Source: Ancylobacter polymorphus (GTDB lineage: Bacteria; Pseudomonadota; Alphaproteobacteria; Rhizobiales; Xanthobacteraceae). From it: a stretch of DNA of 64,000 nt. The translations under genes were made by a program, and so were the position numbers. Numbering within the stretch: position 1 is the first letter of the stretch; each line of letters starts with the position of its first letter. The notes under the pieces were generated by a model that saw only the letters and a program-made list of their open reading frames with translations, ran no database searches and was not told the DNA's origin. Positions 1 to 64,000 of the stretch are shown here, one piece after another. The stretch lies in the NCBI RefSeq assembly GCF_030813495.1, contig NZ_JAUSUI010000003.1, positions 372,001-436,000 of the forward strand, read 5' to 3'.

Positions 1-578
1 AAATCCGCGTGAACGGCAAGACCGTCACCGGCCCGGGCCCGGAACGTGCCTTCGTGTTCCAGGACTTCGCGCTGATGCCGTGGGCCACGGTGATGCGCAA
101 CGTCGCCTTCGGCCTTGAACTCAAGGGCATGGGCAAGGATGAGCGCCAGGCGATTGCCGCCAAGTACATCGCCGAAGTGGGGCTTGCAGGATTTGAGAAC
201 AAATACCCGCACGAACTGTCCGGCGGCATGCGCCAGCGCGTCGGCCTTGCCCGCGCCTTCGCGGTGAACGCCGATGTACTGCTGCTCGACGAACCGTTCT
301 CGGCGGTGGACGAACAGAACCGGCGCAAGTTCCAGGAAGATTTGCTGGAACTCGTCGAGAAGGAGAAGAAGACCTTCATCTTCGTCACGCACTCGATCGA
401 AGAGGCGGTCTATTGCTCGGACCGCATCGTCATTCTCTCGCGGCGCCCCGGCCGGATCGCGCAGATCATCGAGCCGGAGATCGACCGTTCCGCAACGCCG
501 GACGCCATCCGCCGTGACCAGGGCTACCTCGATACGGTCGAGGAAATCTGGCAGGGCCTGAAGCGCTACGTCGATTAG
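1..578 (+). CDS. ABC transporter ATP-binding protein, nitrate/sulfonate/taurine type (5' truncated)
   Basis: This is the ATPase subunit of an importer of the SsuB/TauB/NrtD class; it hydrolyses ATP at the inner face of the membrane to drive uptake. The window edge removes the N-terminus including Walker A. The reading frame is already open at base 3, so the GTG at position 9 is internal rather than the true start. Counting from that GTG, the Q-loop glutamine is residue 18, the signature LSGGMRQR begins at 70, Walker B LLLDEP lies at 91-96 and the switch histidine is 128. The permease gene follows after 11 bases, so the two are one operon. The substrate cannot be read from the sequence. Confidence 0.93.
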   Translation, partial: IRVNGKTVTGPGPERAFVFQDFALMPWATVMRNVAFGLELKGMGKDERQAIAAKYIAEVGLAGFENKYPHELSGGMRQRVGLARAFAVNADVLLLDEPFSAVDEQNRRKFQEDLLELVEKEKKTFIFVTHSIEEAVYCSDRIVILSRRPGRIAQIIEPEIDRSATPDAIRRDQGYLDTVEEIWQGLKRYVD

Positions 579-589
579 GGGAGGGCGCG

Positions 590-1342
590 ATGACCTTGTT
601 TGGATTTCGCGTGCCCATGATGGCGTCGCTGCTGGTGTGGTGCGTCATCTGGGAGATCGTCGGGCGTTCCGGGGCGATGTTCCTCATTCCCCCGCTTTCC
701 GACGTGCTGGTGGCCGCCGTGGCGCTGGTGCAGACGGGAACCTGGCAGGCGGCGGCGCTCACCACGCTGAACAGCTTCTTGCTCGGCATGTTCTTCGCCA
801 TCGTCGTCGGCATTGCCATCGGCGTGCTGATGGGGCGTTCGGCCACGGCCGACAACCTTCTGGGGATCTGGGTCAATATCTTCGTCTCCGCCCCGCTCTC
901 GGCGCTCGTGCCGGTGCTGATGATCCTGTTCGGCATGGGCGAGACCACGGTCGTGGTGACGGTGTTCCTCTTCGCGGTGTGGATCATCGTGCTCGACACG
1001 CGCGCCGGCATTCAGAGCGTGCCCAATTCGCTGCTGGAAATGGGCCGCAGCTACGGCGCCTCCCGCTTCGCGCTCTACAGCAAGATCATCCTGCTGGCGG
1101 CGCTGCCGGAAATCCTTGCCGGCATCCGCCTCGGCGTGGTGCGCGGCGTCAAGGGTGTGGTGATCGGCCAGCTGCTGGTGGCGATCATCGGCTATGGCGA
1201 ATTGTTCGAGCTCTATTCGCGCAATTTCGACATGGAGAATTTCTGGGCCCTCACCATCATCCTCTTCGCGGCGGCGATGGGATTGTCGGCCCTGATCGAG
1301 AACATTGAAAAACGCGTCGACTATTACGCAGGAGTACGCTGA
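590..1342 (+). CDS. ABC transporter permease, nitrate/sulfonate/taurine type
   Basis: This 250-residue inner-membrane permease of the binding-protein-dependent family pairs with the ATPase just upstream. It has about six hydrophobic segments and a cytoplasmic coupling (EAA-like) loop around residues 150-183, including LEMGRSYGAS and GIRLGVVRG. The length is normal for SsuC/TauC. The start follows a GAGGGCG ribosome site. Its stop codon overlaps the start of the next gene by one base (TGATG), which suggests translational coupling with the hydrolase. The substrate-binding protein gene is presumably upstream of the window. Confidence 0.93.
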   Translation: MTLFGFRVPMMASLLVWCVIWEIVGRSGAMFLIPPLSDVLVAAVALVQTGTWQAAALTTLNSFLLGMFFAIVVGIAIGVLMGRSATADNLLGIWVNIFVSAPLSALVPVLMILFGMGETTVVVTVFLFAVWIIVLDTRAGIQSVPNSLLEMGRSYGASRFALYSKIILLAALPEILAGIRLGVVRGVKGVVIGQLLVAIIGYGELFELYSRNFDMENFWALTIILFAAAMGLSALIENIEKRVDYYAGVR

Positions 1343-2046
1343 TGAACGCGCCTATCGACACTTCCACCTATGTGATTACGCCTCCTGGCATTCCGACGCT
1401 GCCCGTCGAAGGCTCGGACAAGCTGTTCCCGATCCACCGCATCTACTGTGTCGGCCGCAACTACGCCGAGCACGCGATCGAGATGGGGCATGATCCCAAC
1501 AAGGAGCCGCCCTTCTTCTTCCAGAAGAATCCCGACAACGTCATCACCGACGGCACCTTCCCCTATCCCGACAAGTCCAGCGATGTGCATTACGAGCTGG
1601 AAATGCTGGTCGCCATCGGCAAGGGCGGGGTGAACATCCCGGTCGAGTCCGCCCTCGATCACGTCTGGGGCTATGGCGTCGGCCTCGACATGACCCGCCG
1701 CGACCTTCAGGGCGAGGCCAAGAAGCTCGGCCGTCCGTGGGAAGTGGGCAAGGCCTTCGAGGCCTCCGCCCCGTGCTCGGCGCTGGTGCCGGCCTCCGCC
1801 ATCGGCCATCCCGCCGCCGGCAAGGTGTGGCTCAACGTCAACGGTACCCAGCGCCAGGTCGGCGACCTCAACCAGATGATCTGGAAGGTGCCGGAGATGA
1901 TCTCCTACCTCTCCGGCCTGTTCGAACTGCGGCCCGGCGACGTCATCATGTCCGGTACCCCGGCGGGTGTCGGCGCCATTGTGCGCGGCGATGTGATGGA
2001 AGGCGGCGTCGACGGCGTCGGCACGCTCACCGTCAAGGTCGTCTGA
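1342..2046 (+). CDS. fumarylacetoacetate hydrolase family protein (fumarylpyruvate hydrolase-like)
   Basis: This 234-residue enzyme belongs to the FAH superfamily, which cleaves C-C bonds in acylpyruvates at the end of aromatic ring degradation. The fold signature is present: VGRNYAEHA near residue 37, the metal-binding acidic residues E85 and E87 in YELEM and D116 in GLDMTRRD, and SGTPAGVG near 205. The size and the N-terminal PIHRIYCVGRNY match the fumarylpyruvate/maleylpyruvate hydrolase (NagK-like) group, but the substrate is inferred. Coupling to an ABC importer suggests that the importer brings in an aromatic acid or a related compound. The start is fixed by the one-base overlap with the permease stop. 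Confidence 0.88.
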   Translation: MNAPIDTSTYVITPPGIPTLPVEGSDKLFPIHRIYCVGRNYAEHAIEMGHDPNKEPPFFFQKNPDNVITDGTFPYPDKSSDVHYELEMLVAIGKGGVNIPVESALDHVWGYGVGLDMTRRDLQGEAKKLGRPWEVGKAFEASAPCSALVPASAIGHPAAGKVWLNVNGTQRQVGDLNQMIWKVPEMISYLSGLFELRPGDVIMSGTPAGVGAIVRGDVMEGGVDGVGTLTVKVV

Positions 2047-2104
2047 ACCGCTTCAGGCCGGCACCCGATCCCGAACATCGGGTGCTGCCGACGCGTGGAT
2101 GAAC

Positions 2105-2135
2105 GGGACGCAGCGCGATCGCTGCGTCCCGTTTT
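2105..2135 (+). terminator. rho-independent terminator of the ABC/FAH operon
   Basis: A perfect 10-bp stem, GGGACGCAGC paired with GCTGCGTCCC around a GCGATC loop, is followed by GTTTT. It lies 59 bases after the hydrolase stop and before the convergent helicase gene. A second stem at 2061-2085 (GCACCCGAT/ATCGGGTGC) has no T tract. Confidence 0.85.
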
Positions 2136-2180
2136 CGTTTGCCTTTTCAGGTGGTGGGCCGAAGCCGAGGCCCGTGCCGG

Positions 2181-4271
2181 TCAAGGCCGGCGCGGCGGCT
2201 TGCTCTTGCCGGGCTTGGTATAGGGTTTCTTGCCCTCTGTGCCCTTGTCGAAGCGCGGCTTGCCTTCCGGCTTCTTGCCGTCAAAACGTCCCGGCTTCTT
2301 GCCTTCAAATGTCTTCGGGCGTTCGGGGCGTGCCGAACGCTCCCTGTCGGCGTCCGTCAGCGGGCTCCATTCACGCTTCTCCGCCCCGCCCTTGCGATGA
2401 GCGGTCTTGATGCGCTCGGGCCTGTCCCCCGGCATCGCCTCGTGCCGCGGCCGACCATCGGCCGCGGCTTCGTGCGAGCGCTCATGGCGTGGCGCCGGCG
2501 CGCGCGGAGGCTTGGTGTCGACAGGCGCCTCATAGCGAGGCTTGTCGTGGGCGGACCTGTCATCGGCAGGTTTTTGCCGTTCCGGTCGTGCGCGTTCGGG
2601 ACGTGTACGTTCGGGACGGTCCGTCCGCTCGCGCATCGGCCGCTCGCGGGGCGTGCGGACAAAGCGACCTTCCGGCGGGCCACCGGGCATAGGCTCGATC
2701 ACCACGTCGCCGCCCTCGATCCGGCGCGCCGCCTTGGCGAAGCGGTCTGCGGCGGCGAGGCTCACCTCGAAAGCGGTTTCCTCGTCGAGAATGCGGATGA
2801 CCCCGATGTCCTTGCGGGTGACATTGCCGCGCCGGCAGATCAGCGGCAGCAGCCATTTGGGATCGGCATTGCTGCGGCGCCCGACATTGAGCCGGAACCA
2901 GGCGCTGCCGCCGCCCGAGGGACCACCAAATTCGCGGTCGGCCGCGCGGTCGCGCACGGCACGCGGCTCGCCGGGGTCGGCCACTTCCTCGGGGGCCGGC
3001 AGGCCGGCGCGATAGAGCCGCACCAGTGCGGCGGCCAGATGCTCGGGCGTATGGGCGGCGAGCAAAGTGCGCCCGGCGGCGAGGTCTTCCTCGTTCGGCT
3101 CCTCCGTGAGCAGCGCATCGCCCAGCATGCGCTCATGATCGAGGGCGCGGATTTCTTCTGCCGTCGGCGGGCCGGACCAGACCGGCGCGATGCCGAGCCC
3201 GCGCATCAGCTCCTCGGTCCGCCGGCGCCGGAAGGGCGGCACCAGCAAGACGCTCACGCCCTTGCGTCCGGCGCGCCCGGTGCGCCCGCTGCGATGCTGG
3301 AGGCTTTCGGCATCATTGGGCAGTTCGGCATGGACGACGAGGCCGAGATTGGGCAGGTCGATGCCGCGCGCGGCAACATCCGTGGCGACGCAGACTTTCG
3401 CCCGCCCGTCACGCAGCGCCTGAAGCGCATGGTTGCGCTCGTTCTGGCTCAATTCGCCGGAGAGCGCGACGGCGGAAAACTGCCGCTCCTGCAGCATGGC
3501 ATGCAGCCGCCGCACCGCCTCGCGCGTGTTGCAGAACACGATGGCGGAGGGTGTGTCGTAGAAGCGCAGCACATTGACCACGGCGTGGTCGATCTCGGTC
3601 GGCGCCACACGGATGGTGCGGTATTCGATATCGGCGTGCCCACCTTCGGCGCTCGCCACCTCGATGCGCAGCGCATCGTTCTGGTAGCGCTTGGCCAGCG
3701 TGGTGATGCCGCGCGGCATGGTGGCGGAGAAAAGCAGGCTGCGCCGTTCCGGCGGGGTGGCGTCGAGGATGAATTCGAGATCCTCGCGAAAGCCGAGATC
3801 GAGCATCTCATCGGCTTCGTCGAGCACCGCGACTTTCAGCGCGGAGAGATCAAGCCGGCCGCGTTCCAGATGGTCGCGCAGCCGCCCCGGCGTGCCGACG
3901 ACGATGTGGGCGCCCTGGTTCAGCAGGCGCTGTTCCTGCCGGGGGTCCATGCCACCGACGCAGGAGACGATGCGGGCGCCGGTCGCGGCATAGAGCCAGC
4001 CGAATTCCCGCTGTACCTGAAGCGCCAATTCACGCGTCGGCGCCACCACCAGCGCCAGCGGAGCCGCGGCGGGGGCAAAATGCTCCTCGGCGGCAAGCAG
4101 CGTCTCGGCCATGGCGAGCCCATAGGCGACGGTCTTGCCCGATCCGGTCTGCGCCGACACCAGCAGGTCGCGGGTTGCGGCCTCCGGCGCAAGCACGGCG
4201 CGCTGCACGGGCGTTGCGCTGGTGTATTCCCGCTCGGCAAGCGCACGGGCGAGCGCCGGGTTGGTCGTCAT
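2181..4271 (-). CDS. DEAD-box ATP-dependent RNA helicase with DbpA-like RNA-binding domain
   Basis: This 696-residue RNA helicase remodels RNA or ribonucleoproteins in the cytoplasm. Visible motifs are the Q-motif region TPVQRAV near 20, Walker A AQTGSGKT at 40-47, PTRELA at 78-83, the DEAD box at 151-154, SAT at 182-184 and the domain 2 motif HRSGRTGRAGR near 330. A DbpA-type RNA-binding domain follows (LLPLICRRGNVTRKDIG, about 455-525). The final 170 residues are a low-complexity tail rich in Arg, Lys, Pro and Glu. This layout matches the CsdA/DeaD group. ATG at 4271 was chosen because the helicase core begins there; the open frame extends 18 codons further upstream. It converges on the ABC/FAH operon. 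Confidence 0.9.
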   Translation of the reverse strand: MTTNPALARALAEREYTSATPVQRAVLAPEAATRDLLVSAQTGSGKTVAYGLAMAETLLAAEEHFAPAAAPLALVVAPTRELALQVQREFGWLYAATGARIVSCVGGMDPRQEQRLLNQGAHIVVGTPGRLRDHLERGRLDLSALKVAVLDEADEMLDLGFREDLEFILDATPPERRSLLFSATMPRGITTLAKRYQNDALRIEVASAEGGHADIEYRTIRVAPTEIDHAVVNVLRFYDTPSAIVFCNTREAVRRLHAMLQERQFSAVALSGELSQNERNHALQALRDGRAKVCVATDVAARGIDLPNLGLVVHAELPNDAESLQHRSGRTGRAGRKGVSVLLVPPFRRRRTEELMRGLGIAPVWSGPPTAEEIRALDHERMLGDALLTEEPNEEDLAAGRTLLAAHTPEHLAAALVRLYRAGLPAPEEVADPGEPRAVRDRAADREFGGPSGGGSAWFRLNVGRRSNADPKWLLPLICRRGNVTRKDIGVIRILDEETAFEVSLAAADRFAKAARRIEGGDVVIEPMPGGPPEGRFVRTPRERPMRERTDRPERTRPERARPERQKPADDRSAHDKPRYEAPVDTKPPRAPAPRHERSHEAAADGRPRHEAMPGDRPERIKTAHRKGGAEKREWSPLTDADRERSARPERPKTFEGKKPGRFDGKKPEGKPRFDKGTEGKKPYTKPGKSKPPRRP

Positions 4272-4528
4272 GAATGTCACGGCAGGTCCGCCTATATCGC
4301 AGGTCGTCGGGCGCGCAAGCGCCATCCGAGAAGATCTCTAGGCTTCTCCTTAATCGTGCCGGCGCCACCGCGCTACTGTCACCAGCGCATTCCGGGGTCC
4401 AGCCGGGCGCGGAGCCCCGCCAATAGGTTTGCTGGGGAGCATCAGCCCGGCCATCGGCGCCGTCACGCGGCTTTCACACAAGGTGATGACGTTGCATCTT
4501 ACCATTGCTTGATGTCGCAGGGATACCG

Positions 4529-6058
4529 ATGCCTCCTAAGCCCTTACAGACCAGTCACGAACCTGACATCGGCAGGACCGTTCAACACTATATCGATGAG
4601 CGGCCGAGTTGGCCGGACGGAACATTGGTGCCGGTCACCCCAATGACGGCCATGCAGTGGCGCATCTGGGGTCTCGCCGCAGCCGGCAAGTTCTTCGAGG
4701 GACTGGTCGTCTTCATGACCGGCGTCGCGATGCCGCTGATCGCCAGCGAATTCGGTCTCGACGCTGTCGAGCACGGTGCCGTGGGCGCTGCCTCGCTGGC
4801 CGGCATCCTGGTGGGTGCGCTGCTGCTCGGCGGTCTTGCCGATCAGTTCGGCCGCAAGCTCATGTTCATTGCCGAGATGGTACTGTTCATCATCTTCCTG
4901 GTGCTGCTGTCGGTGGCGCCCAGCTATTCCTGGCTGGTCGTCTTCCTGTTCGGCATCGGTCTGGCGCTCGGCTGCGACTACCCTACGGCGCATCTCATCA
5001 TTTCCGAGAGCATTCCGAGCAGCGCCCGGGGGCGCCTCGTGCTTGGCGCCTTCGCTTTCCAGGCGGTCGGTGCTCTGGTCGGCACCGGCGTCGGTTATGT
5101 GGTCCTTACGCTGGATCCCGACGTCACCGCGTGGCGGTGGATGTACGCAGCCGCGATCATGCCGGCGACGATTGTGCTGGCCGGTCGCTTCTTCGTCACC
5201 GAGAGCGCGCCCTGGCTGTTCGCCCGGGGGCGCAAGCATGAGGCTGAGCGTGAGACCGCCCGCCTGCTGCATCGCAAGCCCGCCTATCCCAAGAAGGTCG
5301 TGCTCTCGGCCTCCATCAAGGCCGAGACGGAGAGCAGCGGCTGGATGGCGTTGTTCAACCGGCGGAATCGGCGCGCCACCATTCTCGCGGCGGTGCCGTG
5401 GTTTCTGCAGGACCTGTCGACGTATGGCATCGGCATCTTCACGCCCACCATACTCGCCGCGGCGCTGGGGCATGACAGCGCCAATGCCCGCAACGTCGCT
5501 GAGATCATCCAGAACGACATCTCCGCCGCCCAGGGCGCGGCCATGATCGACGTGCTGCTCATCGTCGGCATCCTCTTTGCGGTAGCGCTCGCCGACAGGG
5601 TTGGCCGTGTTCCGCTGCAGATACTCGGCTTTATCGGCTGCGCGGCCGGTCTGCTGATCGCGTCCTTCTCCGCCTATTACGAGGGCACCTTCGCGACGGC
5701 CCTCATCTTCGTCGGTTTCATGATGTTCAACTTCATGACCAATCTCGGTCCGAATGCGCAGACCTACCTTCTCGCCGGCGAGGTGTTTCCGACCGCCATT
5801 CGCGGCAAGGGCGCTGGCTTCGCCGCCGCCTTTGCCAAGATCGGTGCCGTTCTCACCGCCTTCGGCTTTCCCATCCTCCTGGCCACCATCGGCCAGCAGG
5901 CGCTGCTCTATGGGCTGGTGGCGATGTCGCTGCTCGGCGCGGCAGTCACATGGTGGTTCCGCATCGAAACCACGGGCGTCAGTCTCGATGACGTGGGAGG
6001 GCGCAAGCACCCGGCCGAGAAAGCGCGGGTGCCGGACAGCGCCATCGCTGAAATCTGA
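4529..6058 (+). CDS. MFS transporter, sugar-porter-like
   Basis: This 509-residue major facilitator superfamily transporter has about twelve membrane segments. The conserved MFS loop motif between helices 2 and 3 appears as GGLADQFGRK, and its second-half counterpart as ALADRVGRVP. The ending GEVFPTAIRGKGAGFAAAFAKIGA is typical of the sugar/metabolite-H+ symporter branch. ATG at 4529 has an AGGGA ribosome site six bases upstream; an in-frame TTG at 4505 is less likely. It diverges from the helicase gene across a 257-bp gap in which I see no clear operator. The substrate is unknown. Confidence 0.85.
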   Translation: MPPKPLQTSHEPDIGRTVQHYIDERPSWPDGTLVPVTPMTAMQWRIWGLAAAGKFFEGLVVFMTGVAMPLIASEFGLDAVEHGAVGAASLAGILVGALLLGGLADQFGRKLMFIAEMVLFIIFLVLLSVAPSYSWLVVFLFGIGLALGCDYPTAHLIISESIPSSARGRLVLGAFAFQAVGALVGTGVGYVVLTLDPDVTAWRWMYAAAIMPATIVLAGRFFVTESAPWLFARGRKHEAERETARLLHRKPAYPKKVVLSASIKAETESSGWMALFNRRNRRATILAAVPWFLQDLSTYGIGIFTPTILAAALGHDSANARNVAEIIQNDISAAQGAAMIDVLLIVGILFAVALADRVGRVPLQILGFIGCAAGLLIASFSAYYEGTFATALIFVGFMMFNFMTNLGPNAQTYLLAGEVFPTAIRGKGAGFAAAFAKIGAVLTAFGFPILLATIGQQALLYGLVAMSLLGAAVTWWFRIETTGVSLDDVGGRKHPAEKARVPDSAIAEI

Positions 6059-6190
6059 CCCAAAGCTGCAACTCCCGAATGGGGGGTGCCGTCCTCAACG
6101 CCGAATTGTCGCAAAGGGTTGGAACTGATACTTCAAAGCGACCTCCGATGATTGGACCTGTTGCTGCCGATCACGGATGCGGCAAGGAAA

Positions 6191-7324
6191 ATGAGGGTGG
6201 CGACCGATCCAGCGCATTCGGTGCCTGCCGCTGTGGGGGCCGATAGCGGCTCACCAGCGGCCATCGGTCCCGTCGCCATGATGGGTCACAGGGGCTATCA
6301 CCCCGCCAAGATGCGTCCCGTGCGCCTGCGGGCCTTGCTGGCCGAGTCGGCGCTTCAGAGCGTGGATCTCTGCTTCCTGAACAGCTCCGATTGCGAGCCC
6401 GTCACCGGAATGGTGCGCGCCTGGAGATGGAGTGCGGAGGGGTGGCGCCAAAGCTCCCATCCTCTGCCTCCCGTGGTCGTCATCCTCAATGAACCCGCAA
6501 CGCGGCAAGAGGCCGAGGTGGAACGATGGGTGCGCGCCTCCTCGACGGCCCTCGGTACCCTGAGACGCGATAAGCTTGGCAATGCGGAGCTTCTGGTCGG
6601 CACGCCATGGGAGAGGCATGTCATCCCATCCGAATTGCTCGGTGCCGACCGCCTCCAATGGCAATTGGCCGCGTGGCTGGCGGGCGGTGGGATCGTGGTC
6701 AAGCCGAATGACGGCATGCGCGGCATCGGCGTGCAGTTCGTCATTCCCGCCGGGAGTGGTCGATGGGAGATGATCCAGGGCGACCGTCGTCACGTGGTGA
6801 ACACCGATGAGGCCATTGCGCGGGTGAGCGCGGCGATAGGCGCGCGCATGGGTTATCGAGACTATGTCGTTCAACGTTACATCGACACGCGCGATGGCAG
6901 CGGCCGGCCAGGAACGCTGCGCTCGGAAGTGATGCGTATGCCGGGCGGCGCGTGGGGCTCGGTGCGCATCACAGGCCGCATTTCGCCGCCGGGCAAGGTG
7001 GTATCGACCATTTCGCAAGGGGGCTCGTTGATGCCGGTCGAGAGTTATCTCGGCGGGCGCGGCGAGCCCGATATCGGCGGGCGGATACGCCAGATCGAGG
7101 CACTCTCGCTCGCACTTGCCGAACGGCTGACGGAAAGTGACACGGCGCACCATTTCGAATGGGCCTTCGACCTCGCATTGGATCAGGACCGCCAGCTCTG
7201 GTTCCTGGAGGCGAATGCCCGTCCGCTCAACTTCGGCGGGGAGTTTGAGCGCGCCACCTGGCTCATCGCCTATCTCAAATCCTTTGTCCCGGTCGGCTCG
7301 GGCTCGGCGCCGGCGGGCCCATGA
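6191..7324 (+). CDS. ATP-grasp protein resembling the YheC/YheD family
   Basis: This protein of about 377 residues appears to have an ATP-grasp fold. The glycine-rich segment GGGIVVKPNDGMRGIGVQF, the later VVQRYI and the C-terminal LWFLEANARPL fit the nucleotide- and metal-binding elements of that fold. RSEVMRMPGGAWGSVRITGRI and STISQGGSLMP recall the YheC/YheD proteins first noted with Bacillus spore coats. In a Gram-negative the function is unknown; ATP-grasp enzymes usually ligate a carboxylate to an amine or thiol. ATG 6191 was chosen for the AAGGA just before it. A TTG at 6152 and the ATG at MMGHRGYHP are alternatives. It stands alone, with no operon partner. Confidence 0.6.
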   Translation: MRVATDPAHSVPAAVGADSGSPAAIGPVAMMGHRGYHPAKMRPVRLRALLAESALQSVDLCFLNSSDCEPVTGMVRAWRWSAEGWRQSSHPLPPVVVILNEPATRQEAEVERWVRASSTALGTLRRDKLGNAELLVGTPWERHVIPSELLGADRLQWQLAAWLAGGGIVVKPNDGMRGIGVQFVIPAGSGRWEMIQGDRRHVVNTDEAIARVSAAIGARMGYRDYVVQRYIDTRDGSGRPGTLRSEVMRMPGGAWGSVRITGRISPPGKVVSTISQGGSLMPVESYLGGRGEPDIGGRIRQIEALSLALAERLTESDTAHHFEWAFDLALDQDRQLWFLEANARPLNFGGEFERATWLIAYLKSFVPVGSGSAPAGP

Positions 7325-7424
7325 TCCTCCGCGCGTTAGCAGGTGTTTGGCGTCTCTTCTGTGCGCTTAGGTGTCTGGGGGCTTGAAGAGGCTGCGCGGC
7401 GCCCTTAATGTGCCGCCGGCCTGA

Positions 7425-7498
7425 GCGGGCGTAGTTCAATGGTAGAACGGCAGCTTCCCAAGCTGCATACGAGGGTTCGATTCCCTTCGCCCGCTCCA
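7425..7498 (+). tRNA. tRNA-Gly (anticodon CCC)
   Basis: The 74-nt cloverleaf has acceptor strands GCGGGCG and CGCCCGC, discriminator T and an encoded CCA at 7496-7498. The D-arm contains AGTTCAATGGTAGAAC. The anticodon stem GCAGC/GCTGC encloses the loop TTCCCAA, so the anticodon is CCC. The T-arm contains GGTTCGATTCC. The D-loop is short, as is usual for tRNA-Gly. Confidence 0.97.
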
Positions 7499-7852
7499 AT
7501 TCCCCTCCGGCTGCGACTGCTGTTGGTGGGACATCTCGTATTTTCAGCCATTTTGAAGGCGCTCACCGAGTGTCGGTGACAGCCCTTGTTTGCCCGTGGA
7601 CCTACGGACAAGGCCGGCGCCGGGGCTCGGGAGCTCCCCAAGGGAAGGGGGCACCAAATGGTGCCTGTCACTCCCGGCAAGCATCTCGATGGCTTGCGGG
7701 ACGCGGCGTGATCCACGCGCATGATGGCCCGCTGTGGAGGCAGCGTGAGGGGCGCCAAATCGGGCGGCATCGGCTGCTGCCGTCTATGTCCGCCCGGCTC
7801 CGAGCCGATAGGATGGGGCGGCCGGCGAGTCGGGCGGCTTTGAAAGCGGAGA
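7499..7852. other. 354-bp intergenic region without a recognisable gene
   Basis: This stretch lies between tRNA-Gly and the 2-hydroxyacid dehydrogenase gene. Short open frames cross it, but none has a ribosome site or a recognisable protein. I see no tRNA, integrase or repeat boundary that would mark an element inserted at the tRNA. Confidence 0.5.
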
Positions 7853-8794
7853 ATGCGCGTGAGCGGGGATGCCCTGGTCTTCTACAGCGCGGTGGATGAT
7901 GGACAGGCGTGGCAGGCGGCGCTCAACGCTGAACTCCCCGAGCTTGATGTGCGGATCGACCCGGATGTCGGCGATCCCGCCGACATTCGCTACGCGCTGG
8001 TGTGGACGCCTCCCGCCGGCTTCTTTGCGCGCTTTCCCAATCTGCAGCTGGTGGTCAATCTGGGAGCCGGTGTCGACTCATTGATGCGGCGGGAGGATCT
8101 GCTGCCGGTGAAATTCGCCCGTCTCAATGATCCCGGTATGGAGGCGATGATGGCGAGCTACGTCATCTTCGCGGTGACGCGCTATGCCCGCGACATACCG
8201 GTGTTCGAACGCGCCAAGCGGCGCGGCGAATGGGACTATGTACATCCCCGTCCGCTGTACGAGATCAAGGTCGGTGTGCTGGGGCTCGGCGAGCTCGGCG
8301 CGGCTTCGGCCAAGGCGCTGGCGGGCATGGGCTACACGGTGTCCGGCTGGTCGCGTAGCCCGAAGGACATTGCCGGCGTCACCGCCTTCACCGGCCGCGA
8401 GGGGCTGGAACATGTGCTCGGTGAAAGCGAGATCGTGGTCTGTCTGGTGCCGCTGACGCCGGAGACGCATCACCTGCTCGGCGCCGCCGAACTCGCCCTC
8501 ATGCCGCGGGGGGCAAAGCTCGTGAATGTGTCGCGCGGGCCGCTGGTGGATGAGGTGGCGCTTGTCGAGGCGCTGCGCTCGGGTCATCTCGCGGAGGCGA
8601 CGCTTGACGTATTCGAGACCGAGCCGCTGCCGAAGGGCCACCCCCTGTGGACCCTCGACAATGTGCTGATCACGCCCCATGTGGCGAGCATCACCGTGCC
8701 GGCCCTGGCGGCGCGGGATGTGGCGGAGAGCATTCGCCGGGTGCGCCAGGGCTTGCCGCCCTTGCACGAGGTGGATCCTCGGCGGGGTTATTGA
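7853..8794 (+). CDS. ghrA: D-2-hydroxyacid dehydrogenase (glyoxylate/hydroxypyruvate reductase A-like)
   Basis: This 313-residue NAD(P)H-dependent oxidoreductase most likely reduces glyoxylate or hydroxypyruvate. The dinucleotide-binding motif is GLGELG at 144-149, preceded by KVGVL. The catalytic triad of the family fits R228 in VNVSRGPLVDE, E257 in DVFETEPLP and H276 in ITPHVAS. The N-terminal WTPPAGFFARFPNLQ and the length agree with the GhrA group rather than with longer D-3-phosphoglycerate dehydrogenases. The substrate assignment is by family. It is monocistronic, with the next plus-strand gene 53 bases on. Confidence 0.82.
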   Translation: MRVSGDALVFYSAVDDGQAWQAALNAELPELDVRIDPDVGDPADIRYALVWTPPAGFFARFPNLQLVVNLGAGVDSLMRREDLLPVKFARLNDPGMEAMMASYVIFAVTRYARDIPVFERAKRRGEWDYVHPRPLYEIKVGVLGLGELGAASAKALAGMGYTVSGWSRSPKDIAGVTAFTGREGLEHVLGESEIVVCLVPLTPETHHLLGAAELALMPRGAKLVNVSRGPLVDEVALVEALRSGHLAEATLDVFETEPLPKGHPLWTLDNVLITPHVASITVPALAARDVAESIRRVRQGLPPLHEVDPRRGY

Positions 8795-8847
8795 GGCACT
8801 GAACCGCGGGCGCGCCGGCGTCGCTCGTGCTAGACTGTGCTGGGGGT

Positions 8848-9024
8848 ATGAGCACGATGGCGACACCAATGGCACACATCGCGGCTTCGCGGAGCAGGGT
8901 CTTGGCCTGGGGTGCGGGGATTGCCGGGGTCCTCGCCGTCGCTGCGGCGATCGGCCTGTGGGCGCGCCACGGTGCGGTCGTTTTCTTCGAGATGCTGACG
9001 GCCGGTCTCGCATACTGTTTCTAG
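8848..9024 (+). CDS. small conserved membrane protein, function unknown
   Basis: This 58-residue protein has a single hydrophobic segment (about residues 18-36, AWGAGIAGVLAVAAAIGLW) and the C-terminal pattern RHGAVVFFEMLTAGLAYCF. From memory, similar short proteins with a G.AVFFE..AG...CF ending are common and unnamed in Hyphomicrobiales. ATG 8848 directly follows a GGGGGT stretch. The TAG stop at 9022-9024 lies inside the left end of a dispersed repeat, so the last codons may reflect repeat insertion. Confidence 0.6.
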   Translation: MSTMATPMAHIAASRSRVLAWGAGIAGVLAVAAAIGLWARHGAVVFFEMLTAGLAYCF

Positions 9025-9127
9025 AGCCGTTCCGGCGAATTCACATTCACCGGAACGGCCCTAACTCTCTGATTATACGCAATTCCTATCGCAAAACCGC
9101 TATGCGCTTTTGCGGGAATTGCTCTAG
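9021..9127. repeat. dispersed palindromic repeat family A, copy 1
   Basis: This 107-bp unit begins CTAGAG and ends CTCTAG. It contains two stem-loops: GCCGTTCCGG/CCGGAACGGC at the left, and GCAATTCC/GGAATTGC at the right with inner CGCAAAA/TTTTGCG. A second copy lies at 14453-14557. The left CTAG provides the stop codon of the small membrane protein gene. Confidence 0.85.
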
Positions 9128-9188
9128 GCCTTTGAAGAGTGATCCGTGGCGCGCGCCGGTCGGCGGCGCCGAGCCTTGCTGTGGTGCC

Positions 9189-9779
9189 ATGTCGAACCGT
9201 CGTGTCGTTCTGCTCCTCGCCGCCTTCGTCGTCGGTGCCGTGGCCATCGTCGCGAGCGCCCTCGCTCTGCTGCCGTCCGGCCGGGGCACTGTATCGAACG
9301 AGGTGGCGATCGGCGGTCCTTTTCAGCTCGTGGACCAGAACGGCAATGCGGTGACGCAGGACAGCTATCGCGGCAGGCCGACACTGGTGTTTTTCGGCTT
9401 CACCCACTGCCCGGACATCTGTCCGACCGCGCTGTTCGAGATGTCGCAACTGTTCGAGGCTCTGGGGCCGGATGCGCGCAAGGCCACGGGGTTGTTCATC
9501 ACCGTCGATCCCGAACGGGATACGCCTGAGGTGATGAAGGCCTATCTCGGCAGCTTCCATCCGAGCATTCAGGGATTGAGCGGCACGCCGGAGCAGATCG
9601 CCGCCGTCACCCGCGCCTACCGTGCCTACGCCAAGAAGGTGCCGACCCAGGGAGGTGATTACACGATGGACCATACGGCCATCGTCTATCTCATGGACAA
9701 GAACGGCCGGTTCGTTGCCCCGTTCAACCTGAAGCGCTCGCCCGAAGATGCCGCTGCCGAATTGCGCCGCTATTTCTGA
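9189..9779 (+). CDS. SCO1/SenC family copper chaperone
   Basis: This 196-residue membrane-anchored, thioredoxin-fold protein delivers copper to the CuA centre of cytochrome c oxidase or acts as a thiol reductase there. There is an N-terminal anchor (residues 5-28), then the copper site with Cys74 and Cys78 (CPDIC, a C-X3-C motif) and the conserved His162 in MDHTAIVYL. VDPERDTPEVMKAYL is typical of the family. ATG 9189 gives the normal length; the frame is open far upstream without a start signal. The gene is about 20 kb away from the oxidase cluster. Its last 56 bases overlap the convergent glycosyltransferase gene. Confidence 0.92.
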   Translation: MSNRRVVLLLAAFVVGAVAIVASALALLPSGRGTVSNEVAIGGPFQLVDQNGNAVTQDSYRGRPTLVFFGFTHCPDICPTALFEMSQLFEALGPDARKATGLFITVDPERDTPEVMKAYLGSFHPSIQGLSGTPEQIAAVTRAYRAYAKKVPTQGGDYTMDHTAIVYLMDKNGRFVAPFNLKRSPEDAAAELRRYF

Positions 9780-11667
9780 GCCGCAACGTCGGCCGCCATC
9801 CCTGCCGCCGGCGTGATGTGCGCGCCAGCCCGTGTTCGGTCTTCTCCCAGTGCGACGGGGCGATGACGAGCGCGATAAGGGCCCGCCACGCCGCCGCCGA
9901 CATCATCAGCCAGTACACCGGCATGCTCAGCGCCACGCTGACCATGCCGGGAATCCGTCGCCGCTGCATGCCCAGCAGGGTCGAAAGCACGGTGCCGAGA
10001 CATCCCGCCACCAGCACGCAGAACCAAACCCCGTCGAGCAGTGTCGACGTAAACGACAGCTCATGGATGGGCTCCAGAAACAGCCCCAGCAGCACTGAAG
10101 CGAACAGCACGGGATGAAGCAGCGCGGCCGCCGTGCCGCTGCCGAGAAGGAACAGGAGGGTCAGCGTTTCCGCCCATCCGGCCTCGCGCGCCATGCGCAG
10201 GGGCTGGCGTATGTGCACCAGCAGCGTCTGCATCCATCCCTTGTACCAGCGTGTGCGCTGGCGCATCCACGCACCGAACCGCTGGGGCGCTTCCTCATCC
10301 GTGGCGGAGGCGATGACGTCCGTTCCCCAGCCGGCCCGCGCCAGGCGCACGCCCAGATCGGCATCTTCCGTGACATTGAAGGGATCCCAACCGTTCACGT
10401 CGTCAAGCGCAGCTCGGCGGAAGTGATTGGACGTGCCTCCGAGCGGCAGCGGCAACCGGCAGAGGCCGAGCATCGGCAGCACCACATCGAAATAGCCGGC
10501 ATATTCGGCGGCGAACTGCCGGGAAATCCACCCATCGGCGAGATTGTCGATGACAAGGCGGGCCTGAACGCAGCCAATACGTTCATTCCCGCGTGCATTG
10601 AGCCTGCCGCAAACGTGCCGAAGCTGCAGCGGATCGGGCACATCCTCGGCATCGTAGACGCCGATCACTGTGCCGCGCGCGAAGGGCAGGGCGGCGTTGA
10701 GCGCCTTCGGCTTGGTACGGGGCCCGACCGGGGGAGCGACGATGACCTCGAAGCCGGGGCGGCGGGCATGGAGCGCGAGCGCGGTTGCCGTTGCCTCATC
10801 ATCGGGTTCGATGACCAAGAGGATCTGGAGTTTTTCGCGGGGGTAGTCGATCCCGTCCAACGCGTCGACCAGCTGGGGCACGACCCTCGCCTCGCGGTAG
10901 AGCGGAACGATCAGGCTGTAGCCCGGCAAGGACTTGTCGTCCCTTGCCGGGCGGGGAGGCCTCTGAGGCGGTATCGTGCAGGCCGCCAGCTTCAGTGTCG
11001 CGCTACCTATGAGCATGAGAGCGACCAGGCCAGGCGGTATCCAGGCGCCGATGAAGGAGGTGGCGGTCGTGGTGAGGAAGAGGGCGGCGAGAAGGCAGGC
11101 GATCAGGCCGAACAGATAGCGGGACGCATGGAGCGTTCCTGCCGACTGATGGGGCTGCTTATCGCGCAGCCGATAGGTGGCGAGGTTGCCGAGTTGCCGC
11201 CCGAAGCGCGCATGAACGAAGCGCGACAGCCGCTCCGGCGTCGTCAGGCTCACCCGTCCACGAAGCTGCGGGCGCTCCGCCAGCGCCGCCGCAAGCCGTC
11301 GCAGCCGCGCCCCGCGCGCCGCGGCGACGAGCCGTCCATCCGTCGTTCGCATGACGCCGCTGCGCAGCATGGAGCAGACATCGGTCGCGGCCAGCCTTGG
11401 CAAGGCCTTGAACACCGCTGGGTCGAGCGGCTCGAAGTCGATCCCGAGATCCAGCGCCGCGGCCTGAGCCAGCGTGTCCGGCGAGGCATGGCCCGTGGCG
11501 AGCAACGTCTCGTCGAGCCCGGTTCCCAGCCGCAGGGCCCGGCGCCGGGCGTAATGCAGCACGGCCGGGTCGAGCCCTTGCGCGATCCCACGCATCTCGA
11601 TGGGGATGCCGGGAGCGTCCAGCGGTTCCAGCGGGCCCCATGAGCGCCAATGCGCCAATTGCGTCAT
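9724..11667 (-). CDS. MshEN-type domain fused to family 2 glycosyltransferase
   Basis: This 647-residue membrane glycosyltransferase probably polymerises or transfers a sugar for an exopolysaccharide. Residues of about 30-135 (RRALRLGTGLDETLLATG, then AALDLGIDFEPLDP) resemble the N-terminal domain of GspE/MshE ATPases, which binds cyclic di-GMP in some proteins. Two membrane segments follow, then a GT2 domain with SLIVPLYREARVV, YDAEDVPDP, TEDADLGVRL and the Q-X2-RW motif in MRQRTRWYKGW, and four or so C-terminal membrane segments. The end converges on and overlaps the SCO gene. The sugar and product are unknown; control by cyclic di-GMP is a family-based inference. Confidence 0.82.
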   Translation of the reverse strand: MTQLAHWRSWGPLEPLDAPGIPIEMRGIAQGLDPAVLHYARRRALRLGTGLDETLLATGHASPDTLAQAAALDLGIDFEPLDPAVFKALPRLAATDVCSMLRSGVMRTTDGRLVAAARGARLRRLAAALAERPQLRGRVSLTTPERLSRFVHARFGRQLGNLATYRLRDKQPHQSAGTLHASRYLFGLIACLLAALFLTTTATSFIGAWIPPGLVALMLIGSATLKLAACTIPPQRPPRPARDDKSLPGYSLIVPLYREARVVPQLVDALDGIDYPREKLQILLVIEPDDEATATALALHARRPGFEVIVAPPVGPRTKPKALNAALPFARGTVIGVYDAEDVPDPLQLRHVCGRLNARGNERIGCVQARLVIDNLADGWISRQFAAEYAGYFDVVLPMLGLCRLPLPLGGTSNHFRRAALDDVNGWDPFNVTEDADLGVRLARAGWGTDVIASATDEEAPQRFGAWMRQRTRWYKGWMQTLLVHIRQPLRMAREAGWAETLTLLFLLGSGTAAALLHPVLFASVLLGLFLEPIHELSFTSTLLDGVWFCVLVAGCLGTVLSTLLGMQRRRIPGMVSVALSMPVYWLMMSAAAWRALIALVIAPSHWEKTEHGLARTSRRRQGWRPTLRLRNSGAIRQRHLRASASG

Positions 11668-11748
11668 CGCGCGGCCCCTCGCCTAGTGCACACCAAGACG
11701 GTAGAACATCGAAGGCGCGGCATCCGCCTGGTCCAGCGTGAGGAAAGT

Positions 11749-12657
11749 GTGCGGTATTTTTATCCGGCAGTTAAGTCCTGTTTGATGACGGTGCTTACCG
11801 GGGCGGCTGTTCTTGCGCTGGGATTGCATGGCGGTGTGGTGTGGGCGCAACAGGGGCCGACCACAGCCGCGGCCGCCAGCGCGCCGGAGGCGGTGATGGT
11901 TCCGGGCTTCTGGGACCCGAAACGGCGGCCGGAGCGACCGGATGTCACCCGACTGCCGGTCCAGATACGTTTTGTCACCACCGAGGACTACCCGCCCTTC
12001 AGCTTCCGCGGCGAGGACGGGCGCCCGACCGGGTTCAATGTCGACATCGCCCGTGCGATCTGCACCGAGCTTGCCATTCGCTGTACGCTGGAAATCCTGC
12101 CCTTCGAGCAACTCGTCGAGGCGCTGGAAAGCGGCAAGGCGGATGCCGCCATCGCGGGAATCGCTATCTCCGCCGCCAGCCGCGAGCGTACCGATTTCTC
12201 CGACCGCTACTTCCGCTCGCCCGCCCGCTTCGTCGCTCGTCGCGGCGATCCGGCGCAGAAGGTGACGCCGGACGCGCTCGCCTCCAAATCGGTCGGCGTA
12301 GTCGCCGACACCGCGCACGAGGCCTATCTGCGCGACTTCTTCAACGAGATCGCCATCCGCCGCTTTCCCGATGCGGAAGCGGCGCGTGCCGCCTTGCAGA
12401 AGGGCGACATCGACCTGCTCTTTGGCGATGGCGTGCAACTCGCCCTGTGGCTCAACGGCACGGCCTCCGCCGGCTGCTGCGTCTTCGTCGGCGGCCCCTT
12501 TACCGAGAGCCTTTATTTCGGCGAGGGGATGGGCATCGCGGTCAAGCGTGGCAATGACCCGCTGCGTCAGTCGCTGAACTATGCGCTGGCCCAGCTCTGG
12601 GAGGAGGGGGTGTATACCGACCTCTATCTGCGCTGGTTCCCGATCAGCGTTTATTGA
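11749..12657 (+). CDS. family 3 extracellular solute-binding protein
   Basis: This periplasmic amino-acid-type binding protein of about 302 residues starts with a hydrophobic export signal ending near VVWAQQ. The SBP3 core begins at IRFVTTEDYPPFSF, followed by GFNVDIARAICTEL, the ligand-site segment GKADAAIAGIAIS and ERTDFSDRYFRSPARFVAR. GTG 11749 has AGGAAAG immediately upstream; ATG 11785 would leave a shorter signal peptide. No ABC permease or ATPase gene adjoins it, so it is an orphan that either docks on a distant transporter or senses ligand. LysRS follows 88 bases downstream. Confidence 0.8.
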   Translation: MRYFYPAVKSCLMTVLTGAAVLALGLHGGVVWAQQGPTTAAAASAPEAVMVPGFWDPKRRPERPDVTRLPVQIRFVTTEDYPPFSFRGEDGRPTGFNVDIARAICTELAIRCTLEILPFEQLVEALESGKADAAIAGIAISAASRERTDFSDRYFRSPARFVARRGDPAQKVTPDALASKSVGVVADTAHEAYLRDFFNEIAIRRFPDAEAARAALQKGDIDLLFGDGVQLALWLNGTASAGCCVFVGGPFTESLYFGEGMGIAVKRGNDPLRQSLNYALAQLWEEGVYTDLYLRWFPISVY

Positions 12658-12745
12658 CGCGGACCGCCGCACTACCTAGAGCATGCGCCGAGGCGGCGCG
12701 GCCGCCTTTGACGTTTCGATGAAGCCAAGCCCAGGAGGGCCTATC

Positions 12746-14398
12746 ATGACGGCGACCGCTCCGGTCGAAGATTTTGCAGTCGAACTGCGCACGCTGGCGG
12801 AGACCGCCGGCGCCTGGCCGTTCGAGGAAGCCCGCAAGATCGTCGAGCGTCTGAAGCGGAAACCCAAAGACGAGGTTCTGTTCGAGACCGGCTACGGCCC
12901 GTCCGGCCTGCCGCATATCGGCACCTTCGGCGAGGTGGCGCGCACCACCATGGTGCGTCACGCCTTCCACGTACTGACCGAGGGCAAGATTCCGACGCGT
13001 CTGCTCTGCTTCTCCGACGACATGGACGGCATGCGCAAGATTCCGGAAAACGTGCCGGATCCGGCGGCGCTTAAGCCTTATCTGCAGATGCCGCTGACCA
13101 AGGTGCCGAATCCGTTCGGTGGCGGCTATGAGAGCTTCGGCCACCACAATAACGCGATGCTCCGCCGGTTCCTCGACACGTTCGGCTTCGACTACGAGTT
13201 CGCCAGCGCCACGGATTACTACTTCTCCGGCAAGCTCGACGCCGTGCTGCTGAAGGCGGCGGAGAAGTACGAGGCCATCATGGAAGTGATGCTGCCGACG
13301 CTGGGTGAGGAGCGGCAGGCAACCTATTCGCCCTTCCTGCCGATTTCGCCGGTTTCCGGCCGCGTGCTCTACGTGCCGCTGAAGGCTGTCGACGCCAAGG
13401 CCGGCACCATCACCTTCACCGATGAGGACGGGGTGGACAAGACTCTTCCCGTGACCGGCGGCCATGTGAAGCTGCAATGGAAGCCGGATTTCGGTGCCCG
13501 CTGGGCGGCGCTCGATGTCGATTTCGAGATGTTCGGCAAGGACCACCAGACCAACGCACCGATCTATGACCGGATCAGCGAAATCCTCGGTGGCATCGCG
13601 CCCGAGCATTTCGTCTATGAGCTGTTCCTCGACGAGAACGGCCAGAAGATCTCGAAGTCGAAGGGCAACGGCCTGACCATCGACGAATGGCTGACCTATG
13701 CGAGCCCGGAGAGCCTGGCGCTGTATATGTTCCAGTCGCCGCGTTCGGCCAAGAAGCTGCATTTCGACGTGATCCCCAAGGCGGTCGATGAGTATTTCAG
13801 CTTCCTCGCCCGCTACCCGACCCAGGACTGGAAGAACCGGCTCGGCAATCCTGTGTGGCACATCCATTCCGGCAACCCGCCGGTGGAGGAGTTGCCGCTG
13901 AGCTTCGGCCTGATGCTCAAGCTCGCCTCGGCCTCCAACGCCGAGGACAAGGGCGTGCTCTGGCGCTTCATTGAACGCTACGCGCCCGGCACGTCGCCGG
14001 AAACCCACCCGACCGTCGACCAGCTGGCCGGCTATGCGGTGCGCTACTTCATCGACCGGGTGAAGCCGCACCGGAGCTATCGCCTGCCCGACGAGGTCGA
14101 GGCGCAGGCTCTGGCACGGCTCGACGCGGCGCTGGCGGAGGTGGATGGCGACGATCGCGACGCGATCCAGAACGCCGTGCTCGATGTCGGCCGGGCCGAA
14201 CCGCGCTATCAGGACCACAAGCGCAAAAGCCCTTCCGGCGGGCCGGGCGTGACCTTTGCGTGGTTCAGTGCGCTCTACGAGCTTCTGCTCGGCGAGAAGG
14301 AAGGACCGCGTTTCGGTGGCTTCGTCGCCGCCTACGGCATTCCCGAAACCCGCGCCCTGATCGCGCGGGCGCTTTCCGGTGAACTCGCCAAGGCGTAG
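12746..14398 (+). CDS. lysK: class I lysyl-tRNA synthetase
   Basis: This 550-residue cytoplasmic enzyme charges tRNA-Lys. It is the class I (archaeal and alphaproteobacterial) form and is unrelated to the class II LysS of most bacteria. The nucleotide-binding motif is HIGT at 57-60 in [13 protein letters not shown], and the KMSKS counterpart is KISKSKG near residue 300. [15 protein letters not shown] is a typical stretch. ATG 12746 is preceded by a strong AGGAGGG, which decides the start. No class II gene is seen in this window. Confidence 0.95.
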
Positions 14399-14452
14399 CG
14401 AAAGCAGTGTGGCGGCGAAGAGGAGGCGCACGCGCGAGCGGCGCCCCTCACG

Positions 14453-14557
14453 CTAGAGCGTTTCCGGTGAAACCACATTGACCGGAAGCGCTCCCACTCT
14501 CTGATTAGACGCAATGCCTCGCGCAAAACCGCTATGTACTTCTGCGGGAATTGCTCG
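14453..14557. repeat. dispersed palindromic repeat family A, copy 2
   Basis: This roughly 105-bp copy of the element at 9021-9127 begins CTAGAG and keeps both stem-loops (TTTCCGGT/ACCGGAA and GCAAT/ATTGC with CGCAAAA and CTGCGG). The right end reads CTCGTG instead of CTCTAG, so it has decayed. It sits directly before the next gene and lies within its leader. Confidence 0.8.
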
Positions 14558-14568
14558 TGGGGGGACGA

Positions 14569-15126
14569 ATGCCGAGACGGCGCAAGGGGCAGATCGATCT
14601 GCGGGTGGATGACCCGCAGCAACTGCTCGACATGCTCGACCCGTTTCCCTTTCGCGAGCGCGGCCTTGACGGGGAGGTCGACGATTATGTGCGCGAGCAC
14701 GCCCTTGACGTGCCGCCCGATGCTTCGCTGGCCATCATCATCCACCTTCCGCCCGCGCAGGTCGAAGGGCCGCTGTCCCAGAGTCTGCCGGCTGTTTTCC
14801 GACAGCATTTCCAGAACCAGGCGGAACGGCGCAGCCGCGAATTGACCCGGCTTTTTGCCGAAGGCCGCAAGGCTCTGGCCATCGGGGTTCTCGTGCTCGG
14901 CCTCTGCCTGCTGGTCGGCCAGTCGCTGGTCAACCTCTTCCCCTACTCGCGCCTCGCCAGCGTTGTCATGGAAGGCCTCGTCATTCTCGGCTGGGTCGCG
15001 AACTGGCGGCCGATGGAGATCTTCCTGTTCGACTGGTGGCCGCTGGTGCAGGAGCGGCGGCTCTTCGACCGCTTGGCCAAGGCGCCCGTCACAGTGACCG
15101 CGCAGACGCGGCCCCCGTCCCGCTAG
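14569..15126 (+). CDS. conserved hypothetical protein with C-terminal membrane hairpin
   Basis: This 185-residue protein has no assigned function. The first 95 residues are soluble and charged (LDMLDPFPFRERGLDGEVDDY and IIIHLPPAQVEGPLSQSLPAVF as landmarks). Then come two hydrophobic segments, ALAIGVLVLGLCLLVGQSLV and ASVVMEGLVILGWVANW, and the motif WRPMEIFLFDWWPL. It is probably anchored with the N-terminus in the cytoplasm. ATG 14569 follows a GGGGGGA ribosome site. The TAG stop at 15124-15126 is the CTAG end of repeat B1. Confidence 0.7.
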   Translation: MPRRRKGQIDLRVDDPQQLLDMLDPFPFRERGLDGEVDDYVREHALDVPPDASLAIIIHLPPAQVEGPLSQSLPAVFRQHFQNQAERRSRELTRLFAEGRKALAIGVLVLGLCLLVGQSLVNLFPYSRLASVVMEGLVILGWVANWRPMEIFLFDWWPLVQERRLFDRLAKAPVTVTAQTRPPSR

Positions 15127-15239
15127 AGCACGTTCCGATCTGATTGCATCGCGATCGGATTGGTAAAACGTTCTCTATCAATACTTTAGAGACTGATTCA
15201 CCGATCAGGTTGTTTCAACCTGACCGGATCAGGCTCTAG
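15123..15239. repeat. dispersed palindromic repeat family B, copy 1
   Basis: This 117-bp unit begins CTAGAGCACGTTCC and ends CTCTAG. Internal stems include CCGATC/GATCGG and ATCAGGTTG/CAACCTGA. A copy of equal length is at 41725-41841. The left CTAG supplies the stop of the plus-strand gene ending at 15126, and the right CTAG supplies the stop of the minus-strand gene ending at 15236. Confidence 0.88.
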
Positions 15240-16927
15240 GCGTTTGACCGTCCCGCCAGCGCCTTATCCCGCAGTGCGCTGAGCGAGGTGGTCGGTGTGA
15301 TCGCTTCCGGGTCGAGCTTCACGTGCACGATTGCCGGCAAGCCGGACGCAAAGGCCGCGTCGAGCGCGGGCACGAACGCCTCGTTCGACTCCACCGTCAC
15401 GCCGAAGCCGCCAAAGGCGCGGGCATAGGCGGCGAAATCCGGATTCTTCAACGTCGTGCCGAAAACACGCGTCGGATATTCGCGCTCCTGATGCATGCGG
15501 ATGGTGCCATACATGCCGTTGTCCACCACGATGGCGACGATGGGCGCGCCATACTGCACCGCTGTGGCGAATTCCTGCCCGGTCATCAGGAAATCCCCGT
15601 CGCCGCACACGGCCACCACGGGCGTCTCCGGCTGGGAGATTTTCGCCGCGACCGCAGCCGGCAGGCCATAGCCCATGGACCCCGAGGTTGGCGCGAGTTG
15701 CGTGCCATAGGCGCGGAAGCGATGGAAGCGATGGACCCAGATGGCGAAATTGCCCGCGCCGTTGCAGATGACCGTGTCTTTGGGCAGGGCGCGCAGATAG
15801 TGCACGAGGCTTGCCATCTGCACCGCGCCGGGATTGGCGGGGGGGACCTCGGTCCATTCGAGATAATCGGCCCGCGCCTGCGCCCGCCAGTCACCCCAGG
15901 TGATGGTGTTTGGCGGCTGCACCCCTTCCAGCGCGGAGGCGAAGGCGCCTGAGGAGGCGTTGATGGCGAGCGCGGGCTGATAGACCCGGCCCAGCTCTTC
16001 GGCATCGGCATGGACATGCACCAGCGGCACGCCGGGATCGGGAATGCCGAGCAGGCTGTAGCCCTGCGAGGGCACCTCGCCGAACCGCCCGCCGGCGAGA
16101 ATGACGAGATCGGCGTCCTTCAGCCGGGCCGTGAGCTTCGGATTGACGGAGAAACCGATGTCGCCGGCGAAACAGGCGTGATCCGCCGGAAACAGCATCT
16201 GCCGCCGGAAGCTGACCGCCACGGGGAGGTCGAAGCGCTCGGCGAAGCGGGCGACGGAGGCGACCGCCCGCTCATTCCAGCGCGCCCCGCCGAGGATCAT
16301 GAGTGGCCGCTTCGCCGCCCAGAGCAGGCGCTGCAGCCGCATCATGTCGGCAAGGCCCGGCCAGGTTTCGGCCGGCTCCACGGCGGGCGCGTCGGGTACC
16401 TCGGCGAGCGCGCTCAGCACGTCTTCCGGCAGGGCGACGACTACCGGCCCCGGCCGGCCCTGCATGGCGACGCGGAAGGCGCGGGAGACGATTTCCGGGA
16501 TACGCGCCGCGTCGTCGATTTCCACCGCCCATTTGGCGAGCGGGCCGAAGACGGCGCGGTAATCGACCTCCTGAAACGCTTCACGCCCGCGCATCGCCCG
16601 CGAGATCTGGCCGACGAACAGGATCATCGGCGTCGAATCCTGCTGGGCGATATGGATGCCGGCGCTCGCATTGGTAGCGCCGGGCCCGCGCGTGACGAAG
16701 CAGATTCCCGGCCGCCCGGTGAGCTTGCCGCAGGCTTCCGCCATCATCGCCGCGCCGCTTTCCTGCCGGCAGATCACGAAGTCGATGGCGCTATCGGACA
16801 GCGCATCCAGCACGTCGAGATAGCTTTCGCCAGGCACGCCGAAGGTGCGCGTAACGCCGTTGGCGAGGAGTGCGTCGACGAGGAGGCGGGCGCCGGTGCG
16901 GGGGGCGGGGCAGGGCAGGGAGGTCAT
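15236..16927 (-). CDS. thiamine pyrophosphate-dependent enzyme, acetolactate synthase-like
   Basis: This enzyme of about 563 residues has the three-domain acetohydroxyacid synthase/benzoylformate decarboxylase architecture. The cofactor-activating glutamate is E56 in ICRQESGAAMMAE. The pyrimidine domain has GPGATNASAG near 81-90, and the pyrophosphate-binding motif is GDGDFLMTGQ at 442-450, closing with VVDNGMYG near 468. It is probably not the biosynthetic IlvB, because no ilvN/ilvC genes are near; the exact reaction is unknown. ATG 16927 was preferred over an in-frame TTG two codons upstream. The stop codon TAG is donated by repeat B1. Confidence 0.85.
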   Translation of the reverse strand: MTSLPCPAPRTGARLLVDALLANGVTRTFGVPGESYLDVLDALSDSAIDFVICRQESGAAMMAEACGKLTGRPGICFVTRGPGATNASAGIHIAQQDSTPMILFVGQISRAMRGREAFQEVDYRAVFGPLAKWAVEIDDAARIPEIVSRAFRVAMQGRPGPVVVALPEDVLSALAEVPDAPAVEPAETWPGLADMMRLQRLLWAAKRPLMILGGARWNERAVASVARFAERFDLPVAVSFRRQMLFPADHACFAGDIGFSVNPKLTARLKDADLVILAGGRFGEVPSQGYSLLGIPDPGVPLVHVHADAEELGRVYQPALAINASSGAFASALEGVQPPNTITWGDWRAQARADYLEWTEVPPANPGAVQMASLVHYLRALPKDTVICNGAGNFAIWVHRFHRFRAYGTQLAPTSGSMGYGLPAAVAAKISQPETPVVAVCGDGDFLMTGQEFATAVQYGAPIVAIVVDNGMYGTIRMHQEREYPTRVFGTTLKNPDFAAYARAFGGFGVTVESNEAFVPALDAAFASGLPAIVHVKLDPEAITPTTSLSALRDKALAGRSNA

Positions 16928-17008
16928 GGGCAAGAACTCGACGCGAAGGACGGAACACTCTAGAGCCAGCGGACGGCGAAGGCGAGTGAACTTGCGGCCA
17001 AGTCCGCC

Positions 17009-17491
17009 TCAGGCGAAACCGATCCACCGTCCCGCCACGAGAAGGGCGATCCAGAGCACGAAAGACGCGGCGGCACAGGCGCGCACAGCCGTCGTGACAG
17101 GCGCGCCCCTCATCGCCCGCCGGAAGCCCGGATTGGCGTGCTGGAGGCCGATATTCGCAAGCGCTGCGGCTAGGAGGGCCAGCTTGATCTGGAAGGCGGG
17201 GTTGGCGGCATAGTCGGTGGGTCGTATCGAGATCAGCCACGCCCCCGTGAGCACAGCGAGGCAAAGGCCAAAAGCCGCCACCCGCAGCTGAAGCGGTCCC
17301 ATCACGGCAAGCGGCACGGAGCTGAACGCCCCAAGCAGCCGCAGGTCGAACACGAGAATGGTACCGAGCAGCAGCGCAACGCCGAGAATGTGGGCCGCAT
17401 TGACGAGGAGATAGGCGATCCACGACGCCCGCAAGGCGCGGGCGCCGGGCCAATCTGCCAGCGCGGCGAGAGTGCCCCACAGCTCTTCCAC
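17009..17491 (-). CDS. DUF6644-like integral membrane protein
   Basis: This 160-residue protein has four or so membrane segments, beginning with IAYLLVNAAHILGVALLLG. The landmarks LVNAAHILG and FDLRLLG are, from memory, characteristic of the DUF6644 family of unknown function. The GTG start at 17491 has GAGG six bases upstream, and it begins eight bases after the stop of the DUF6152 gene, so the two are co-transcribed. Partners of this kind are often found together, which suggests a joint membrane/periplasmic role. Confidence 0.75.
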   Translation of the reverse strand: MEELWGTLAALADWPGARALRASWIAYLLVNAAHILGVALLLGTILVFDLRLLGAFSSVPLAVMGPLQLRVAAFGLCLAVLTGAWLISIRPTDYAANPAFQIKLALLAAALANIGLQHANPGFRRAMRGAPVTTAVRACAAASFVLWIALLVAGRWIGFA

Positions 17492-17499
17492 CTGCGGCC

Positions 17500-17895
17500 T
17501 CAGTTGCGGCCGATCCGCTCGGGGTACATGTCGTAATTCGTGCCTGCGAGGGTGATGCGCACCGCTTTCATATGCGCCTTGGCGCTGTCGCGGTTGCGGT
17601 TGCCCAGCACGGTGATGGCGTCGCCGGGCTTGGCCGTATCCCCGGTGAAGCCGGACGCGGCGGTCTGGCGGGGATTGCCGAGATCGACCTGCCACACAGT
17701 GCCGTCGCCGGCCGTCACCTCCAGTGAGGGATGCGGCGGCGCCATCGAGATGGTTTTGATGGTGCCTTCCAGCGTCATCTGCTCGCTTTCCGCCCAGCTC
17801 CAGCCGTGATGGGCGAGAGCGGGGGCGGAGAGTACGAGGAGGCCGGCAAGGCCGGCGCCGAGCATCGTGCGTGGCGGGCGGAGGGGTGTGGGCAT
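17500..17895 (-). CDS. DUF6152-like exported protein
   Basis: This 131-residue protein has a clear signal peptide (GAGLAGLLVLSAPALA, then HHGWSW at the mature start). The mature part, with LEGTIKTISMAPPHPSLEV, VDLGNPRQTAASGF and NRDSAKAHMKAVRITL, resembles the small beta-rich DUF6152 family. ATG 17895 has TAGGAG upstream at good spacing. It is the first gene of the pair with the DUF6644 gene. The function is unknown; the HH near the mature N-terminus could bind metal, but that is speculation. Confidence 0.75.
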   Translation of the reverse strand: MPTPLRPPRTMLGAGLAGLLVLSAPALAHHGWSWAESEQMTLEGTIKTISMAPPHPSLEVTAGDGTVWQVDLGNPRQTAASGFTGDTAKPGDAITVLGNRNRDSAKAHMKAVRITLAGTNYDMYPERIGRN

Positions 17896-17935
17896 TGTGC
17901 GGCTCCTATCGTAAGGGAAGTCGCACAAGACTATG

Positions 17936-17969
17936 GGGCGGGCGGGCTCCGCGACGAGCCGTCCGCCCC
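17936..17969 (-). terminator. hairpin after gyrB
   Basis: An imperfect GC-rich stem (GGGCGGGCGGGCTC against GAGCCGTCCGCCCC, one mismatch) lies 40 bases past the gyrB stop. There is no strong T tract, so its role as a terminator is tentative. Confidence 0.4.
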
Positions 17970-18008
17970 TCACATCTGCGCCAGCACAGCGCTTCGCGGA
18001 AGGTGGCC

Positions 18009-20612
<2,604 letters not shown>

Positions 20613-20642
20613 CTAGGGTGTTTTCCCTTTTATTTCAAGGGT

Positions 20643-21806
20643 TCAGGCGTGCTTCTCGATATGGCCGGGCGTCACCGCGAAGGTTTCCGCCCGTCCGGCC
20701 AGCGCCGCGAAGGCCGAGGGGTCGGCGCCGGTCATCCACACCTGCGCGCCGAGCGCGTCGAGCGCGGCAAAAAGGGCGATGCGGCGTTCGGGGTCGAGAT
20801 AGGCGACGACATCGTCGAGGAGCATGACAGGCGTCCCGCCCGTCATCTCCGTCACCAGCCGGGCATGCGCGAGGCCGAGCCCGATCAGCAGCGCCTTCTG
20901 CTCGCCGGTGGAGCCCTGTCCGGCCGGAATGGCTTTCGGCCCGTGGCCGACGAGCAGGTCGGTCAGATGCGGCCCCTCCAGGGTCCGCCCTGCCGCCCGG
21001 TCACGCGGGCGGGCGACACGCAAGGCCATCCGGTAGTGATCCTCGACGACCGTTGCCGGCTCGGTCGCCAGCGCGCGCTCCACCTCGCCGTCGAGCGCAA
21101 CCGTTGCCCAGGGGAAAAGGGACGCGCCGTCGTCATGCGCCTCGCGCCCCTGCGCGATGCCAGCGGCAAGCCGTTGCACCGTCTCCATCCGCGCCGCGGC
21201 CACCGCGATCGCCAGCGCCGCCAGTTCCTGTTCCACGGCGTCGAGATAGCGGGGATCGGTCGTGGGCTCCTCAAGGAGGCGGTTACGCGACCGTAGCGCC
21301 CGCTCCAGTGCGTTGACCCGCGCCCCGTGCTCGGCATCGACCGCCAGCACCAGCCGGTCGAGGAAACGCCGACGTTCCGAAGGCGGGCCCAGAAAAAGCC
21401 CATCCATGTCGGGTGTCAGCCAGACAATGCGGATATGGGCGGCGAACGCCGCAGCCGACCCCACGGTCTCACCGTCGATGCGGCAGCGGCGGGTTCGCGC
21501 CTCGCTGTCGGCTTCGACACCGGTGCCGAGCACGACCTCGCCATACGCTCCTTCGACCACGGCGGACACCGCCCAACCCTGGGGTCCGGGCCGCCGCGTC
21601 GCGAACTGGTCGAGCGTGGCCCGCCGCAGGCCACGACCGGGCGCAAGCAGCGAGATCGCTTCCAGAAGATTGGTCTTGCCGGCCCCGTTTTGCCCCAGCA
21701 ACACGATGGGCCCTTTGCCGACGCGAATATCCGCAGACGGGTAGCTGCGGAAATCGGTCAGCCGCAGGCGGGCGAGGCGGGCCGTAACCGTCGTGGCCGC
21801 GCTCAC
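20643..21806 (-). CDS. recF: DNA replication/repair protein RecF
   Basis: This 387-residue SMC-like ATPase helps load RecA at single-strand gaps. Walker A is GQNGAGKT at 38-45, after LRLTDFRSYPSADIRVGKGPIVLL, and the C-terminal MLLDDVVAYLD is Walker B. STGEQKALLIGLGLAHA is the ABC-type signature. The GTG start at 21806 overlaps the dnaN stop by four bases (GTGA), which supports this start and translational coupling. Confidence 0.97.
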   Translation of the reverse strand: MSAATTVTARLARLRLTDFRSYPSADIRVGKGPIVLLGQNGAGKTNLLEAISLLAPGRGLRRATLDQFATRRPGPQGWAVSAVVEGAYGEVVLGTGVEADSEARTRRCRIDGETVGSAAAFAAHIRIVWLTPDMDGLFLGPPSERRRFLDRLVLAVDAEHGARVNALERALRSRNRLLEEPTTDPRYLDAVEQELAALAIAVAAARMETVQRLAAGIAQGREAHDDGASLFPWATVALDGEVERALATEPATVVEDHYRMALRVARPRDRAAGRTLEGPHLTDLLVGHGPKAIPAGQGSTGEQKALLIGLGLAHARLVTEMTGGTPVMLLDDVVAYLDPERRIALFAALDALGAQVWMTGADPSAFAALAGRAETFAVTPGHIEKHA

Positions 21807-22918
21807 ACCCGCATCGGCATCAGCACATAGAGCGCGCCGCGCTTGTCCGGGTCCTGCACCAGAGTGGGCGAACCGGGATCGGCGAGCTTCAGCTCGGCCG
21901 TGCTGCCTTCGATCTGCGAGGTGATGTCGAGGAGGTAGCGGCTGTTGAAGCCGATATCGATCGGCTCAGCCGCGTACTCGACCTCGATTTCCTCGGTGGC
22001 GCTGCCCGAATCCGGATTGGTGACGGAGAGGGTGAGCTTGCCATCGGCGATGGAGAGCTTCACCGCCCGGCCCCGTTCGCTGGCCACGGTGGAGACGCGA
22101 TCGACGGCGGAAGCGAAGTCGGCCTTGTCGACGACGAGGGTCTTGTCGTTGCCGACCGGAATGACGCGCCCATAATCCGGGAAGGTGCCGTCGATCAGCT
22201 TGGAGGTCAGCACCACGCGATCGAGCGACACGCGAATCTTGGCAGCGGAAAGCTCGACCGTCACCTCGGCATCCGCATTCTCGGCAAGTCGCTGGATCTC
22301 GGCCACGGCCTTGCGCGGCACGATGACGCCGGGCATGCCGCTGGCGCCGGCAGGCGCGGCCGTCTGAGCCTGCGCCAAGCGATGGCCATCGGTGGCGACA
22401 GCCCGCAGCACCGGTCCGCCGGCGTCCGCTACGTGGAGATAAATGCCGTTGAGATAATAGCGCGTCTCTTCGGTCGAGATCGCGAACTGGGTCTTGTCCA
22501 CGAGGCGCTTCAGCTCGCCGGCCGGCAGGGTGAAGCTGTGTGACATCTCGCCGGCGGCCAGATCGGGGAACTCATTCTCCGGTAGCGTCTGCAGCGCGAA
22601 GCGCGAACGGCCGGCGCGCACGGTGAGCGTGCTGCGGTCGCCCGACGTCTCGATCTGAACCTGGGCGCCTTCCGGCAGTTTGCGGACAATGTCGTAGATC
22701 GTATGCGCGGGGACGGTTGTCGCGCCTTCTTCCTGAACCTCGGCCGCGATCGTCTCGACAATCTCGATGTCGAGGTCGGTGGCCCGCAGCGCGAGCCCGC
22801 GCGGATCGCTCCGCATCAGCACGTTGGCGAGGATCGGAATGGTGTTGCGCCGCTCGACGACACGATGGACGTGGGCCAGAGACTTGAGCAACTCGGCCCG
22901 CTCGACAGTGACCTTCAT
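21803..22918 (-). CDS. dnaN: DNA polymerase III beta sliding clamp
   Basis: This 371-residue clamp forms a dimeric ring that tethers DNA polymerase III. It begins MKVTVERAELLKSLAHVHRV, includes RNTIPILANVL and RYYLNGIYLH, and ends in the typical VQDPDKRGALYVLMPMRV. ATG 22918 gives the normal length; longer in-frame extensions lack a match. It lies 223 bp downstream of dnaA and is coupled to recF by a four-base overlap. Confidence 0.98.
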   Translation of the reverse strand: MKVTVERAELLKSLAHVHRVVERRNTIPILANVLMRSDPRGLALRATDLDIEIVETIAAEVQEEGATTVPAHTIYDIVRKLPEGAQVQIETSGDRSTLTVRAGRSRFALQTLPENEFPDLAAGEMSHSFTLPAGELKRLVDKTQFAISTEETRYYLNGIYLHVADAGGPVLRAVATDGHRLAQAQTAAPAGASGMPGVIVPRKAVAEIQRLAENADAEVTVELSAAKIRVSLDRVVLTSKLIDGTFPDYGRVIPVGNDKTLVVDKADFASAVDRVSTVASERGRAVKLSIADGKLTLSVTNPDSGSATEEIEVEYAAEPIDIGFNSRYLLDITSQIEGSTAELKLADPGSPTLVQDPDKRGALYVLMPMRV

Positions 22919-23141
22919 GGCCGCGACACCCGTGGCTTTACGAAAAAGGAAAGGTGCACGAGGCACGGGCGGCCGAACGACCCCGGCCACGCGCCCCGGG
23001 CAGCGGCGCGACCGCGCCGCCGGGGGCGCCGACATTGCCGCCCCTCGCGTATCAAGGCAAGCGGCGCATCCAAGGGATGCGCCGAAATGATGGGGAAATC
23101 TGCGGGTATATCGGGTAAACCGCCGTTCGCGGCGCCCGGGG

Positions 23142-24638
23142 CTACTCGTCGTTGACCAGCCGCTTCAGCGTCTCGACCTCATCGGCGAGCACGCGGTCGG
23201 TGCCGACGAGACCGTCGATCTTGCGCACGGCATGCAGCACCGTGGTGTGATCGCGCCCGCCAAAGCGCCGGCCGATTTCCGGCAGCGAGCGCAGGGTCAG
23301 CATCTTGGCGAGATACATCGCGATCTGGCGCGGTTTCACCACATTGGCGGTGCGGCGCTGGGAGAGGATGTCGGCGCGGCTGACATTGTAGTGCTTGGCG
23401 ACGACGCGCAGAATATCGTCCACCCGCACGCGCTTGGGTTCGCTCGAACGCACCAGGTCGCGCACGGCGGTCTCGGCCATTTCGAGCGTGATGGCGCGGG
23501 ATGTGAGCTGGTTATGCGCGAGCAGGCGATTCAGCGCACCGTCGAGGTCGCGGCCGTTCTGGCCGCAATGGCGGGCGATGAAGTTGAGCACGTCTTGCGG
23601 AACGCCGAAGCCGGGATGCTGCTGCGCCAGCGTCGCGATGCGGGCGTTCAGGATCTCGAGCTTCAGTTCATCGTCGAGCGGCGCGATCTCGACCACGAGC
23701 CCGCCGGCGAGGCGCGAGCGTACCCGTTCCTCCAGCGCGTCGAGCTCGGCGGGCGGGCGGTCGGCGGCGATCACCACCTGACGGCCGGAATCCATCAGGG
23801 CATTGAGCGTGTGGCAGAATTCCTGCTGCACGCTCTTGCCTTGCAGAAACTGCAGGTCGTCAATGACGAGCGTGTCGATGCCGCGAAGCTGCTCCTTGAA
23901 GGCGAGCGAGGACTGGCTCTTCAGCGCGGCGACGAAGCCATACATGAAGCGCTCGGCAGTGAGATAGACGACGCGGCGACCATGGCCGGCGCCGTCGGCG
24001 GCGATGGCCTGAAGCAGGTGCGTCTTGCCCAGTCCGACGGCCGCATGGAGATAGAGCGGGTTGAACACCGGGCCGCTGCCGGCGGGCGCATGCGCCACCT
24101 TCAGCGCCGCCGCATGGGCGAGGCGGTTGGAGTCGCCAAGGTGATAGGTCGAGAACGTAAGGCGCGGGTCCAGCGGAGAGCCATTGGCCACCTCGGCCGG
24201 ATTGGCCAGGGATGCCGGAGTCGACGGCGCGGGTTCAGCTTCGACGGGCGGCGCGACGCGCGTGATCGCCGCGCGCACCGGCATCGGAGCGGCGCCCGGC
24301 GTGCGCATCACGGCGGTGCGGACGATCAGTTCGACGCGGTCCGCCGAGGCTTCTTCCTGCCACAGAGCGACGAGACGCTCGATATAATGCTGCTGGATCC
24401 AGGTCTTGAGGAAACGCGTGGGCACGGACAGGCGCACGAAGCCGTCATTAATCCCATCGAGCTCGATGCGCGGGAACCAGCTCGAATAGACTTCCTCACC
24501 GACCTCGGCCCGCAGCCGACGGCGAACCCGATCCCAGGCGTCGCGCGCGTCGCTTTCCAGCCCACCCCTCGCACCGGCGCTTGCCGCCACGCCGGGAAAC
24601 TGGGTTTTGCCTGAGGATTCGATGCCATCTTTGAACAT
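23142..24638 (-). CDS. dnaA: chromosomal replication initiator DnaA
   Basis: This 498-residue AAA+ initiator binds DnaA boxes and opens the origin. Domain I includes [21 protein letters not shown]. The AAA+ core has Walker A GLGKTHLL and Walker [10 protein letters not shown], and domain IV contains [20 protein letters not shown], the DnaA signature helix-turn-helix. ATG 24638 has GGAG at good spacing; a GTG at 24674 would add 12 residues. It heads the replication gene cluster. Confidence 0.98.
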
Positions 24639-25223
24639 ATCGGCTCCGCGCTTCTTATGCGGTTGTTGGGACACACGAGAGCCGCGCCGCTCCGCCGGAT
24701 CGCGGACGCGTTCCAGCAGGCGGCAGGCTCATCAGTGCGAATGAAGTGATCGACGTGGCCTCTCGGCCGTCGGGCGGGGGATGTCTTTAGACGACCCGCA
24801 TCAGCGCCTCAACAGGCCAAAAGGCCAAGGCATGAGGCTCATGCAGAACGCACCTTATCCGAGGGGTGGATATATCGTCGTCGCAGACGCCTTCCGCCGC
24901 GGAAGCAGCGGGGCGAATGGAACACGCACCCTCTTGTGCGTTCTTGCGCGTAGTCATAGCAGCCCCTTCACGGCAAGATTATTGCCGTCGTCAAATGTTA
25001 AATTGTTATGATTCAACTAAAATCGCCAACACTACGCACTACGCGGACAAGATCTTCCCTCTTGGAAGACCTGTCGATCAACGCCCGGCGACAACATCGC
25101 TGTGGAGGTAGGGTCATGAATACAGCACACGCCACCCTCCCCACGTCGCAAAGGACCGCTCCAAAACTCAACATTTCGCTGAGGTGCCCGGCCCAACCGG
25201 ATGAAGACAACATACACAGCCCC

Positions 25224-25257
25224 CCCCTGCGGTGCAACGCCGTCAGTGCCGCAGGGG
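25224..25257. repeat. inverted repeat upstream of dnaA
   Basis: Nine-base perfect arms, CCCCTGCGG and CCGCAGGGG, enclose a 16-base loop. Outside the arms, ACAG on the left and CTGT on the right extend the pairing past a bulge of extra C residues. There is no T tract on either side, so it may be a protein site or an RNA structure rather than a terminator. Confidence 0.55.
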
Positions 25258-25457
25258 CTGTATCGGGGTGCCGCAGGGCGGTGATTCGAGCGCCCAAAAA
25301 AGAGCCATCAGTCGGCAAATCTCTGAGTCACTTGCAAGATTCAATGGGGGGCATTGGCGGGTCTTTCCGCAGCTAAATTTGTGCCGCGAGGGGTGTGGAG
25401 GGGGCAGGAGATGCCGATTCGGGGGGTGGTGGTCGGCGTGGGTCATAAGTAATTGAA

Positions 25458-25495
25458 AAAAAAGAGAAAACTCTGCGCGGCGGCGTCTCTTTTTT
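25458..25495. repeat. A/T-tract inverted repeat upstream of dnaA
   Basis: Perfect 10-base arms AAAAAAGAGA and TCTCTTTTTT enclose an 18-base GC-rich loop. The T run at the right end could serve a plus-strand terminator and the A run a minus-strand one. No gene on the plus strand ends nearby. Confidence 0.5.
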
Positions 25496-25679
25496 CGGCC
25501 GGTTTGGCAGGTTTGGTCGCTGCTTGGGAGCGACGGAAGAGTCAAGAAACAACTGGTTCGTCGGAGCCGGATTTCCGCTGGCACTTCCTTCCGTGACACT
25601 TTTGCAACGCGGTCCTGATGGCCACGGGGAACGCAGGCGGGACGTGGCGGAGCTCTGGCGAGGCCGCGCTCGCAAACGC

Positions 25680-25707
25680 AAAAAGCCCGGCGCGAGGCCG
25701 GGCTTTT
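25680..25707 (-). terminator. rho-independent terminator of rpsT
   Basis: Stem AAAAGCCCGG/CCGGGCTTTT with a 7-base loop lies 44 bases past the rpsT stop. Read on the minus strand, the stem ends in a T run. It is symmetric enough to act in both directions. Confidence 0.88.
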
Positions 25708-25750
25708 ACGTTGTTTTGTCTTTGGCGATCTAGTCGATCGGGCCGCCTGT

Positions 25751-26017
25751 TCAGGCGCCGAGCTTGGCCAGACGCTGCGCCAGACGCGAAACCTTGCGCG
25801 AGGCAGTGTTCTTGGGCAGGACGCCCTTCTGGGCGGCGCGCATGATCTCCGGCTCGGCGGACTTGAAGGCGGCGCCAGCCGCGTCCTTGTCGCCCGAGGC
25901 CAGCGCCTCTTCGACCTTGCGCACGAAAGTGCGCATCCGGGAACGGCGGTTCCGGTTGACCTCGGTCCGGCGCTCAATCTTGCGAGCCGCCTTTTTGGCG
26001 GAGGGCGTATTGGCCAT
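25751..26017 (-). CDS. rpsT: 30S ribosomal protein S20
   Basis: This 88-residue basic ribosomal protein binds 16S rRNA near the body of the small subunit. The sequence starts [20 protein letters not shown] and has the typical [26 protein letters not shown] and [15 protein letters not shown]. The length is standard. It lies upstream of dnaA, as is common in alphaproteobacteria, and has its own terminator. Confidence 0.98.
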
Positions 26018-26189
26018 CGGCCATCCTCTTCATCGTCGCAAGGACGCCGCGTACCGCGCCTTGCCGAAATGTCGGTTGCAAATGTTGAAGCGGAGCAAAC
26101 CCGAAGGAGCTCCGCGCGAGTGGCGGGCTTATAGTCGGCGGGCGCCGCCGCGTCAACATGCATGGCGCGGGCCCCCGCCCGCACAATGG

Positions 26190-26963
26190 TTAATTGTTGG
26201 TGAATGAGGCGCCGCGCTTGGCCGCGAAGGCGGCCATACCCTCCTTCTGATCGGCCGTCGCGAACAGCGCCTGGAAGAGGCGGCGTTCGAATCGGATGCC
26301 TTCGGCCAGTGAGGATTCGAAGGCGCGGTTCACGCTCTCCTTGGTCATCATCACGGAGGCCAGCGACAGGCCGGCGATGGTGTCGGCGACCTTCATCGCC
26401 TCCTCCTTCAGCGACGCCAGCGGCACCACCCGCGACACCAGCCCGTAGCGGTCGGCCTCCTCCGCCGTGAGGGTGCGGCCGGTGAGGCACATCTCCATCG
26501 CCTTCGCCTTGCCGACCGCCCGGGTGAGCCGCTGCGAGCCGCCGGCGCCCGGCATGATGCCGAGCTGGATCTCCGGCTGGCCGAAGCGCGCATTGTCGGC
26601 GGCGAGGATGATGTCGCACATCATCGCGATCTCGCAGCCGCCGCCGAGCGCGTAGCCGGCCACCGCCGCGACCACCGGCTTGCGGCAGCGCGAGAGCCGT
26701 TCCCAGGAGGTGATGAAGTCGTCGACATAGGTGGCGGGGAAGTTAAGTGCCTGCATTTCCTTGATATCCGCGCCCGCCGCGAAGGCGCGCTCGGAGCCGG
26801 TGAGGACGATGCAGCCGATGCCGGCGTCGCTCTCGAAGCGGTCCAGCGCCCGCCCCATCTCGGCGATCAGCGCGGCGTTGAGGGCATTCAGCGCCTTGGG
26901 GCGGTTCAGGGTGATGACCCCGACGCGTCCATTGGTGTCGACGAGAATGGTGTCGTAGGACAT
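26190..26963 (-). CDS. enoyl-CoA hydratase
   Basis: This 257-residue crotonase-fold enzyme hydrates 2-enoyl-CoA in beta-oxidation. The oxyanion-hole segments are [11 protein letters not shown] and [17 protein letters not shown]. The two catalytic glutamates fit the E in GGGCEIAM and the E in [14 protein letters not shown], as in short-chain enoyl-CoA hydratases. It sits between rpsT and mutM, nine bases downstream of mutM, so it is probably co-transcribed from upstream. Substrate chain length is not readable from the sequence. Confidence 0.92.
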
Positions 26964-26972
26964 GCGCGTCTC

Positions 26973-27887
26973 CTATGTCTGGCAGGCGGCACAGTAGAAG
27001 GTGGAGCGTCCGCTTTGTACAAGCCGGGCGATTGTACCCCGGCAGCCAAGTGTCTGGCAGGGCTCGCCTTCGCGGTCATAGGCGCGGAAGGTGTGCTGGA
27101 AATAACCGAGCGTGCCGTCGACCTGGGCATGGTCGCGCAGGGTCGAGCCGCCCGCCGCGATGGCCTCCTGCAGCACCTCGCGGATGGTCTCGACCAGGCG
27201 GACCGTGAGTTCGATGGGACCGCCAGTGAGACCGGCGAGAGTGAAGGCGCCGCGCTCCGGCGACAGGCCGGCGCGGTGCAGGGCCTCGCACACATAGATG
27301 TTGCCGAGCCCGGCGACGACCTTCTGGTCGAGCAGCGCCGCCTTCAGCGGGGTGCGCCGCCCGGCCAGCGCGCGGGCCAGCGTTTCGGGGGTGAAGTCCT
27401 CCCCCAGCGGCTCCGGCCCGATGGAATTGAACAGCGGGTGCGTCGCCAACTCTGTGCGCGGCAGCAGCAGCATGAAGCCGAAGCGTCGCGGGTCGTTATA
27501 CACCACCTCCGCCGCGCCCGTCGTCCCGTCGCCTTCCATCCGCAGCACGACATGATCGTGTGCGGCGAGACGCGAGCGCGGCAGGTGGAAATCGCCGGGC
27601 ATTTCCGGCGGGCCGGCGTCGGGCTCGATGCGGAAGGAACCGGACATGCCGAGATGCATCACCAGCACCTCGTCCCTGCCGTCGGCGTCGGATCCGACAT
27701 CGGCCATGAGATATTTCGCCCGCCGCTCCAGCCGGTGCAGCGTGCGCCCGGTCAGCCGCTCGGCGAAGCGCTCGGGCAGCGGCCAGCGCAGATCCGGCCG
27801 ACGGGCGACGGCGGCGAGGATGCGGCGGCCTTCCATGACCGGGGCCAGGCCGCGCCGGACGGTTTCGACTTCAGGCAGTTCGGGCAT
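26973..27887 (-). CDS. mutM: formamidopyrimidine-DNA glycosylase
   Basis: This 304-residue base-excision repair enzyme removes 8-oxoguanine and formamidopyrimidines, then cuts the abasic site. The catalytic N-terminus [13 protein letters not shown] (Pro2, Glu3) is intact. The C-terminal zinc finger has four cysteines in CQTLGC and [19 protein letters not shown] and [16 protein letters not shown] are family landmarks. The length is slightly above average owing to insertions around residues 95-110. It begins six bases after the methyltransferase gene. Confidence 0.97.
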
Positions 27888-27893
27888 GGGCGC

Positions 27894-28856
27894 TCATTCC
27901 GGGGGATGACCGCCGCCGCCCGCCTCCGAGGGCTGGCGAGCCTCCCGCAGCGCGGCGAGCTCCCCGTCGAGGGACAGGGCCCAGGCGGTGCGGCTCGCCG
28001 CCATGTCCGCGAAGAAGAACCAGGCGAGGCCCGACCGGGCCAGCAGGCTCGGCACCGATTCGATCGCCCCGCCGCCGGAGAGAAAGGCGAGGTTCTCCGG
28101 CAGCGGATGATAGATGCGGTGATCAAACGCCACGGGGCGCGGCGCCTTCTCGACGATGAACGCCCAGCTACGGCCGGGCACGGGCGAGACCGTGAGTCCG
28201 AAGGGCGCTGCAAGCCGCGCCATCGCCTCGACGGTCCAAATGGTGATGTGGCCGCGCCCAAGCGGGTCCAGATAGGCCGGGTCCTCGTTTTCCACGAAGG
28301 GCGTGAGGCCGGTGTTGAACAGGAAGCAGCTGCCCTCGCTCGCCACCGAGGCGAGTGCCCGCAGAAGAGTCGCGACCATGCGCGGCGTCAGATGCTCGAT
28401 CACTTCCATGCACAGGCCGGCCTCGAAGGTCATCGGGGCAAGGGAGTCGAGCGTGCCGATATGGTAGTTGGGCGAGGTCGTCCGCCAGCGCGCCGGCGGT
28501 GGGAAAAGCTCCACGCCGTGAATGGCGGGGGCGGCATGGGGCATCAGCCGCGCCATGTGATCGAGCAGGACGCCCGGGCCGGTGCCGATGTCCAGCACGG
28601 TGCGCACCGGGGTGGAGGCGAGAAAGATCGCCTCGCACAGCCGGGCCATGCCGGGCCCGGCCGCCCTTTGCCCGGCGGCGTGCATTTCCGCGTCCCAATA
28701 CTCCACCTCATAGGTGCGGAGCGGCTTGCCGGCGTCGATGTCGCGCAGAATGTCGGGCGGCAAATGCAGGACGCCGCAGCCCGAGCACTTGAAATAGGCG
28801 AATCCCTCGACCACCCGGAAGGGAGCGGACGCGGCCTCGCAAACGGGACACAGCAT
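27894..28856 (-). CDS. class I SAM-dependent methyltransferase with N-terminal zinc ribbon
   Basis: This 320-residue protein starts with a C-X2-C...C-X2-C zinc ribbon (Cys3, Cys6, Cys24, Cys27), followed by a methyltransferase domain with the SAM-binding loop VLDIGTGPG at about 87-95 and the acidic post-motif GLCMEVIEHLTP. It resembles the two-part methyltransferases of sugar or small-molecule pathways, but the substrate is unknown. ATG 28856 overlaps the upstream HAD gene stop by one base (TGATG), suggesting coupling. mutM follows directly. Confidence 0.78.
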   Translation of the reverse strand: MLCPVCEAASAPFRVVEGFAYFKCSGCGVLHLPPDILRDIDAGKPLRTYEVEYWDAEMHAAGQRAAGPGMARLCEAIFLASTPVRTVLDIGTGPGVLLDHMARLMPHAAPAIHGVELFPPPARWRTTSPNYHIGTLDSLAPMTFEAGLCMEVIEHLTPRMVATLLRALASVASEGSCFLFNTGLTPFVENEDPAYLDPLGRGHITIWTVEAMARLAAPFGLTVSPVPGRSWAFIVEKAPRPVAFDHRIYHPLPENLAFLSGGGAIESVPSLLARSGLAWFFFADMAASRTAWALSLDGELAALREARQPSEAGGGGHPPE

Positions 28857-29497
28857 CAGAGGGTCTCCCCCAGCCCGGCCTCCGCCAGAAACGCCGCGAG
28901 ATCGCCCGCGCGGGTGAAGCAATGGGCGCGCAGGCCGGCCTCTCGGGCGCCGGCGACATTGACCGGCTTGTCGTCGATCATCACCGCCTCCTGCGGGGCG
29001 ACGCCGTAGCGGGCCGCCACACCTTTATATACGGAGGGCGCCGGCTTCTTGGCGCCGAACTCGCAGGCGACATGCATGGCCGGGCCGAACAGGGCCCGCA
29101 GTTCCGGCACCAGCGCGTCGAAATGCTCGCGCATGATGTGGCCATTATTGGTGAGCAGGGCAATGGGAACGCGGGCGCTGACCCGCGGCACCAGCGCCAG
29201 CATGTCCGGATCCAGCGTCATGGCGAGGGCGCGGGTGCGCAGCCATTCGGGCCGGCCGAACGGCGTGCCGAGCGCTTCAGCCACCGCGGCGAGATAGGCG
29301 TCCGGGGTGAGATGGCCGAGATCGGAGGCGTCCTCAATGCCGCTGTGCCAGACGCGGCGCTCGACCTCGGCGGCGGAGAGCCCGGCGGGGGCGCCCATGG
29401 CGGCCCGGCGAGCCTCGACATCATAGCGCAGCAGCACGTCATCCATATCGAAGATGACGAGGCGGGGAGGGGGCGCGTCAGGAGGGGAGGGGTTCAC
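28856..29497 (-). CDS. HAD-family hydrolase
   Basis: This 213-residue haloacid dehalogenase-like hydrolase is probably a phosphatase. All four motifs are seen: DMDDVL near residue 17 (the nucleophile Asp), LLTNNG in the middle, the lysine in EFGAKKPAPSVY, and MIDDKPVNVAGAREAG near the C-terminus. The cap domain between motifs I and II is of the small helical type. The gene is translationally coupled to the methyltransferase. The substrate is unknown. Confidence 0.85.
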   Translation of the reverse strand: MNPSPPDAPPPRLVIFDMDDVLLRYDVEARRAAMGAPAGLSAAEVERRVWHSGIEDASDLGHLTPDAYLAAVAEALGTPFGRPEWLRTRALAMTLDPDMLALVPRVSARVPIALLTNNGHIMREHFDALVPELRALFGPAMHVACEFGAKKPAPSVYKGVAARYGVAPQEAVMIDDKPVNVAGAREAGLRAHCFTRAGDLAAFLAEAGLGETL

Positions 29498-29509
29498 GGG
29501 CCCGCGCCT

Positions 29510-30031
29510 TCAGGGAAGCGCGTCGTAGCCCTGGCCGAACCCGTTGAGATTGAGCGGGATGCCGATGCCCTCATCCGGCTCGGGCGTTTCGCGGATGACG
29601 AAGATGGCCTTCTTGCCGTTGCGCAGCCTGTCCATCAGCGTCGCGTCCATCTCCACCTCGGCGACGCAGCCATTGGGCACGCAGCGCACAAAGCCGACGC
29701 TGCCGATGGGGGTGTCGTCGATGATGAGGCCGAGGCCGGAGGGCAGCAGCACGCCCAGCGGGGCGAGCACGCGCAGCAGGGTCTTGCCGTTGTCGCGCAT
29801 CTTCAGCACGATCGCGGTGAGGCCGACATTGGGGCGGTCGTCGGCCTGCACGCTTTGCAGCAGCACGCATTGCTCGGATTGCGCCCCGGGCGGGGTGTCG
29901 CACCGGATCTGCCATTCGCCATGGACGGAGCGCACGACGCCCTGCGCCGAGGCCCCACCGAGGGAGGCGAGCAGCGCTGCGGCGGCGAGCGCCGCGACAA
30001 TGGCTGAACGGAGGGCCGCGAAGCCGGGCAT
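29510..30031 (-). CDS. invasion-associated locus B (IalB) family exported protein
   Basis: This 173-residue periplasmic protein of the IalB family has a signal peptide ending near LGGASAQG. The mature region shows VHGEWQIRCDTPPG, paired cysteines (RCD..EQCVLLQ and RCVPNGCVAEVEM) and GKKAIFVIRET, all typical of the family. IalB was named for a role in Bartonella invasion, but relatives are widespread in free-living alphaproteobacteria with unclear function. ATG 30031 has GGGAGA upstream. It lies 12 bases before the HAD gene and may lead this operon. Confidence 0.85.
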   Translation of the reverse strand: MPGFAALRSAIVAALAAAALLASLGGASAQGVVRSVHGEWQIRCDTPPGAQSEQCVLLQSVQADDRPNVGLTAIVLKMRDNGKTLLRVLAPLGVLLPSGLGLIIDDTPIGSVGFVRCVPNGCVAEVEMDATLMDRLRNGKKAIFVIRETPEPDEGIGIPLNLNGFGQGYDALP

Positions 30032-30361
30032 GGCTGTCTCCCGAAAAGTGTCGTTCGCTATGTCTTCTAAAGAATCGGCGGCAGGGGACAAGGCGAATCG
30101 TGCGGCGTCCCCTTTTCGGCCGCTCCCCAGTGCAGGATGCGGTAGAAGCCCGAGGGTGATGTCAAGAATGCGGCAATCCATCGCTGCATGGAGATAGAAC
30201 GGTTCCAGGCACCCGACGTCATGTCGCAGGAGTCGAACGCCCCAGGCGCGTTGCCCGCGTGTCCTTTTTGTGTTTGATGAAGATCAAATGCCGCTGTCCC
30301 GGAGAGCGATCATTATCGCTTGGGCTGGGCCGTGGGGAAGCTGATGGGAGTGACGTTCGCG
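30032..30361. other. divergent regulatory region between ialB and coxB
   Basis: This 330-bp gap separates the minus-strand IalB gene from the plus-strand oxidase genes and must hold both promoters. The only site I can define is the FNR/FixK-type palindrome at 30273-30288. No credible small gene is seen. Confidence 0.6.
30273..30288. promoter_or_regulatory. FNR/FixK-type box upstream of coxB
   Basis: TTTGAT-GAAG-ATCAAA matches the consensus TTGAT-N4-ATCAA perfectly, with an extra pair on each side. It is 74 bases upstream of the coxB start. Such sites bind CRP/FNR-family oxygen regulators (FnrN, FixK, Anr); here one would tie the aa3 oxidase genes, or the divergent ialB gene, to oxygen level. 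Confidence 0.75.
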
Positions 30362-31231
30362 ATGAAATCGTGGATCCGCAATGCTGCGCGCACGGTCGCG
30401 GGCCTGGCCGGCGGGATGTTCGGCATGCTGGCGCTGGCTGGGGCCGCGCTGGCGGGGACCGGGCAGCCTTCGCCCTGGCAGATCAATCTTCAGGGGGCGG
30501 CTTCTCCGGTCATGGAGAGCATGCACTCCTTCCACTTCTTCCTTCTGGTGATCATCGTCGCCGTGGTGCTGCTGGTGCTGGCGCTGCTGGTCGTGGTGAT
30601 GGTGAAGTTCAACGAGAAGGCCAATCCGGTCCCCTCGCGCACCACGCATCACACGATGATCGAGGTGGTGTGGACCGTGGTTCCGGTCCTCATCCTGGTG
30701 GCGATCGCCATTCCCTCCTTCCGCCTGCTGTTCCATCAGCTGGACCTGCCGCAGGCCGATCTCACCGTGAAGGTGACGGGGCACCAGTGGTACTGGTCCT
30801 ATGAATACCCGGACAATGGCGCGTTCAGCTTCGACAGCCTGATGGTGCCGGAAGCCGAGCTGAAGCCCGGCCAGCCCCGCCTGCTGGCGGTGGACAACGA
30901 CGTGGTCGTGCCGGTGAACAAGATCGTCCGTATCCAGGTGACGGCGGCGGACGTGATCCATTCCTTCGCTCTTCCGTCCTTCGGCGTGAAGATCGACGCC
31001 CTGCCGGGCCGCCTGAACGAGAGCTGGTTCCAGGCGACCAAGGAAGGCATCTATTACGGCCAGTGCTCCGAGCTGTGCGGCAAGGACCACGCCTTCATGC
31101 CGATCGCCATCCGGGTGGTGAGCGAGCAGGAATTCGCGGCGTGGGTCGAGAAGGCCAAGCAGGAGTTCGCGGCGGCCCCGGCGCCGGCGCGTGTCGCGCA
31201 GGGCGAGGTGGCGGGCGTCGCCGCCCGCTGA
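30362..31231 (+). CDS. coxB: cytochrome c oxidase subunit II
   Basis: This 289-residue subunit carries the CuA centre that accepts electrons from cytochrome c. A signal peptide (ALAGAALAGTGQP) precedes two membrane helices (FLLVIIVAVVLLVLALLVVV and VVWTVVPVLILVAIAI). The CuA ligands are in VIHSFALPSFGVK and YYGQCSELCGKDHAFMPI. ATG 30362 was chosen because it opens the signal peptide; an in-frame ATG at 30344 also has a ribosome site. It is the first gene of the oxidase operon. Confidence 0.96.
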   Translation: MKSWIRNAARTVAGLAGGMFGMLALAGAALAGTGQPSPWQINLQGAASPVMESMHSFHFFLLVIIVAVVLLVLALLVVVMVKFNEKANPVPSRTTHHTMIEVVWTVVPVLILVAIAIPSFRLLFHQLDLPQADLTVKVTGHQWYWSYEYPDNGAFSFDSLMVPEAELKPGQPRLLAVDNDVVVPVNKIVRIQVTAADVIHSFALPSFGVKIDALPGRLNESWFQATKEGIYYGQCSELCGKDHAFMPIAIRVVSEQEFAAWVEKAKQEFAAAPAPARVAQGEVAGVAAR

Positions 31232-31272
31232 GAGTGCCGGTTCGGCGCATTGAAGTTTCTAAGTGCCCCTAA

Positions 31273-32889
<1,617 letters not shown>

Positions 32890-33011
32890 GCGGCCCGGCC
32901 GTTTGAGAGACGACCCGGCGCGGTTCTCCGCGCCGGTTCCACAAGAGGGGCGGCGCCGCGTGCGGCCGTCCCGAAGAAAAGTGCCGCCCCCGGGCGCGCC
33001 GGAGTGAAGTG

Positions 33012-33965
33012 ATGAGCGACGTCGCCTCGCGCGAATACGACCTGACCCCGAGCGAGCCCCGCGCGCTCGACATGCCGTCGCCCGCCTCGGTGGCCGACTA
33101 TGTCGCGCTGCTGAAGCCCCGCGTCATGTCGCTGGTGATCTTCACCGCGCTGGTCGGCCTCGTGCGTGCGCCGGGCGAGGTGCACCCGGTGATCGCCTTC
33201 ACCGCGCTGCTGTGCATCGCCATCGGCGCCGGCGCCTCGGGCGCGCTCAACATGTGGTGGGACGCCGACATCGACGCGGTGATGAGCCGCACCCGCCGCC
33301 GCCCGATTCCCGCCGGCCGCGTCACCCCGGGCGAGGCGCTCGCTTTCGGCATGACGCTCTCGGTCGGCTCGGTGATCGTGCTCGGCCTTCTGGTGAACAT
33401 GGTCGCGGCGGCGCTGCTGGCCTTCACCATCTTCTTCTATGTCGTCATCTACACGATGTGGCTGAAGCGCTGGACGCCGCAGAATATCGTCATCGGCGGC
33501 GCCGCCGGCGCCTTCCCGCCCATGGTCGGCTGGGCGGCGGCGTCCGGCGGCATCGGGCTGGAAAGCCTGCTGCTGTTCCTCATTATCTTCTTCTGGACCC
33601 CGCCGCATTTCTGGGCGCTGGCGCTCTACAAGTCGGGCGACTATGCCCGCGCCGGCGTGCCGATGCTGCCCGTGGTCGCCGGCCCGTCGGAGACCCGCCG
33701 CCAGATCCTGCTCTACACGCTGCTGCTGGTGCCGCTCGCCATGTCGCCCTTCTTCCTCGGCATGGCCGGCCTCGCCTATGGCGTCGTCTCCGGCGTCACC
33801 GGGGCGCTGATGCTGCTGCTGGCGGTCCAGGTCTATCGCCGGCGCGAGGGCGCCCCGGCGGAAATCGCGGCGCGGCGGCTGTTCGGCTTCTCGATCCTGT
33901 ATCTTTTCCTGCTCTTCGCGGTCCTCCTCGTCGAGGCGGTCGCGCCGGCCGGTTTCGGGCTGTGA
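33012..33965 (+). CDS. ctaB: protohaem IX farnesyltransferase (haem O synthase)
   Basis: This 317-residue UbiA-family prenyltransferase with about nine membrane helices converts haem B to haem O for the oxidase. The aspartate-rich motif [19 protein letters not shown] binds the prenyl diphosphate, and [24 protein letters not shown] and [13 protein letters not shown] are family landmarks. ATG 33012 has GGAG seven bases upstream. The gene lies within the oxidase operon between ctaD and the small coxF-like gene. Confidence 0.96.
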
Positions 33966-33987
33966 GCGCATGGCGGCGAGGGCTGGA

Positions 33988-34170
33988 ATGAGCGACGACA
34001 ACAAGCGACCCGGCGGCGAGCCCGAAGGTGTGGTGCTGACCGAGGAGCAGAAGCGGCGCCGGCGCGCCCGTTCCATCGCCATCGCGGCGGTGCTCGCGGC
34101 GCTCTGCGTGCTGTTCTATGTGGTGACCATCGTCAAGCTCGGCCCGGCCGTGCTGATCCGTCCGCTGTGA
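33988..34170 (+). CDS. small membrane protein of the oxidase operon (CoxF-like)
   Basis: This 60-residue protein has a basic stretch EEQKRRRRARS before a single membrane segment (IAIAAVLAALCVLFYVVTIV) and the end KLGPAVLIRPL. Short proteins in this position between ctaB and ctaG are often called CoxF in alphaproteobacteria; their role in oxidase assembly is not defined. ATG 33988 gives the expected length. ctaG starts seven bases after its stop. Confidence 0.75.
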   Translation: MSDDNKRPGGEPEGVVLTEEQKRRRRARSIAIAAVLAALCVLFYVVTIVKLGPAVLIRPL

Positions 34171-34177
34171 GGGTGCC

Positions 34178-34801
34178 ATGGCATCAGACCGCGAAGACAC
34201 CACCGACACCGAAGCTGCCCCGGCCGCCCCGCGCCGGAAGGTGAGCCATCGCGGCGTGGCGCTGAGCTGCGTCGCTTTCGTCGTCGCCATGACCGGCGCC
34301 GCCTATGCCGCCGTGCCGCTTTACCAGATGTTCTGCCAGGTCACCGGCTTTGGCGGGGCTACCCGTGTCGCCGCCTCGGCGCCGGGCGCGGCCCTGGAAC
34401 GGATGGTGGAAGTGCGCTTCGACGCCAACACCGCGCCGGGCCTCGACTGGGAATTCGCTCCCGAGCGCCGCTCGGTGCAGGTGCGGGTGGGCGAGACCAA
34501 GCTTGCCTATTACCGGGTGAAGAACCGCAGCGACAAGCCGGTGACCGCCGCCGCGACCTATAATGTGACGCCGGCCCAGTCCGGCTACCACTTCGCCAAG
34601 ATGCAGTGCTTCTGCTTCACCGACCAGACGCTGCAGCCGGGCGAGAGCCTCGACATGCCCGTCGTCTTCTTCGTCGATCCGGCCTTTGCCGAGGATCCGG
34701 AGATGCGCGGGGTGAAGACCATCACCCTTTCCTACACCTTCTTCCCCAAGGCGACGCCGCTGGCCGCCGGGGCGGCGAAGGACGGAAAGGCGCCGCTCTA
34801 A
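34178..34801 (+). CDS. ctaG: cytochrome c oxidase assembly protein CtaG (Cox11 family)
   Basis: This 207-residue membrane-anchored copper chaperone inserts CuB into subunit I. One membrane segment (residues 27-47) is followed by the periplasmic domain, with Cys53 in LYQMFCQVTGFGG and the copper-binding CFCF motif in KMQCFCFTDQ. The ending KTITLSYTFF is typical. It lies between the CoxF-like gene and ctaE in the standard alphaproteobacterial order. Confidence 0.96.
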   Translation: MASDREDTTDTEAAPAAPRRKVSHRGVALSCVAFVVAMTGAAYAAVPLYQMFCQVTGFGGATRVAASAPGAALERMVEVRFDANTAPGLDWEFAPERRSVQVRVGETKLAYYRVKNRSDKPVTAAATYNVTPAQSGYHFAKMQCFCFTDQTLQPGESLDMPVVFFVDPAFAEDPEMRGVKTITLSYTFFPKATPLAAGAAKDGKAPL

Positions 34802-34984
34802 CCGGGCGGCAGGGAAAGTTGCGGCCGCGCGCGCGGCTTGCCCGTGCCTTTTCCGCGAGGGTCGGACGACCCTGGCGTCGAGAGGGGCGGGTGCAGTGAA
34901 TACGGTGCCGTTTCCCGTCGCTTCGGTGGTTCCACCGGCGCGGAAAGGGCTCTAGAGAAGCAGACGGAACGGAGAGCGCGACCC

Positions 34985-35821
34985 ATGGCCGAGGCCCACG
35001 CCAAACATCACGACTACCACCTCGTTGACCCGAGCCCGTGGCCGTTCGTCATTTCGATCTTCGCGTTCATCATGGCCGTGGGCGCGGTGTTCTGGATGCA
35101 CGGCCAGCTGACCTCGCTGGTGTTCATCGCCGGCCTGCTCGGCGTGATCTACACCATGGTGGTGTGGTGGCGGGACGTGATCCGCGAAGGCGAGCACGAG
35201 CACGCTCACACGCCGGTGGTGCAGCTTCACCTGCGCTACGGCATGATCCTGTTCATCGCCTCCGAGGTGATGTTCTTCGTCGCCTGGTTCTGGGCCTTCT
35301 TCGATGCGTCGCTCTTCGTCGGCGAGGAGATCAATTATGCCCGCGCCACGGCGACCGGCGGCGTCTGGCCGCCGAAGGGCATCGAGACCTTCGATCCCTG
35401 GCACCTGCCGCTGCTCAACACGCTGATCCTGCTGACCTCCGGCACGACGCTGACCTGGGCGCACCACGCCCTGGTGCATGGCGACCGCCAGAGCGCCAAA
35501 TGGGGCCTGTGGCTCACCGTCGGCCTCGGCTTCATCTTCTCGCTGCTGCAGGGCTTCGAGTACAGCCACGCCGAATTCGCCTTCTCCGGCAACATTTACG
35601 GCGCCACCTTCTTCATGGCGACCGGCTTCCACGGCTTCCACGTCATTGTCGGCACCATCTTCCTCGCCGTGTGCCTCGGGCGTATCTATGCCGGCCATTT
35701 CACCCCGACCCATCATTTCGGGTTCGAGGCGGCGGCCTGGTACTGGCACTTCGTCGACGTGGTGTGGCTGTTCCTCTTCACCTTCATCTATGTCTGGGGC
35801 AGCGCGGGCGCTCCGCACTGA
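34985..35821 (+). CDS. ctaE: cytochrome c oxidase subunit III
   Basis: This 278-residue subunit with seven membrane helices stabilises proton uptake in the aa3 oxidase. Landmarks are [34 protein letters not shown] with the conserved glutamate, [14 protein letters not shown], and [15 protein letters not shown] at the end. ATG 34985 has GGAGAG upstream; the in-frame extension before it has no family match. The 183-bp gap after ctaG holds no gene. Confidence 0.97.
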
Positions 35822-35840
35822 TCCGGTAACAGCTTTCGGC

Positions 35841-35871
35841 AAGGGGCGGCTTCGGCCGCCCCTTTTCGTTT
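35841..35871 (+). terminator. rho-independent terminator after ctaE
   Basis: A perfect 10-bp stem AAGGGGCGGC/GCCGCCCCTT with a TTCG tetraloop is followed by TTCGTTT. It probably ends the main oxidase operon, with partial read-through into the DUF983 gene possible. Confidence 0.9.
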
Positions 35872-35924
35872 ATGTGGCGAAATGCCCGTGCCACCCCGGC
35901 CCGGAATGGGAGTAGAAACCGGCC

Positions 35925-36311
35925 ATGGACCTGCAACCTTACGATAGAGGGGTCTCGCCCTATACGGCCGGCCTCACCTGCCGCTGCCCGCGCTGCGGCC
36001 GGGGCAAGCTTTTCAACGGCTTCATCACCGTGGCGCCGTCCTGCACCGCCTGCGGGCTGGATTACAGCTTCGACGATTCCGGCGACGGGCCGGTCGTGTT
36101 CATCATCCTCGCCGCCGGCGCGCTGGTGGTGGGGCTGGCGCTGTGGGTGGAACTCGCCTGGCAGCCACCCTTCTGGGTGCATGCGCTGCTCTGGACGCCA
36201 TTGGTGCTGCTCTCCACGCTCGGCCTGCTGCGGCCGCTGAAGGCGACGCTGATCGCGCTGCAATATGCCAAGCGCGCGCAGGAAGGCCGTCTCGACAAGG
36301 GGGATAAGTGA
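35925..36311 (+). CDS. DUF983 family membrane protein
   Basis: This 128-residue protein has an N-terminal zinc-ribbon pattern, CRCPRCGRGKLF and CTACGLDYS, followed by two membrane helices (VVFIILAAGALVVGLALWV and a second around residues 85-103). DUF983 proteins are regularly found between ctaE and SURF1 in alphaproteobacterial oxidase clusters, so a role in oxidase assembly is likely but unproven. The stop overlaps the SURF1 start by four bases (GTGA). Confidence 0.88.
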   Translation: MDLQPYDRGVSPYTAGLTCRCPRCGRGKLFNGFITVAPSCTACGLDYSFDDSGDGPVVFIILAAGALVVGLALWVELAWQPPFWVHALLWTPLVLLSTLGLLRPLKATLIALQYAKRAQEGRLDKGDK

Positions 36312-37051
36312 GCGCTCCGGCCCCCTCGCGGCACCGGCTGCTGCCGGTCGCGGCCGCGGCGCTGCTGGCCTTCGCCGTGCTGGTGGGGCTCGGCCTGTGG
36401 CAGTTGCAGCGGCTCGCCTGGAAGGAAACACTGATCGCCCAGGTGGAGGCACGCATTCACGAAGCGCCGGTGCCGCTGCCGCCGGAAGCCGATTGGGGCA
36501 AGATCGACTTCGCCAATGACGAGTATCGCCGCGTCACCGTGCAGGGGCGGTTCCTCAACGCTCTCGAAGTGCAGGTCTATGCCCTGGTGGATCAGGCACC
36601 GGATGGCTCCGGCGGGCCGGGCTATTGGGTGGTGACGCCGCTCAGCCTGCCCGATGGCGCCGTCGTGCTGGTCAATCGCGGCTTCGTGCCGCTGGCGCAG
36701 AAGGCGCCGGCGACGCGGGCGGAGGGCCAGGTGGAAGGTCCCGTCACCGTCACCGGCCTGCTGCGCCTGCCGGAAGAGGCGGGGCCGTTCACCCCCGCCA
36801 ACGACGCGGCCAGGGACAGCTGGTATGTGCGCGACCCCGAGGCGATCGCCAGCGCCAAGGGGCTGGTGCGGGTGGCGCCCTTCCTCATCGACGCGGATGC
36901 GACGGCAAACCCCGGCGGCCTGCCGCGTGGCGGGCTGACGCGCATCGTGTTCCCGAACCGGCATCTCGAATATGCGCTGACCTGGTTCGGCCTCGCCGCC
37001 TCGCTCCTCGGCGTGTTCATCGCCTATGTCTGGAGCCGGCGGCGGGTGTGA
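36308..37051 (+). CDS. SURF1 family cytochrome oxidase assembly protein
   Basis: This 247-residue protein has a membrane helix at each end (residues 10-29 and near the C-terminus, YALTWFGLAASLLGVFIAY). SURF1 helps deliver or retain haem a in oxidase subunit I. Typical segments are ALLAFAVLVGLGLWQLQRLAWK, GPGYWVVTPLSLPDGAVVLVNRGFVP and the end RHLEYALTWFG. The GTG start at 36308 overlaps the DUF983 stop, which supports coupling. Confidence 0.92.
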   Translation: MSAPAPSRHRLLPVAAAALLAFAVLVGLGLWQLQRLAWKETLIAQVEARIHEAPVPLPPEADWGKIDFANDEYRRVTVQGRFLNALEVQVYALVDQAPDGSGGPGYWVVTPLSLPDGAVVLVNRGFVPLAQKAPATRAEGQVEGPVTVTGLLRLPEEAGPFTPANDAARDSWYVRDPEAIASAKGLVRVAPFLIDADATANPGGLPRGGLTRIVFPNRHLEYALTWFGLAASLLGVFIAYVWSRRRV

Positions 37052-37129
37052 GCGCGTGAGGTGAGCGTTTGCTTGCCTCATCGGCTCCCCGCCACTAGGT
37101 TGCGGCCACTTTCTCCAGCGGAGGCGCGC

Positions 37130-38539
37130 GTGCGCTACATCTCGACTCGCGGCGAGGCTCCCGTGCTCGCCTTCTCCGACGCCCTGCTCGCCGGCCTTGC
37201 GCGCGATGGCGGGCTGTATGTGCCCGAGGTCTTCCCCGCGCTGGCGCCGCAGGCGATTTCCACCCTCGCCGGCCATTCCTATGCCGAGGTCGCCGGCCGG
37301 GTGATCGCGCCCTTCGTCGATTCCGCCTTCACGCCTGACGTGCTGGGGCCGATGCTGGAGGAGGCCTATGCCAGCTTCCGCCATCCCGCCACCACGCCGC
37401 TGGTGCAGATCGCCCCCAACCGCTTCGTGCTGGAGCTGTTCCACGGCCCGACGCTCGCCTTCAAGGATGTGGCGATGCAGCTTCTGGGCCGGATGATGGA
37501 CCATGTGCTGAGCGCGCGCGACCAGCACGCCACCATTGTCGGCGCCACTTCGGGCGACACGGGCAGCGCGGCCATCGAGGCGTTTCGCGGCTCCAAGCGC
37601 ACCGATGTGTTCATCCTCTACCCCGCCGGCCGCGTCTCCGAGGTGCAGCGCCGGCAGATGACCACGGTGCCGGACGCCAATGTCCACGCCATCGCCATCG
37701 AAGGCACGTTCGACGACTGCCAGGCGCATGTGAAGGCGATGTTCAACCATCACGCCTTCCGCGACCGCCAGCGCCTCGCCGGGGTGAACTCGATCAACTG
37801 GGCGCGCATCGTCGCGCAGGTGGTGTACTATTTCGTCGCCGGCGTCGCGCTGGGGGCGCCGCAGCGCAAGACCTCCTTCGTGGTGCCGACCGGCAATTTC
37901 GGCGATGTGCTCGCCGGCTATGTCGCCAAGCGCATGGGCCTGCCGGTAGAGCGGCTGGTGGTGGCGACCAATGTGAACGACATTCTCGCCCGCACGCTGG
38001 CGACCGGGCGCTATGAGGTGACCGGCGTGCATCCCTCCTCCTCGCCGTCGATGGACATCGAGGTGTCGTCGAATTTCGAGCGCGTGCTGTTCGAGGCGAT
38101 GGACCGCGACGCCGGCGCGCTGCGCGGGCTGATGGCCTCGCTGGCGCAGTCCGGGGCCTTCGCGCCCTCCAGCGCCGCCATGGCCGCGCTGCGGGCCGAT
38201 TTCGACGCCGGGCGGGCGGACGAGGCGCAGACGCTGGGTACCATCGCCCGGGTGCGGGCGGAGACCGGCTATCTGCTCGATCCGCACACGGCGGTCGCGG
38301 TGTCGGTGGCCGAGCGCGTCGCGCATGATCCGCATGTGCCGCAGGTGGTGCTCGCCACCGCGCACCCCGCCAAGTTCCCCGACGCGGTGGAGCGGGCCTG
38401 CGGCGAGCGCCCGGCGCTGCCGCCGCACCTCGCCGACCTCCTGGAGCGGCCCGAGCGCACGCCGACCCTGCCCAATGATGTGGCGGCGATCGAAGCCTAC
38501 ATCACCCGCCATGCGCGGGCCTCGGAGACCGCCGCGTGA
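37130..38539 (+). CDS. thrC: threonine synthase
   Basis: This 469-residue PLP enzyme makes threonine from O-phosphohomoserine. The N-terminal YISTRGEAPVLAFSDALLAGLARDGGLYVP is characteristic, and the PLP lysine is K112 in GPTLAFKDVAMQ. The glycine-rich cofactor loop GATSGDTGSAAIEAF follows. GTG 37130 has GGAGG just upstream and gives the standard start. Linkage of thrC to SURF1 upstream and an M16 peptidase downstream is common in alphaproteobacteria. Its stop overlaps the next start by four bases. Confidence 0.96.
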   Translation: MRYISTRGEAPVLAFSDALLAGLARDGGLYVPEVFPALAPQAISTLAGHSYAEVAGRVIAPFVDSAFTPDVLGPMLEEAYASFRHPATTPLVQIAPNRFVLELFHGPTLAFKDVAMQLLGRMMDHVLSARDQHATIVGATSGDTGSAAIEAFRGSKRTDVFILYPAGRVSEVQRRQMTTVPDANVHAIAIEGTFDDCQAHVKAMFNHHAFRDRQRLAGVNSINWARIVAQVVYYFVAGVALGAPQRKTSFVVPTGNFGDVLAGYVAKRMGLPVERLVVATNVNDILARTLATGRYEVTGVHPSSSPSMDIEVSSNFERVLFEAMDRDAGALRGLMASLAQSGAFAPSSAAMAALRADFDAGRADEAQTLGTIARVRAETGYLLDPHTAVAVSVAERVAHDPHVPQVVLATAHPAKFPDAVERACGERPALPPHLADLLERPERTPTLPNDVAAIEAYITRHARASETAA

Positions 38540-39822
38540 GCACTCCCACCGCCCCGGGGCCCCGCATCACCACGCTCGCCAACGGTGTCACCGTCGTTTC
38601 CGAATCCATGCCGCATCTGGCCACGACCTCGCTCGGCATCTGGGTCGGGGCCGGGGCGCGCGACGAGGAGGCGGACGAGCACGGCATCTCTCATCTCTTG
38701 GAGCATATGGCGTTCAAGGGCACGCGCCGCCGCTCCGCGCGCGGCATCGCCGAGGAGATCGAGGCGGTCGGCGGCGACATCAACGCCGCCACCAGCGTCG
38801 AGCACACCTCCTACAATGCGCGGGTGCTGGCCGAGGACATGCCGCTGGCGCTCGACGTGCTGTCCGACATTCTCGCTGAGCCGGCCTTCGACCCGGAAGA
38901 ACTGGCGCGCGAGCACAATGTGATCGAGCAGGAGATCGGCGCGGCGCTGGATACGCCGGACGATCTGGTGTTCGACCTGTTTCAGGAGCGGGCCTTTCCC
39001 GGCCAGCCCATCGGCCGTTCCATCCTCGGCACGCCGGACAGCGTGCGCTCCTTCGGGCCGGAAAAGCTGCGCACCTATCTCGGGCGCACCTACCGCGCGC
39101 CGAAGATGATCGTCTCCGCCGCCGGTGCAGTGTCGCATGAGGCGCTGGTGGCGGAAGCGGAAAAGCGCGTGGCGGGCTTTGCCGGCGCCGACAAGCCGGC
39201 GGTCGTTCCCGCGCGCTATGAGGGCGGGGTGGAGATCGGCGGCGGGCGCGAACTGGAGCAGGCGCATCTCCTGATCGGCCTGCCCGGCCTTTCCTACCGC
39301 GACCCCGGCATCCATGCGCTGCAGGTGTTCACCAATGTGCTCGGCGGGGGCATGTCCTCGCGGCTGTTCCAGGAAGTGCGCGAGGCGCGCGGCCTGTGCT
39401 ACGCGGTCTATTCCTTCCACTGGGGCTATGCCGATACCGGGCTGTTCGGCGTCTATGCCGGCACGGATGGCGGCGATGTCGGCGAACTTGTCGACGTGGC
39501 CGTCGACCAGATCCTTGCCACCATCGACAGCATGACCGAGGCGGAGCTGGCGCGTTCCAAGGCCCAGGCCAAGGTGGGGCTGCTGGCGGCGCTGGAGAGT
39601 TCCGGCGCACGGGCGGACCAGCTGGCGCGGCAGATGCTGGCCTTCGGCCGGCCGATCCCGCTGGAAGAGATCGTCGCCAAGGTGGAAGCGGTGACGCTGG
39701 ACGATGCCCGCGCCGCCGGCAAGGCGCTGATCGGCCGCGGCCGGCCGACCTTCACCGCGCTGGGGCCGGGAAAATCGCTTGAATCGGCGGCGCGCATCGC
39801 GGAACGTCTCAGCGCAGCATAA
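38536..39822 (+). CDS. M16 family zinc peptidase (mitochondrial processing peptidase-like)
   Basis: This 428-residue M16B metallopeptidase has the inverted zinc motif HLLEH (His53, Glu56, His57) in GISHLLEHMAFKGT. The distal zinc glutamate is probably in the AREHNVIEQEIG segment (about 131-142). The GMSSRLFQEVREARGLCYAVYS stretch of the second domain is typical of the family that gave rise to mitochondrial MPP-beta. It probably degrades or processes peptides in the cytoplasm or periplasm; no signal peptide is seen. The GTG start overlaps thrC by four bases. Confidence 0.93.
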   Translation: MSTPTAPGPRITTLANGVTVVSESMPHLATTSLGIWVGAGARDEEADEHGISHLLEHMAFKGTRRRSARGIAEEIEAVGGDINAATSVEHTSYNARVLAEDMPLALDVLSDILAEPAFDPEELAREHNVIEQEIGAALDTPDDLVFDLFQERAFPGQPIGRSILGTPDSVRSFGPEKLRTYLGRTYRAPKMIVSAAGAVSHEALVAEAEKRVAGFAGADKPAVVPARYEGGVEIGGGRELEQAHLLIGLPGLSYRDPGIHALQVFTNVLGGGMSSRLFQEVREARGLCYAVYSFHWGYADTGLFGVYAGTDGGDVGELVDVAVDQILATIDSMTEAELARSKAQAKVGLLAALESSGARADQLARQMLAFGRPIPLEEIVAKVEAVTLDDARAAGKALIGRGRPTFTALGPGKSLESAARIAERLSAA

Positions 39823-39840
39823 CGCCCGCCGGCAGCGCAC

Positions 39841-40497
39841 ATGGCCCTGTTTCGCACCGTGTCCTGGTCTGAGCCCCCCATGCTCGTCGAGGGGGCGAGC
39901 GTGCTGCTGCGCCTGCCGCAAATGTCGGACTTTGCCGCCTGGGCGGCCCTGCGCGAGCAGAGCCGCGACTTCCTCGCGCCGTGGGAGCCGACCTGGCCGG
40001 CCTATGACCTCACGCGCGGCTCATTCCGGCGCCGCATGCGCCGCTATGCCCGCGATGTGCGCGAGGACGCGGCCTATCCGTTCCTGGTGATCCGCCGTGC
40101 CGACCGTGTGCTGCTGGGCGGGCTGTCGCTGTCCAATGTCCGGCGGGGCGTGACCCAGACCGCCAGCCTCGGCTACTGGATGGGCGCCCCTTTCGCCGGG
40201 CAAGGCTATATGAGCGCGGCGGTGCGCACCCTGCTGCCCTTCGCCCATGGCACGCTGGGGCTGCGCCGGATCGAAGCCGCCTGCCTGCCGAGCAACACCC
40301 CTTCCATGCGGCTGCTGGAGGGCGCCGGATTCCGGCGCGAGGGCTATGGGCGCGAATATCTCTGCATCGACGGCCGCTGGCAGGACCATGTGCTCTATGC
40401 CCGGCTGGCGGGCGATCCGATCGCGCGCGTGCCGGGGTTCGAGGGTGCCAGTTTGGTGCCATTCAAAAGTGCTGATGAGATGAGTTCCGGCGCTTAA
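39841..40497 (+). CDS. GNAT family N-acetyltransferase (RimJ-like)
   Basis: This 218-residue acetyltransferase uses acetyl-CoA, probably on a protein N-terminus or an amine. The acetyl-CoA-binding segment is YWMGAPFAGQGYMSAAVRTLL around 114-134, followed by LRRIEAACLPSNTPSMRLLEGAGFRREG, the usual RimJ/RimL pattern. It starts 18 bases after the M16 gene and is likely the end of the thrC operon. The substrate is unknown. Confidence 0.88.
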   Translation: MALFRTVSWSEPPMLVEGASVLLRLPQMSDFAAWAALREQSRDFLAPWEPTWPAYDLTRGSFRRRMRRYARDVREDAAYPFLVIRRADRVLLGGLSLSNVRRGVTQTASLGYWMGAPFAGQGYMSAAVRTLLPFAHGTLGLRRIEAACLPSNTPSMRLLEGAGFRREGYGREYLCIDGRWQDHVLYARLAGDPIARVPGFEGASLVPFKSADEMSSGA

Positions 40498-40618
40498 TCT
40501 GGAATCTCTCAAATCTATGCCAATGAAGACTGATCGATCACCTCACATGATCGGCAGATTTGTATTTGCCGATTGACGCTTGGCCGGAATAGCGCGAAAA
40601 GAGAAGAGAAAGGCGATA

Positions 40619-40635
40619 TTTAGAATAATTCTAAA
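40619..40635. promoter_or_regulatory. Irr-type iron control element (ICE) upstream of bfd
   Basis: TTTAGAA-TAA-TTCTAAA is a perfect palindrome identical to the ICE consensus TTTAGAA-N3-TTCTAAA recognised by the iron/haem regulator Irr in Rhizobiales. It ends 28 bases before the bfd start, a position that would overlap the promoter or early transcript, which suits repression in low iron. Confidence 0.85.
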
Positions 40636-40663
40636 CGCCTGAAAGCTTCGGTTTCGCGTCGCG

Positions 40664-41125
40664 ATGATCGTGTGTTCCTGCAATGTGCTTTCCGATCGTC
40701 AGATCCGCAGCGCGGTGTCGGAGACGACGGCGCCCGTGCGAACCGTGGGGCAGGTCTATCGCTGCCTCGGCTGCAGCGCCCAATGTGGCCGCTGCGCCCG
40801 CACCATCCGCAAGCTGCTCGACGACGTGAACGCCAGCGCCTGTTCGGTTTGCCCGCGTGAATGCCCGGCCGCCCTGCAGGGGGAGGGGGCGCCCGCCCCG
40901 CACGCTCATCCCGCGGCTCCGCACTACCACGCGCCACAAGGCCATGCCGCTCACACCCATGCGCCGCACCCCCACGGCCCGCATGGGCATGAGCCTCACG
41001 CACACGATCACAGCCATGGGCACGGCCATGCGCACAGCCATGGGCACAGCCATCCCCATGCCCATTCCCACGGCCATGGGCATCACGAGCCTGCGCTGGC
41101 TCTGCCGGCCATTGCGGCTGAGTGA
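40664..41125 (+). CDS. bfd: bacterioferritin-associated ferredoxin with histidine-rich C-terminal tail
   Basis: This 153-residue protein has a BFD-like [2Fe-2S] domain in the first 55 residues: MIVCSCNVLSDRQI with Cys4 and Cys6, then QCGRC with Cys41 and Cys44. Bfd passes electrons to bacterioferritin to release stored iron. Ordinary Bfd is about 65 residues. Here three more cysteines (60, 63, 67) and a tail with about 27 histidines between residues 80 and 141 are appended, suggesting metal (Fe, Ni, Zn or Co) binding. An ICE box lies upstream and bfr is 104 bp downstream. The frame is unbroken, so the fusion is real in this sequence. Confidence 0.9.
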   Translation: MIVCSCNVLSDRQIRSAVSETTAPVRTVGQVYRCLGCSAQCGRCARTIRKLLDDVNASACSVCPRECPAALQGEGAPAPHAHPAAPHYHAPQGHAAHTHAPHPHGPHGHEPHAHDHSHGHGHAHSHGHSHPHAHSHGHGHHEPALALPAIAAE

Positions 41126-41176
41126 AGCGCCGCGCGGTCTCTCGCGCGTGACCTGTGGAAGAGTGGTTGCCTTCTC

Positions 41177-41193
41177 CTTAGAAGTTTTCTAAA
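41177..41193. promoter_or_regulatory. Irr-type ICE box upstream of bfr
   Basis: CTTAGAA-GTT-TTCTAAA matches the ICE palindrome at all but the first base. It lies 35 bases before the bfr start, so bfr appears to have its own iron-controlled promoter independent of bfd. Confidence 0.8.
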
Positions 41194-41228
41194 AAGATGC
41201 CGCTACTCGCAACAGGAGAGGCGGCGCC

Positions 41229-41705
41229 ATGAAGGGCGATTCAAAGGTCATCGAATATCTCAACCGCGGCGTCCGCTCGGAGCTCACCGCGATCAACCAA
41301 TACTGGCTGCATTACCGCATGCTGGACAATTGGGGCTTCAAGAAGCTCGCCGCCAAGTGGCGCGCCGAGTCGATCGAGGAGATGCAGCACGCGGATCGCT
41401 TCATCGACCGCATCCTGTTCCTCGAAGGCCTGCCGAACCTGCAGGTACTGGACCCGCTGCGCATCGGCCAGGACATCAAGGAAGTCATCGAGTGCGATCT
41501 CGCCGCCGAGATCGAGGCGCGCGCGCTCTACCAGGAAGCCGCGACCTATTGCGAGAGCGTGCAGGACTATCCCAGCCGCGATCTGTTCAAGGCGCTGATG
41601 ACCGATGAGGAAGGCCATATCGACTTCCTCGAAACCCAGCTCGACCTGATCAAGACCCTGGGTCTGCAGCTCTACGCCCAGCACCATATCGGCGAGCTGG
41701 AGTGA
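41229..41705 (+). CDS. bfr: bacterioferritin
   Basis: This 158-residue haem-containing ferritin forms 24-mers that oxidise Fe(II) and store iron. All ferroxidase ligands are present: Glu18, Glu51, His54, Glu94, Glu127 and His130. The haem ligand is Met52 in [11 protein letters not shown]. The length is standard. It follows the bfd gene and an ICE box, forming an iron storage and release pair, and ends in a terminator at 41849. Confidence 0.98.
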
Positions 41706-41724
41706 GCCTTTTCGCCGTCATTAC

Positions 41725-41841
41725 CTAGAGCACGTTCCGATCGGATTGCCTCGCAATCCGATAGGTAAAACGTTCTCTATCAATAGCTTAGAGACTGATT
41801 CACCGATCAGGTTGATTCAACCCGATCGGATCAGGCTCCAG
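41725..41841. repeat. dispersed palindromic repeat family B, copy 2
   Basis: This 117-bp copy of the unit at 15123-15239 starts CTAGAGCACGTTCC, and its right end, CTCCAG, has diverged by one base. It lies between the bfr stop and the bfr terminator, within the transcribed 3' region. Confidence 0.88.
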
Positions 41842-41848
41842 GGTTAGC

Positions 41849-41881
41849 AAGGGCCGGTCGCGAGACCGGCCCTTTTCGTTT
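41849..41881 (+). terminator. rho-independent terminator of bfr
   Basis: A perfect 11-bp stem AAGGGCCGGTC/GACCGGCCCTT with a GCGA loop is followed by TTCGTTT. It lies 8 bases past repeat B copy 2. Confidence 0.9.
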
Positions 41882-41958
41882 CAGGCTGCGGTACGGGCGT
41901 GTGGTCTCCGCCCGGCCTCGGCGCGGCGCACCGCCGCCCAGGCATGCCGCAGCCTTTC

Positions 41959-41975
41959 CTTAGACTTATTCTAAC
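41959..41975. promoter_or_regulatory. ICE-like palindrome upstream of the ferric iron transporter
   Basis: CTTAGAC-TTA-TTCTAAC keeps the core TTAGA-N5-TCTAA of the ICE motif, with mismatches at the ends and one inner position. It lies about 120 bases before the fbpA start and close to a TTGACT -35-like word at 41980. It is weaker than the two bfd/bfr sites, so the responsible regulator (Irr or another Fur-family protein) is uncertain. Confidence 0.55.
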
Positions 41976-42094
41976 ATATTGACTTCACTTTGCTTTTCGT
42001 TGACCGGCGGGGCCGCGTCGGCTACCGCCTCGGACAGACGTACCGTCCACCATGCAACCGCCCCTTGACGGTGGTGCGCACACAGGAGACGCCC

Positions 42095-43138
42095 ATGCCT
42101 GCCCGCAGCTCCCTTCTGTCCCGCTACGCGCTTTCCGGCTTCATCGCCGCGACGCTCGCCCTCGCGCCCCTGGCCGCTTCGGCGGAGGAGGTGGTGAACA
42201 TCTACACCACCCGCGAGCCGGGTCTCGCCAAGCCGCTGTTCGACGCCTTCAGCGAAAAGACCGGCATCAAGGTCAACAGCGTGTTCGTCAAGGAAGGCCT
42301 CGCCGAGCGTGTGAAGGCCGAGGGCGACGCCTCCCCCGCCGACGTGCTGATGACGGTGGATGTCGGCGCGCTTCTCGACCTCGTGGATCAGGGCGTGACC
42401 CAGAAGGTCAGCTCCGACACGCTGGAAAAGGCCATTCCCGCGAACCTCCGCGGCAAGGAAGGCGAGTGGTTCGCCCTTTCCGCCCGCGCCCGCGTCGCCT
42501 ACACCGCCAAGGACCGGGTGAAGGACACGGCGATCACCTATGAGAGCTTCGCCGATCCGAAGTGGAAGGGCGAGGTCTGCATCCGTTCGGGCAAGCACCC
42601 CTACAACACCGCGCTGATCGCCGCCTATATCGTCCATCACGGCGAGGCGAAGGCCGAGGAGTGGCTGAAGGGCGTGAAGGCGAACCTGGCCCGCAAGGCC
42701 GCCGGCGGCGACCGTGAAGTGGCGCGCGACATTCTCGGCGACATCTGCGACATCGGCCTCGCCAATTCCTACTATGTGGGCCTGATGCGCTCCGGCAAGG
42801 GCGGCCCCGAGCAGGAGGCATGGGGCAAGGCGATCAATGTCGTGCTGCCCACCTTCGAGAATGGCGGCACCCATGTGAACATCTCCGGCGCCAGCGTCGC
42901 CAAGAACGCCCCGAACAAGGGCAATGCGGTCAAGCTGCTGGAATATCTCGTCTCGCCGGAGGCGCAGGAAATCTACGCCAAGGCGAATTTCGAATATCCC
43001 GTGGTGCCCGGCGTGCCGGCGGACCCGATCATCGCCGCCTTCGGCCCGCTGAAGGTCGACAATATCGATCTGGTGCAGGTCGCCAAGGCGCGCAAGGCGG
43101 CGACCGATCTCGCCGACAAGGTCGGCTTCGACAACTGA
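42095..43138 (+). CDS. fbpA: ferric iron ABC transporter substrate-binding protein
   Basis: This 347-residue periplasmic Fe(III)-binding protein of the FbpA/FutA/AfuA type has a signal peptide (FIAATLALAPLAASAEE) followed by VVNIYTTREPGLAKPLFDAFSEKTGIKV. The double-tyrosine iron site fits the YY in NSYYVGLMRSGKG. The C-terminal NISGASVAKNAPNKGNAVKLLEYL is typical. ATG 42095 has AGGAGAC upstream; the frame is open earlier but lacks an export signal there. The permease gene follows and an ICE-like box precedes it. Confidence 0.92.
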   Translation: MPARSSLLSRYALSGFIAATLALAPLAASAEEVVNIYTTREPGLAKPLFDAFSEKTGIKVNSVFVKEGLAERVKAEGDASPADVLMTVDVGALLDLVDQGVTQKVSSDTLEKAIPANLRGKEGEWFALSARARVAYTAKDRVKDTAITYESFADPKWKGEVCIRSGKHPYNTALIAAYIVHHGEAKAEEWLKGVKANLARKAAGGDREVARDILGDICDIGLANSYYVGLMRSGKGGPEQEAWGKAINVVLPTFENGGTHVNISGASVAKNAPNKGNAVKLLEYLVSPEAQEIYAKANFEYPVVPGVPADPIIAAFGPLKVDNIDLVQVAKARKAATDLADKVGFDN

Positions 43139-43227
43139 ACGGACCCGGCGGCGCCACCCGCGCCGCCCTTTTCCCCCTGACATGAACGGGTCCCGGGGTG
43201 GTTCGCCGCTCCGGGACATTTGCCGAG

Positions 43228-44892
43228 ATGAGCCTGGTCCTCTCCCCCAGCCCGCACCGCGCCCCCTTGACCGGCTCCCGCCTCGTGCGGGCGGCGGCGG
43301 GGGCGGTCGTGCTTCTGGTACTGCTGCCGCTGGCGGCGCTGGGCTGGACCGCGCTGCAGGGCGCGCCCGATCTGTGGCCGCATCTCATCGCCAATGTGAT
43401 TCCGCACGCGCTGTATGAGACCACGGTGCTGGTGCTCGGCGTCGGCCTGTTCGTCGCCATCATCGGCACCGGCACCGCCTGGCTGGTGGCGGTGTGCCGC
43501 TTTCCCGGGCGCGGCGTGTTCGAATGGGCGCTGCTGCTGCCGCTCGCCATACCGACCTATATCCAGGCCTTCATCTATGTCGACGCGGTGCACCCTCTGG
43601 GGCCGATCCCGACGCTGATCCGCACCAGCTTCGGCCTGCGCCCGCGCGATCTGTGGCTGCCGGAAGTGCGCACCCTGCCGGGCTGCATCATCCTGCTCGG
43701 GCTGGTGCTCTACCCCTATGTCTATCTCTCCGCCCGCGCCGCCTTCCTGGTGCAGACCGCTTCCGTGCTCGACGCCGCGCGCACGCTGGGGGCGGGAGCG
43801 GGGGAGGCGTTCTTCCGCATCGCCCTGCCGCTCGCCCGCCCGGCGATCGCGGTGGGGGTGACGCTGGCGCTGATGGAGACGGTGAACGACATCGGCGCCT
43901 CGGAATTTCTCGGCGTGCAGACGCTGACGCTCTCCATCTATTCCACCTGGCTCAACCGCTCCAGCCTGCCGGGCGCGGCGCAGATCGCCCTGTGCATGCT
44001 GGCGCTGATGTTCGCGCTGGTGCTGCTGGAGCGCTGGGGACGGCGCCACCAGAGGACCGGCAGCATCGGCGACCGCGCCCGCCCGCCGGCGCGGCGCACG
44101 CTTTCCGCCGGGGCGTCGGTGCTCGCTTTCCTTGCCTGCCTCCTCCCCGTCCTGCTGGGCTTCGTGCTGCCGGCGGGGCATCTGGCGCTGGCAGCGTGGA
44201 AGCGCGTGGCGTTCCACGGCGTGTCGCCGACCATCCTGCATGAGGCGGCCAATACCGCGCTGTTCGCCGCGCTCGGCACCGCGCTGGCTTTGGCTCTCGG
44301 CTTCGCCGTGGTGGTGGCGCTGCGCACCGGGGCGCTGCGCTCCGGGCTGGCGCTGCGCCTCGCCAGCCTCGGCTATGCCGTGCCCGGCACGGTGCTCGCG
44401 GTCGGCCTGCTGGTGCCGCTGGCGGGCTTCGACAATCTGGTCTCGCACCTGTCCGAGCGCCTGACCGGCCTCTCCACCGGCCTGCTGCTCTCGGGCTCCG
44501 GCGCGGCGCTGATCATCGCCTATGTCATCCGCTTCCTCGCCATCCCCATCGGTGGGGTTGAGGCGGGCTATGGCAAGGTGGGCGTGACGCTCGACATGGC
44601 GGCGCGCAGCCTCGGCGAGAAGCCCGGCGGCGTGGTGCGGCTGATCCATCTGCCGATGCTGCGGCCGGCGCTGGCCACCGCCGCGCTGCTGGTGTTCGTC
44701 GACTGCATGAAGGAACTGCCGGCGACGCTGATGCTGCGCCCGCTGAATTTCGAGACGCTGGCGAGCCATGTCTATTCCGAAGCGGCGCGCGGCACCTATG
44801 AGGACGGCGCGCTGGCGGCGCTGCTCATCGTGCTGGTCGGGCTGGTGCCGGTGATCCTGCTGGCGCGCCTCTCCCGTCCCCGGCAGGGCTGA
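43228..44892 (+). CDS. fbpB: ferric iron ABC transporter permease
   Basis: This protein of about 554 residues is a double-length inner-membrane permease of the FbpB/SfuB type, with two tandem halves, each with a coupling loop: LDAARTLGAGAGEAFFRIALPLARPAI near residue 190 and LDMAARSLGEKPGGVVRLIHLPMLRPAL near 460. It transports Fe(III) delivered by FbpA. ATG 43228 was chosen; GTG 43198 is an alternative. No ATPase (fbpC) gene follows, because the next gene is groEL on the other strand, so the ATPase must be elsewhere. Confidence 0.92.
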   Translation: MSLVLSPSPHRAPLTGSRLVRAAAGAVVLLVLLPLAALGWTALQGAPDLWPHLIANVIPHALYETTVLVLGVGLFVAIIGTGTAWLVAVCRFPGRGVFEWALLLPLAIPTYIQAFIYVDAVHPLGPIPTLIRTSFGLRPRDLWLPEVRTLPGCIILLGLVLYPYVYLSARAAFLVQTASVLDAARTLGAGAGEAFFRIALPLARPAIAVGVTLALMETVNDIGASEFLGVQTLTLSIYSTWLNRSSLPGAAQIALCMLALMFALVLLERWGRRHQRTGSIGDRARPPARRTLSAGASVLAFLACLLPVLLGFVLPAGHLALAAWKRVAFHGVSPTILHEAANTALFAALGTALALALGFAVVVALRTGALRSGLALRLASLGYAVPGTVLAVGLLVPLAGFDNLVSHLSERLTGLSTGLLLSGSGAALIIAYVIRFLAIPIGGVEAGYGKVGVTLDMAARSLGEKPGGVVRLIHLPMLRPALATAALLVFVDCMKELPATLMLRPLNFETLASHVYSEAARGTYEDGALAALLIVLVGLVPVILLARLSRPRQG

Positions 44893-44955
44893 GGGCAACT
44901 CCTCCTTTACCGATCCGAACACGGCAAGCGGCGGCGGGCCTGCGTCCTTCGAGGC

Positions 44956-45036
44956 CCGGCTTTGCCGGTCACCTCAGGATGACCGGCTTTGCCGGTCACC
45001 TCAGGATGACCGGCTTTGCCGGTCACCTCAGGATGA
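44956..45036. repeat. three 27-bp tandem repeats downstream of fbpB
   Basis: Three exact 27-bp copies begin at 44956, 44983 and 45010. Each contains the short stem CCGGC-TTT-GCCGG followed by TCACCTCAGGATGA. There is no coding frame, and the copies may vary in number between strains. Confidence 0.9.
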
Positions 45037-45053
45037 CGACGCGTTGCCCCAGC

Positions 45054-45082
45054 AAAAAGGGCGCAGCTCGCGCCGCGCCCTT
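45054..45082 (-). terminator. distal terminator of groESL
   Basis: Stem AAGGGCGC/GCGCCCTT with a 10-base loop, read on the minus strand, ends in a T run (A run at 45054-45058). It lies beyond the duplicated groEL end and is the most likely end point of groESL transcription. Confidence 0.75.
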
Positions 45083-45099
45083 GATGTCTGCTGCCGCCG

Positions 45100-46895
<1,796 letters not shown>

Positions 46896-46922
46896 TCAGT
46901 GTGTCCGGGAAGGAAAGTCGGC

Positions 46923-47219
46923 TCAGCCGACGATGCCCATCACGTCGGATTCCTTCATGATCAGGAGGTCCTGACCGTCGATCTTGACCTCGGTGCCCGA
47001 CCACTTGCCGAACAGCACCTTGTCGCCGGCTTTCACGTCGAGGGGAACGAGCTTGCCGGCTTCGTCGCGGGCGCCGGGGCCCACGGAGAGAACTTCGCCC
47101 TGCGAGGGCTTTTCCTTGGCGCTGTCGGGGATGATGATGCCGCCCGCCGTCTTCTCTTCGGCGTCGAGGCGCTTCACCACGATGCGGTCATGCAGGGGGC
47201 GGAACTTCAGCTGGGCCAT
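46923..47219 (-). CDS. groS: co-chaperonin GroES (Hsp10)
   Basis: This 98-residue lid of the chaperonin starts [20 protein letters not shown], contains the mobile loop [21 protein letters not shown], and ends [13 protein letters not shown] 47219 gives the normal start; the frame is open upstream by chance, through the CIRCE region. groEL begins 45 bases downstream in the same operon. Confidence 0.98.
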
Positions 47220-47274
47220 CGGTAGATCCTCGGTCTTCCTGTCGCGCGCCGGTGCGGCGCTGGTGAGAAGCGTA

Positions 47275-47301
47275 TTAGCACTCTTCATGAGTGAGTGCCA
47301 A
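47275..47301. promoter_or_regulatory. CIRCE element (HrcA operator) of groESL
   Basis: TTAGCACTC-N9-GAGTGCCAA matches the CIRCE consensus TTAGCACTC-N9-GAGTGCTAA with one mismatch. It lies 56 bases upstream of the groES start, where the heat-shock repressor HrcA binds. Confidence 0.93.
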
Positions 47302-47413
47302 ACCGTCGCCGAGATAGGAATGGTACCGGATTGAGTCAAGCGCGCGGCAAGCGGCGGCGCCGTCATAAAATGTCATGCGCCGGTGGCGGGGAGCCGGCGG
47401 GACGCCCGACGTG

Positions 47414-47448
47414 AAAAACCCGGCCTGCGCGGGGCGCGGACCGGGTTT
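47414..47448 (-). terminator. rho-independent terminator of the first phasin gene
   Basis: Stem AAACCCGG/CCGGGTTT with a GC-rich 17-base loop; on the minus strand it ends in a run of five T. It lies 24 bases past the phasin stop. Confidence 0.75.
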
Positions 47449-47471
47449 CGATGTCACAGGCGAAGCGGCGA

Positions 47472-47996
47472 TCAGGAAGCCTTCTTGATCGTCTTCTCGA
47501 CCGAGGCCTTGATCGGCTCGGCGGTGTCGGTGGCGACCTTCTGCGCCAGGGTGGAGAGTTCCTTGGCCTGGCTGGAGAGCACGTCGAACTGCTTGCGCAG
47601 ATGGCCGGTGGAGAGTTCCACGGCTTCCGACACGCTCTTGGCGCCGAACAGCGCGCCCATATAGTCGAAGGCAGCGTTCACATTGGTGCGCAGGGATTCC
47701 AGCGCCGCCGTGTTGTATTCGGCGAGGCCGCGCGACGCGGTGGAATAGGTGTCTTCCAAGAGGTCGGTGGTCTCTTCGGCGTTGGCCTTGAACTTCTCAT
47801 AGGTCTCGCGCGCGTTCTGCACGCTCTTCTCGGCCATCTCGCGCACCACGGCGGGCACTTCGACGGCGGAAGCGACATCGAACTTCGGAACTTCGAACTT
47901 CGGCATTTCGAACTTCGGCAGCGACGACTCGAAAGCGGCGGTCGTCGCCTTGGCGGTCTTCTTCGGGGTGGGGGTGACGGGGGCAGCGTCGACCAT
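47472..47996 (-). CDS. phasin family protein (polyhydroxyalkanoate granule-associated)
   Basis: This 174-residue helical protein coats polyhydroxybutyrate granules. After a basic, alanine-rich start it has three copies of a short phased motif (LPKFEMPKFEVPKFDV, residues 26-41), then amphipathic helices typical of phasin_2: EKSVQNARETYEKFKANAEE and LFGAKSVSEAVELSTGHLRK. There is no signal peptide. The palindrome at 48124-48160, about 130 bases upstream, is a likely operator. Confidence 0.88.
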   Translation of the reverse strand: MVDAAPVTPTPKKTAKATTAAFESSLPKFEMPKFEVPKFDVASAVEVPAVVREMAEKSVQNARETYEKFKANAEETTDLLEDTYSTASRGLAEYNTAALESLRTNVNAAFDYMGALFGAKSVSEAVELSTGHLRKQFDVLSSQAKELSTLAQKVATDTAEPIKASVEKTIKKAS

Positions 47997-48123
47997 GGGG
48001 GTTCTCCTCGCAGTCGCGGTGGATTGGGAACTGGCGACAACCGCTCCGCGCCTGCGGCCGCGCCCTGACCGGCAAAGGCCTGTCCGAGTGAAACCCGACC
48101 CTCTGCCCTGTCCTGTTCCCTAT

Positions 48124-48160
48124 AATTGTGCAATGCAGCATCATATTGCAATGCACAATT
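48124..48160. promoter_or_regulatory. TGCA-rich palindrome between two phasin genes (PhaR-like operator)
   Basis: Nine-base perfect arms AATTGTGCA and TGCACAATT bracket an inner pair of TGCA words, giving a 37-bp palindrome with one internal mismatch. PhaR, the polyhydroxyalkanoate repressor, binds TGC/GCA-rich palindromes upstream of phasin genes. The site precedes the first phasin gene and follows the second. Confidence 0.55.
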
Positions 48161-48234
48161 TGCGCTGGCGAGCGATTTTTTTGACTTTTTTCACGAGGGC
48201 GGCGCCCGGCCGCCCGACGGCGCGGCGTGGATGC

Positions 48235-48609
48235 CTATTTGTCGCCCTTGCCGAAGGGCGAGGCCGCGCTGGCCTGCTGGCCGAGCGCCTTGGCCTGCTC
48301 CGCGAGGCGGGCGGCCTGTTCCTTCACATATTCCGCGTGAAGACGCGCCCATTCGTCCACCGTGGTCGCGCCGGCGAGGCGGGAGGCGAAATCGAAGCCG
48401 GCGGCGATGTTGGCCTCGACGAAATCCAGCGTGGTGCGGCCGAACTCGCGGGCATTGCCCTGCGCCGTATCGACATGGCGGCTGGCGTCGTCGAGCGCCT
48501 TGTGCGCGGCGCCAAGCAGGCCATCAATGGCCGCGCGCGCCTGCCCCACGCCCTGCTCGGCAATGGCGCGCAGTTCGGGGGGAACGTCGAGTTTCGGATT
48601 GTCGGCCAT
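48235..48609 (-). CDS. second phasin-like protein
   Basis: This 124-residue protein of the phasin_2 family has MADNPKLDVPPELRAIAEQG, then VGQARAAIDGLLGAAHKAL, FVEANIAAGFDFASRLAG and YVKEQAARLAEQAKALG. It lacks the repeated KFEMPKFEV segment of its neighbour. ATG 48609 has GGAGGAG upstream at good spacing. Two adjacent phasin genes suggest that granule proteins of two sizes are used, or that one paralogue also regulates. Confidence 0.85.
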   Translation of the reverse strand: MADNPKLDVPPELRAIAEQGVGQARAAIDGLLGAAHKALDDASRHVDTAQGNAREFGRTTLDFVEANIAAGFDFASRLAGATTVDEWARLHAEYVKEQAARLAEQAKALGQQASAASPFGKGDK

Positions 48610-48929
48610 GGCGAAAACTCCTCCGGATGACGATGTGGGAGTGTAGACGCAACGGAAGGCACTGCTATCCGGCCGGATGCCTACATCTAAAGTAGTAGAG
48701 TGCGGCCAGAACGCAATCGAATTCGCGCCGCTGCGGGTCAGCCGGTTGCACTTGGTTAACCGGGATCGGTGGCAACCAATTAACCGGAAAAGGTGAAGCT
48801 GGCGCGACAGGGCAGGCGGCGCATGGCAAGCGGCGCCGGCCCGCATTATTGTTGGAATGCGGCGGCAGGTCCTTGCGGGGCCTCCGTTTGCGGCATCCGG
48901 TTCTCACCGGCGGGATCATTCGGGCGCTC
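48610..48929. other. divergent intergenic region between the second phasin and the histidine kinase
   Basis: This 320-bp gap must hold promoters for both directions. Two TTAACCGG words at 48756-48763 and 48780-48787 resemble CtrA half-sites, but they do not form the TTAA-N7-TTAA pair. No gene is supported. Confidence 0.4.
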
Positions 48930-51569
48930 ATGACCACCGACGACATCGGCACATTGGCGACGCAGAACCTGCGTGCTCAGGCGGCGACCGCGCTCGCCGG
49001 GGCGGCGCCGGCGGTGCTCGCGCTCGCCGATGGCCGCGTGCTCGACGCCAATGACGCCGGCCGTGCCCTGCTCGACCCCGCGACTCTCGCCACGCTGGCG
49101 CCTCGCCTTGCCGCCACGCTGCGCCCGTCGCGTCCGGCGCGGCTGGAGCGGCTGCGCCTGCCCGGCACGCTCACCCCCGTCACCTTCGCCTGCTCGCTGA
49201 TTGCGGCCGGCGGCGCCCGCGCCCTGCTGCTGGTCGGGCTCGACGCCAAGCCCGCCCGTGCCCCGGCCGCGCCCGCCCCGGCCGGCGCACCGCCCGAAGC
49301 GCCGTCCGTGGCGGCGCCCGCCCGCTTCACCTGGAGCACCGGCCCGGATGCGCGGCTGAACCGTATCGACCCGCGCCTCGCCGCGGCGCTGGAGCGCGCG
49401 CCGGACGACCTCGCCGGCCGCGACTGGCGCGCGCTCGGTGCGCCCGACGCTCACCGCGCGGTGCTGGAGGGGCGCAGCTTCACCCATTTGGCGCTGCTTC
49501 TGCCGACGGCGCGCGGCGAGGGGCTCGCCATCGAGCTTGGCGGCGCCCCCATTCGCGGCGACGGCATGCGCGGCTTCGGCGTGATAAGGGGCCGCCGGCC
49601 GCTGGACGCGCGGGCCGAGACGCCCGCCCGCCCGGACCTTTCCCCGCCGGTGAGCCCGCCGGCGCCGCGTCTCCCCGAAGCTGCGCCCCCGGCGCCCGAG
49701 CCCGCCCCGCCGGTGCGGGTGACGCTGAGCCTGGTGCCGTCGCCGGCCAATGTCGTGCCGCTGCGCGCCGGAAGCGAACCCGGCCGCGACGCCGCCCGCT
49801 CCTCCTGGGAGGGGCTGTCGACCGGGGAGCGCAACGCGTTCCGCGATATCGCCCGCGCCCTCGGCGCGCGGCTGGAAGGCGTCGACGACCCTGCCGACAT
49901 CTCGGCCGATGCGCCCGCCGAGCCCGTCATCGAGCCGCCCGCGCCTCCCCCCGCGCCGCCCCGCGAGACGCCGCCCGAAGTCCCGCGCCCTGTCGAGCCC
50001 GCCGCCGCCGAGGCTTCCCCGGACAGCACCGGCCTGCGTCGCGTTCTCGCCGAGGGCGAGCGCCCTGTGCTGGACCGGCTGCCGCTGGGCCTGCTCGCCT
50101 TTCGCGGCGACCGTCTGCTCTATGCCAATCGCGCGCTGCTCGACTGGACCGGGCATGAGGACCTCGCCGCGCTGGAAGCGGCCGGCGGTCTCTCCGGCCT
50201 GTTCGACACCGCACCGGCGGCGGGAGGCGGCGACGTGCCGCTGACCATCGTCGGCGCCGAGGGCGCGCCGATCCGCGTCGAGGCGCGGCTGATGTCCTCT
50301 CCCTGGGAGGGCGGCTCAGCCATGCTCTATGTGCTGCACCGCGCCACCGCGCCGGTTCCTGCGCCCACCGATATAGCCACCGAGGCGGCGGCGGCCGAGG
50401 CGCTCAATGATGAACGGCTGCGCCAGGCCGAACTCGCCCTGCGCGAGGCGGAGCGTTCCAGCCGCGAATTGCGCGCCATTCTCGACACCGCCACCGACGG
50501 TGTGGTGCTGATCGACGCCGCCGGCACCATCCTGTCGATGAACCACCCGGCGGAGGCGCTGTTCGGCTTCCACGCCGCCGAGGTGAAGGGCGAATCCTTC
50601 ACCCTGTTGCTGGCGCCGGAAAGCCACCGCGCGGCGGTCGACTACCTCGACGGCCTCGCCGCCAATGGCGTCGCCAGCGTGCTCAATGACGGGCGCGAGG
50701 TGATCGGCCGCGTGCGCGAAGGCGGGCTGATCCCGCTGTTCATGACCGTGGGCCGGGTCGGCGACGACCCCACCAAATTCTGCGCCGTGCTGCGCGACAT
50801 CACCCAGTGGAAGCGCGCCGAGGAGGAGCTGATCGAGGCCAAGCGGCTCGCCGAGCGCGCCAACCTCGCCAAATCCGACTTCCTCGCCAAGATCAGCCAC
50901 GAGATCCGCACCCCGCTCAACGCGATCATCGGCTTCTCCGAAGTCATGATGGAGGAGCGATTCGGGCAGGTGGAGAACCAGCGCTACCGCGACTATCTGC
51001 GCGACATCCACGCCTCTGGCGAGCACCTCGTCTCGCTGATCAACGATCTGCTCGATCTCTCCAAGATCGAGGCCGGCAAGCTCGACCTCGCCTTCACCAG
51101 TGTGTCGCTGAACGAGGTGGTGCAGCAGTGCATGGGCATCATGCAGCCGCAGGCGAACCGCGAGCGCATCATCATCCGCTCCTCGCTCGCCACCGACCTG
51201 CCGCCCGTGGTGGCCGATACGCGCTCCATCCGCCAGATCGTGCTCAACCTCGTGTCCAACTCGATCAAGTTCACCCAGCCCGGCGGGCAGGTGATCCTGT
51301 CGACGACGCTGACGGAGGAGGGCGAGGTGGTGCTGCGGGTGCGCGACACCGGGGTCGGCATGTCGGAATCCGACGTGATGGTGGCGATGGAACCGTTCCG
51401 CCAGATCACCACCTCGGCCCGCGCCGGTTCCGGCGGCACCGGCCTCGGCCTGCCGCTGACCAAGGCGCTGGCGGAAGCCAACCGCGCCGCCTTCAACATC
51501 CGCAGCGCGGTGGATGTCGGCACCATCGTCGAGATCATCTTCCCCTCGACACGGGTGCTGGCGGAGTGA
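48930..51569 (+). CDS. PAS-domain sensor histidine kinase (PleC/PdhS-like)
   Basis: This 879-residue sensor kinase has a long, proline/alanine-rich N-terminal region (to about 375), two PAS domains (about 380-480 and 513-630), a HisKA domain with the phospho-acceptor His657 in AKISHEIRTPLNAIIGFSEV, and a HATPase domain with NLVSNSIKF near 772, DTGVGMSE and GSGGTGLGLPLTK. No clear membrane segment is seen. The C-terminus resembles the cell-cycle kinases PleC/PdhS of alphaproteobacteria, so a role in division or polarity is possible. Its last 32 bases are attL of the inserted element, which preserves the C-terminus. Confidence 0.88.
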   Translation: MTTDDIGTLATQNLRAQAATALAGAAPAVLALADGRVLDANDAGRALLDPATLATLAPRLAATLRPSRPARLERLRLPGTLTPVTFACSLIAAGGARALLLVGLDAKPARAPAAPAPAGAPPEAPSVAAPARFTWSTGPDARLNRIDPRLAAALERAPDDLAGRDWRALGAPDAHRAVLEGRSFTHLALLLPTARGEGLAIELGGAPIRGDGMRGFGVIRGRRPLDARAETPARPDLSPPVSPPAPRLPEAAPPAPEPAPPVRVTLSLVPSPANVVPLRAGSEPGRDAARSSWEGLSTGERNAFRDIARALGARLEGVDDPADISADAPAEPVIEPPAPPPAPPRETPPEVPRPVEPAAAEASPDSTGLRRVLAEGERPVLDRLPLGLLAFRGDRLLYANRALLDWTGHEDLAALEAAGGLSGLFDTAPAAGGGDVPLTIVGAEGAPIRVEARLMSSPWEGGSAMLYVLHRATAPVPAPTDIATEAAAAEALNDERLRQAELALREAERSSRELRAILDTATDGVVLIDAAGTILSMNHPAEALFGFHAAEVKGESFTLLLAPESHRAAVDYLDGLAANGVASVLNDGREVIGRVREGGLIPLFMTVGRVGDDPTKFCAVLRDITQWKRAEEELIEAKRLAERANLAKSDFLAKISHEIRTPLNAIIGFSEVMMEERFGQVENQRYRDYLRDIHASGEHLVSLINDLLDLSKIEAGKLDLAFTSVSLNEVVQQCMGIMQPQANRERIIIRSSLATDLPPVVADTRSIRQIVLNLVSNSIKFTQPGGQVILSTTLTEEGEVVLRVRDTGVGMSESDVMVAMEPFRQITTSARAGSGGTGLGLPLTKALAEANRAAFNIRSAVDVGTIVEIIFPSTRVLAE
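51536..51567. repeat. attL (left 32-bp direct repeat)
   Basis: CATCTTCCCCTCGACACGGG then TGCTGGCGGAGT lies inside the last codons of the kinase (IFPSTRVLAE, stop TGA). It matches attR except for one base (A here, G at attR). Confidence 0.88.
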
Positions 51570-51638
51570 GTATTTCCAACAGGTTGTTGATCTAAAAGGA
51601 GTTTCGGCCGCCTCTTTGGTCCAGTGAGGCGACCCAGA

Positions 51639-53252
51639 ATGCAGATGGCCTACCCCTCTCCGAAGCTCAACCGGACGTCAGGACGCTGGCGCTTCCGCAA
51701 GGTGGTTCCTGCCGCCATTCGCTCTCGTCTGGGCAAGACCGAGATTGTGCGATGGCTCGGCACCGACCGCGACGAGGCCCGCAGGCGGAACGCTGAACTG
51801 CATGCCGAGTGGGAGGCGCGGTTCGCAGCGCTGGCGAGCGGCATAACCGTTCTCTCCCGCAAGCAGGCGCTGGCGTTGGCCGGGCGGTGGTACGGGTGGT
51901 TCGTCGCGCGGCATGATGATGATGCCGGTACGACACCCGAGGGCTGGCAGCTCTCCCTTGAAGCCCTGCAAGCGCTGGAGGATACGGGCAGCCTGCTGGA
52001 TGAACGTGACATCTCGCCTTTGGACGAGAGGCCGCGCGGGCCGAAGACGACCCAGCGGGTGCATGCCTTCCTGCACGACCGGGGACACCTCGCTCAGTTC
52101 TTCTTGGACGAGGGTGTGACCCTCGCGCCGGCTTCGCTCCCGCTCTTCATGGAGGCGATGGAGGATCAGTTCTATGCCGCTCACCAGCGGCTCATGCAGC
52201 TTGCTAGGGGCGACTACAGCCCCGATGAGCGGCCGGCACGGTTCCCTGTGTGGGAGCCTGCTGCGCCGGCCTCAAAGGCTTCTGGCGCCGCCGCTGCGTC
52301 AGGCGAGAAGCTGACATTGCCGGTGCTCTTCGAGCGGTGGAAGGCCGCTCATCCCGAGATTTCGCCCGGCACGCTGAAGGTCTATGCCCCGTCGATCCGG
52401 GCCTGTGACGCCTTCCTGAGCGGCATGGATGTGCGGTTCATCACAGAGGATGACCTCTGGCGATGGGTGAAGCACCGCCTAGAGGTCGAAGGTGTCTCCG
52501 GGAAAACCATCCGCGACAACAGTTTGACAGCCCTCAAATCGGTCCTCGGCTGGGCCGCGTCCTATGAGGGCGGGCGTGTGCTGACCAGCAACGCCGCTGC
52601 GGCTGTGAAGCCGAAGACGCCCAAGCGGGTGCGCGAACGCCAGCCGAATTTCCGGGCCGATGAGATCAAGGCCGTGCTTGGCGCCGCGCTGGCCGTGCCG
52701 GACGACCCGAAGAACCCGACGCAGGCTTTCACGCGGCGTTGGGTGCCGTGGCTGTGTGCCTATACAGGCGCTCGCGTCCGGGAAATGACGCAGTTACGCG
52801 GTGTGGACGTGCGCCAAGAGGGCGGCGTCTGGGTCCTCGACATCACGCCGGAGGCCGGCACGGTCAAGAGCGGACAAGCCCGGCGCGCCTTCCTGCATGA
52901 GCACCTTGTGGCGCTTGGCTTTCCCGACTTCGTTGCTTCGCGGGGACCGGGGCCGCTCTTCTATGACCCCGAGCGCCGGCAGGCCGATGCCAAGACCTCG
53001 CAGGCGGAGACGCGGGCGCTGCATCTCGCGAAATGGGTGCGCGACACGGCGAAGCTCGATCCGCGCCTTCAGCCGAACCATGCGTGGCGGCACACACTGA
53101 AAACGCGGCTGACCGAGGCGAAGGTTGAGCCGTCCATCCGCGACATTCTGGTCGGGCACACGGTCAAGGGTGTCGCCCGGTCCTATGAGCATGTGAGCCC
53201 CGCCGTGCTGGTGGCGGAGCTGAACAAGGTGCCGCGCTACGAGGTGGATTGA
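51639..53252 (+). CDS. int: tyrosine-type site-specific integrase
   Basis: This integrase of about 537 residues catalyses insertion and excision of the element. The N-terminal part is DUF6538-like (PSPKLNRTSGRWRFRKVVP), the core-binding domain is around 225-325, and the catalytic domain has Arg379 in TGARVREM, His481 and Arg484 in HAWRHTLKT, a His in GHTVKG and the nucleophile Tyr516 in SYEHVSP. All catalytic residues appear intact. ATG 51639 was chosen over GTG 51624. The gene lies directly inside attL and reads into the element. Confidence 0.93.
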   Translation: MQMAYPSPKLNRTSGRWRFRKVVPAAIRSRLGKTEIVRWLGTDRDEARRRNAELHAEWEARFAALASGITVLSRKQALALAGRWYGWFVARHDDDAGTTPEGWQLSLEALQALEDTGSLLDERDISPLDERPRGPKTTQRVHAFLHDRGHLAQFFLDEGVTLAPASLPLFMEAMEDQFYAAHQRLMQLARGDYSPDERPARFPVWEPAAPASKASGAAAASGEKLTLPVLFERWKAAHPEISPGTLKVYAPSIRACDAFLSGMDVRFITEDDLWRWVKHRLEVEGVSGKTIRDNSLTALKSVLGWAASYEGGRVLTSNAAAAVKPKTPKRVRERQPNFRADEIKAVLGAALAVPDDPKNPTQAFTRRWVPWLCAYTGARVREMTQLRGVDVRQEGGVWVLDITPEAGTVKSGQARRAFLHEHLVALGFPDFVASRGPGPLFYDPERRQADAKTSQAETRALHLAKWVRDTAKLDPRLQPNHAWRHTLKTRLTEAKVEPSIRDILVGHTVKGVARSYEHVSPAVLVAELNKVPRYEVD

Positions 53253-53396
53253 CCGGGCCGGTGCCCTCGCGACTAGCAACCACGCATTGGTCCGACGTTG
53301 CGGCCGAAGCGCCTTATCTGGTGGGCTCCTAAGCCTTCCTCTTGTTGACAGCACCGTCTCAATGAAACGGTAGTGAACCGCAAAGCGTTGTAACGG

Positions 53397-54227
53397 CTAG
53401 AACACGCCGTGGTCCTGCGGCGTCAACGGCTCGTCTTCCCAATGCAGGGACAGCTCATCTTCGACCTCGTGCTGGTCCCCGATCATCGTCAGCATGCTCC
53501 GGGCGAGGGTCAATATCTCGTCCCGCACCCAATAATCCGAAGCATCGCCGAACGCCTGCCGCAGTTTGGCGAGGGCGGAACGGGCGGCCTCCAGCTCCTT
53601 TTCATGGTCCTCGCGAGTCGGCGGCGTGCCGCCCTCTCCGACAAACTCCGCCGCTCCACCCATCTTGAGCGCCGTCTTTTTGAAGTCCTTCTGCATCCAC
53701 CGCCACACCGTGGGCTTGGGTATGGCTAGGTCCCGCGCGATGTCGTCATAGGACTTGAGCTGCCCCGCGAGGCTGCTGCCGTCCTTGCCATATCCAGCTC
53801 TGAGGACATGCTGGCGAGTGCGGACATAGGTTCGGAACATCTCCCGACGCTCTCGCGGCTTGAGCGGCAGGCCGTGCTTGGTGTTCGCATCTGCCGCTCG
53901 CCACAGTGCCTGCGAGCGCGGCAACGCCATTGCGACAGCGTTGACGGTCGTGGCGCCCGTCTGCCGGAACGCGCGGCAACGGTGGTGGCCGTCCACGACC
54001 ACCGGCTCTTTGTCGTCACCACAGAAGGCAATCGTGATGGGCGGCAGTTCGGCCCCCGCCTTGATGGCCCCCACCAGCCTGCCGACGTGCCCCGTATCAA
54101 GATCAACACGCACCTGAAACGCTGGGTCACGCCGGATGTCGTCCAGCTTCACGACGAAAGCCTTCGTGGCCTCCCCCTTGGCCTCTACAGCCGCCTTGCG
54201 CAGGGCTTCCAAGCTCGTCACCGTCAC
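53397..54227 (-). CDS. ParB-like nuclease-fold protein with helix-turn-helix
   Basis: This 276-residue protein has a ParB/Srx-type domain at about 22-105, with the nucleotide-binding box VVVDGHHRCRAFRQTG at 76-91 as in ParB, and a helix-turn-helix SYDDIARDLAIPKPTVWRW near 159-177. A helical, acidic C-terminus follows. It could be a CTPase-type DNA clamp, a partition protein or a regulator of the element. There is no ParA partner nearby. GTG 54227 has GGAGG seven bases upstream and overlaps the previous gene's stop by four bases (GTGA), so the two are translationally coupled. Confidence 0.75.
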   Translation of the reverse strand: MTVTSLEALRKAAVEAKGEATKAFVVKLDDIRRDPAFQVRVDLDTGHVGRLVGAIKAGAELPPITIAFCGDDKEPVVVDGHHRCRAFRQTGATTVNAVAMALPRSQALWRAADANTKHGLPLKPRERREMFRTYVRTRQHVLRAGYGKDGSSLAGQLKSYDDIARDLAIPKPTVWRWMQKDFKKTALKMGGAAEFVGEGGTPPTREDHEKELEAARSALAKLRQAFGDASDYWVRDEILTLARSMLTMIGDQHEVEDELSLHWEDEPLTPQDHGVF

Positions 54228-54883
54228 GTCAAATCCTCCAGCGCGTTCCGGAAGGCGTCGCGCTTGGCGGCGGCCTCCTCTTGCTCGCGTCGTTCCAGTT
54301 CGGCCAAGCGTAGCCCCACCACACCCAGCGTCTCGACCAGCCATTGCGCGAAGATGGCGGACACGGCGGGGGGAACGTCGCGATAGACGCGCTTCGTCCG
54401 GCCGCTCGCATGATCGAACCAGACGCCCGCATTGACCTCCGAGAGGCCCCGCACCCGGCGCACGAGCTGGGCATTGAAGGCGGCATCGGTGCGGAATTTG
54501 CGGGGGTCGGCGTCGCGCATGAGGTAGAGCGCCGCCACGGTCTCCATCACCGCCCGCGCCTCGATATCGACCAGCCGCAGCACCTCGCCGGCCGCCCGCA
54601 ACTCGAAGCGGTTCACCGCCCGGCCGCCCTGAAAGGCCGCGAGAATGCGCTGTGCGTGCTCCACGGTGGCGCGCCATCGGTCATCGCACTGCGACCAGAG
54701 CGGGCTCCCGGTGTTCTTAGCGATGCGGGCGCGCACGCGGTCTACATAGGGCGCCAGCGCGGCCTTGGTGATGCCGAGCTGGGCAACGTCGCCGTGGCGG
54801 CGGACGCGGGACTTGTGAGTGGTGCAATAATGCCCGAAGCGGGTCGCCTCAGCGCCGCATCCGGGGACGCGACAGAGAGCCAT
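54224..54883 (-). CDS. hypothetical protein with N-terminal zinc-binding motif
   Basis: This 219-residue protein has no assigned function. Residues 4-23 show C-X4-C-X10-C-X2-H (Cys4, Cys9, Cys20, His23 in the segment starting CRVPGC), a small zinc-binding pattern common in phage and plasmid proteins. The rest is mostly alpha-helical and charged, with a C-terminal coiled-coil-like end (LRLAELERREQEEAAAKRD). Coupling with the ParB-like gene suggests a joint job. The frame and codon use fit the neighbouring genes. Confidence 0.7.
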   Translation of the reverse strand: MALCRVPGCGAEATRFGHYCTTHKSRVRRHGDVAQLGITKAALAPYVDRVRARIAKNTGSPLWSQCDDRWRATVEHAQRILAAFQGGRAVNRFELRAAGEVLRLVDIEARAVMETVAALYLMRDADPRKFRTDAAFNAQLVRRVRGLSEVNAGVWFDHASGRTKRVYRDVPPAVSAIFAQWLVETLGVVGLRLAELERREQEEAAAKRDAFRNALEDLT

Positions 54884-54978
54884 GCGAAACCCGAGAAATC
54901 TGCGTCCGTCCCCGGACAGACAGACGCGAATTAATTCACGCGGACGGAGGTGGCAACCCCGTCACGGCCTGCCCCGCC

Positions 54979-57900
54979 TCACGCCACGCGGCGGAACATG
55001 AAGCTGCGGCCGTCCGGGGTGCTGGCAAAGCCCATGCGGACCAGCGAGGCCAGGGTGGCCTGTATCGGCGGCTCGACACGCTTGCCCTGCCGGAAGCTGG
55101 CGGCGATGGCGGCGGCGTCCACCGTGCCGGAAGCGTTGGCGAGCGCGGCCATGATGGCGGCGGTGCGCTCCACCTCGCCGGCCGGGAATTGCGGCTTCTG
55201 CTCCTTGGCGGCGTCCACCACCAGCGCCATGCTGTCCTGCGCCTCTTCCGGCTGCACGGCGGTGGCGATGCCGGCGCGGGCCTTCTGGTAGTCCGGCCGC
55301 AGCCAGCGGATCAGGCCCCGCGCTTCCTCCTTGGCGCGCTCCTTGTTGAGCGCCACGAGGCGGGCGATGATGTCCTCGTCCGAGAGGTCGCGCGGCCAGC
55401 CATAGGCGTCGAACACCAGCGCGTCGAGCCTGTCGTGCAACTCCTTCAGGATCAGCACCAGCCCCTCGTCGCGGATGCGGGTGTCGTCCGCGTCCAGCGG
55501 CTCACCGGCGCGCAGCTTTTCCAGCACGTTGTACATCTGAGTGAGGGTCAGGCGCGGATGCTCCGCCTGCCGGGCCTTGCGGAAGGCGTCCAGCTCCTCG
55601 GCAACGGCGCGGATTTGCGCCTTCAGCGCCTCGGAGGCGTCCGGGAAGGGGAAGGGGTCGAACGTCCTCGACTTCGAGTAGACAGAATCGTTTCCGATGC
55701 CAAGCCAGCCGCCCACTCGGGTGGCCCAGCAAACATGGAGGCGAGAAGAGAGAATACCCATTACCGCAAAATCATCAGAAGCGACGAGAACGACCTTATC
55801 GTCGCATATCACCGAAGGCTCAACCGACTGAAAGACGCGGTGCCTTGCCGTATCTACGGTAGCAAAATAGCACCGCAATCCTTCGAGGGCCGGTCGCATT
55901 TCCTGTCTGGGCTCGCCGAAGATCCACCAGTTATCCCGATAAGCGGCTCGGTTATTGACGTCCCGTCCATTTGGTCGGCCGTCAGGCCCGACAGACTGCT
56001 TAACCGTTGCCACCACATGCTGGTAAACCTCGGGGAAGCGTCGCCTGACGTCCTCAGCCTTGAGACCAAAGAGATCAATTACAAGAAGGCCGCGCGGCGT
56101 GCCAATTAGGTCTCGCCCGTTCCGGTAGGGTCGTATGTAGTGATCAAGCTGATCGCGGCTTCCGTAGCCAAGCAATTCGGCTTGTTGAGGGTGAACTATG
56201 AACCCAGAGCCGTGCAGCTTAACGCCGTCATGGCAAATTGACCTATTGGCCTGAAGCTTTTCAAGGCTCGTAACGTCTATGCCAGCCGACAAATCCGGAT
56301 TGATCACCCCGGATACGCTGCCATAGACGATTAGGGGAGTGTCCGTGTCCAGCCGTTGCTCGCTGATGACGTCATTCAGTAGGCCGTCATGCTTCCCGGC
56401 CGCCGCCACGGTCATGGCGATGCGCACGGCCGCCGCGTCCCGCGTCGCCTTGGTCCATGGGTGGTCCGGTATCGCCATCAGCAGGGAAATCGGCTTCTTC
56501 GCCTTCATCCGTGCCGCCATGACGCGGCGGGAAAATTCCTGCGTGATCGAGTTGGTGGTGACGAAGCCGAAGCGCCGCAGCTTCGTGCCGCGCCGGGTCA
56601 GCAGGTCCGCCGCGCGGTCCCACCAGTACATGACGAAATCGGCGCTCTCGTTCATGTGCGGGTGTGCCGCCCACAGCGCCTTGGCATAGCCGTCCCCCAA
56701 TCGGCCACGAATAAGAGAGCCGCCGATGAAGGGCGGGTTGCCGACAATGTATTCCGCTTCCGGCCATGGCGGCAGGCGCGGGTTGCGGAAGGTGAACACC
56801 GGCACGCGGCGCCCCTCCGCATCCGTTTGCATGACAGGCTGGCCGGAGGCGTCCCGCGCCGGCTCGCTGCCATCGTGCAGCAGCACCGCGTCCATCGCCT
56901 TGATGGTCTTGAAGTCGCGCAGAATGGGCTCGGTCGGCTGGCCGCCCTGCGTGCGGAAAAACCATTGCAGGAAGCCGATCCACACCACCAGTTCGGCAAT
57001 CGCGGCGGCATGCGGGTTCAGCTCCATACCGAGGAACTGGTGCGGGTCGATGGTGTGGCGGTCCAGCCCCAGCGTTTCCTGCCCGCCAAGGTCCGCCACC
57101 GCTTCCAGAACCTCGCCCTCCAGCCGCTTCATCAGCTCCAGGGCGACATAGAGGAAGTTGCCGGTGCCGCAGGCGGGGTCCAGCACGCGCACGCCGCAGA
57201 GCTGCGCATGGAATTTCATGACCTCCGCCAAGGCCGCGCCTTGGTTGCCCTCGCTGCTCAGCCGTTCAGCCGTGGCGCGCACGAGGTCCCATTCCGCCCG
57301 CAGCGGCTCGATGATGGTGGCGACCACCAGCCGCTCGACATAAGCGCGCGGGGTGTAGTGCGCCCCCAGCTTGCGGCGCTCCACCGGGTCCAGCGCCTGC
57401 TCCAGCAGCGTGCCGAAGATGGCAGGTTCCACCTCGCGCCAGTTCGCCTTGGCGGCCTCGAACAACTCGCCAATCTCCTCGCGCGGCAGCGGCAGCACCG
57501 TGCGGTCCTTGAACAGATAGCCGTTGAAGCGCTTCACCTTGGCCTCGATGGCGAAAGCGAAGGTGCCGGCGTCCATCGCCTCCCAGAGCTGGCCGACCAG
57601 TTCCGGGAACAGCTCCGGGGTCGCGCGGCAGCGGTCCAGCACGCGCTTGAAGCTCTCCTTCGGGATAAGCTCCACGTCCTCGGCGAACATCGTGAAGAGG
57701 CAGCGCATGAGGAAGGAGGCGATGGCCTCGCGCTTGTAGCGCGGCGTGCCGTCCGCCCCGCGCTGCTCCTCAAGGAACTTCGACACCTTGGCGAGGCGCT
57801 CGGCGATGTCGCGCGTGACCTTGGCAGCGCGCTTGGTCGGGTCGAGGCTGTGCGGGTCGGTCCAGACCTTTTTCAGCCGCTCGCGCACCTCCTCCGAGCG

Positions 57901-58455
57901 GAGGTCTTGCAGGAAGATGCGGAACCCCTGCCGATCCGGGAACTGCGCATAGTTCTTCCCCTGCCCGGAGAAGTCCGCGTACAGTTCGAAGCAGTTGCCG
58001 ACATCGCAGACGATGAGGAAGGGCGGCCAGCCCTCGGCAGGCGGCAGCGCCTTGGCGTAGTCCTCCGCCTGACGGCGGGCGTTCATCATCAGCACGTCCC
58101 AGCGGCGGCTTACGCGGCGCCCCTGCGGCGGCTCCTCTAGCGGGAACAAGGCGGGTTGATCGGCGCCGGGCGCGGCTTTCGGCCCCTCGCCCTGCCGGCT
58201 CTGCTTGGCCTCCAGCACGAAGCAGCCGCGCTTGTAGAGGTCGATGCGGCCTTTCGCGGTGGACCCGTCCGGCTCGCGGAAGGTCACGGCCCGCTCGAAC
58301 ACATAGGCGTTCAGCTCTGTGGCGTGCGCGGCCGGGTCCGGCGACTCCACGCCGATCAGCCGGCAGAACTCGGTGAGGAACAGAGCGTAGTTGGCGCGCT
58401 CCTGCCCGCCTTCGCGGCCTGTCCAACGGGAAATGAAGCGCTCGACGTCGGTCAT
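54979..58455 (-). CDS. MmeI-like type IIG/IIL restriction-modification enzyme
   Basis: This 1158-residue single-chain enzyme has an N-terminal PD-(D/E)XK-like nuclease motif (Asp72, Glu82, Lys84 in GRIDLY and FVLEAKQ), a helical connector, and an N6-adenine methyltransferase domain with motif I DPACGTGNF at 426-434 and motif IV NPPF at 573-576. FGTLLEQALDPVERRKLGAHYT, RFGFVTTNSITQE and the target-recognition part ILSSRLHVCWATRVGG closely resemble MmeI-type proteins. It would methylate its own DNA and cut unmodified invading DNA. A methylase-only role, as in DISARM-type systems, is an alternative. The gene is the second in the minus-strand unit. Confidence 0.83.
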   Translation of the reverse strand: MTDVERFISRWTGREGGQERANYALFLTEFCRLIGVESPDPAAHATELNAYVFERAVTFREPDGSTAKGRIDLYKRGCFVLEAKQSRQGEGPKAAPGADQPALFPLEEPPQGRRVSRRWDVLMMNARRQAEDYAKALPPAEGWPPFLIVCDVGNCFELYADFSGQGKNYAQFPDRQGFRIFLQDLRSEEVRERLKKVWTDPHSLDPTKRAAKVTRDIAERLAKVSKFLEEQRGADGTPRYKREAIASFLMRCLFTMFAEDVELIPKESFKRVLDRCRATPELFPELVGQLWEAMDAGTFAFAIEAKVKRFNGYLFKDRTVLPLPREEIGELFEAAKANWREVEPAIFGTLLEQALDPVERRKLGAHYTPRAYVERLVVATIIEPLRAEWDLVRATAERLSSEGNQGAALAEVMKFHAQLCGVRVLDPACGTGNFLYVALELMKRLEGEVLEAVADLGGQETLGLDRHTIDPHQFLGMELNPHAAAIAELVVWIGFLQWFFRTQGGQPTEPILRDFKTIKAMDAVLLHDGSEPARDASGQPVMQTDAEGRRVPVFTFRNPRLPPWPEAEYIVGNPPFIGGSLIRGRLGDGYAKALWAAHPHMNESADFVMYWWDRAADLLTRRGTKLRRFGFVTTNSITQEFSRRVMAARMKAKKPISLLMAIPDHPWTKATRDAAAVRIAMTVAAAGKHDGLLNDVISEQRLDTDTPLIVYGSVSGVINPDLSAGIDVTSLEKLQANRSICHDGVKLHGSGFIVHPQQAELLGYGSRDQLDHYIRPYRNGRDLIGTPRGLLVIDLFGLKAEDVRRRFPEVYQHVVATVKQSVGPDGRPNGRDVNNRAAYRDNWWIFGEPRQEMRPALEGLRCYFATVDTARHRVFQSVEPSVICDDKVVLVASDDFAVMGILSSRLHVCWATRVGGWLGIGNDSVYSKSRTFDPFPFPDASEALKAQIRAVAEELDAFRKARQAEHPRLTLTQMYNVLEKLRAGEPLDADDTRIRDEGLVLILKELHDRLDALVFDAYGWPRDLSDEDIIARLVALNKERAKEEARGLIRWLRPDYQKARAGIATAVQPEEAQDSMALVVDAAKEQKPQFPAGEVERTAAIMAALANASGTVDAAAIAASFRQGKRVEPPIQATLASLVRMGFASTPDGRSFMFRRVA

Positions 58456-58499
58456 GCCCGCCCAAGTGACACGAGGTGAGGCGCGAGGCTAGCCTTCCC

Positions 58500-59261
58500 T
58501 TACGCGCCCGGCAATGCGGTATTGGAGGCGGTCCCCGATGCTGTCTCCAGCGCCCGGTAGACGCTCGCCCGGCCGATGCCCAGCGCCTTGGCAATCTCGG
58601 TCACGGTCTTGCCCTCGCCATGCAGCCGCCGCGCGTCGTCCGCCTTGAGCCGCGCCGATGGCTTGCGGCCGGTGTAGCGGCCTTCGGCCTTGGCCTTGGC
58701 GATGCCCTCCTTCTGGCGCTCCAGCATCATCTCGCGCTCGAACTGCGCAAAGCCCGCGAAAATGTTGAGGATCAACCGCCCGGTGGCGCTGCGTGTGTCC
58801 ACCATCTCGCCCCCGAGATTCAGCACCCGCAAGCTGACGCCCTTCATGTCGAGGTCACGGACGATATCCCACAGGTGGATGGTGGAGCGTGCCAGCCGGT
58901 CAATCTTGGTGACGACCAGCGTGTCGCCCTCGCGCACGAAGTCCATCGCCCGCGCCAGCTCCGCCCGGTTGCCCACCGAAGACGCCTGCTCGCTGAACAC
59001 CCGCCCGCACCCGGCCGCGCCAAGGTCCCGCTGCTGCGCCTCCAGCCCGGCCGCCTGCTCCGCCGTGGAGGTGCGGGCATAGCCGACCAGAAGCGGCGCC
59101 GGGGGCGGCATGGGCGTGCCATTGGGCGGGCGCTGCGGTGGTTCTTCGCCCGGCCGCATACCGGCATGCACCGCCGCTTCGCGCTCCAGCCGCTCCCGCT
59201 GGCGTTCGAGCTTCTGCTGCTGCCTTAGCAGCCGTTCAAGCGGATCGGTGATGCGTGCCAT
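58500..59261 (-). CDS. serine recombinase (resolvase/invertase family)
   Basis: This 253-residue recombinase has the catalytic Ser65 in VGYARTSTAEQ and the usual VTKIDRLARS and EREMMLERQKEGIAKAKAEG, with a C-terminal helix-turn-helix (KTVTEIAKALGIGRASVYRAL). It carries an unusual N-terminal extension of about 55 charged and proline-rich residues (LERLLRQQQKLERQRERLER, coiled-coil-like). It may resolve the element or invert DNA; no inverted repeats flanking a segment are obvious. It lies 44 bases upstream of the MmeI-like gene. Confidence 0.88.
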   Translation of the reverse strand: MARITDPLERLLRQQQKLERQRERLEREAAVHAGMRPGEEPPQRPPNGTPMPPPAPLLVGYARTSTAEQAAGLEAQQRDLGAAGCGRVFSEQASSVGNRAELARAMDFVREGDTLVVTKIDRLARSTIHLWDIVRDLDMKGVSLRVLNLGGEMVDTRSATGRLILNIFAGFAQFEREMMLERQKEGIAKAKAEGRYTGRKPSARLKADDARRLHGEGKTVTEIAKALGIGRASVYRALETASGTASNTALPGA

Positions 59262-59551
59262 GCCCGGCCCTCGTGTCCAAAAGGTCTAGGCATGAGAGTC
59301 GAGTGCGTCCAAAATGTCAACACCCATCCTATTGGGCGCGCTTGGGCACGGAAGCGGACGTGTCCGGATGGGCAAGGTCTATTGGACGGATGCGGGGTGT
59401 CACCGCCGCCGACTCATTGGTCTGTTGCGGTAGTTTTGGCTAGAATGAATGAGAGGGATGGGCCCGGGAGGGGGATAGCGCGCGGAACGCTGTTCCAAGA
59501 TGCTCTGACGAATTTCTGTGAAAAATTGCTGCGGGATGCTGAAGGGCGACA

Positions 59552-60661
59552 ATGAACGGGCAATGGCTTGGCACCTATGAGGGGACCAACACGGGCTCCG
59601 CAATTCTCGAACTGGACGATATGGGAGACCGCTACGCCGGTGCTCTATATGCCTATGACGCAAGGCCCGGCCTTCCGAGTTCGGTGGTCTGGTTTGAGAC
59701 CCCGGGCAAAAGCGATCAGTTTGAGCTTGATGCTCACGTCGCACCCCTTCACCCCGGCACGGGCGAGCCCGTCTCGCGGGAATTCATCAAGGAAATTTAC
59801 CCCGATGCAACGATGCCAGAGCGCATCCGTCTGAGTTGCTCAGTCGTCGGCGACGTACTCCATATCAGTTGGACAACCCCGTTGGGCACCGAGGGCACAG
59901 CCCAGCTGACAAAACCCGATGCGTCACGCCCTTCAGACTATGAGCCGATCGATATAAAGGACTGGAATTCTTTCAAAGCCTTTGCCACAGCTCAAGAACC
60001 ATACCGATACATATATCGCGGACAAGAAAGCAATGAATGGCGACTTAGGACGCACTTTCATAGAACTGGTCGAGCTTATATCGTTCGTTTCATCAATCAA
60101 GACATACCAGCTCTGCATAAAAATCTAACCAATCTGACACGGCATTTCTTCCGGCTAGAGAGCAACATCGAGAACGCAGCGTTTTATTCGCTAGTTCAAC
60201 ACCATGGCTATCCGACCCCCTTGTTGGATTGGACGCACTCGCCGTTCGTGGCGGCGTATTTTGCATACAAGGGGCTCCGAAAGGACAAGATCAACCCGAC
60301 CAAGAAGGTCCGAATTTTTGTGTTTGACAGCACAGCGTGGCGCAATGATCGGCGGCAATTCACGAAGATCAGCCCTGCGCCGGAGCACTTCTCCCTGTTG
60401 GATCCCATCGCTCTAAACAACCCGAGGATGGTGCCGCAGCAGGCTCTATCGAGCGTCACTAATTTGGACGATGTGGAAGGCTACATCCGGAGGCGGGAAA
60501 GCGAGGCGCAGAAGACATATCTTCGCGTGATTGATCTTCCATCGATTGAACGCAAAGAGGCGATGCAGCAGCTGAGCATCATGGGCATCACGGCTGGTTC
60601 GCTCTTTCCGGGCATAGACGGCGCCTGCGAGCAGTTGCGAGAACGGTTCTTCGACTTGTGA
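59552..60661 (+). CDS. FRG-domain protein, function unknown
   Basis: This 369-residue protein has a unique N-terminal beta-rich domain (about 1-125, with GQWLGTYEGTNTGSAILELDD) and an FRG domain (about 135-330) with the motif IYRGQESNEWRLRTHFHR near 154 and QHHGYPTPLLDWTHSPFVAAYFA near 216. FRG proteins occur in phage and defence contexts; a biochemical role is not established for this group. It is the only plus-strand cargo gene, preceded by GAAGGG, and its sequence is visibly more AT-rich than its neighbours, which suggests a separate origin within the element. Confidence 0.75.
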   Translation: MNGQWLGTYEGTNTGSAILELDDMGDRYAGALYAYDARPGLPSSVVWFETPGKSDQFELDAHVAPLHPGTGEPVSREFIKEIYPDATMPERIRLSCSVVGDVLHISWTTPLGTEGTAQLTKPDASRPSDYEPIDIKDWNSFKAFATAQEPYRYIYRGQESNEWRLRTHFHRTGRAYIVRFINQDIPALHKNLTNLTRHFFRLESNIENAAFYSLVQHHGYPTPLLDWTHSPFVAAYFAYKGLRKDKINPTKKVRIFVFDSTAWRNDRRQFTKISPAPEHFSLLDPIALNNPRMVPQQALSSVTNLDDVEGYIRRRESEAQKTYLRVIDLPSIERKEAMQQLSIMGITAGSLFPGIDGACEQLRERFFDL

Positions 60662-60781
60662 CCGGTGCTCTGCGCCAAGTCGCGGGCACCTTGACGAAAA
60701 CCCATTTCTCTGGTCCAGTGCAACGCATCGACGGCTGAAAATATCCAGCCAGATCAATAACCTACGGCTCCGTTCCGGAAG

Positions 60782-60813
60782 CATCTTCCCCTCGACGCGG
60801 GTGCTGGCGGAGT
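60782..60813. repeat. attR (right 32-bp direct repeat)
   Basis: This copy of attL ends in GAGT followed by AG, so it encodes IFPSTRVLAE and a TAG stop. It is therefore the original end of the kinase gene, displaced by the insertion, and the AsmA gene end follows within a few bases. Confidence 0.88.
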
Positions 60814-60817
60814 AGCC

Positions 60818-62809
60818 TCAGGGCGCGGGGGCGGAGACTTCGAGTTTTTCCGACGGCGCGAGCAGCGCGCGGCCGGCGCCGGAGCGGCGGATCAGCGCCT
60901 GCGGGTCGGGCAGAAGGATCGGCCTCACCCAGTCGCCGCGCACGATGAAGGGTAGCTCGAATGCCACCGTGACCGCCGGCGCCGCAGCGCTCGCGGCGAG
61001 GGTCGACGTGTCGGCGGCGAGGCTCGCCGCCACGCCGGCCACCGAAGGGGCGGCGCTTTCCGCATTTGCCGCGCTCGCGGCGGGCACGGGGCCCGACGCC
61101 GGCGCGGCATTCGGCACCGGCGCCGGATCTGGCGCGGGCGCTGCGGCCTTGGCCAGCTTGCCGGCTGAGGTGGCACGCACCAGCTGGGCGACGCCGGAAA
61201 GATCGAGGCCGCGCGAGGCGACCGCACTCTCGCCGGTGAGCGCCACATGCAGCGTGCTGCTCGACAGATCGAGCCGGTCGAGCTTGACGATGCCGTCGGC
61301 GATGCGGGCATCGACCACGATATCGGTGAAAGGCGTGCGCCCGCCCCGCAGATCGCCGCCGGACAGCGGCCGCTTTTCCAGCCGGGTCAGGATGCGGCCG
61401 ACATCGATGCCCACCAGCGCGCCCTCGCTGCCACCGAGCGTGAAGGCGCCGCCGAGCCCCTCGGCGATCTCCATGATGCTGGCCCCGCCGCCAATGGCCG
61501 AGAGCCGGAACGAGCCGGTGCCCTCCAGACGCTGGACGCGGAACAGGTCGCTCAGCGCCGGGCCCAGCGCCACATCGTCGGCGGAAAGATCGAGGCGCAC
61601 ATTCATCCCCGGACCGGCCGGGCGGGGGGAGAGCTGGACGGCGGCGCGGAACAGGCCGCCCCAGGCCTCGGCCTCGCCGATGGTGAGCGACAGCCGCCCG
61701 CCCTTGGCGGTGGCGGCGGCCGCCATGCGCTGGAAACTGGCCCCGCCGAGACGCACCTGGCCGGCGGAAAGCCGCAGTTCCACGTCCAGTCCCCGGGCGG
61801 GGCCGAGATCGAGCGCCTCGCGGCTCCAGCTGCCCTCATGCGGGTTGGACAGGCTGAGTTCGCCATAGGGCGAGAGGTCCATGGTCTCGCAGGCCAGCGA
61901 GCCCTGCAGCATCGGCCGGGGGCCGTCGATGCGCAGATTGAACGCGCCGATGCCGGTATTGCCGTCGAGATCGAGCTTGGCCTGGCTCAGCTGGACGCCC
62001 TGCGCCGACAGCAGCGCCATGCCGCGCAGCGCGAACGGGCCGAAGCCGCGTTCGGTCGGCGCATCCATGCCAAGCCAGGCCAGCGCCTCACGCAGCTCTC
62101 CGGCGCCGACCTTGAGATCGCCCGACACCACCGGCCCGCCCGCCAGCCGGGCACCGCCGGTGAAACTGGCCGTGGCCAGCGGCGCGGCGAGCGACAGGGA
62201 GAGCCCGCCGACCTCGCCCGCCGCCAGCGCGCGCAGATTGCTGAGCTTGCCGTCGATCGCCACCCGCTCGCCACGCCAGACAGCGGTGCCGGCCACCGTG
62301 ACATTCGCCCCGCCGCGCCAGCCAATGGCGAGGTTCGCGTCGGGAACCAGCATTTCCGTGCCGTCGCCACGGGCGAGGGCGACGCTGCCATTGGTGACAA
62401 CGAGATCACCGCGCGAATCGGCGCTGCCCAGCGAGGCAATGAAGCCGCCAAGCGCCGTCAGCCCGTCGCCGGGATCGGCGAGAACCAGCCGGGCCTCGGG
62501 GAGTTCGATGGAATCGGCCCGGACATGGCCGGCGAGCAGAGGCAGCAGGTCCAGCACCACCCGCACGGAGGGGGCTTCGAGCCGGGCGCGCGGGTCCTCA
62601 AGGCTCACCCCGTCAAGGGTGAAGGCAGGCCGGGGCAGGACGGTGAAGGAAACCGGGCCATCGATTCGTGGCTCGACGCCGGTGGCGGCGGCGATCATCG
62701 CTCCCGCCTGCGCCCGCAGCGTTTCCTCGGAGGCGAGCTTGGGCGCAAGCGCTCCCGCCACCATCGCCAGTGCCACTGGCACGAGGAGGAATGGAATGTA
62801 TTTCTTCAT
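60818..62809 (-). CDS. AsmA family outer-membrane-assembly protein
   Basis: This 663-residue inner-membrane-anchored periplasmic protein of the AsmA/TamB-like group may be involved in lipid transport or outer membrane assembly. It begins with a membrane anchor (FLLVPVALAMVAGALAPKLA), then the AsmA N-terminal segment ATGVEPRIDGPVSFTVLPRP, and the C-terminal part has VVDARIADGIVKLDRLDLSS. A proline/alanine linker sits near the C-terminus. ATG 62809 opens the anchor; an upstream frame extension has no support. The gene's stop lies four bases past attR. Confidence 0.87.
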   Translation of the reverse strand: MKKYIPFLLVPVALAMVAGALAPKLASEETLRAQAGAMIAAATGVEPRIDGPVSFTVLPRPAFTLDGVSLEDPRARLEAPSVRVVLDLLPLLAGHVRADSIELPEARLVLADPGDGLTALGGFIASLGSADSRGDLVVTNGSVALARGDGTEMLVPDANLAIGWRGGANVTVAGTAVWRGERVAIDGKLSNLRALAAGEVGGLSLSLAAPLATASFTGGARLAGGPVVSGDLKVGAGELREALAWLGMDAPTERGFGPFALRGMALLSAQGVQLSQAKLDLDGNTGIGAFNLRIDGPRPMLQGSLACETMDLSPYGELSLSNPHEGSWSREALDLGPARGLDVELRLSAGQVRLGGASFQRMAAAATAKGGRLSLTIGEAEAWGGLFRAAVQLSPRPAGPGMNVRLDLSADDVALGPALSDLFRVQRLEGTGSFRLSAIGGGASIMEIAEGLGGAFTLGGSEGALVGIDVGRILTRLEKRPLSGGDLRGGRTPFTDIVVDARIADGIVKLDRLDLSSSTLHVALTGESAVASRGLDLSGVAQLVRATSAGKLAKAAAPAPDPAPVPNAAPASGPVPAASAANAESAAPSVAGVAASLAADTSTLAASAAAPAVTVAFELPFIVRGDWVRPILLPDPQALIRRSGAGRALLAPSEKLEVSAPAP

Positions 62810-63033
62810 TGCGTCGTCAGGCTCCACGCCCTCGCTACCCCATCGCAGCCAGGCCGCGCAAGCAAGAGCGGCGCTCGGAGAGGTACGGATCGCGCGCAGT
62901 TGGCGTACCGAAAGTTGCCGCACCATGTTGGCGCTCTGTGTCTGTTTGATGGCCTGACAGGCGGCGTGGCCGGCGCTATGAGTGTTGCAGTGCAAAACGC
63001 CGACGCAACGGCGCCTGAAACGGGAGGAAGGCC

Positions 63034-64000
63034 ATGGGGGCAGACGGCAACGCAGGCATGGTGCAGGACAGCGCGGGGAGCGCGCCCTTGTGGACGCCGA
63101 GCCCGGAACGGGTGGCGCGCACGCAGATCGCCGCCTTCCTCGCGCGGGTGAATGCCCGGCACGGCACCGCGCTCACCGATTATCGCGGGCTGCACGCCTG
63201 GTCGATCGCCCATCCCGACGCCTTCTGGGAAGAAATCTGGGACCTCGGCGGGGTGATCGGCAGCCGCAGCGGGCCGTCGCTGGTCGATGGCGACCGCATG
63301 CCGGGTGCCCGCTTCTTTCCCGAGGCGCGGCTGAACTATGCCGAGAACCTGCTGCGCCCGCGCGAGCGCGACAGCGTGGCGCTGGTGTTTCGCGGCGAGG
63401 ACAAGGTGGAGCGCCAGCTGCGCTTCGGCGAATTGTCCGACCTCGTCTCGCGGCTGCAGCAGGCGCTGCGCGCGGCCGGGGTTGGCGTTGGCGACCGGGT
63501 GGCGGCGACCCTGCCGAACCTGCCGGAGACGATCGCGGTGATGCTGGCGGCGTCCTCGCTCGGCGCGGTGTTTTCCTCCTGCTCGCCGGATTTCGGTGAG
63601 CGCGGCATTCTCGACCGCTTCGGCCAGATCGAGCCGAAGGTCTACGTCGCCTGCGACGGCTATTGGTACAATGGCAAGCCGGTCTCCATCGCCGAGAAGC
63701 TGAAGGGCGCGGTGCCGCAGCTGCCGAGCGTCACGGCGACGGTGATCGTGCCCTATCTCGGCCAGGCCGAGGAGGTGGCGGGCGCGCTGCCGAACGGGGT
63801 GACGCTGGACGCCTTCATCGCCCCCTTCGCGCCGGCGCCGCTGAGCTTCGAGCGGCTGCCCTTCAACCACCCGCTTTTCATCCTGTTCTCCTCCGGCACG
63901 ACAGGCGCGCCGAAGTGCATCGTGCACGGCGCCGGCGGCACGCTGCTCCAGCACATCAAGGAGCACCGGCTGCAGTGCGACCTCGCGCCGGGCGACCGGC
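63034..64000 (+). CDS. acetoacetyl-CoA synthetase (3' truncated by window)
   Basis: This is an adenylate-forming enzyme, at least 322 residues long with the rest outside the window. It activates acetoacetate to acetoacetyl-CoA with ATP, feeding ketone-body or polyhydroxybutyrate metabolism. Landmarks are LWTPSPERVARTQIAAFLAR, FFPEARLNYAENLLRP and the P-loop SSGTTGAPKCIVHG near residue 287. ATG 63034 has GGGAGGAAGG upstream. The length and motifs match acetoacetate-CoA ligase rather than acetyl-CoA synthetase. It is divergent from the AsmA gene. Confidence 0.9.
   Translation, partial: MGADGNAGMVQDSAGSAPLWTPSPERVARTQIAAFLARVNARHGTALTDYRGLHAWSIAHPDAFWEEIWDLGGVIGSRSGPSLVDGDRMPGARFFPEARLNYAENLLRPRERDSVALVFRGEDKVERQLRFGELSDLVSRLQQALRAAGVGVGDRVAATLPNLPETIAVMLAASSLGAVFSSCSPDFGERGILDRFGQIEPKVYVACDGYWYNGKPVSIAEKLKGAVPQLPSVTATVIVPYLGQAEEVAGALPNGVTLDAFIAPFAPAPLSFERLPFNHPLFILFSSGTTGAPKCIVHGAGGTLLQHIKEHRLQCDLAPGDR

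Follow-up and report, generated by a model that had tools for sequence, protein, structure and literature searches.

The 3′ end of a sensor kinase gene of Ancylobacter polymorphus holds a 9.25-kb integrative element (51536-60781, plus a 32-bp attR core) in the window, the 64,000-nt stretch of DNA that was analysed here and to which all coordinates refer. According to the explanation preferred as a whole (probability about 0.88), the element would have reached this place in Ancylobacter when its tyrosine integrase recombined attP with a core sequence at the very end (last codons and stop) of the gene for a pdhS-like cell-division kinase, and a copy of the gene end carried on attP would restore the kinase at attL. 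The boundaries, the empty site, the restoration, the recurrence at the same site and a similarity across species above that of the neighbouring AsmA gene are read from comparison among genomes.

The element (51536-60813) is bracketed by a direct repeat, with the attL core at 51536-51567 and the attR core at 60782-60813 (both on the forward strand, 31 of 32 bases identical; the single mismatch is at core position 16, A in the left copy and G in the right). A 301-base query over attL, run against the whole 4.7-Mb genome, matched, apart from its own position, the attR core (97%) and, weakly, one other place (77%); a chance repeat was rejected, as the attR core is the sole strong second copy genome-wide. 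An earlier note on this DNA had described the repeat as the last 32 bases of the kinase gene recurring with one mismatch: the recurrence and the mismatch stand, but the repeat takes in 32 of the last 34 bases of the kinase open reading frame (end at 51569) and stops at the T of the TGA, leaving the stop only partly covered. The attR core runs into TAG at 60813-60815, and the stop of the AsmA-family gene begins at 60818 on the opposite strand, 2 bp apart. TGA at attL, TAG at attR and the adjoining AsmA gene end are all found as that note had them. The end repeats, the integrase at one end and the empty site in relatives all fit a site-specific tyrosine-integrase island.

A close relative in which the kinase end is joined to the AsmA end had been named as the check on this reading, and such a clean empty site is present in G002, whose joined flanks are 97.1% identical over 1,235 nt with one gap, whose kinase domain is 99-100% identical to that of the window and whose kinase stop is likewise TAG. 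The stop codon alone is weak evidence, since TAG, TAA and TGA all occur among the empty sites of the genus. G002 shares the A at core position 16 with the attL of the window, the attR of which has G; attL and attR also differ at position 16 in G005, and at position 19 in G366. Provided that the left part of attL is chromosomal, the crossover would lie to the right of core position 19, in the last 13 bases. Core position 3, which is T in the attR of the window, as in its host clade, and C in the other elements, speaks against so simple a reading of the crossover position; because of this T, attP may have picked up host sequence earlier or been converted.

The attB gene (48849-51569, forward strand) encodes a sensor kinase with PAS, HisKA and HATPase_c domains. 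Residues 318-906 align with 465-1041 of the 1041 positions of NF041593 (PdhS, equivalog; E 5.1e-193, 644 bits), and the kinase is named PdhS-like because 644 bits falls below the curated 2000 of that family. Its last codons are supplied by the element, attL restoring both the reading frame and the gene end, which agrees with the claim that the host kinase is kept intact; a regulated disruption of the kinase was rejected on the ground of the restored frame. PdhS of Brucella abortus is termed essential in the title of a reference cited by PMC2957392, and if it were essential in Ancylobacter too, restoration of the gene would be a requirement for survival. The right-hand host neighbour is the AsmA-family gene (60818-62995, reverse strand; open reading frame and domain search). 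A tRNA end as target within the window was rejected, the sole tRNA gene of the window lying at 7425-7498, and no Rfam match at gathering scores was found for a hidden RNA in 51400-61000.

The distribution of the element was surveyed in 30 Ancylobacter genomes, including that of the window, by integrase and kinase-domain searches, with the sequence after the kinase stop read in all of them. The integrase stands at the kinase site in six (G000, G005, G007, G009, G360 and G366); end repeats flank the element on both sides in five of these, and the contig of the sixth (A. amanitiformis) ends inside the MmeI gene. The site is empty in 21 genomes, where 8-766 nt lie between the start of the kinase stop and the AsmA match, with no integrase found (G001 and G010, counted here, have one small gene between kinase and AsmA). 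The remaining three comprise a relic (G369) and two sites with other DNA (G012 and G362). Six occupied against 21 empty sites, with the joined-flank comparison, bear out the claim of an element with direct-repeat att sites at the 3′ end of the kinase.

The proteins of the element are far more alike across species than AsmA, and the element therefore appears to have moved between species. Relative to the window, identities in L004 (the copy of G007) are 94% for the integrase, 89% for the ParB-like open reading frame, 91% for the 219-aa protein, 85% for MmeI and 91% for the resolvase, and those in L007 (the copy of G366) are 95% for the integrase, 96% for MmeI and 93% for the resolvase, compared with 59-67% for AsmA and 71-72% for the full-length kinase. 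The conserved kinase domain alone is 91-93% identical for G007 and G366 and 83-100% across the genus, so the case for transfer leans mainly on AsmA, together with the variable part of the kinase. Vertical inheritance, that is, a single entry in the Ancylobacter ancestor followed by loss in most species, with the present site a fossil, is unlikely. Decay of the kind it calls for does occur: in L007 the integrase breaks off at residue 375 and is fused to MmeI, with the stretch from the integrase end through mid-MmeI lost, and in the G369 relic (L251, 897-4545) the kinase stop is followed by an MmeI gene with a broken frame, two short resolvase fragments, 14 nt of core and then AsmA. Yet a fossil site does not sit well with element proteins that are 85-96% alike where AsmA is only 59-67% alike, nor with G002, the nearest relative by kinase, where the site is vacant, the core occurs once and no further trace of the element was seen. 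The element may be mobile at present.

Just inside the left core, where the earlier note had placed it, lies the tyrosine integrase gene (51624-53252, forward strand; translation more likely starts from an in-frame ATG at 51639), the product of which carries DUF6538 and Phage_integrase domains. The motifs GARVRE, GTVKSG, HAWRH and VGHTVKGVARSYEH are kept and contain R384, K415, H486/R489, H512 and Y521, which we take to be the catalytic residues. A literature search on DUF6538, with subscription journals mostly outside its coverage, found no paper. Alignment suggests candidate arm sites for this integrase: GGTTGTTGATC (51582-51592, forward strand) with an inverted copy at 60752, and TTTGGTCCAGTG (51615-51626, forward strand) with a direct copy at 60709, the corresponding candidates in the right arm (60690-60781) being TCTGGTCCAGTG (60709) and GATCAATAACC (60752).

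The integrase is followed by four genes on the reverse strand and then by a slot with a forward-strand FRG gene. The first of the four encodes a ParB-like protein (53397-54230; phrog_1033, E 9.4e-15), the start of which is probably near 54227 because a longer open reading frame to 54677 overlaps the neighbouring gene. The second (54224-54883) encodes a 219-aa protein with a zinc-finger-like Cys/His N terminus and a helical body that is conserved in other islands; a confident structural model of it (mean pLDDT 90.8) matched no fold among PDB or viral structures at E≤0.001, and the best match in a PDB profile search was only E 0.39. Of 82 sources searched with profiles of the element proteins, 11 contain the 219-aa protein and 12 the ParB-like protein. 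The 219-aa zinc-finger-like protein is also seen at the alphaproteobacterial integrase-family loci L009, L029, L062, L066, L068 and L083. The third gene (54979-58455) encodes an MmeI-type (type IIG) restriction enzyme and methyltransferase, with all four MmeI domains (N-terminal, helical, methyltransferase, TRD) fused in a single polypeptide, each above its Pfam cut-off; it also matches PADLOC PDLC03627 (E 0, 1638 bits), and restriction and methylation are its predicted activities. The nuclease-helical-methyltransferase-TRD domains are those of MmeI (PDB 5hr4), but the enzyme of the window is longer (1158 versus 919 aa). The fourth (58500-59261) encodes a serine resolvase/invertase recognized by profile searches.

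The cargo gene of the window copy (59552-60661, forward strand) encodes an FRG-domain protein of the PADLOC candidate family PDC-S15 (PDLC04937, E 1.3e-45; Pfam FRG 75 bits, over 25), a defence candidate by these matches. In this gene (measured over 59500-60499) the GC content drops to 51-56%, versus about 65-70% around it. The benefit of the element to its host may thus be defence, through the MmeI-type enzyme and an exchangeable gene, here that of the FRG protein.

Integration at the end of a protein-coding gene had been called unusual in the earlier note, and in general this does not hold: among 1,757,053 islands of the TIGER/Islander survey, 43.4% are in coding sequences and 33.8% in tRNA or tmRNA genes (PMC12424338), and attP usually carries replacement sequence that keeps the target functional, according to PMC10111431. 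With direct-repeat att sites, an integrase near attL, an empty site and a restored target, the element resembles the tyrosine-integrase islands of that survey and differs from them in that its target is pdhS. It is a well-resolved case of a familiar kind, without being a new kind, and its gene-end integration with restoration is ordinary. A PICI integrase subclade is similar in having both tRNA and protein-gene targets within one subclade, but there the prophage gene cap_E is left disrupted (PMC10111431), whereas here a chromosomal kinase is restored. A literature search for pdhS, integrase and genomic island, in which subscription journals were mostly outside coverage, returned no paper.

Within the integrase family, the label unusual does apply, and the remaining parts of the overall reading, namely the element, its boundaries, its att sites and the restored kinase, stand as first proposed. 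The cargo slot, the possible resolvase sites and the spread across species go beyond what the earlier note described. Among the best 80 of 221 integrase loci, with tRNA genes called by ARAGORN, 61 have a tRNA gene that ends less than 500 nt upstream (48 of them one within 130 nt), 4 have pdhS there, and 15 have neither. Nine of these 15 (L014, L042, L043, L045, L053, L056, L062, L072 and L078) end in a tRNA-like 3′ piece by eye, and in four (L067, L075, L079 and L081) the match covers the protein only from an internal position onward and thus does not reach the gene start. The pdhS target is a local exception, tRNA being the usual neighbour in the family (61 of the best 80 of 221). In a tree of 80 rows, the pdhS copies form one group (support 80) and, joined by L008, a group of six (support 100); in a more careful tree of 22 chosen rows, six pdhS copies without L008 are grouped at 83/53, and the pdhS group plus L008 at 100/100. 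Given the modest support for the pdhS-only group (80; 83/53), a switch back to tRNA is conceivable.

L008 lies behind tRNA-Leu(GAG) in A. amanitiformis, the same species as the pdhS copy L005, and its element (also L120) has 22-bp repeats 17.7 kb apart. Its integrase is 66% identical to that of the window and its left-arm motifs are the same, but its target is a tRNA gene, its resolvase is only 34% identical and its genes are prophage-like by eye; no ParB-like, 219-aa, MmeI or FRG protein was found in it at E≤1e-3. The pdhS and tRNA-Leu(GAG) cores both start 45 nt from the shared left-arm motif AGGTTRTTGAT, and in this register the tRNA and pdhS ends share 9 bases in a run of 10 (TCCTCTCGAC and TCCCCTCGAC), an agreement matched by 0.045% (0.00045) of 200,000 random window stretches, or 0.37% (0.0037) with shifts of ±3. 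Over the whole 22-base comparison 9 bases agree, a number reached by 11% of random stretches. TTCCCCTCGAC was found in 29 of the 30 genomes of the genus, and TCGAC is held by 3 of the 23 readable sequences among 27 family orthologues outside the genus. These observations support, without proving, that an ancestral tRNA-targeting integrase took up pdhS as its new target because the gene end resembles that of tRNA-Leu(GAG), and a switch through this look-alike is likely. The shift of an integrase away from tRNA genes to a protein gene would then be documented, and dated by comparison, within a single genus; the occupied, empty, decayed and sister-target stages can all be read, making it a testable case for integrase target change.

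Beyond the genus, no integrase match above 42% identity was found in 347 genomes of the order at E≤1e-60, other than the window itself. Plasmids gave matches in 15 records (best about 35% among the matches listed) and viral contigs at 36 loci (40% identity or less). Packaging and movement by a helper phage, which would make the element a phage satellite, is doubtful, though the size, the integrase and a set of six main proteins in which neither structural nor conjugation functions were recognized (no relaxase or conjugation family in Pfam, NCBIfam or PHROGs) would suit it. So would the variable slot, as P4-like satellites are also small, with a constant core and a variable hotspot able to hold defence genes (PMC8628076). 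The Ancylobacter element differs from the satellites described there in its lack of recognized P4 core genes and in the place of its slot, next to a serine resolvase at the attR end; no satellite marker (psu, sid, alpA or primase) was among the hits of the six main proteins, the integrase and the 219-aa protein had no match in 50,697 phage records, and no helper phage is known.

The slot was delimited in the five elements with both ends (window, G005, G007, G009 and L007). Their backbone of integrase, ParB-like protein, zinc-finger-like protein, MmeI-type enzyme and serine resolvase is constant; similarity extends to about 59391 in window coordinates, is then lost and returns no earlier than the right arm (at 60690 in the best pair), leaving a variable cargo slot at 59391-60689. 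The five slot genes are mutually unrelated (best match E 1.3), and the cargo proteins of the other four elements gave no more than a sub-threshold AbiJ_NTD4 match, for G007 (23.6 bits, cut-off 34), and none in PADLOC. In all 10 pairs, identity is higher over the 90 nt that follow the left core than over the 90 nt that precede the right core (100 versus 57 for G007-G009), a contrast that may be inflated by a left stretch partly coding or near coding; the right arm thus seems to have had a separate history, as though it moved together with the cargo. A one-gene slot of this type is a place to seek new anti-phage genes.

At the inner edge of the slot, upstream of the resolvase gene, lies a putative resolvase (res) region (59275-59387) with four half-sites like GTCCAATAGGTC (59275 and 59307 on the forward strand, 59326 and 59376 on the reverse), placed at matching offsets in all five elements; the consensus was picked after viewing the sequence, and 5 of 2,000 random window stretches had at least four half-sites, possibly including the region itself. 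These half-sites presumably resemble that of the gamma-delta/Tn3 resolvase. Of the 76 integrase loci other than the pdhS ones (from the best 80 of 221), 39 have a resolvase downstream, on the element side, and 2 have one upstream (0.59 Mb searched downstream and 0.71 Mb upstream), so integrase and serine resolvase are a recurrent pairing. There is about an even chance that the variation in the slot arises from homologous or illegitimate recombination of the ordinary sort, with the resolvase merely resolving dimers of a circular form: conserved DNA flanks the slot on both sides, a 12-2-12 palindrome search for a crossover subsite gave at best 7-8 of 12 matches, which is the chance level, and the right slot edge is without a second resolvase-like site by eye. 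Such recombination leaves unexplained, however, why in all five elements the variation begins within a few bases beyond the outermost half-site. Alternatively, although this is unlikely, the resolvase may exchange cargo by a site-specific reciprocal swap of one gene plus the right arm between tandem elements: if pdhS held two elements one after the other, a crossover at their resolvase sites would pair backbone 1 with cargo 2 in the chromosome, while backbone 2, cargo 1 and a working attP would leave as a circle. Were both this exchange and the jump from tRNA-Leu to pdhS true, the element would represent a small type with a constant core and a plug-in socket for defence genes.

Two sites between pdhS and AsmA hold other DNA. 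The G012 site (L105, 944-10090) is filled by some 9 kb of other genes, by eye DEAD-box helicase-like and glycosyltransferase-like, without an integrase and with no second core at up to 9 mismatches. In G362 (L252, 850-4713) an intact MmeI-like gene (71%, 1161 aa) stands alone, with no element DNA found beside it, and may either be left over from an older element or have arrived separately.
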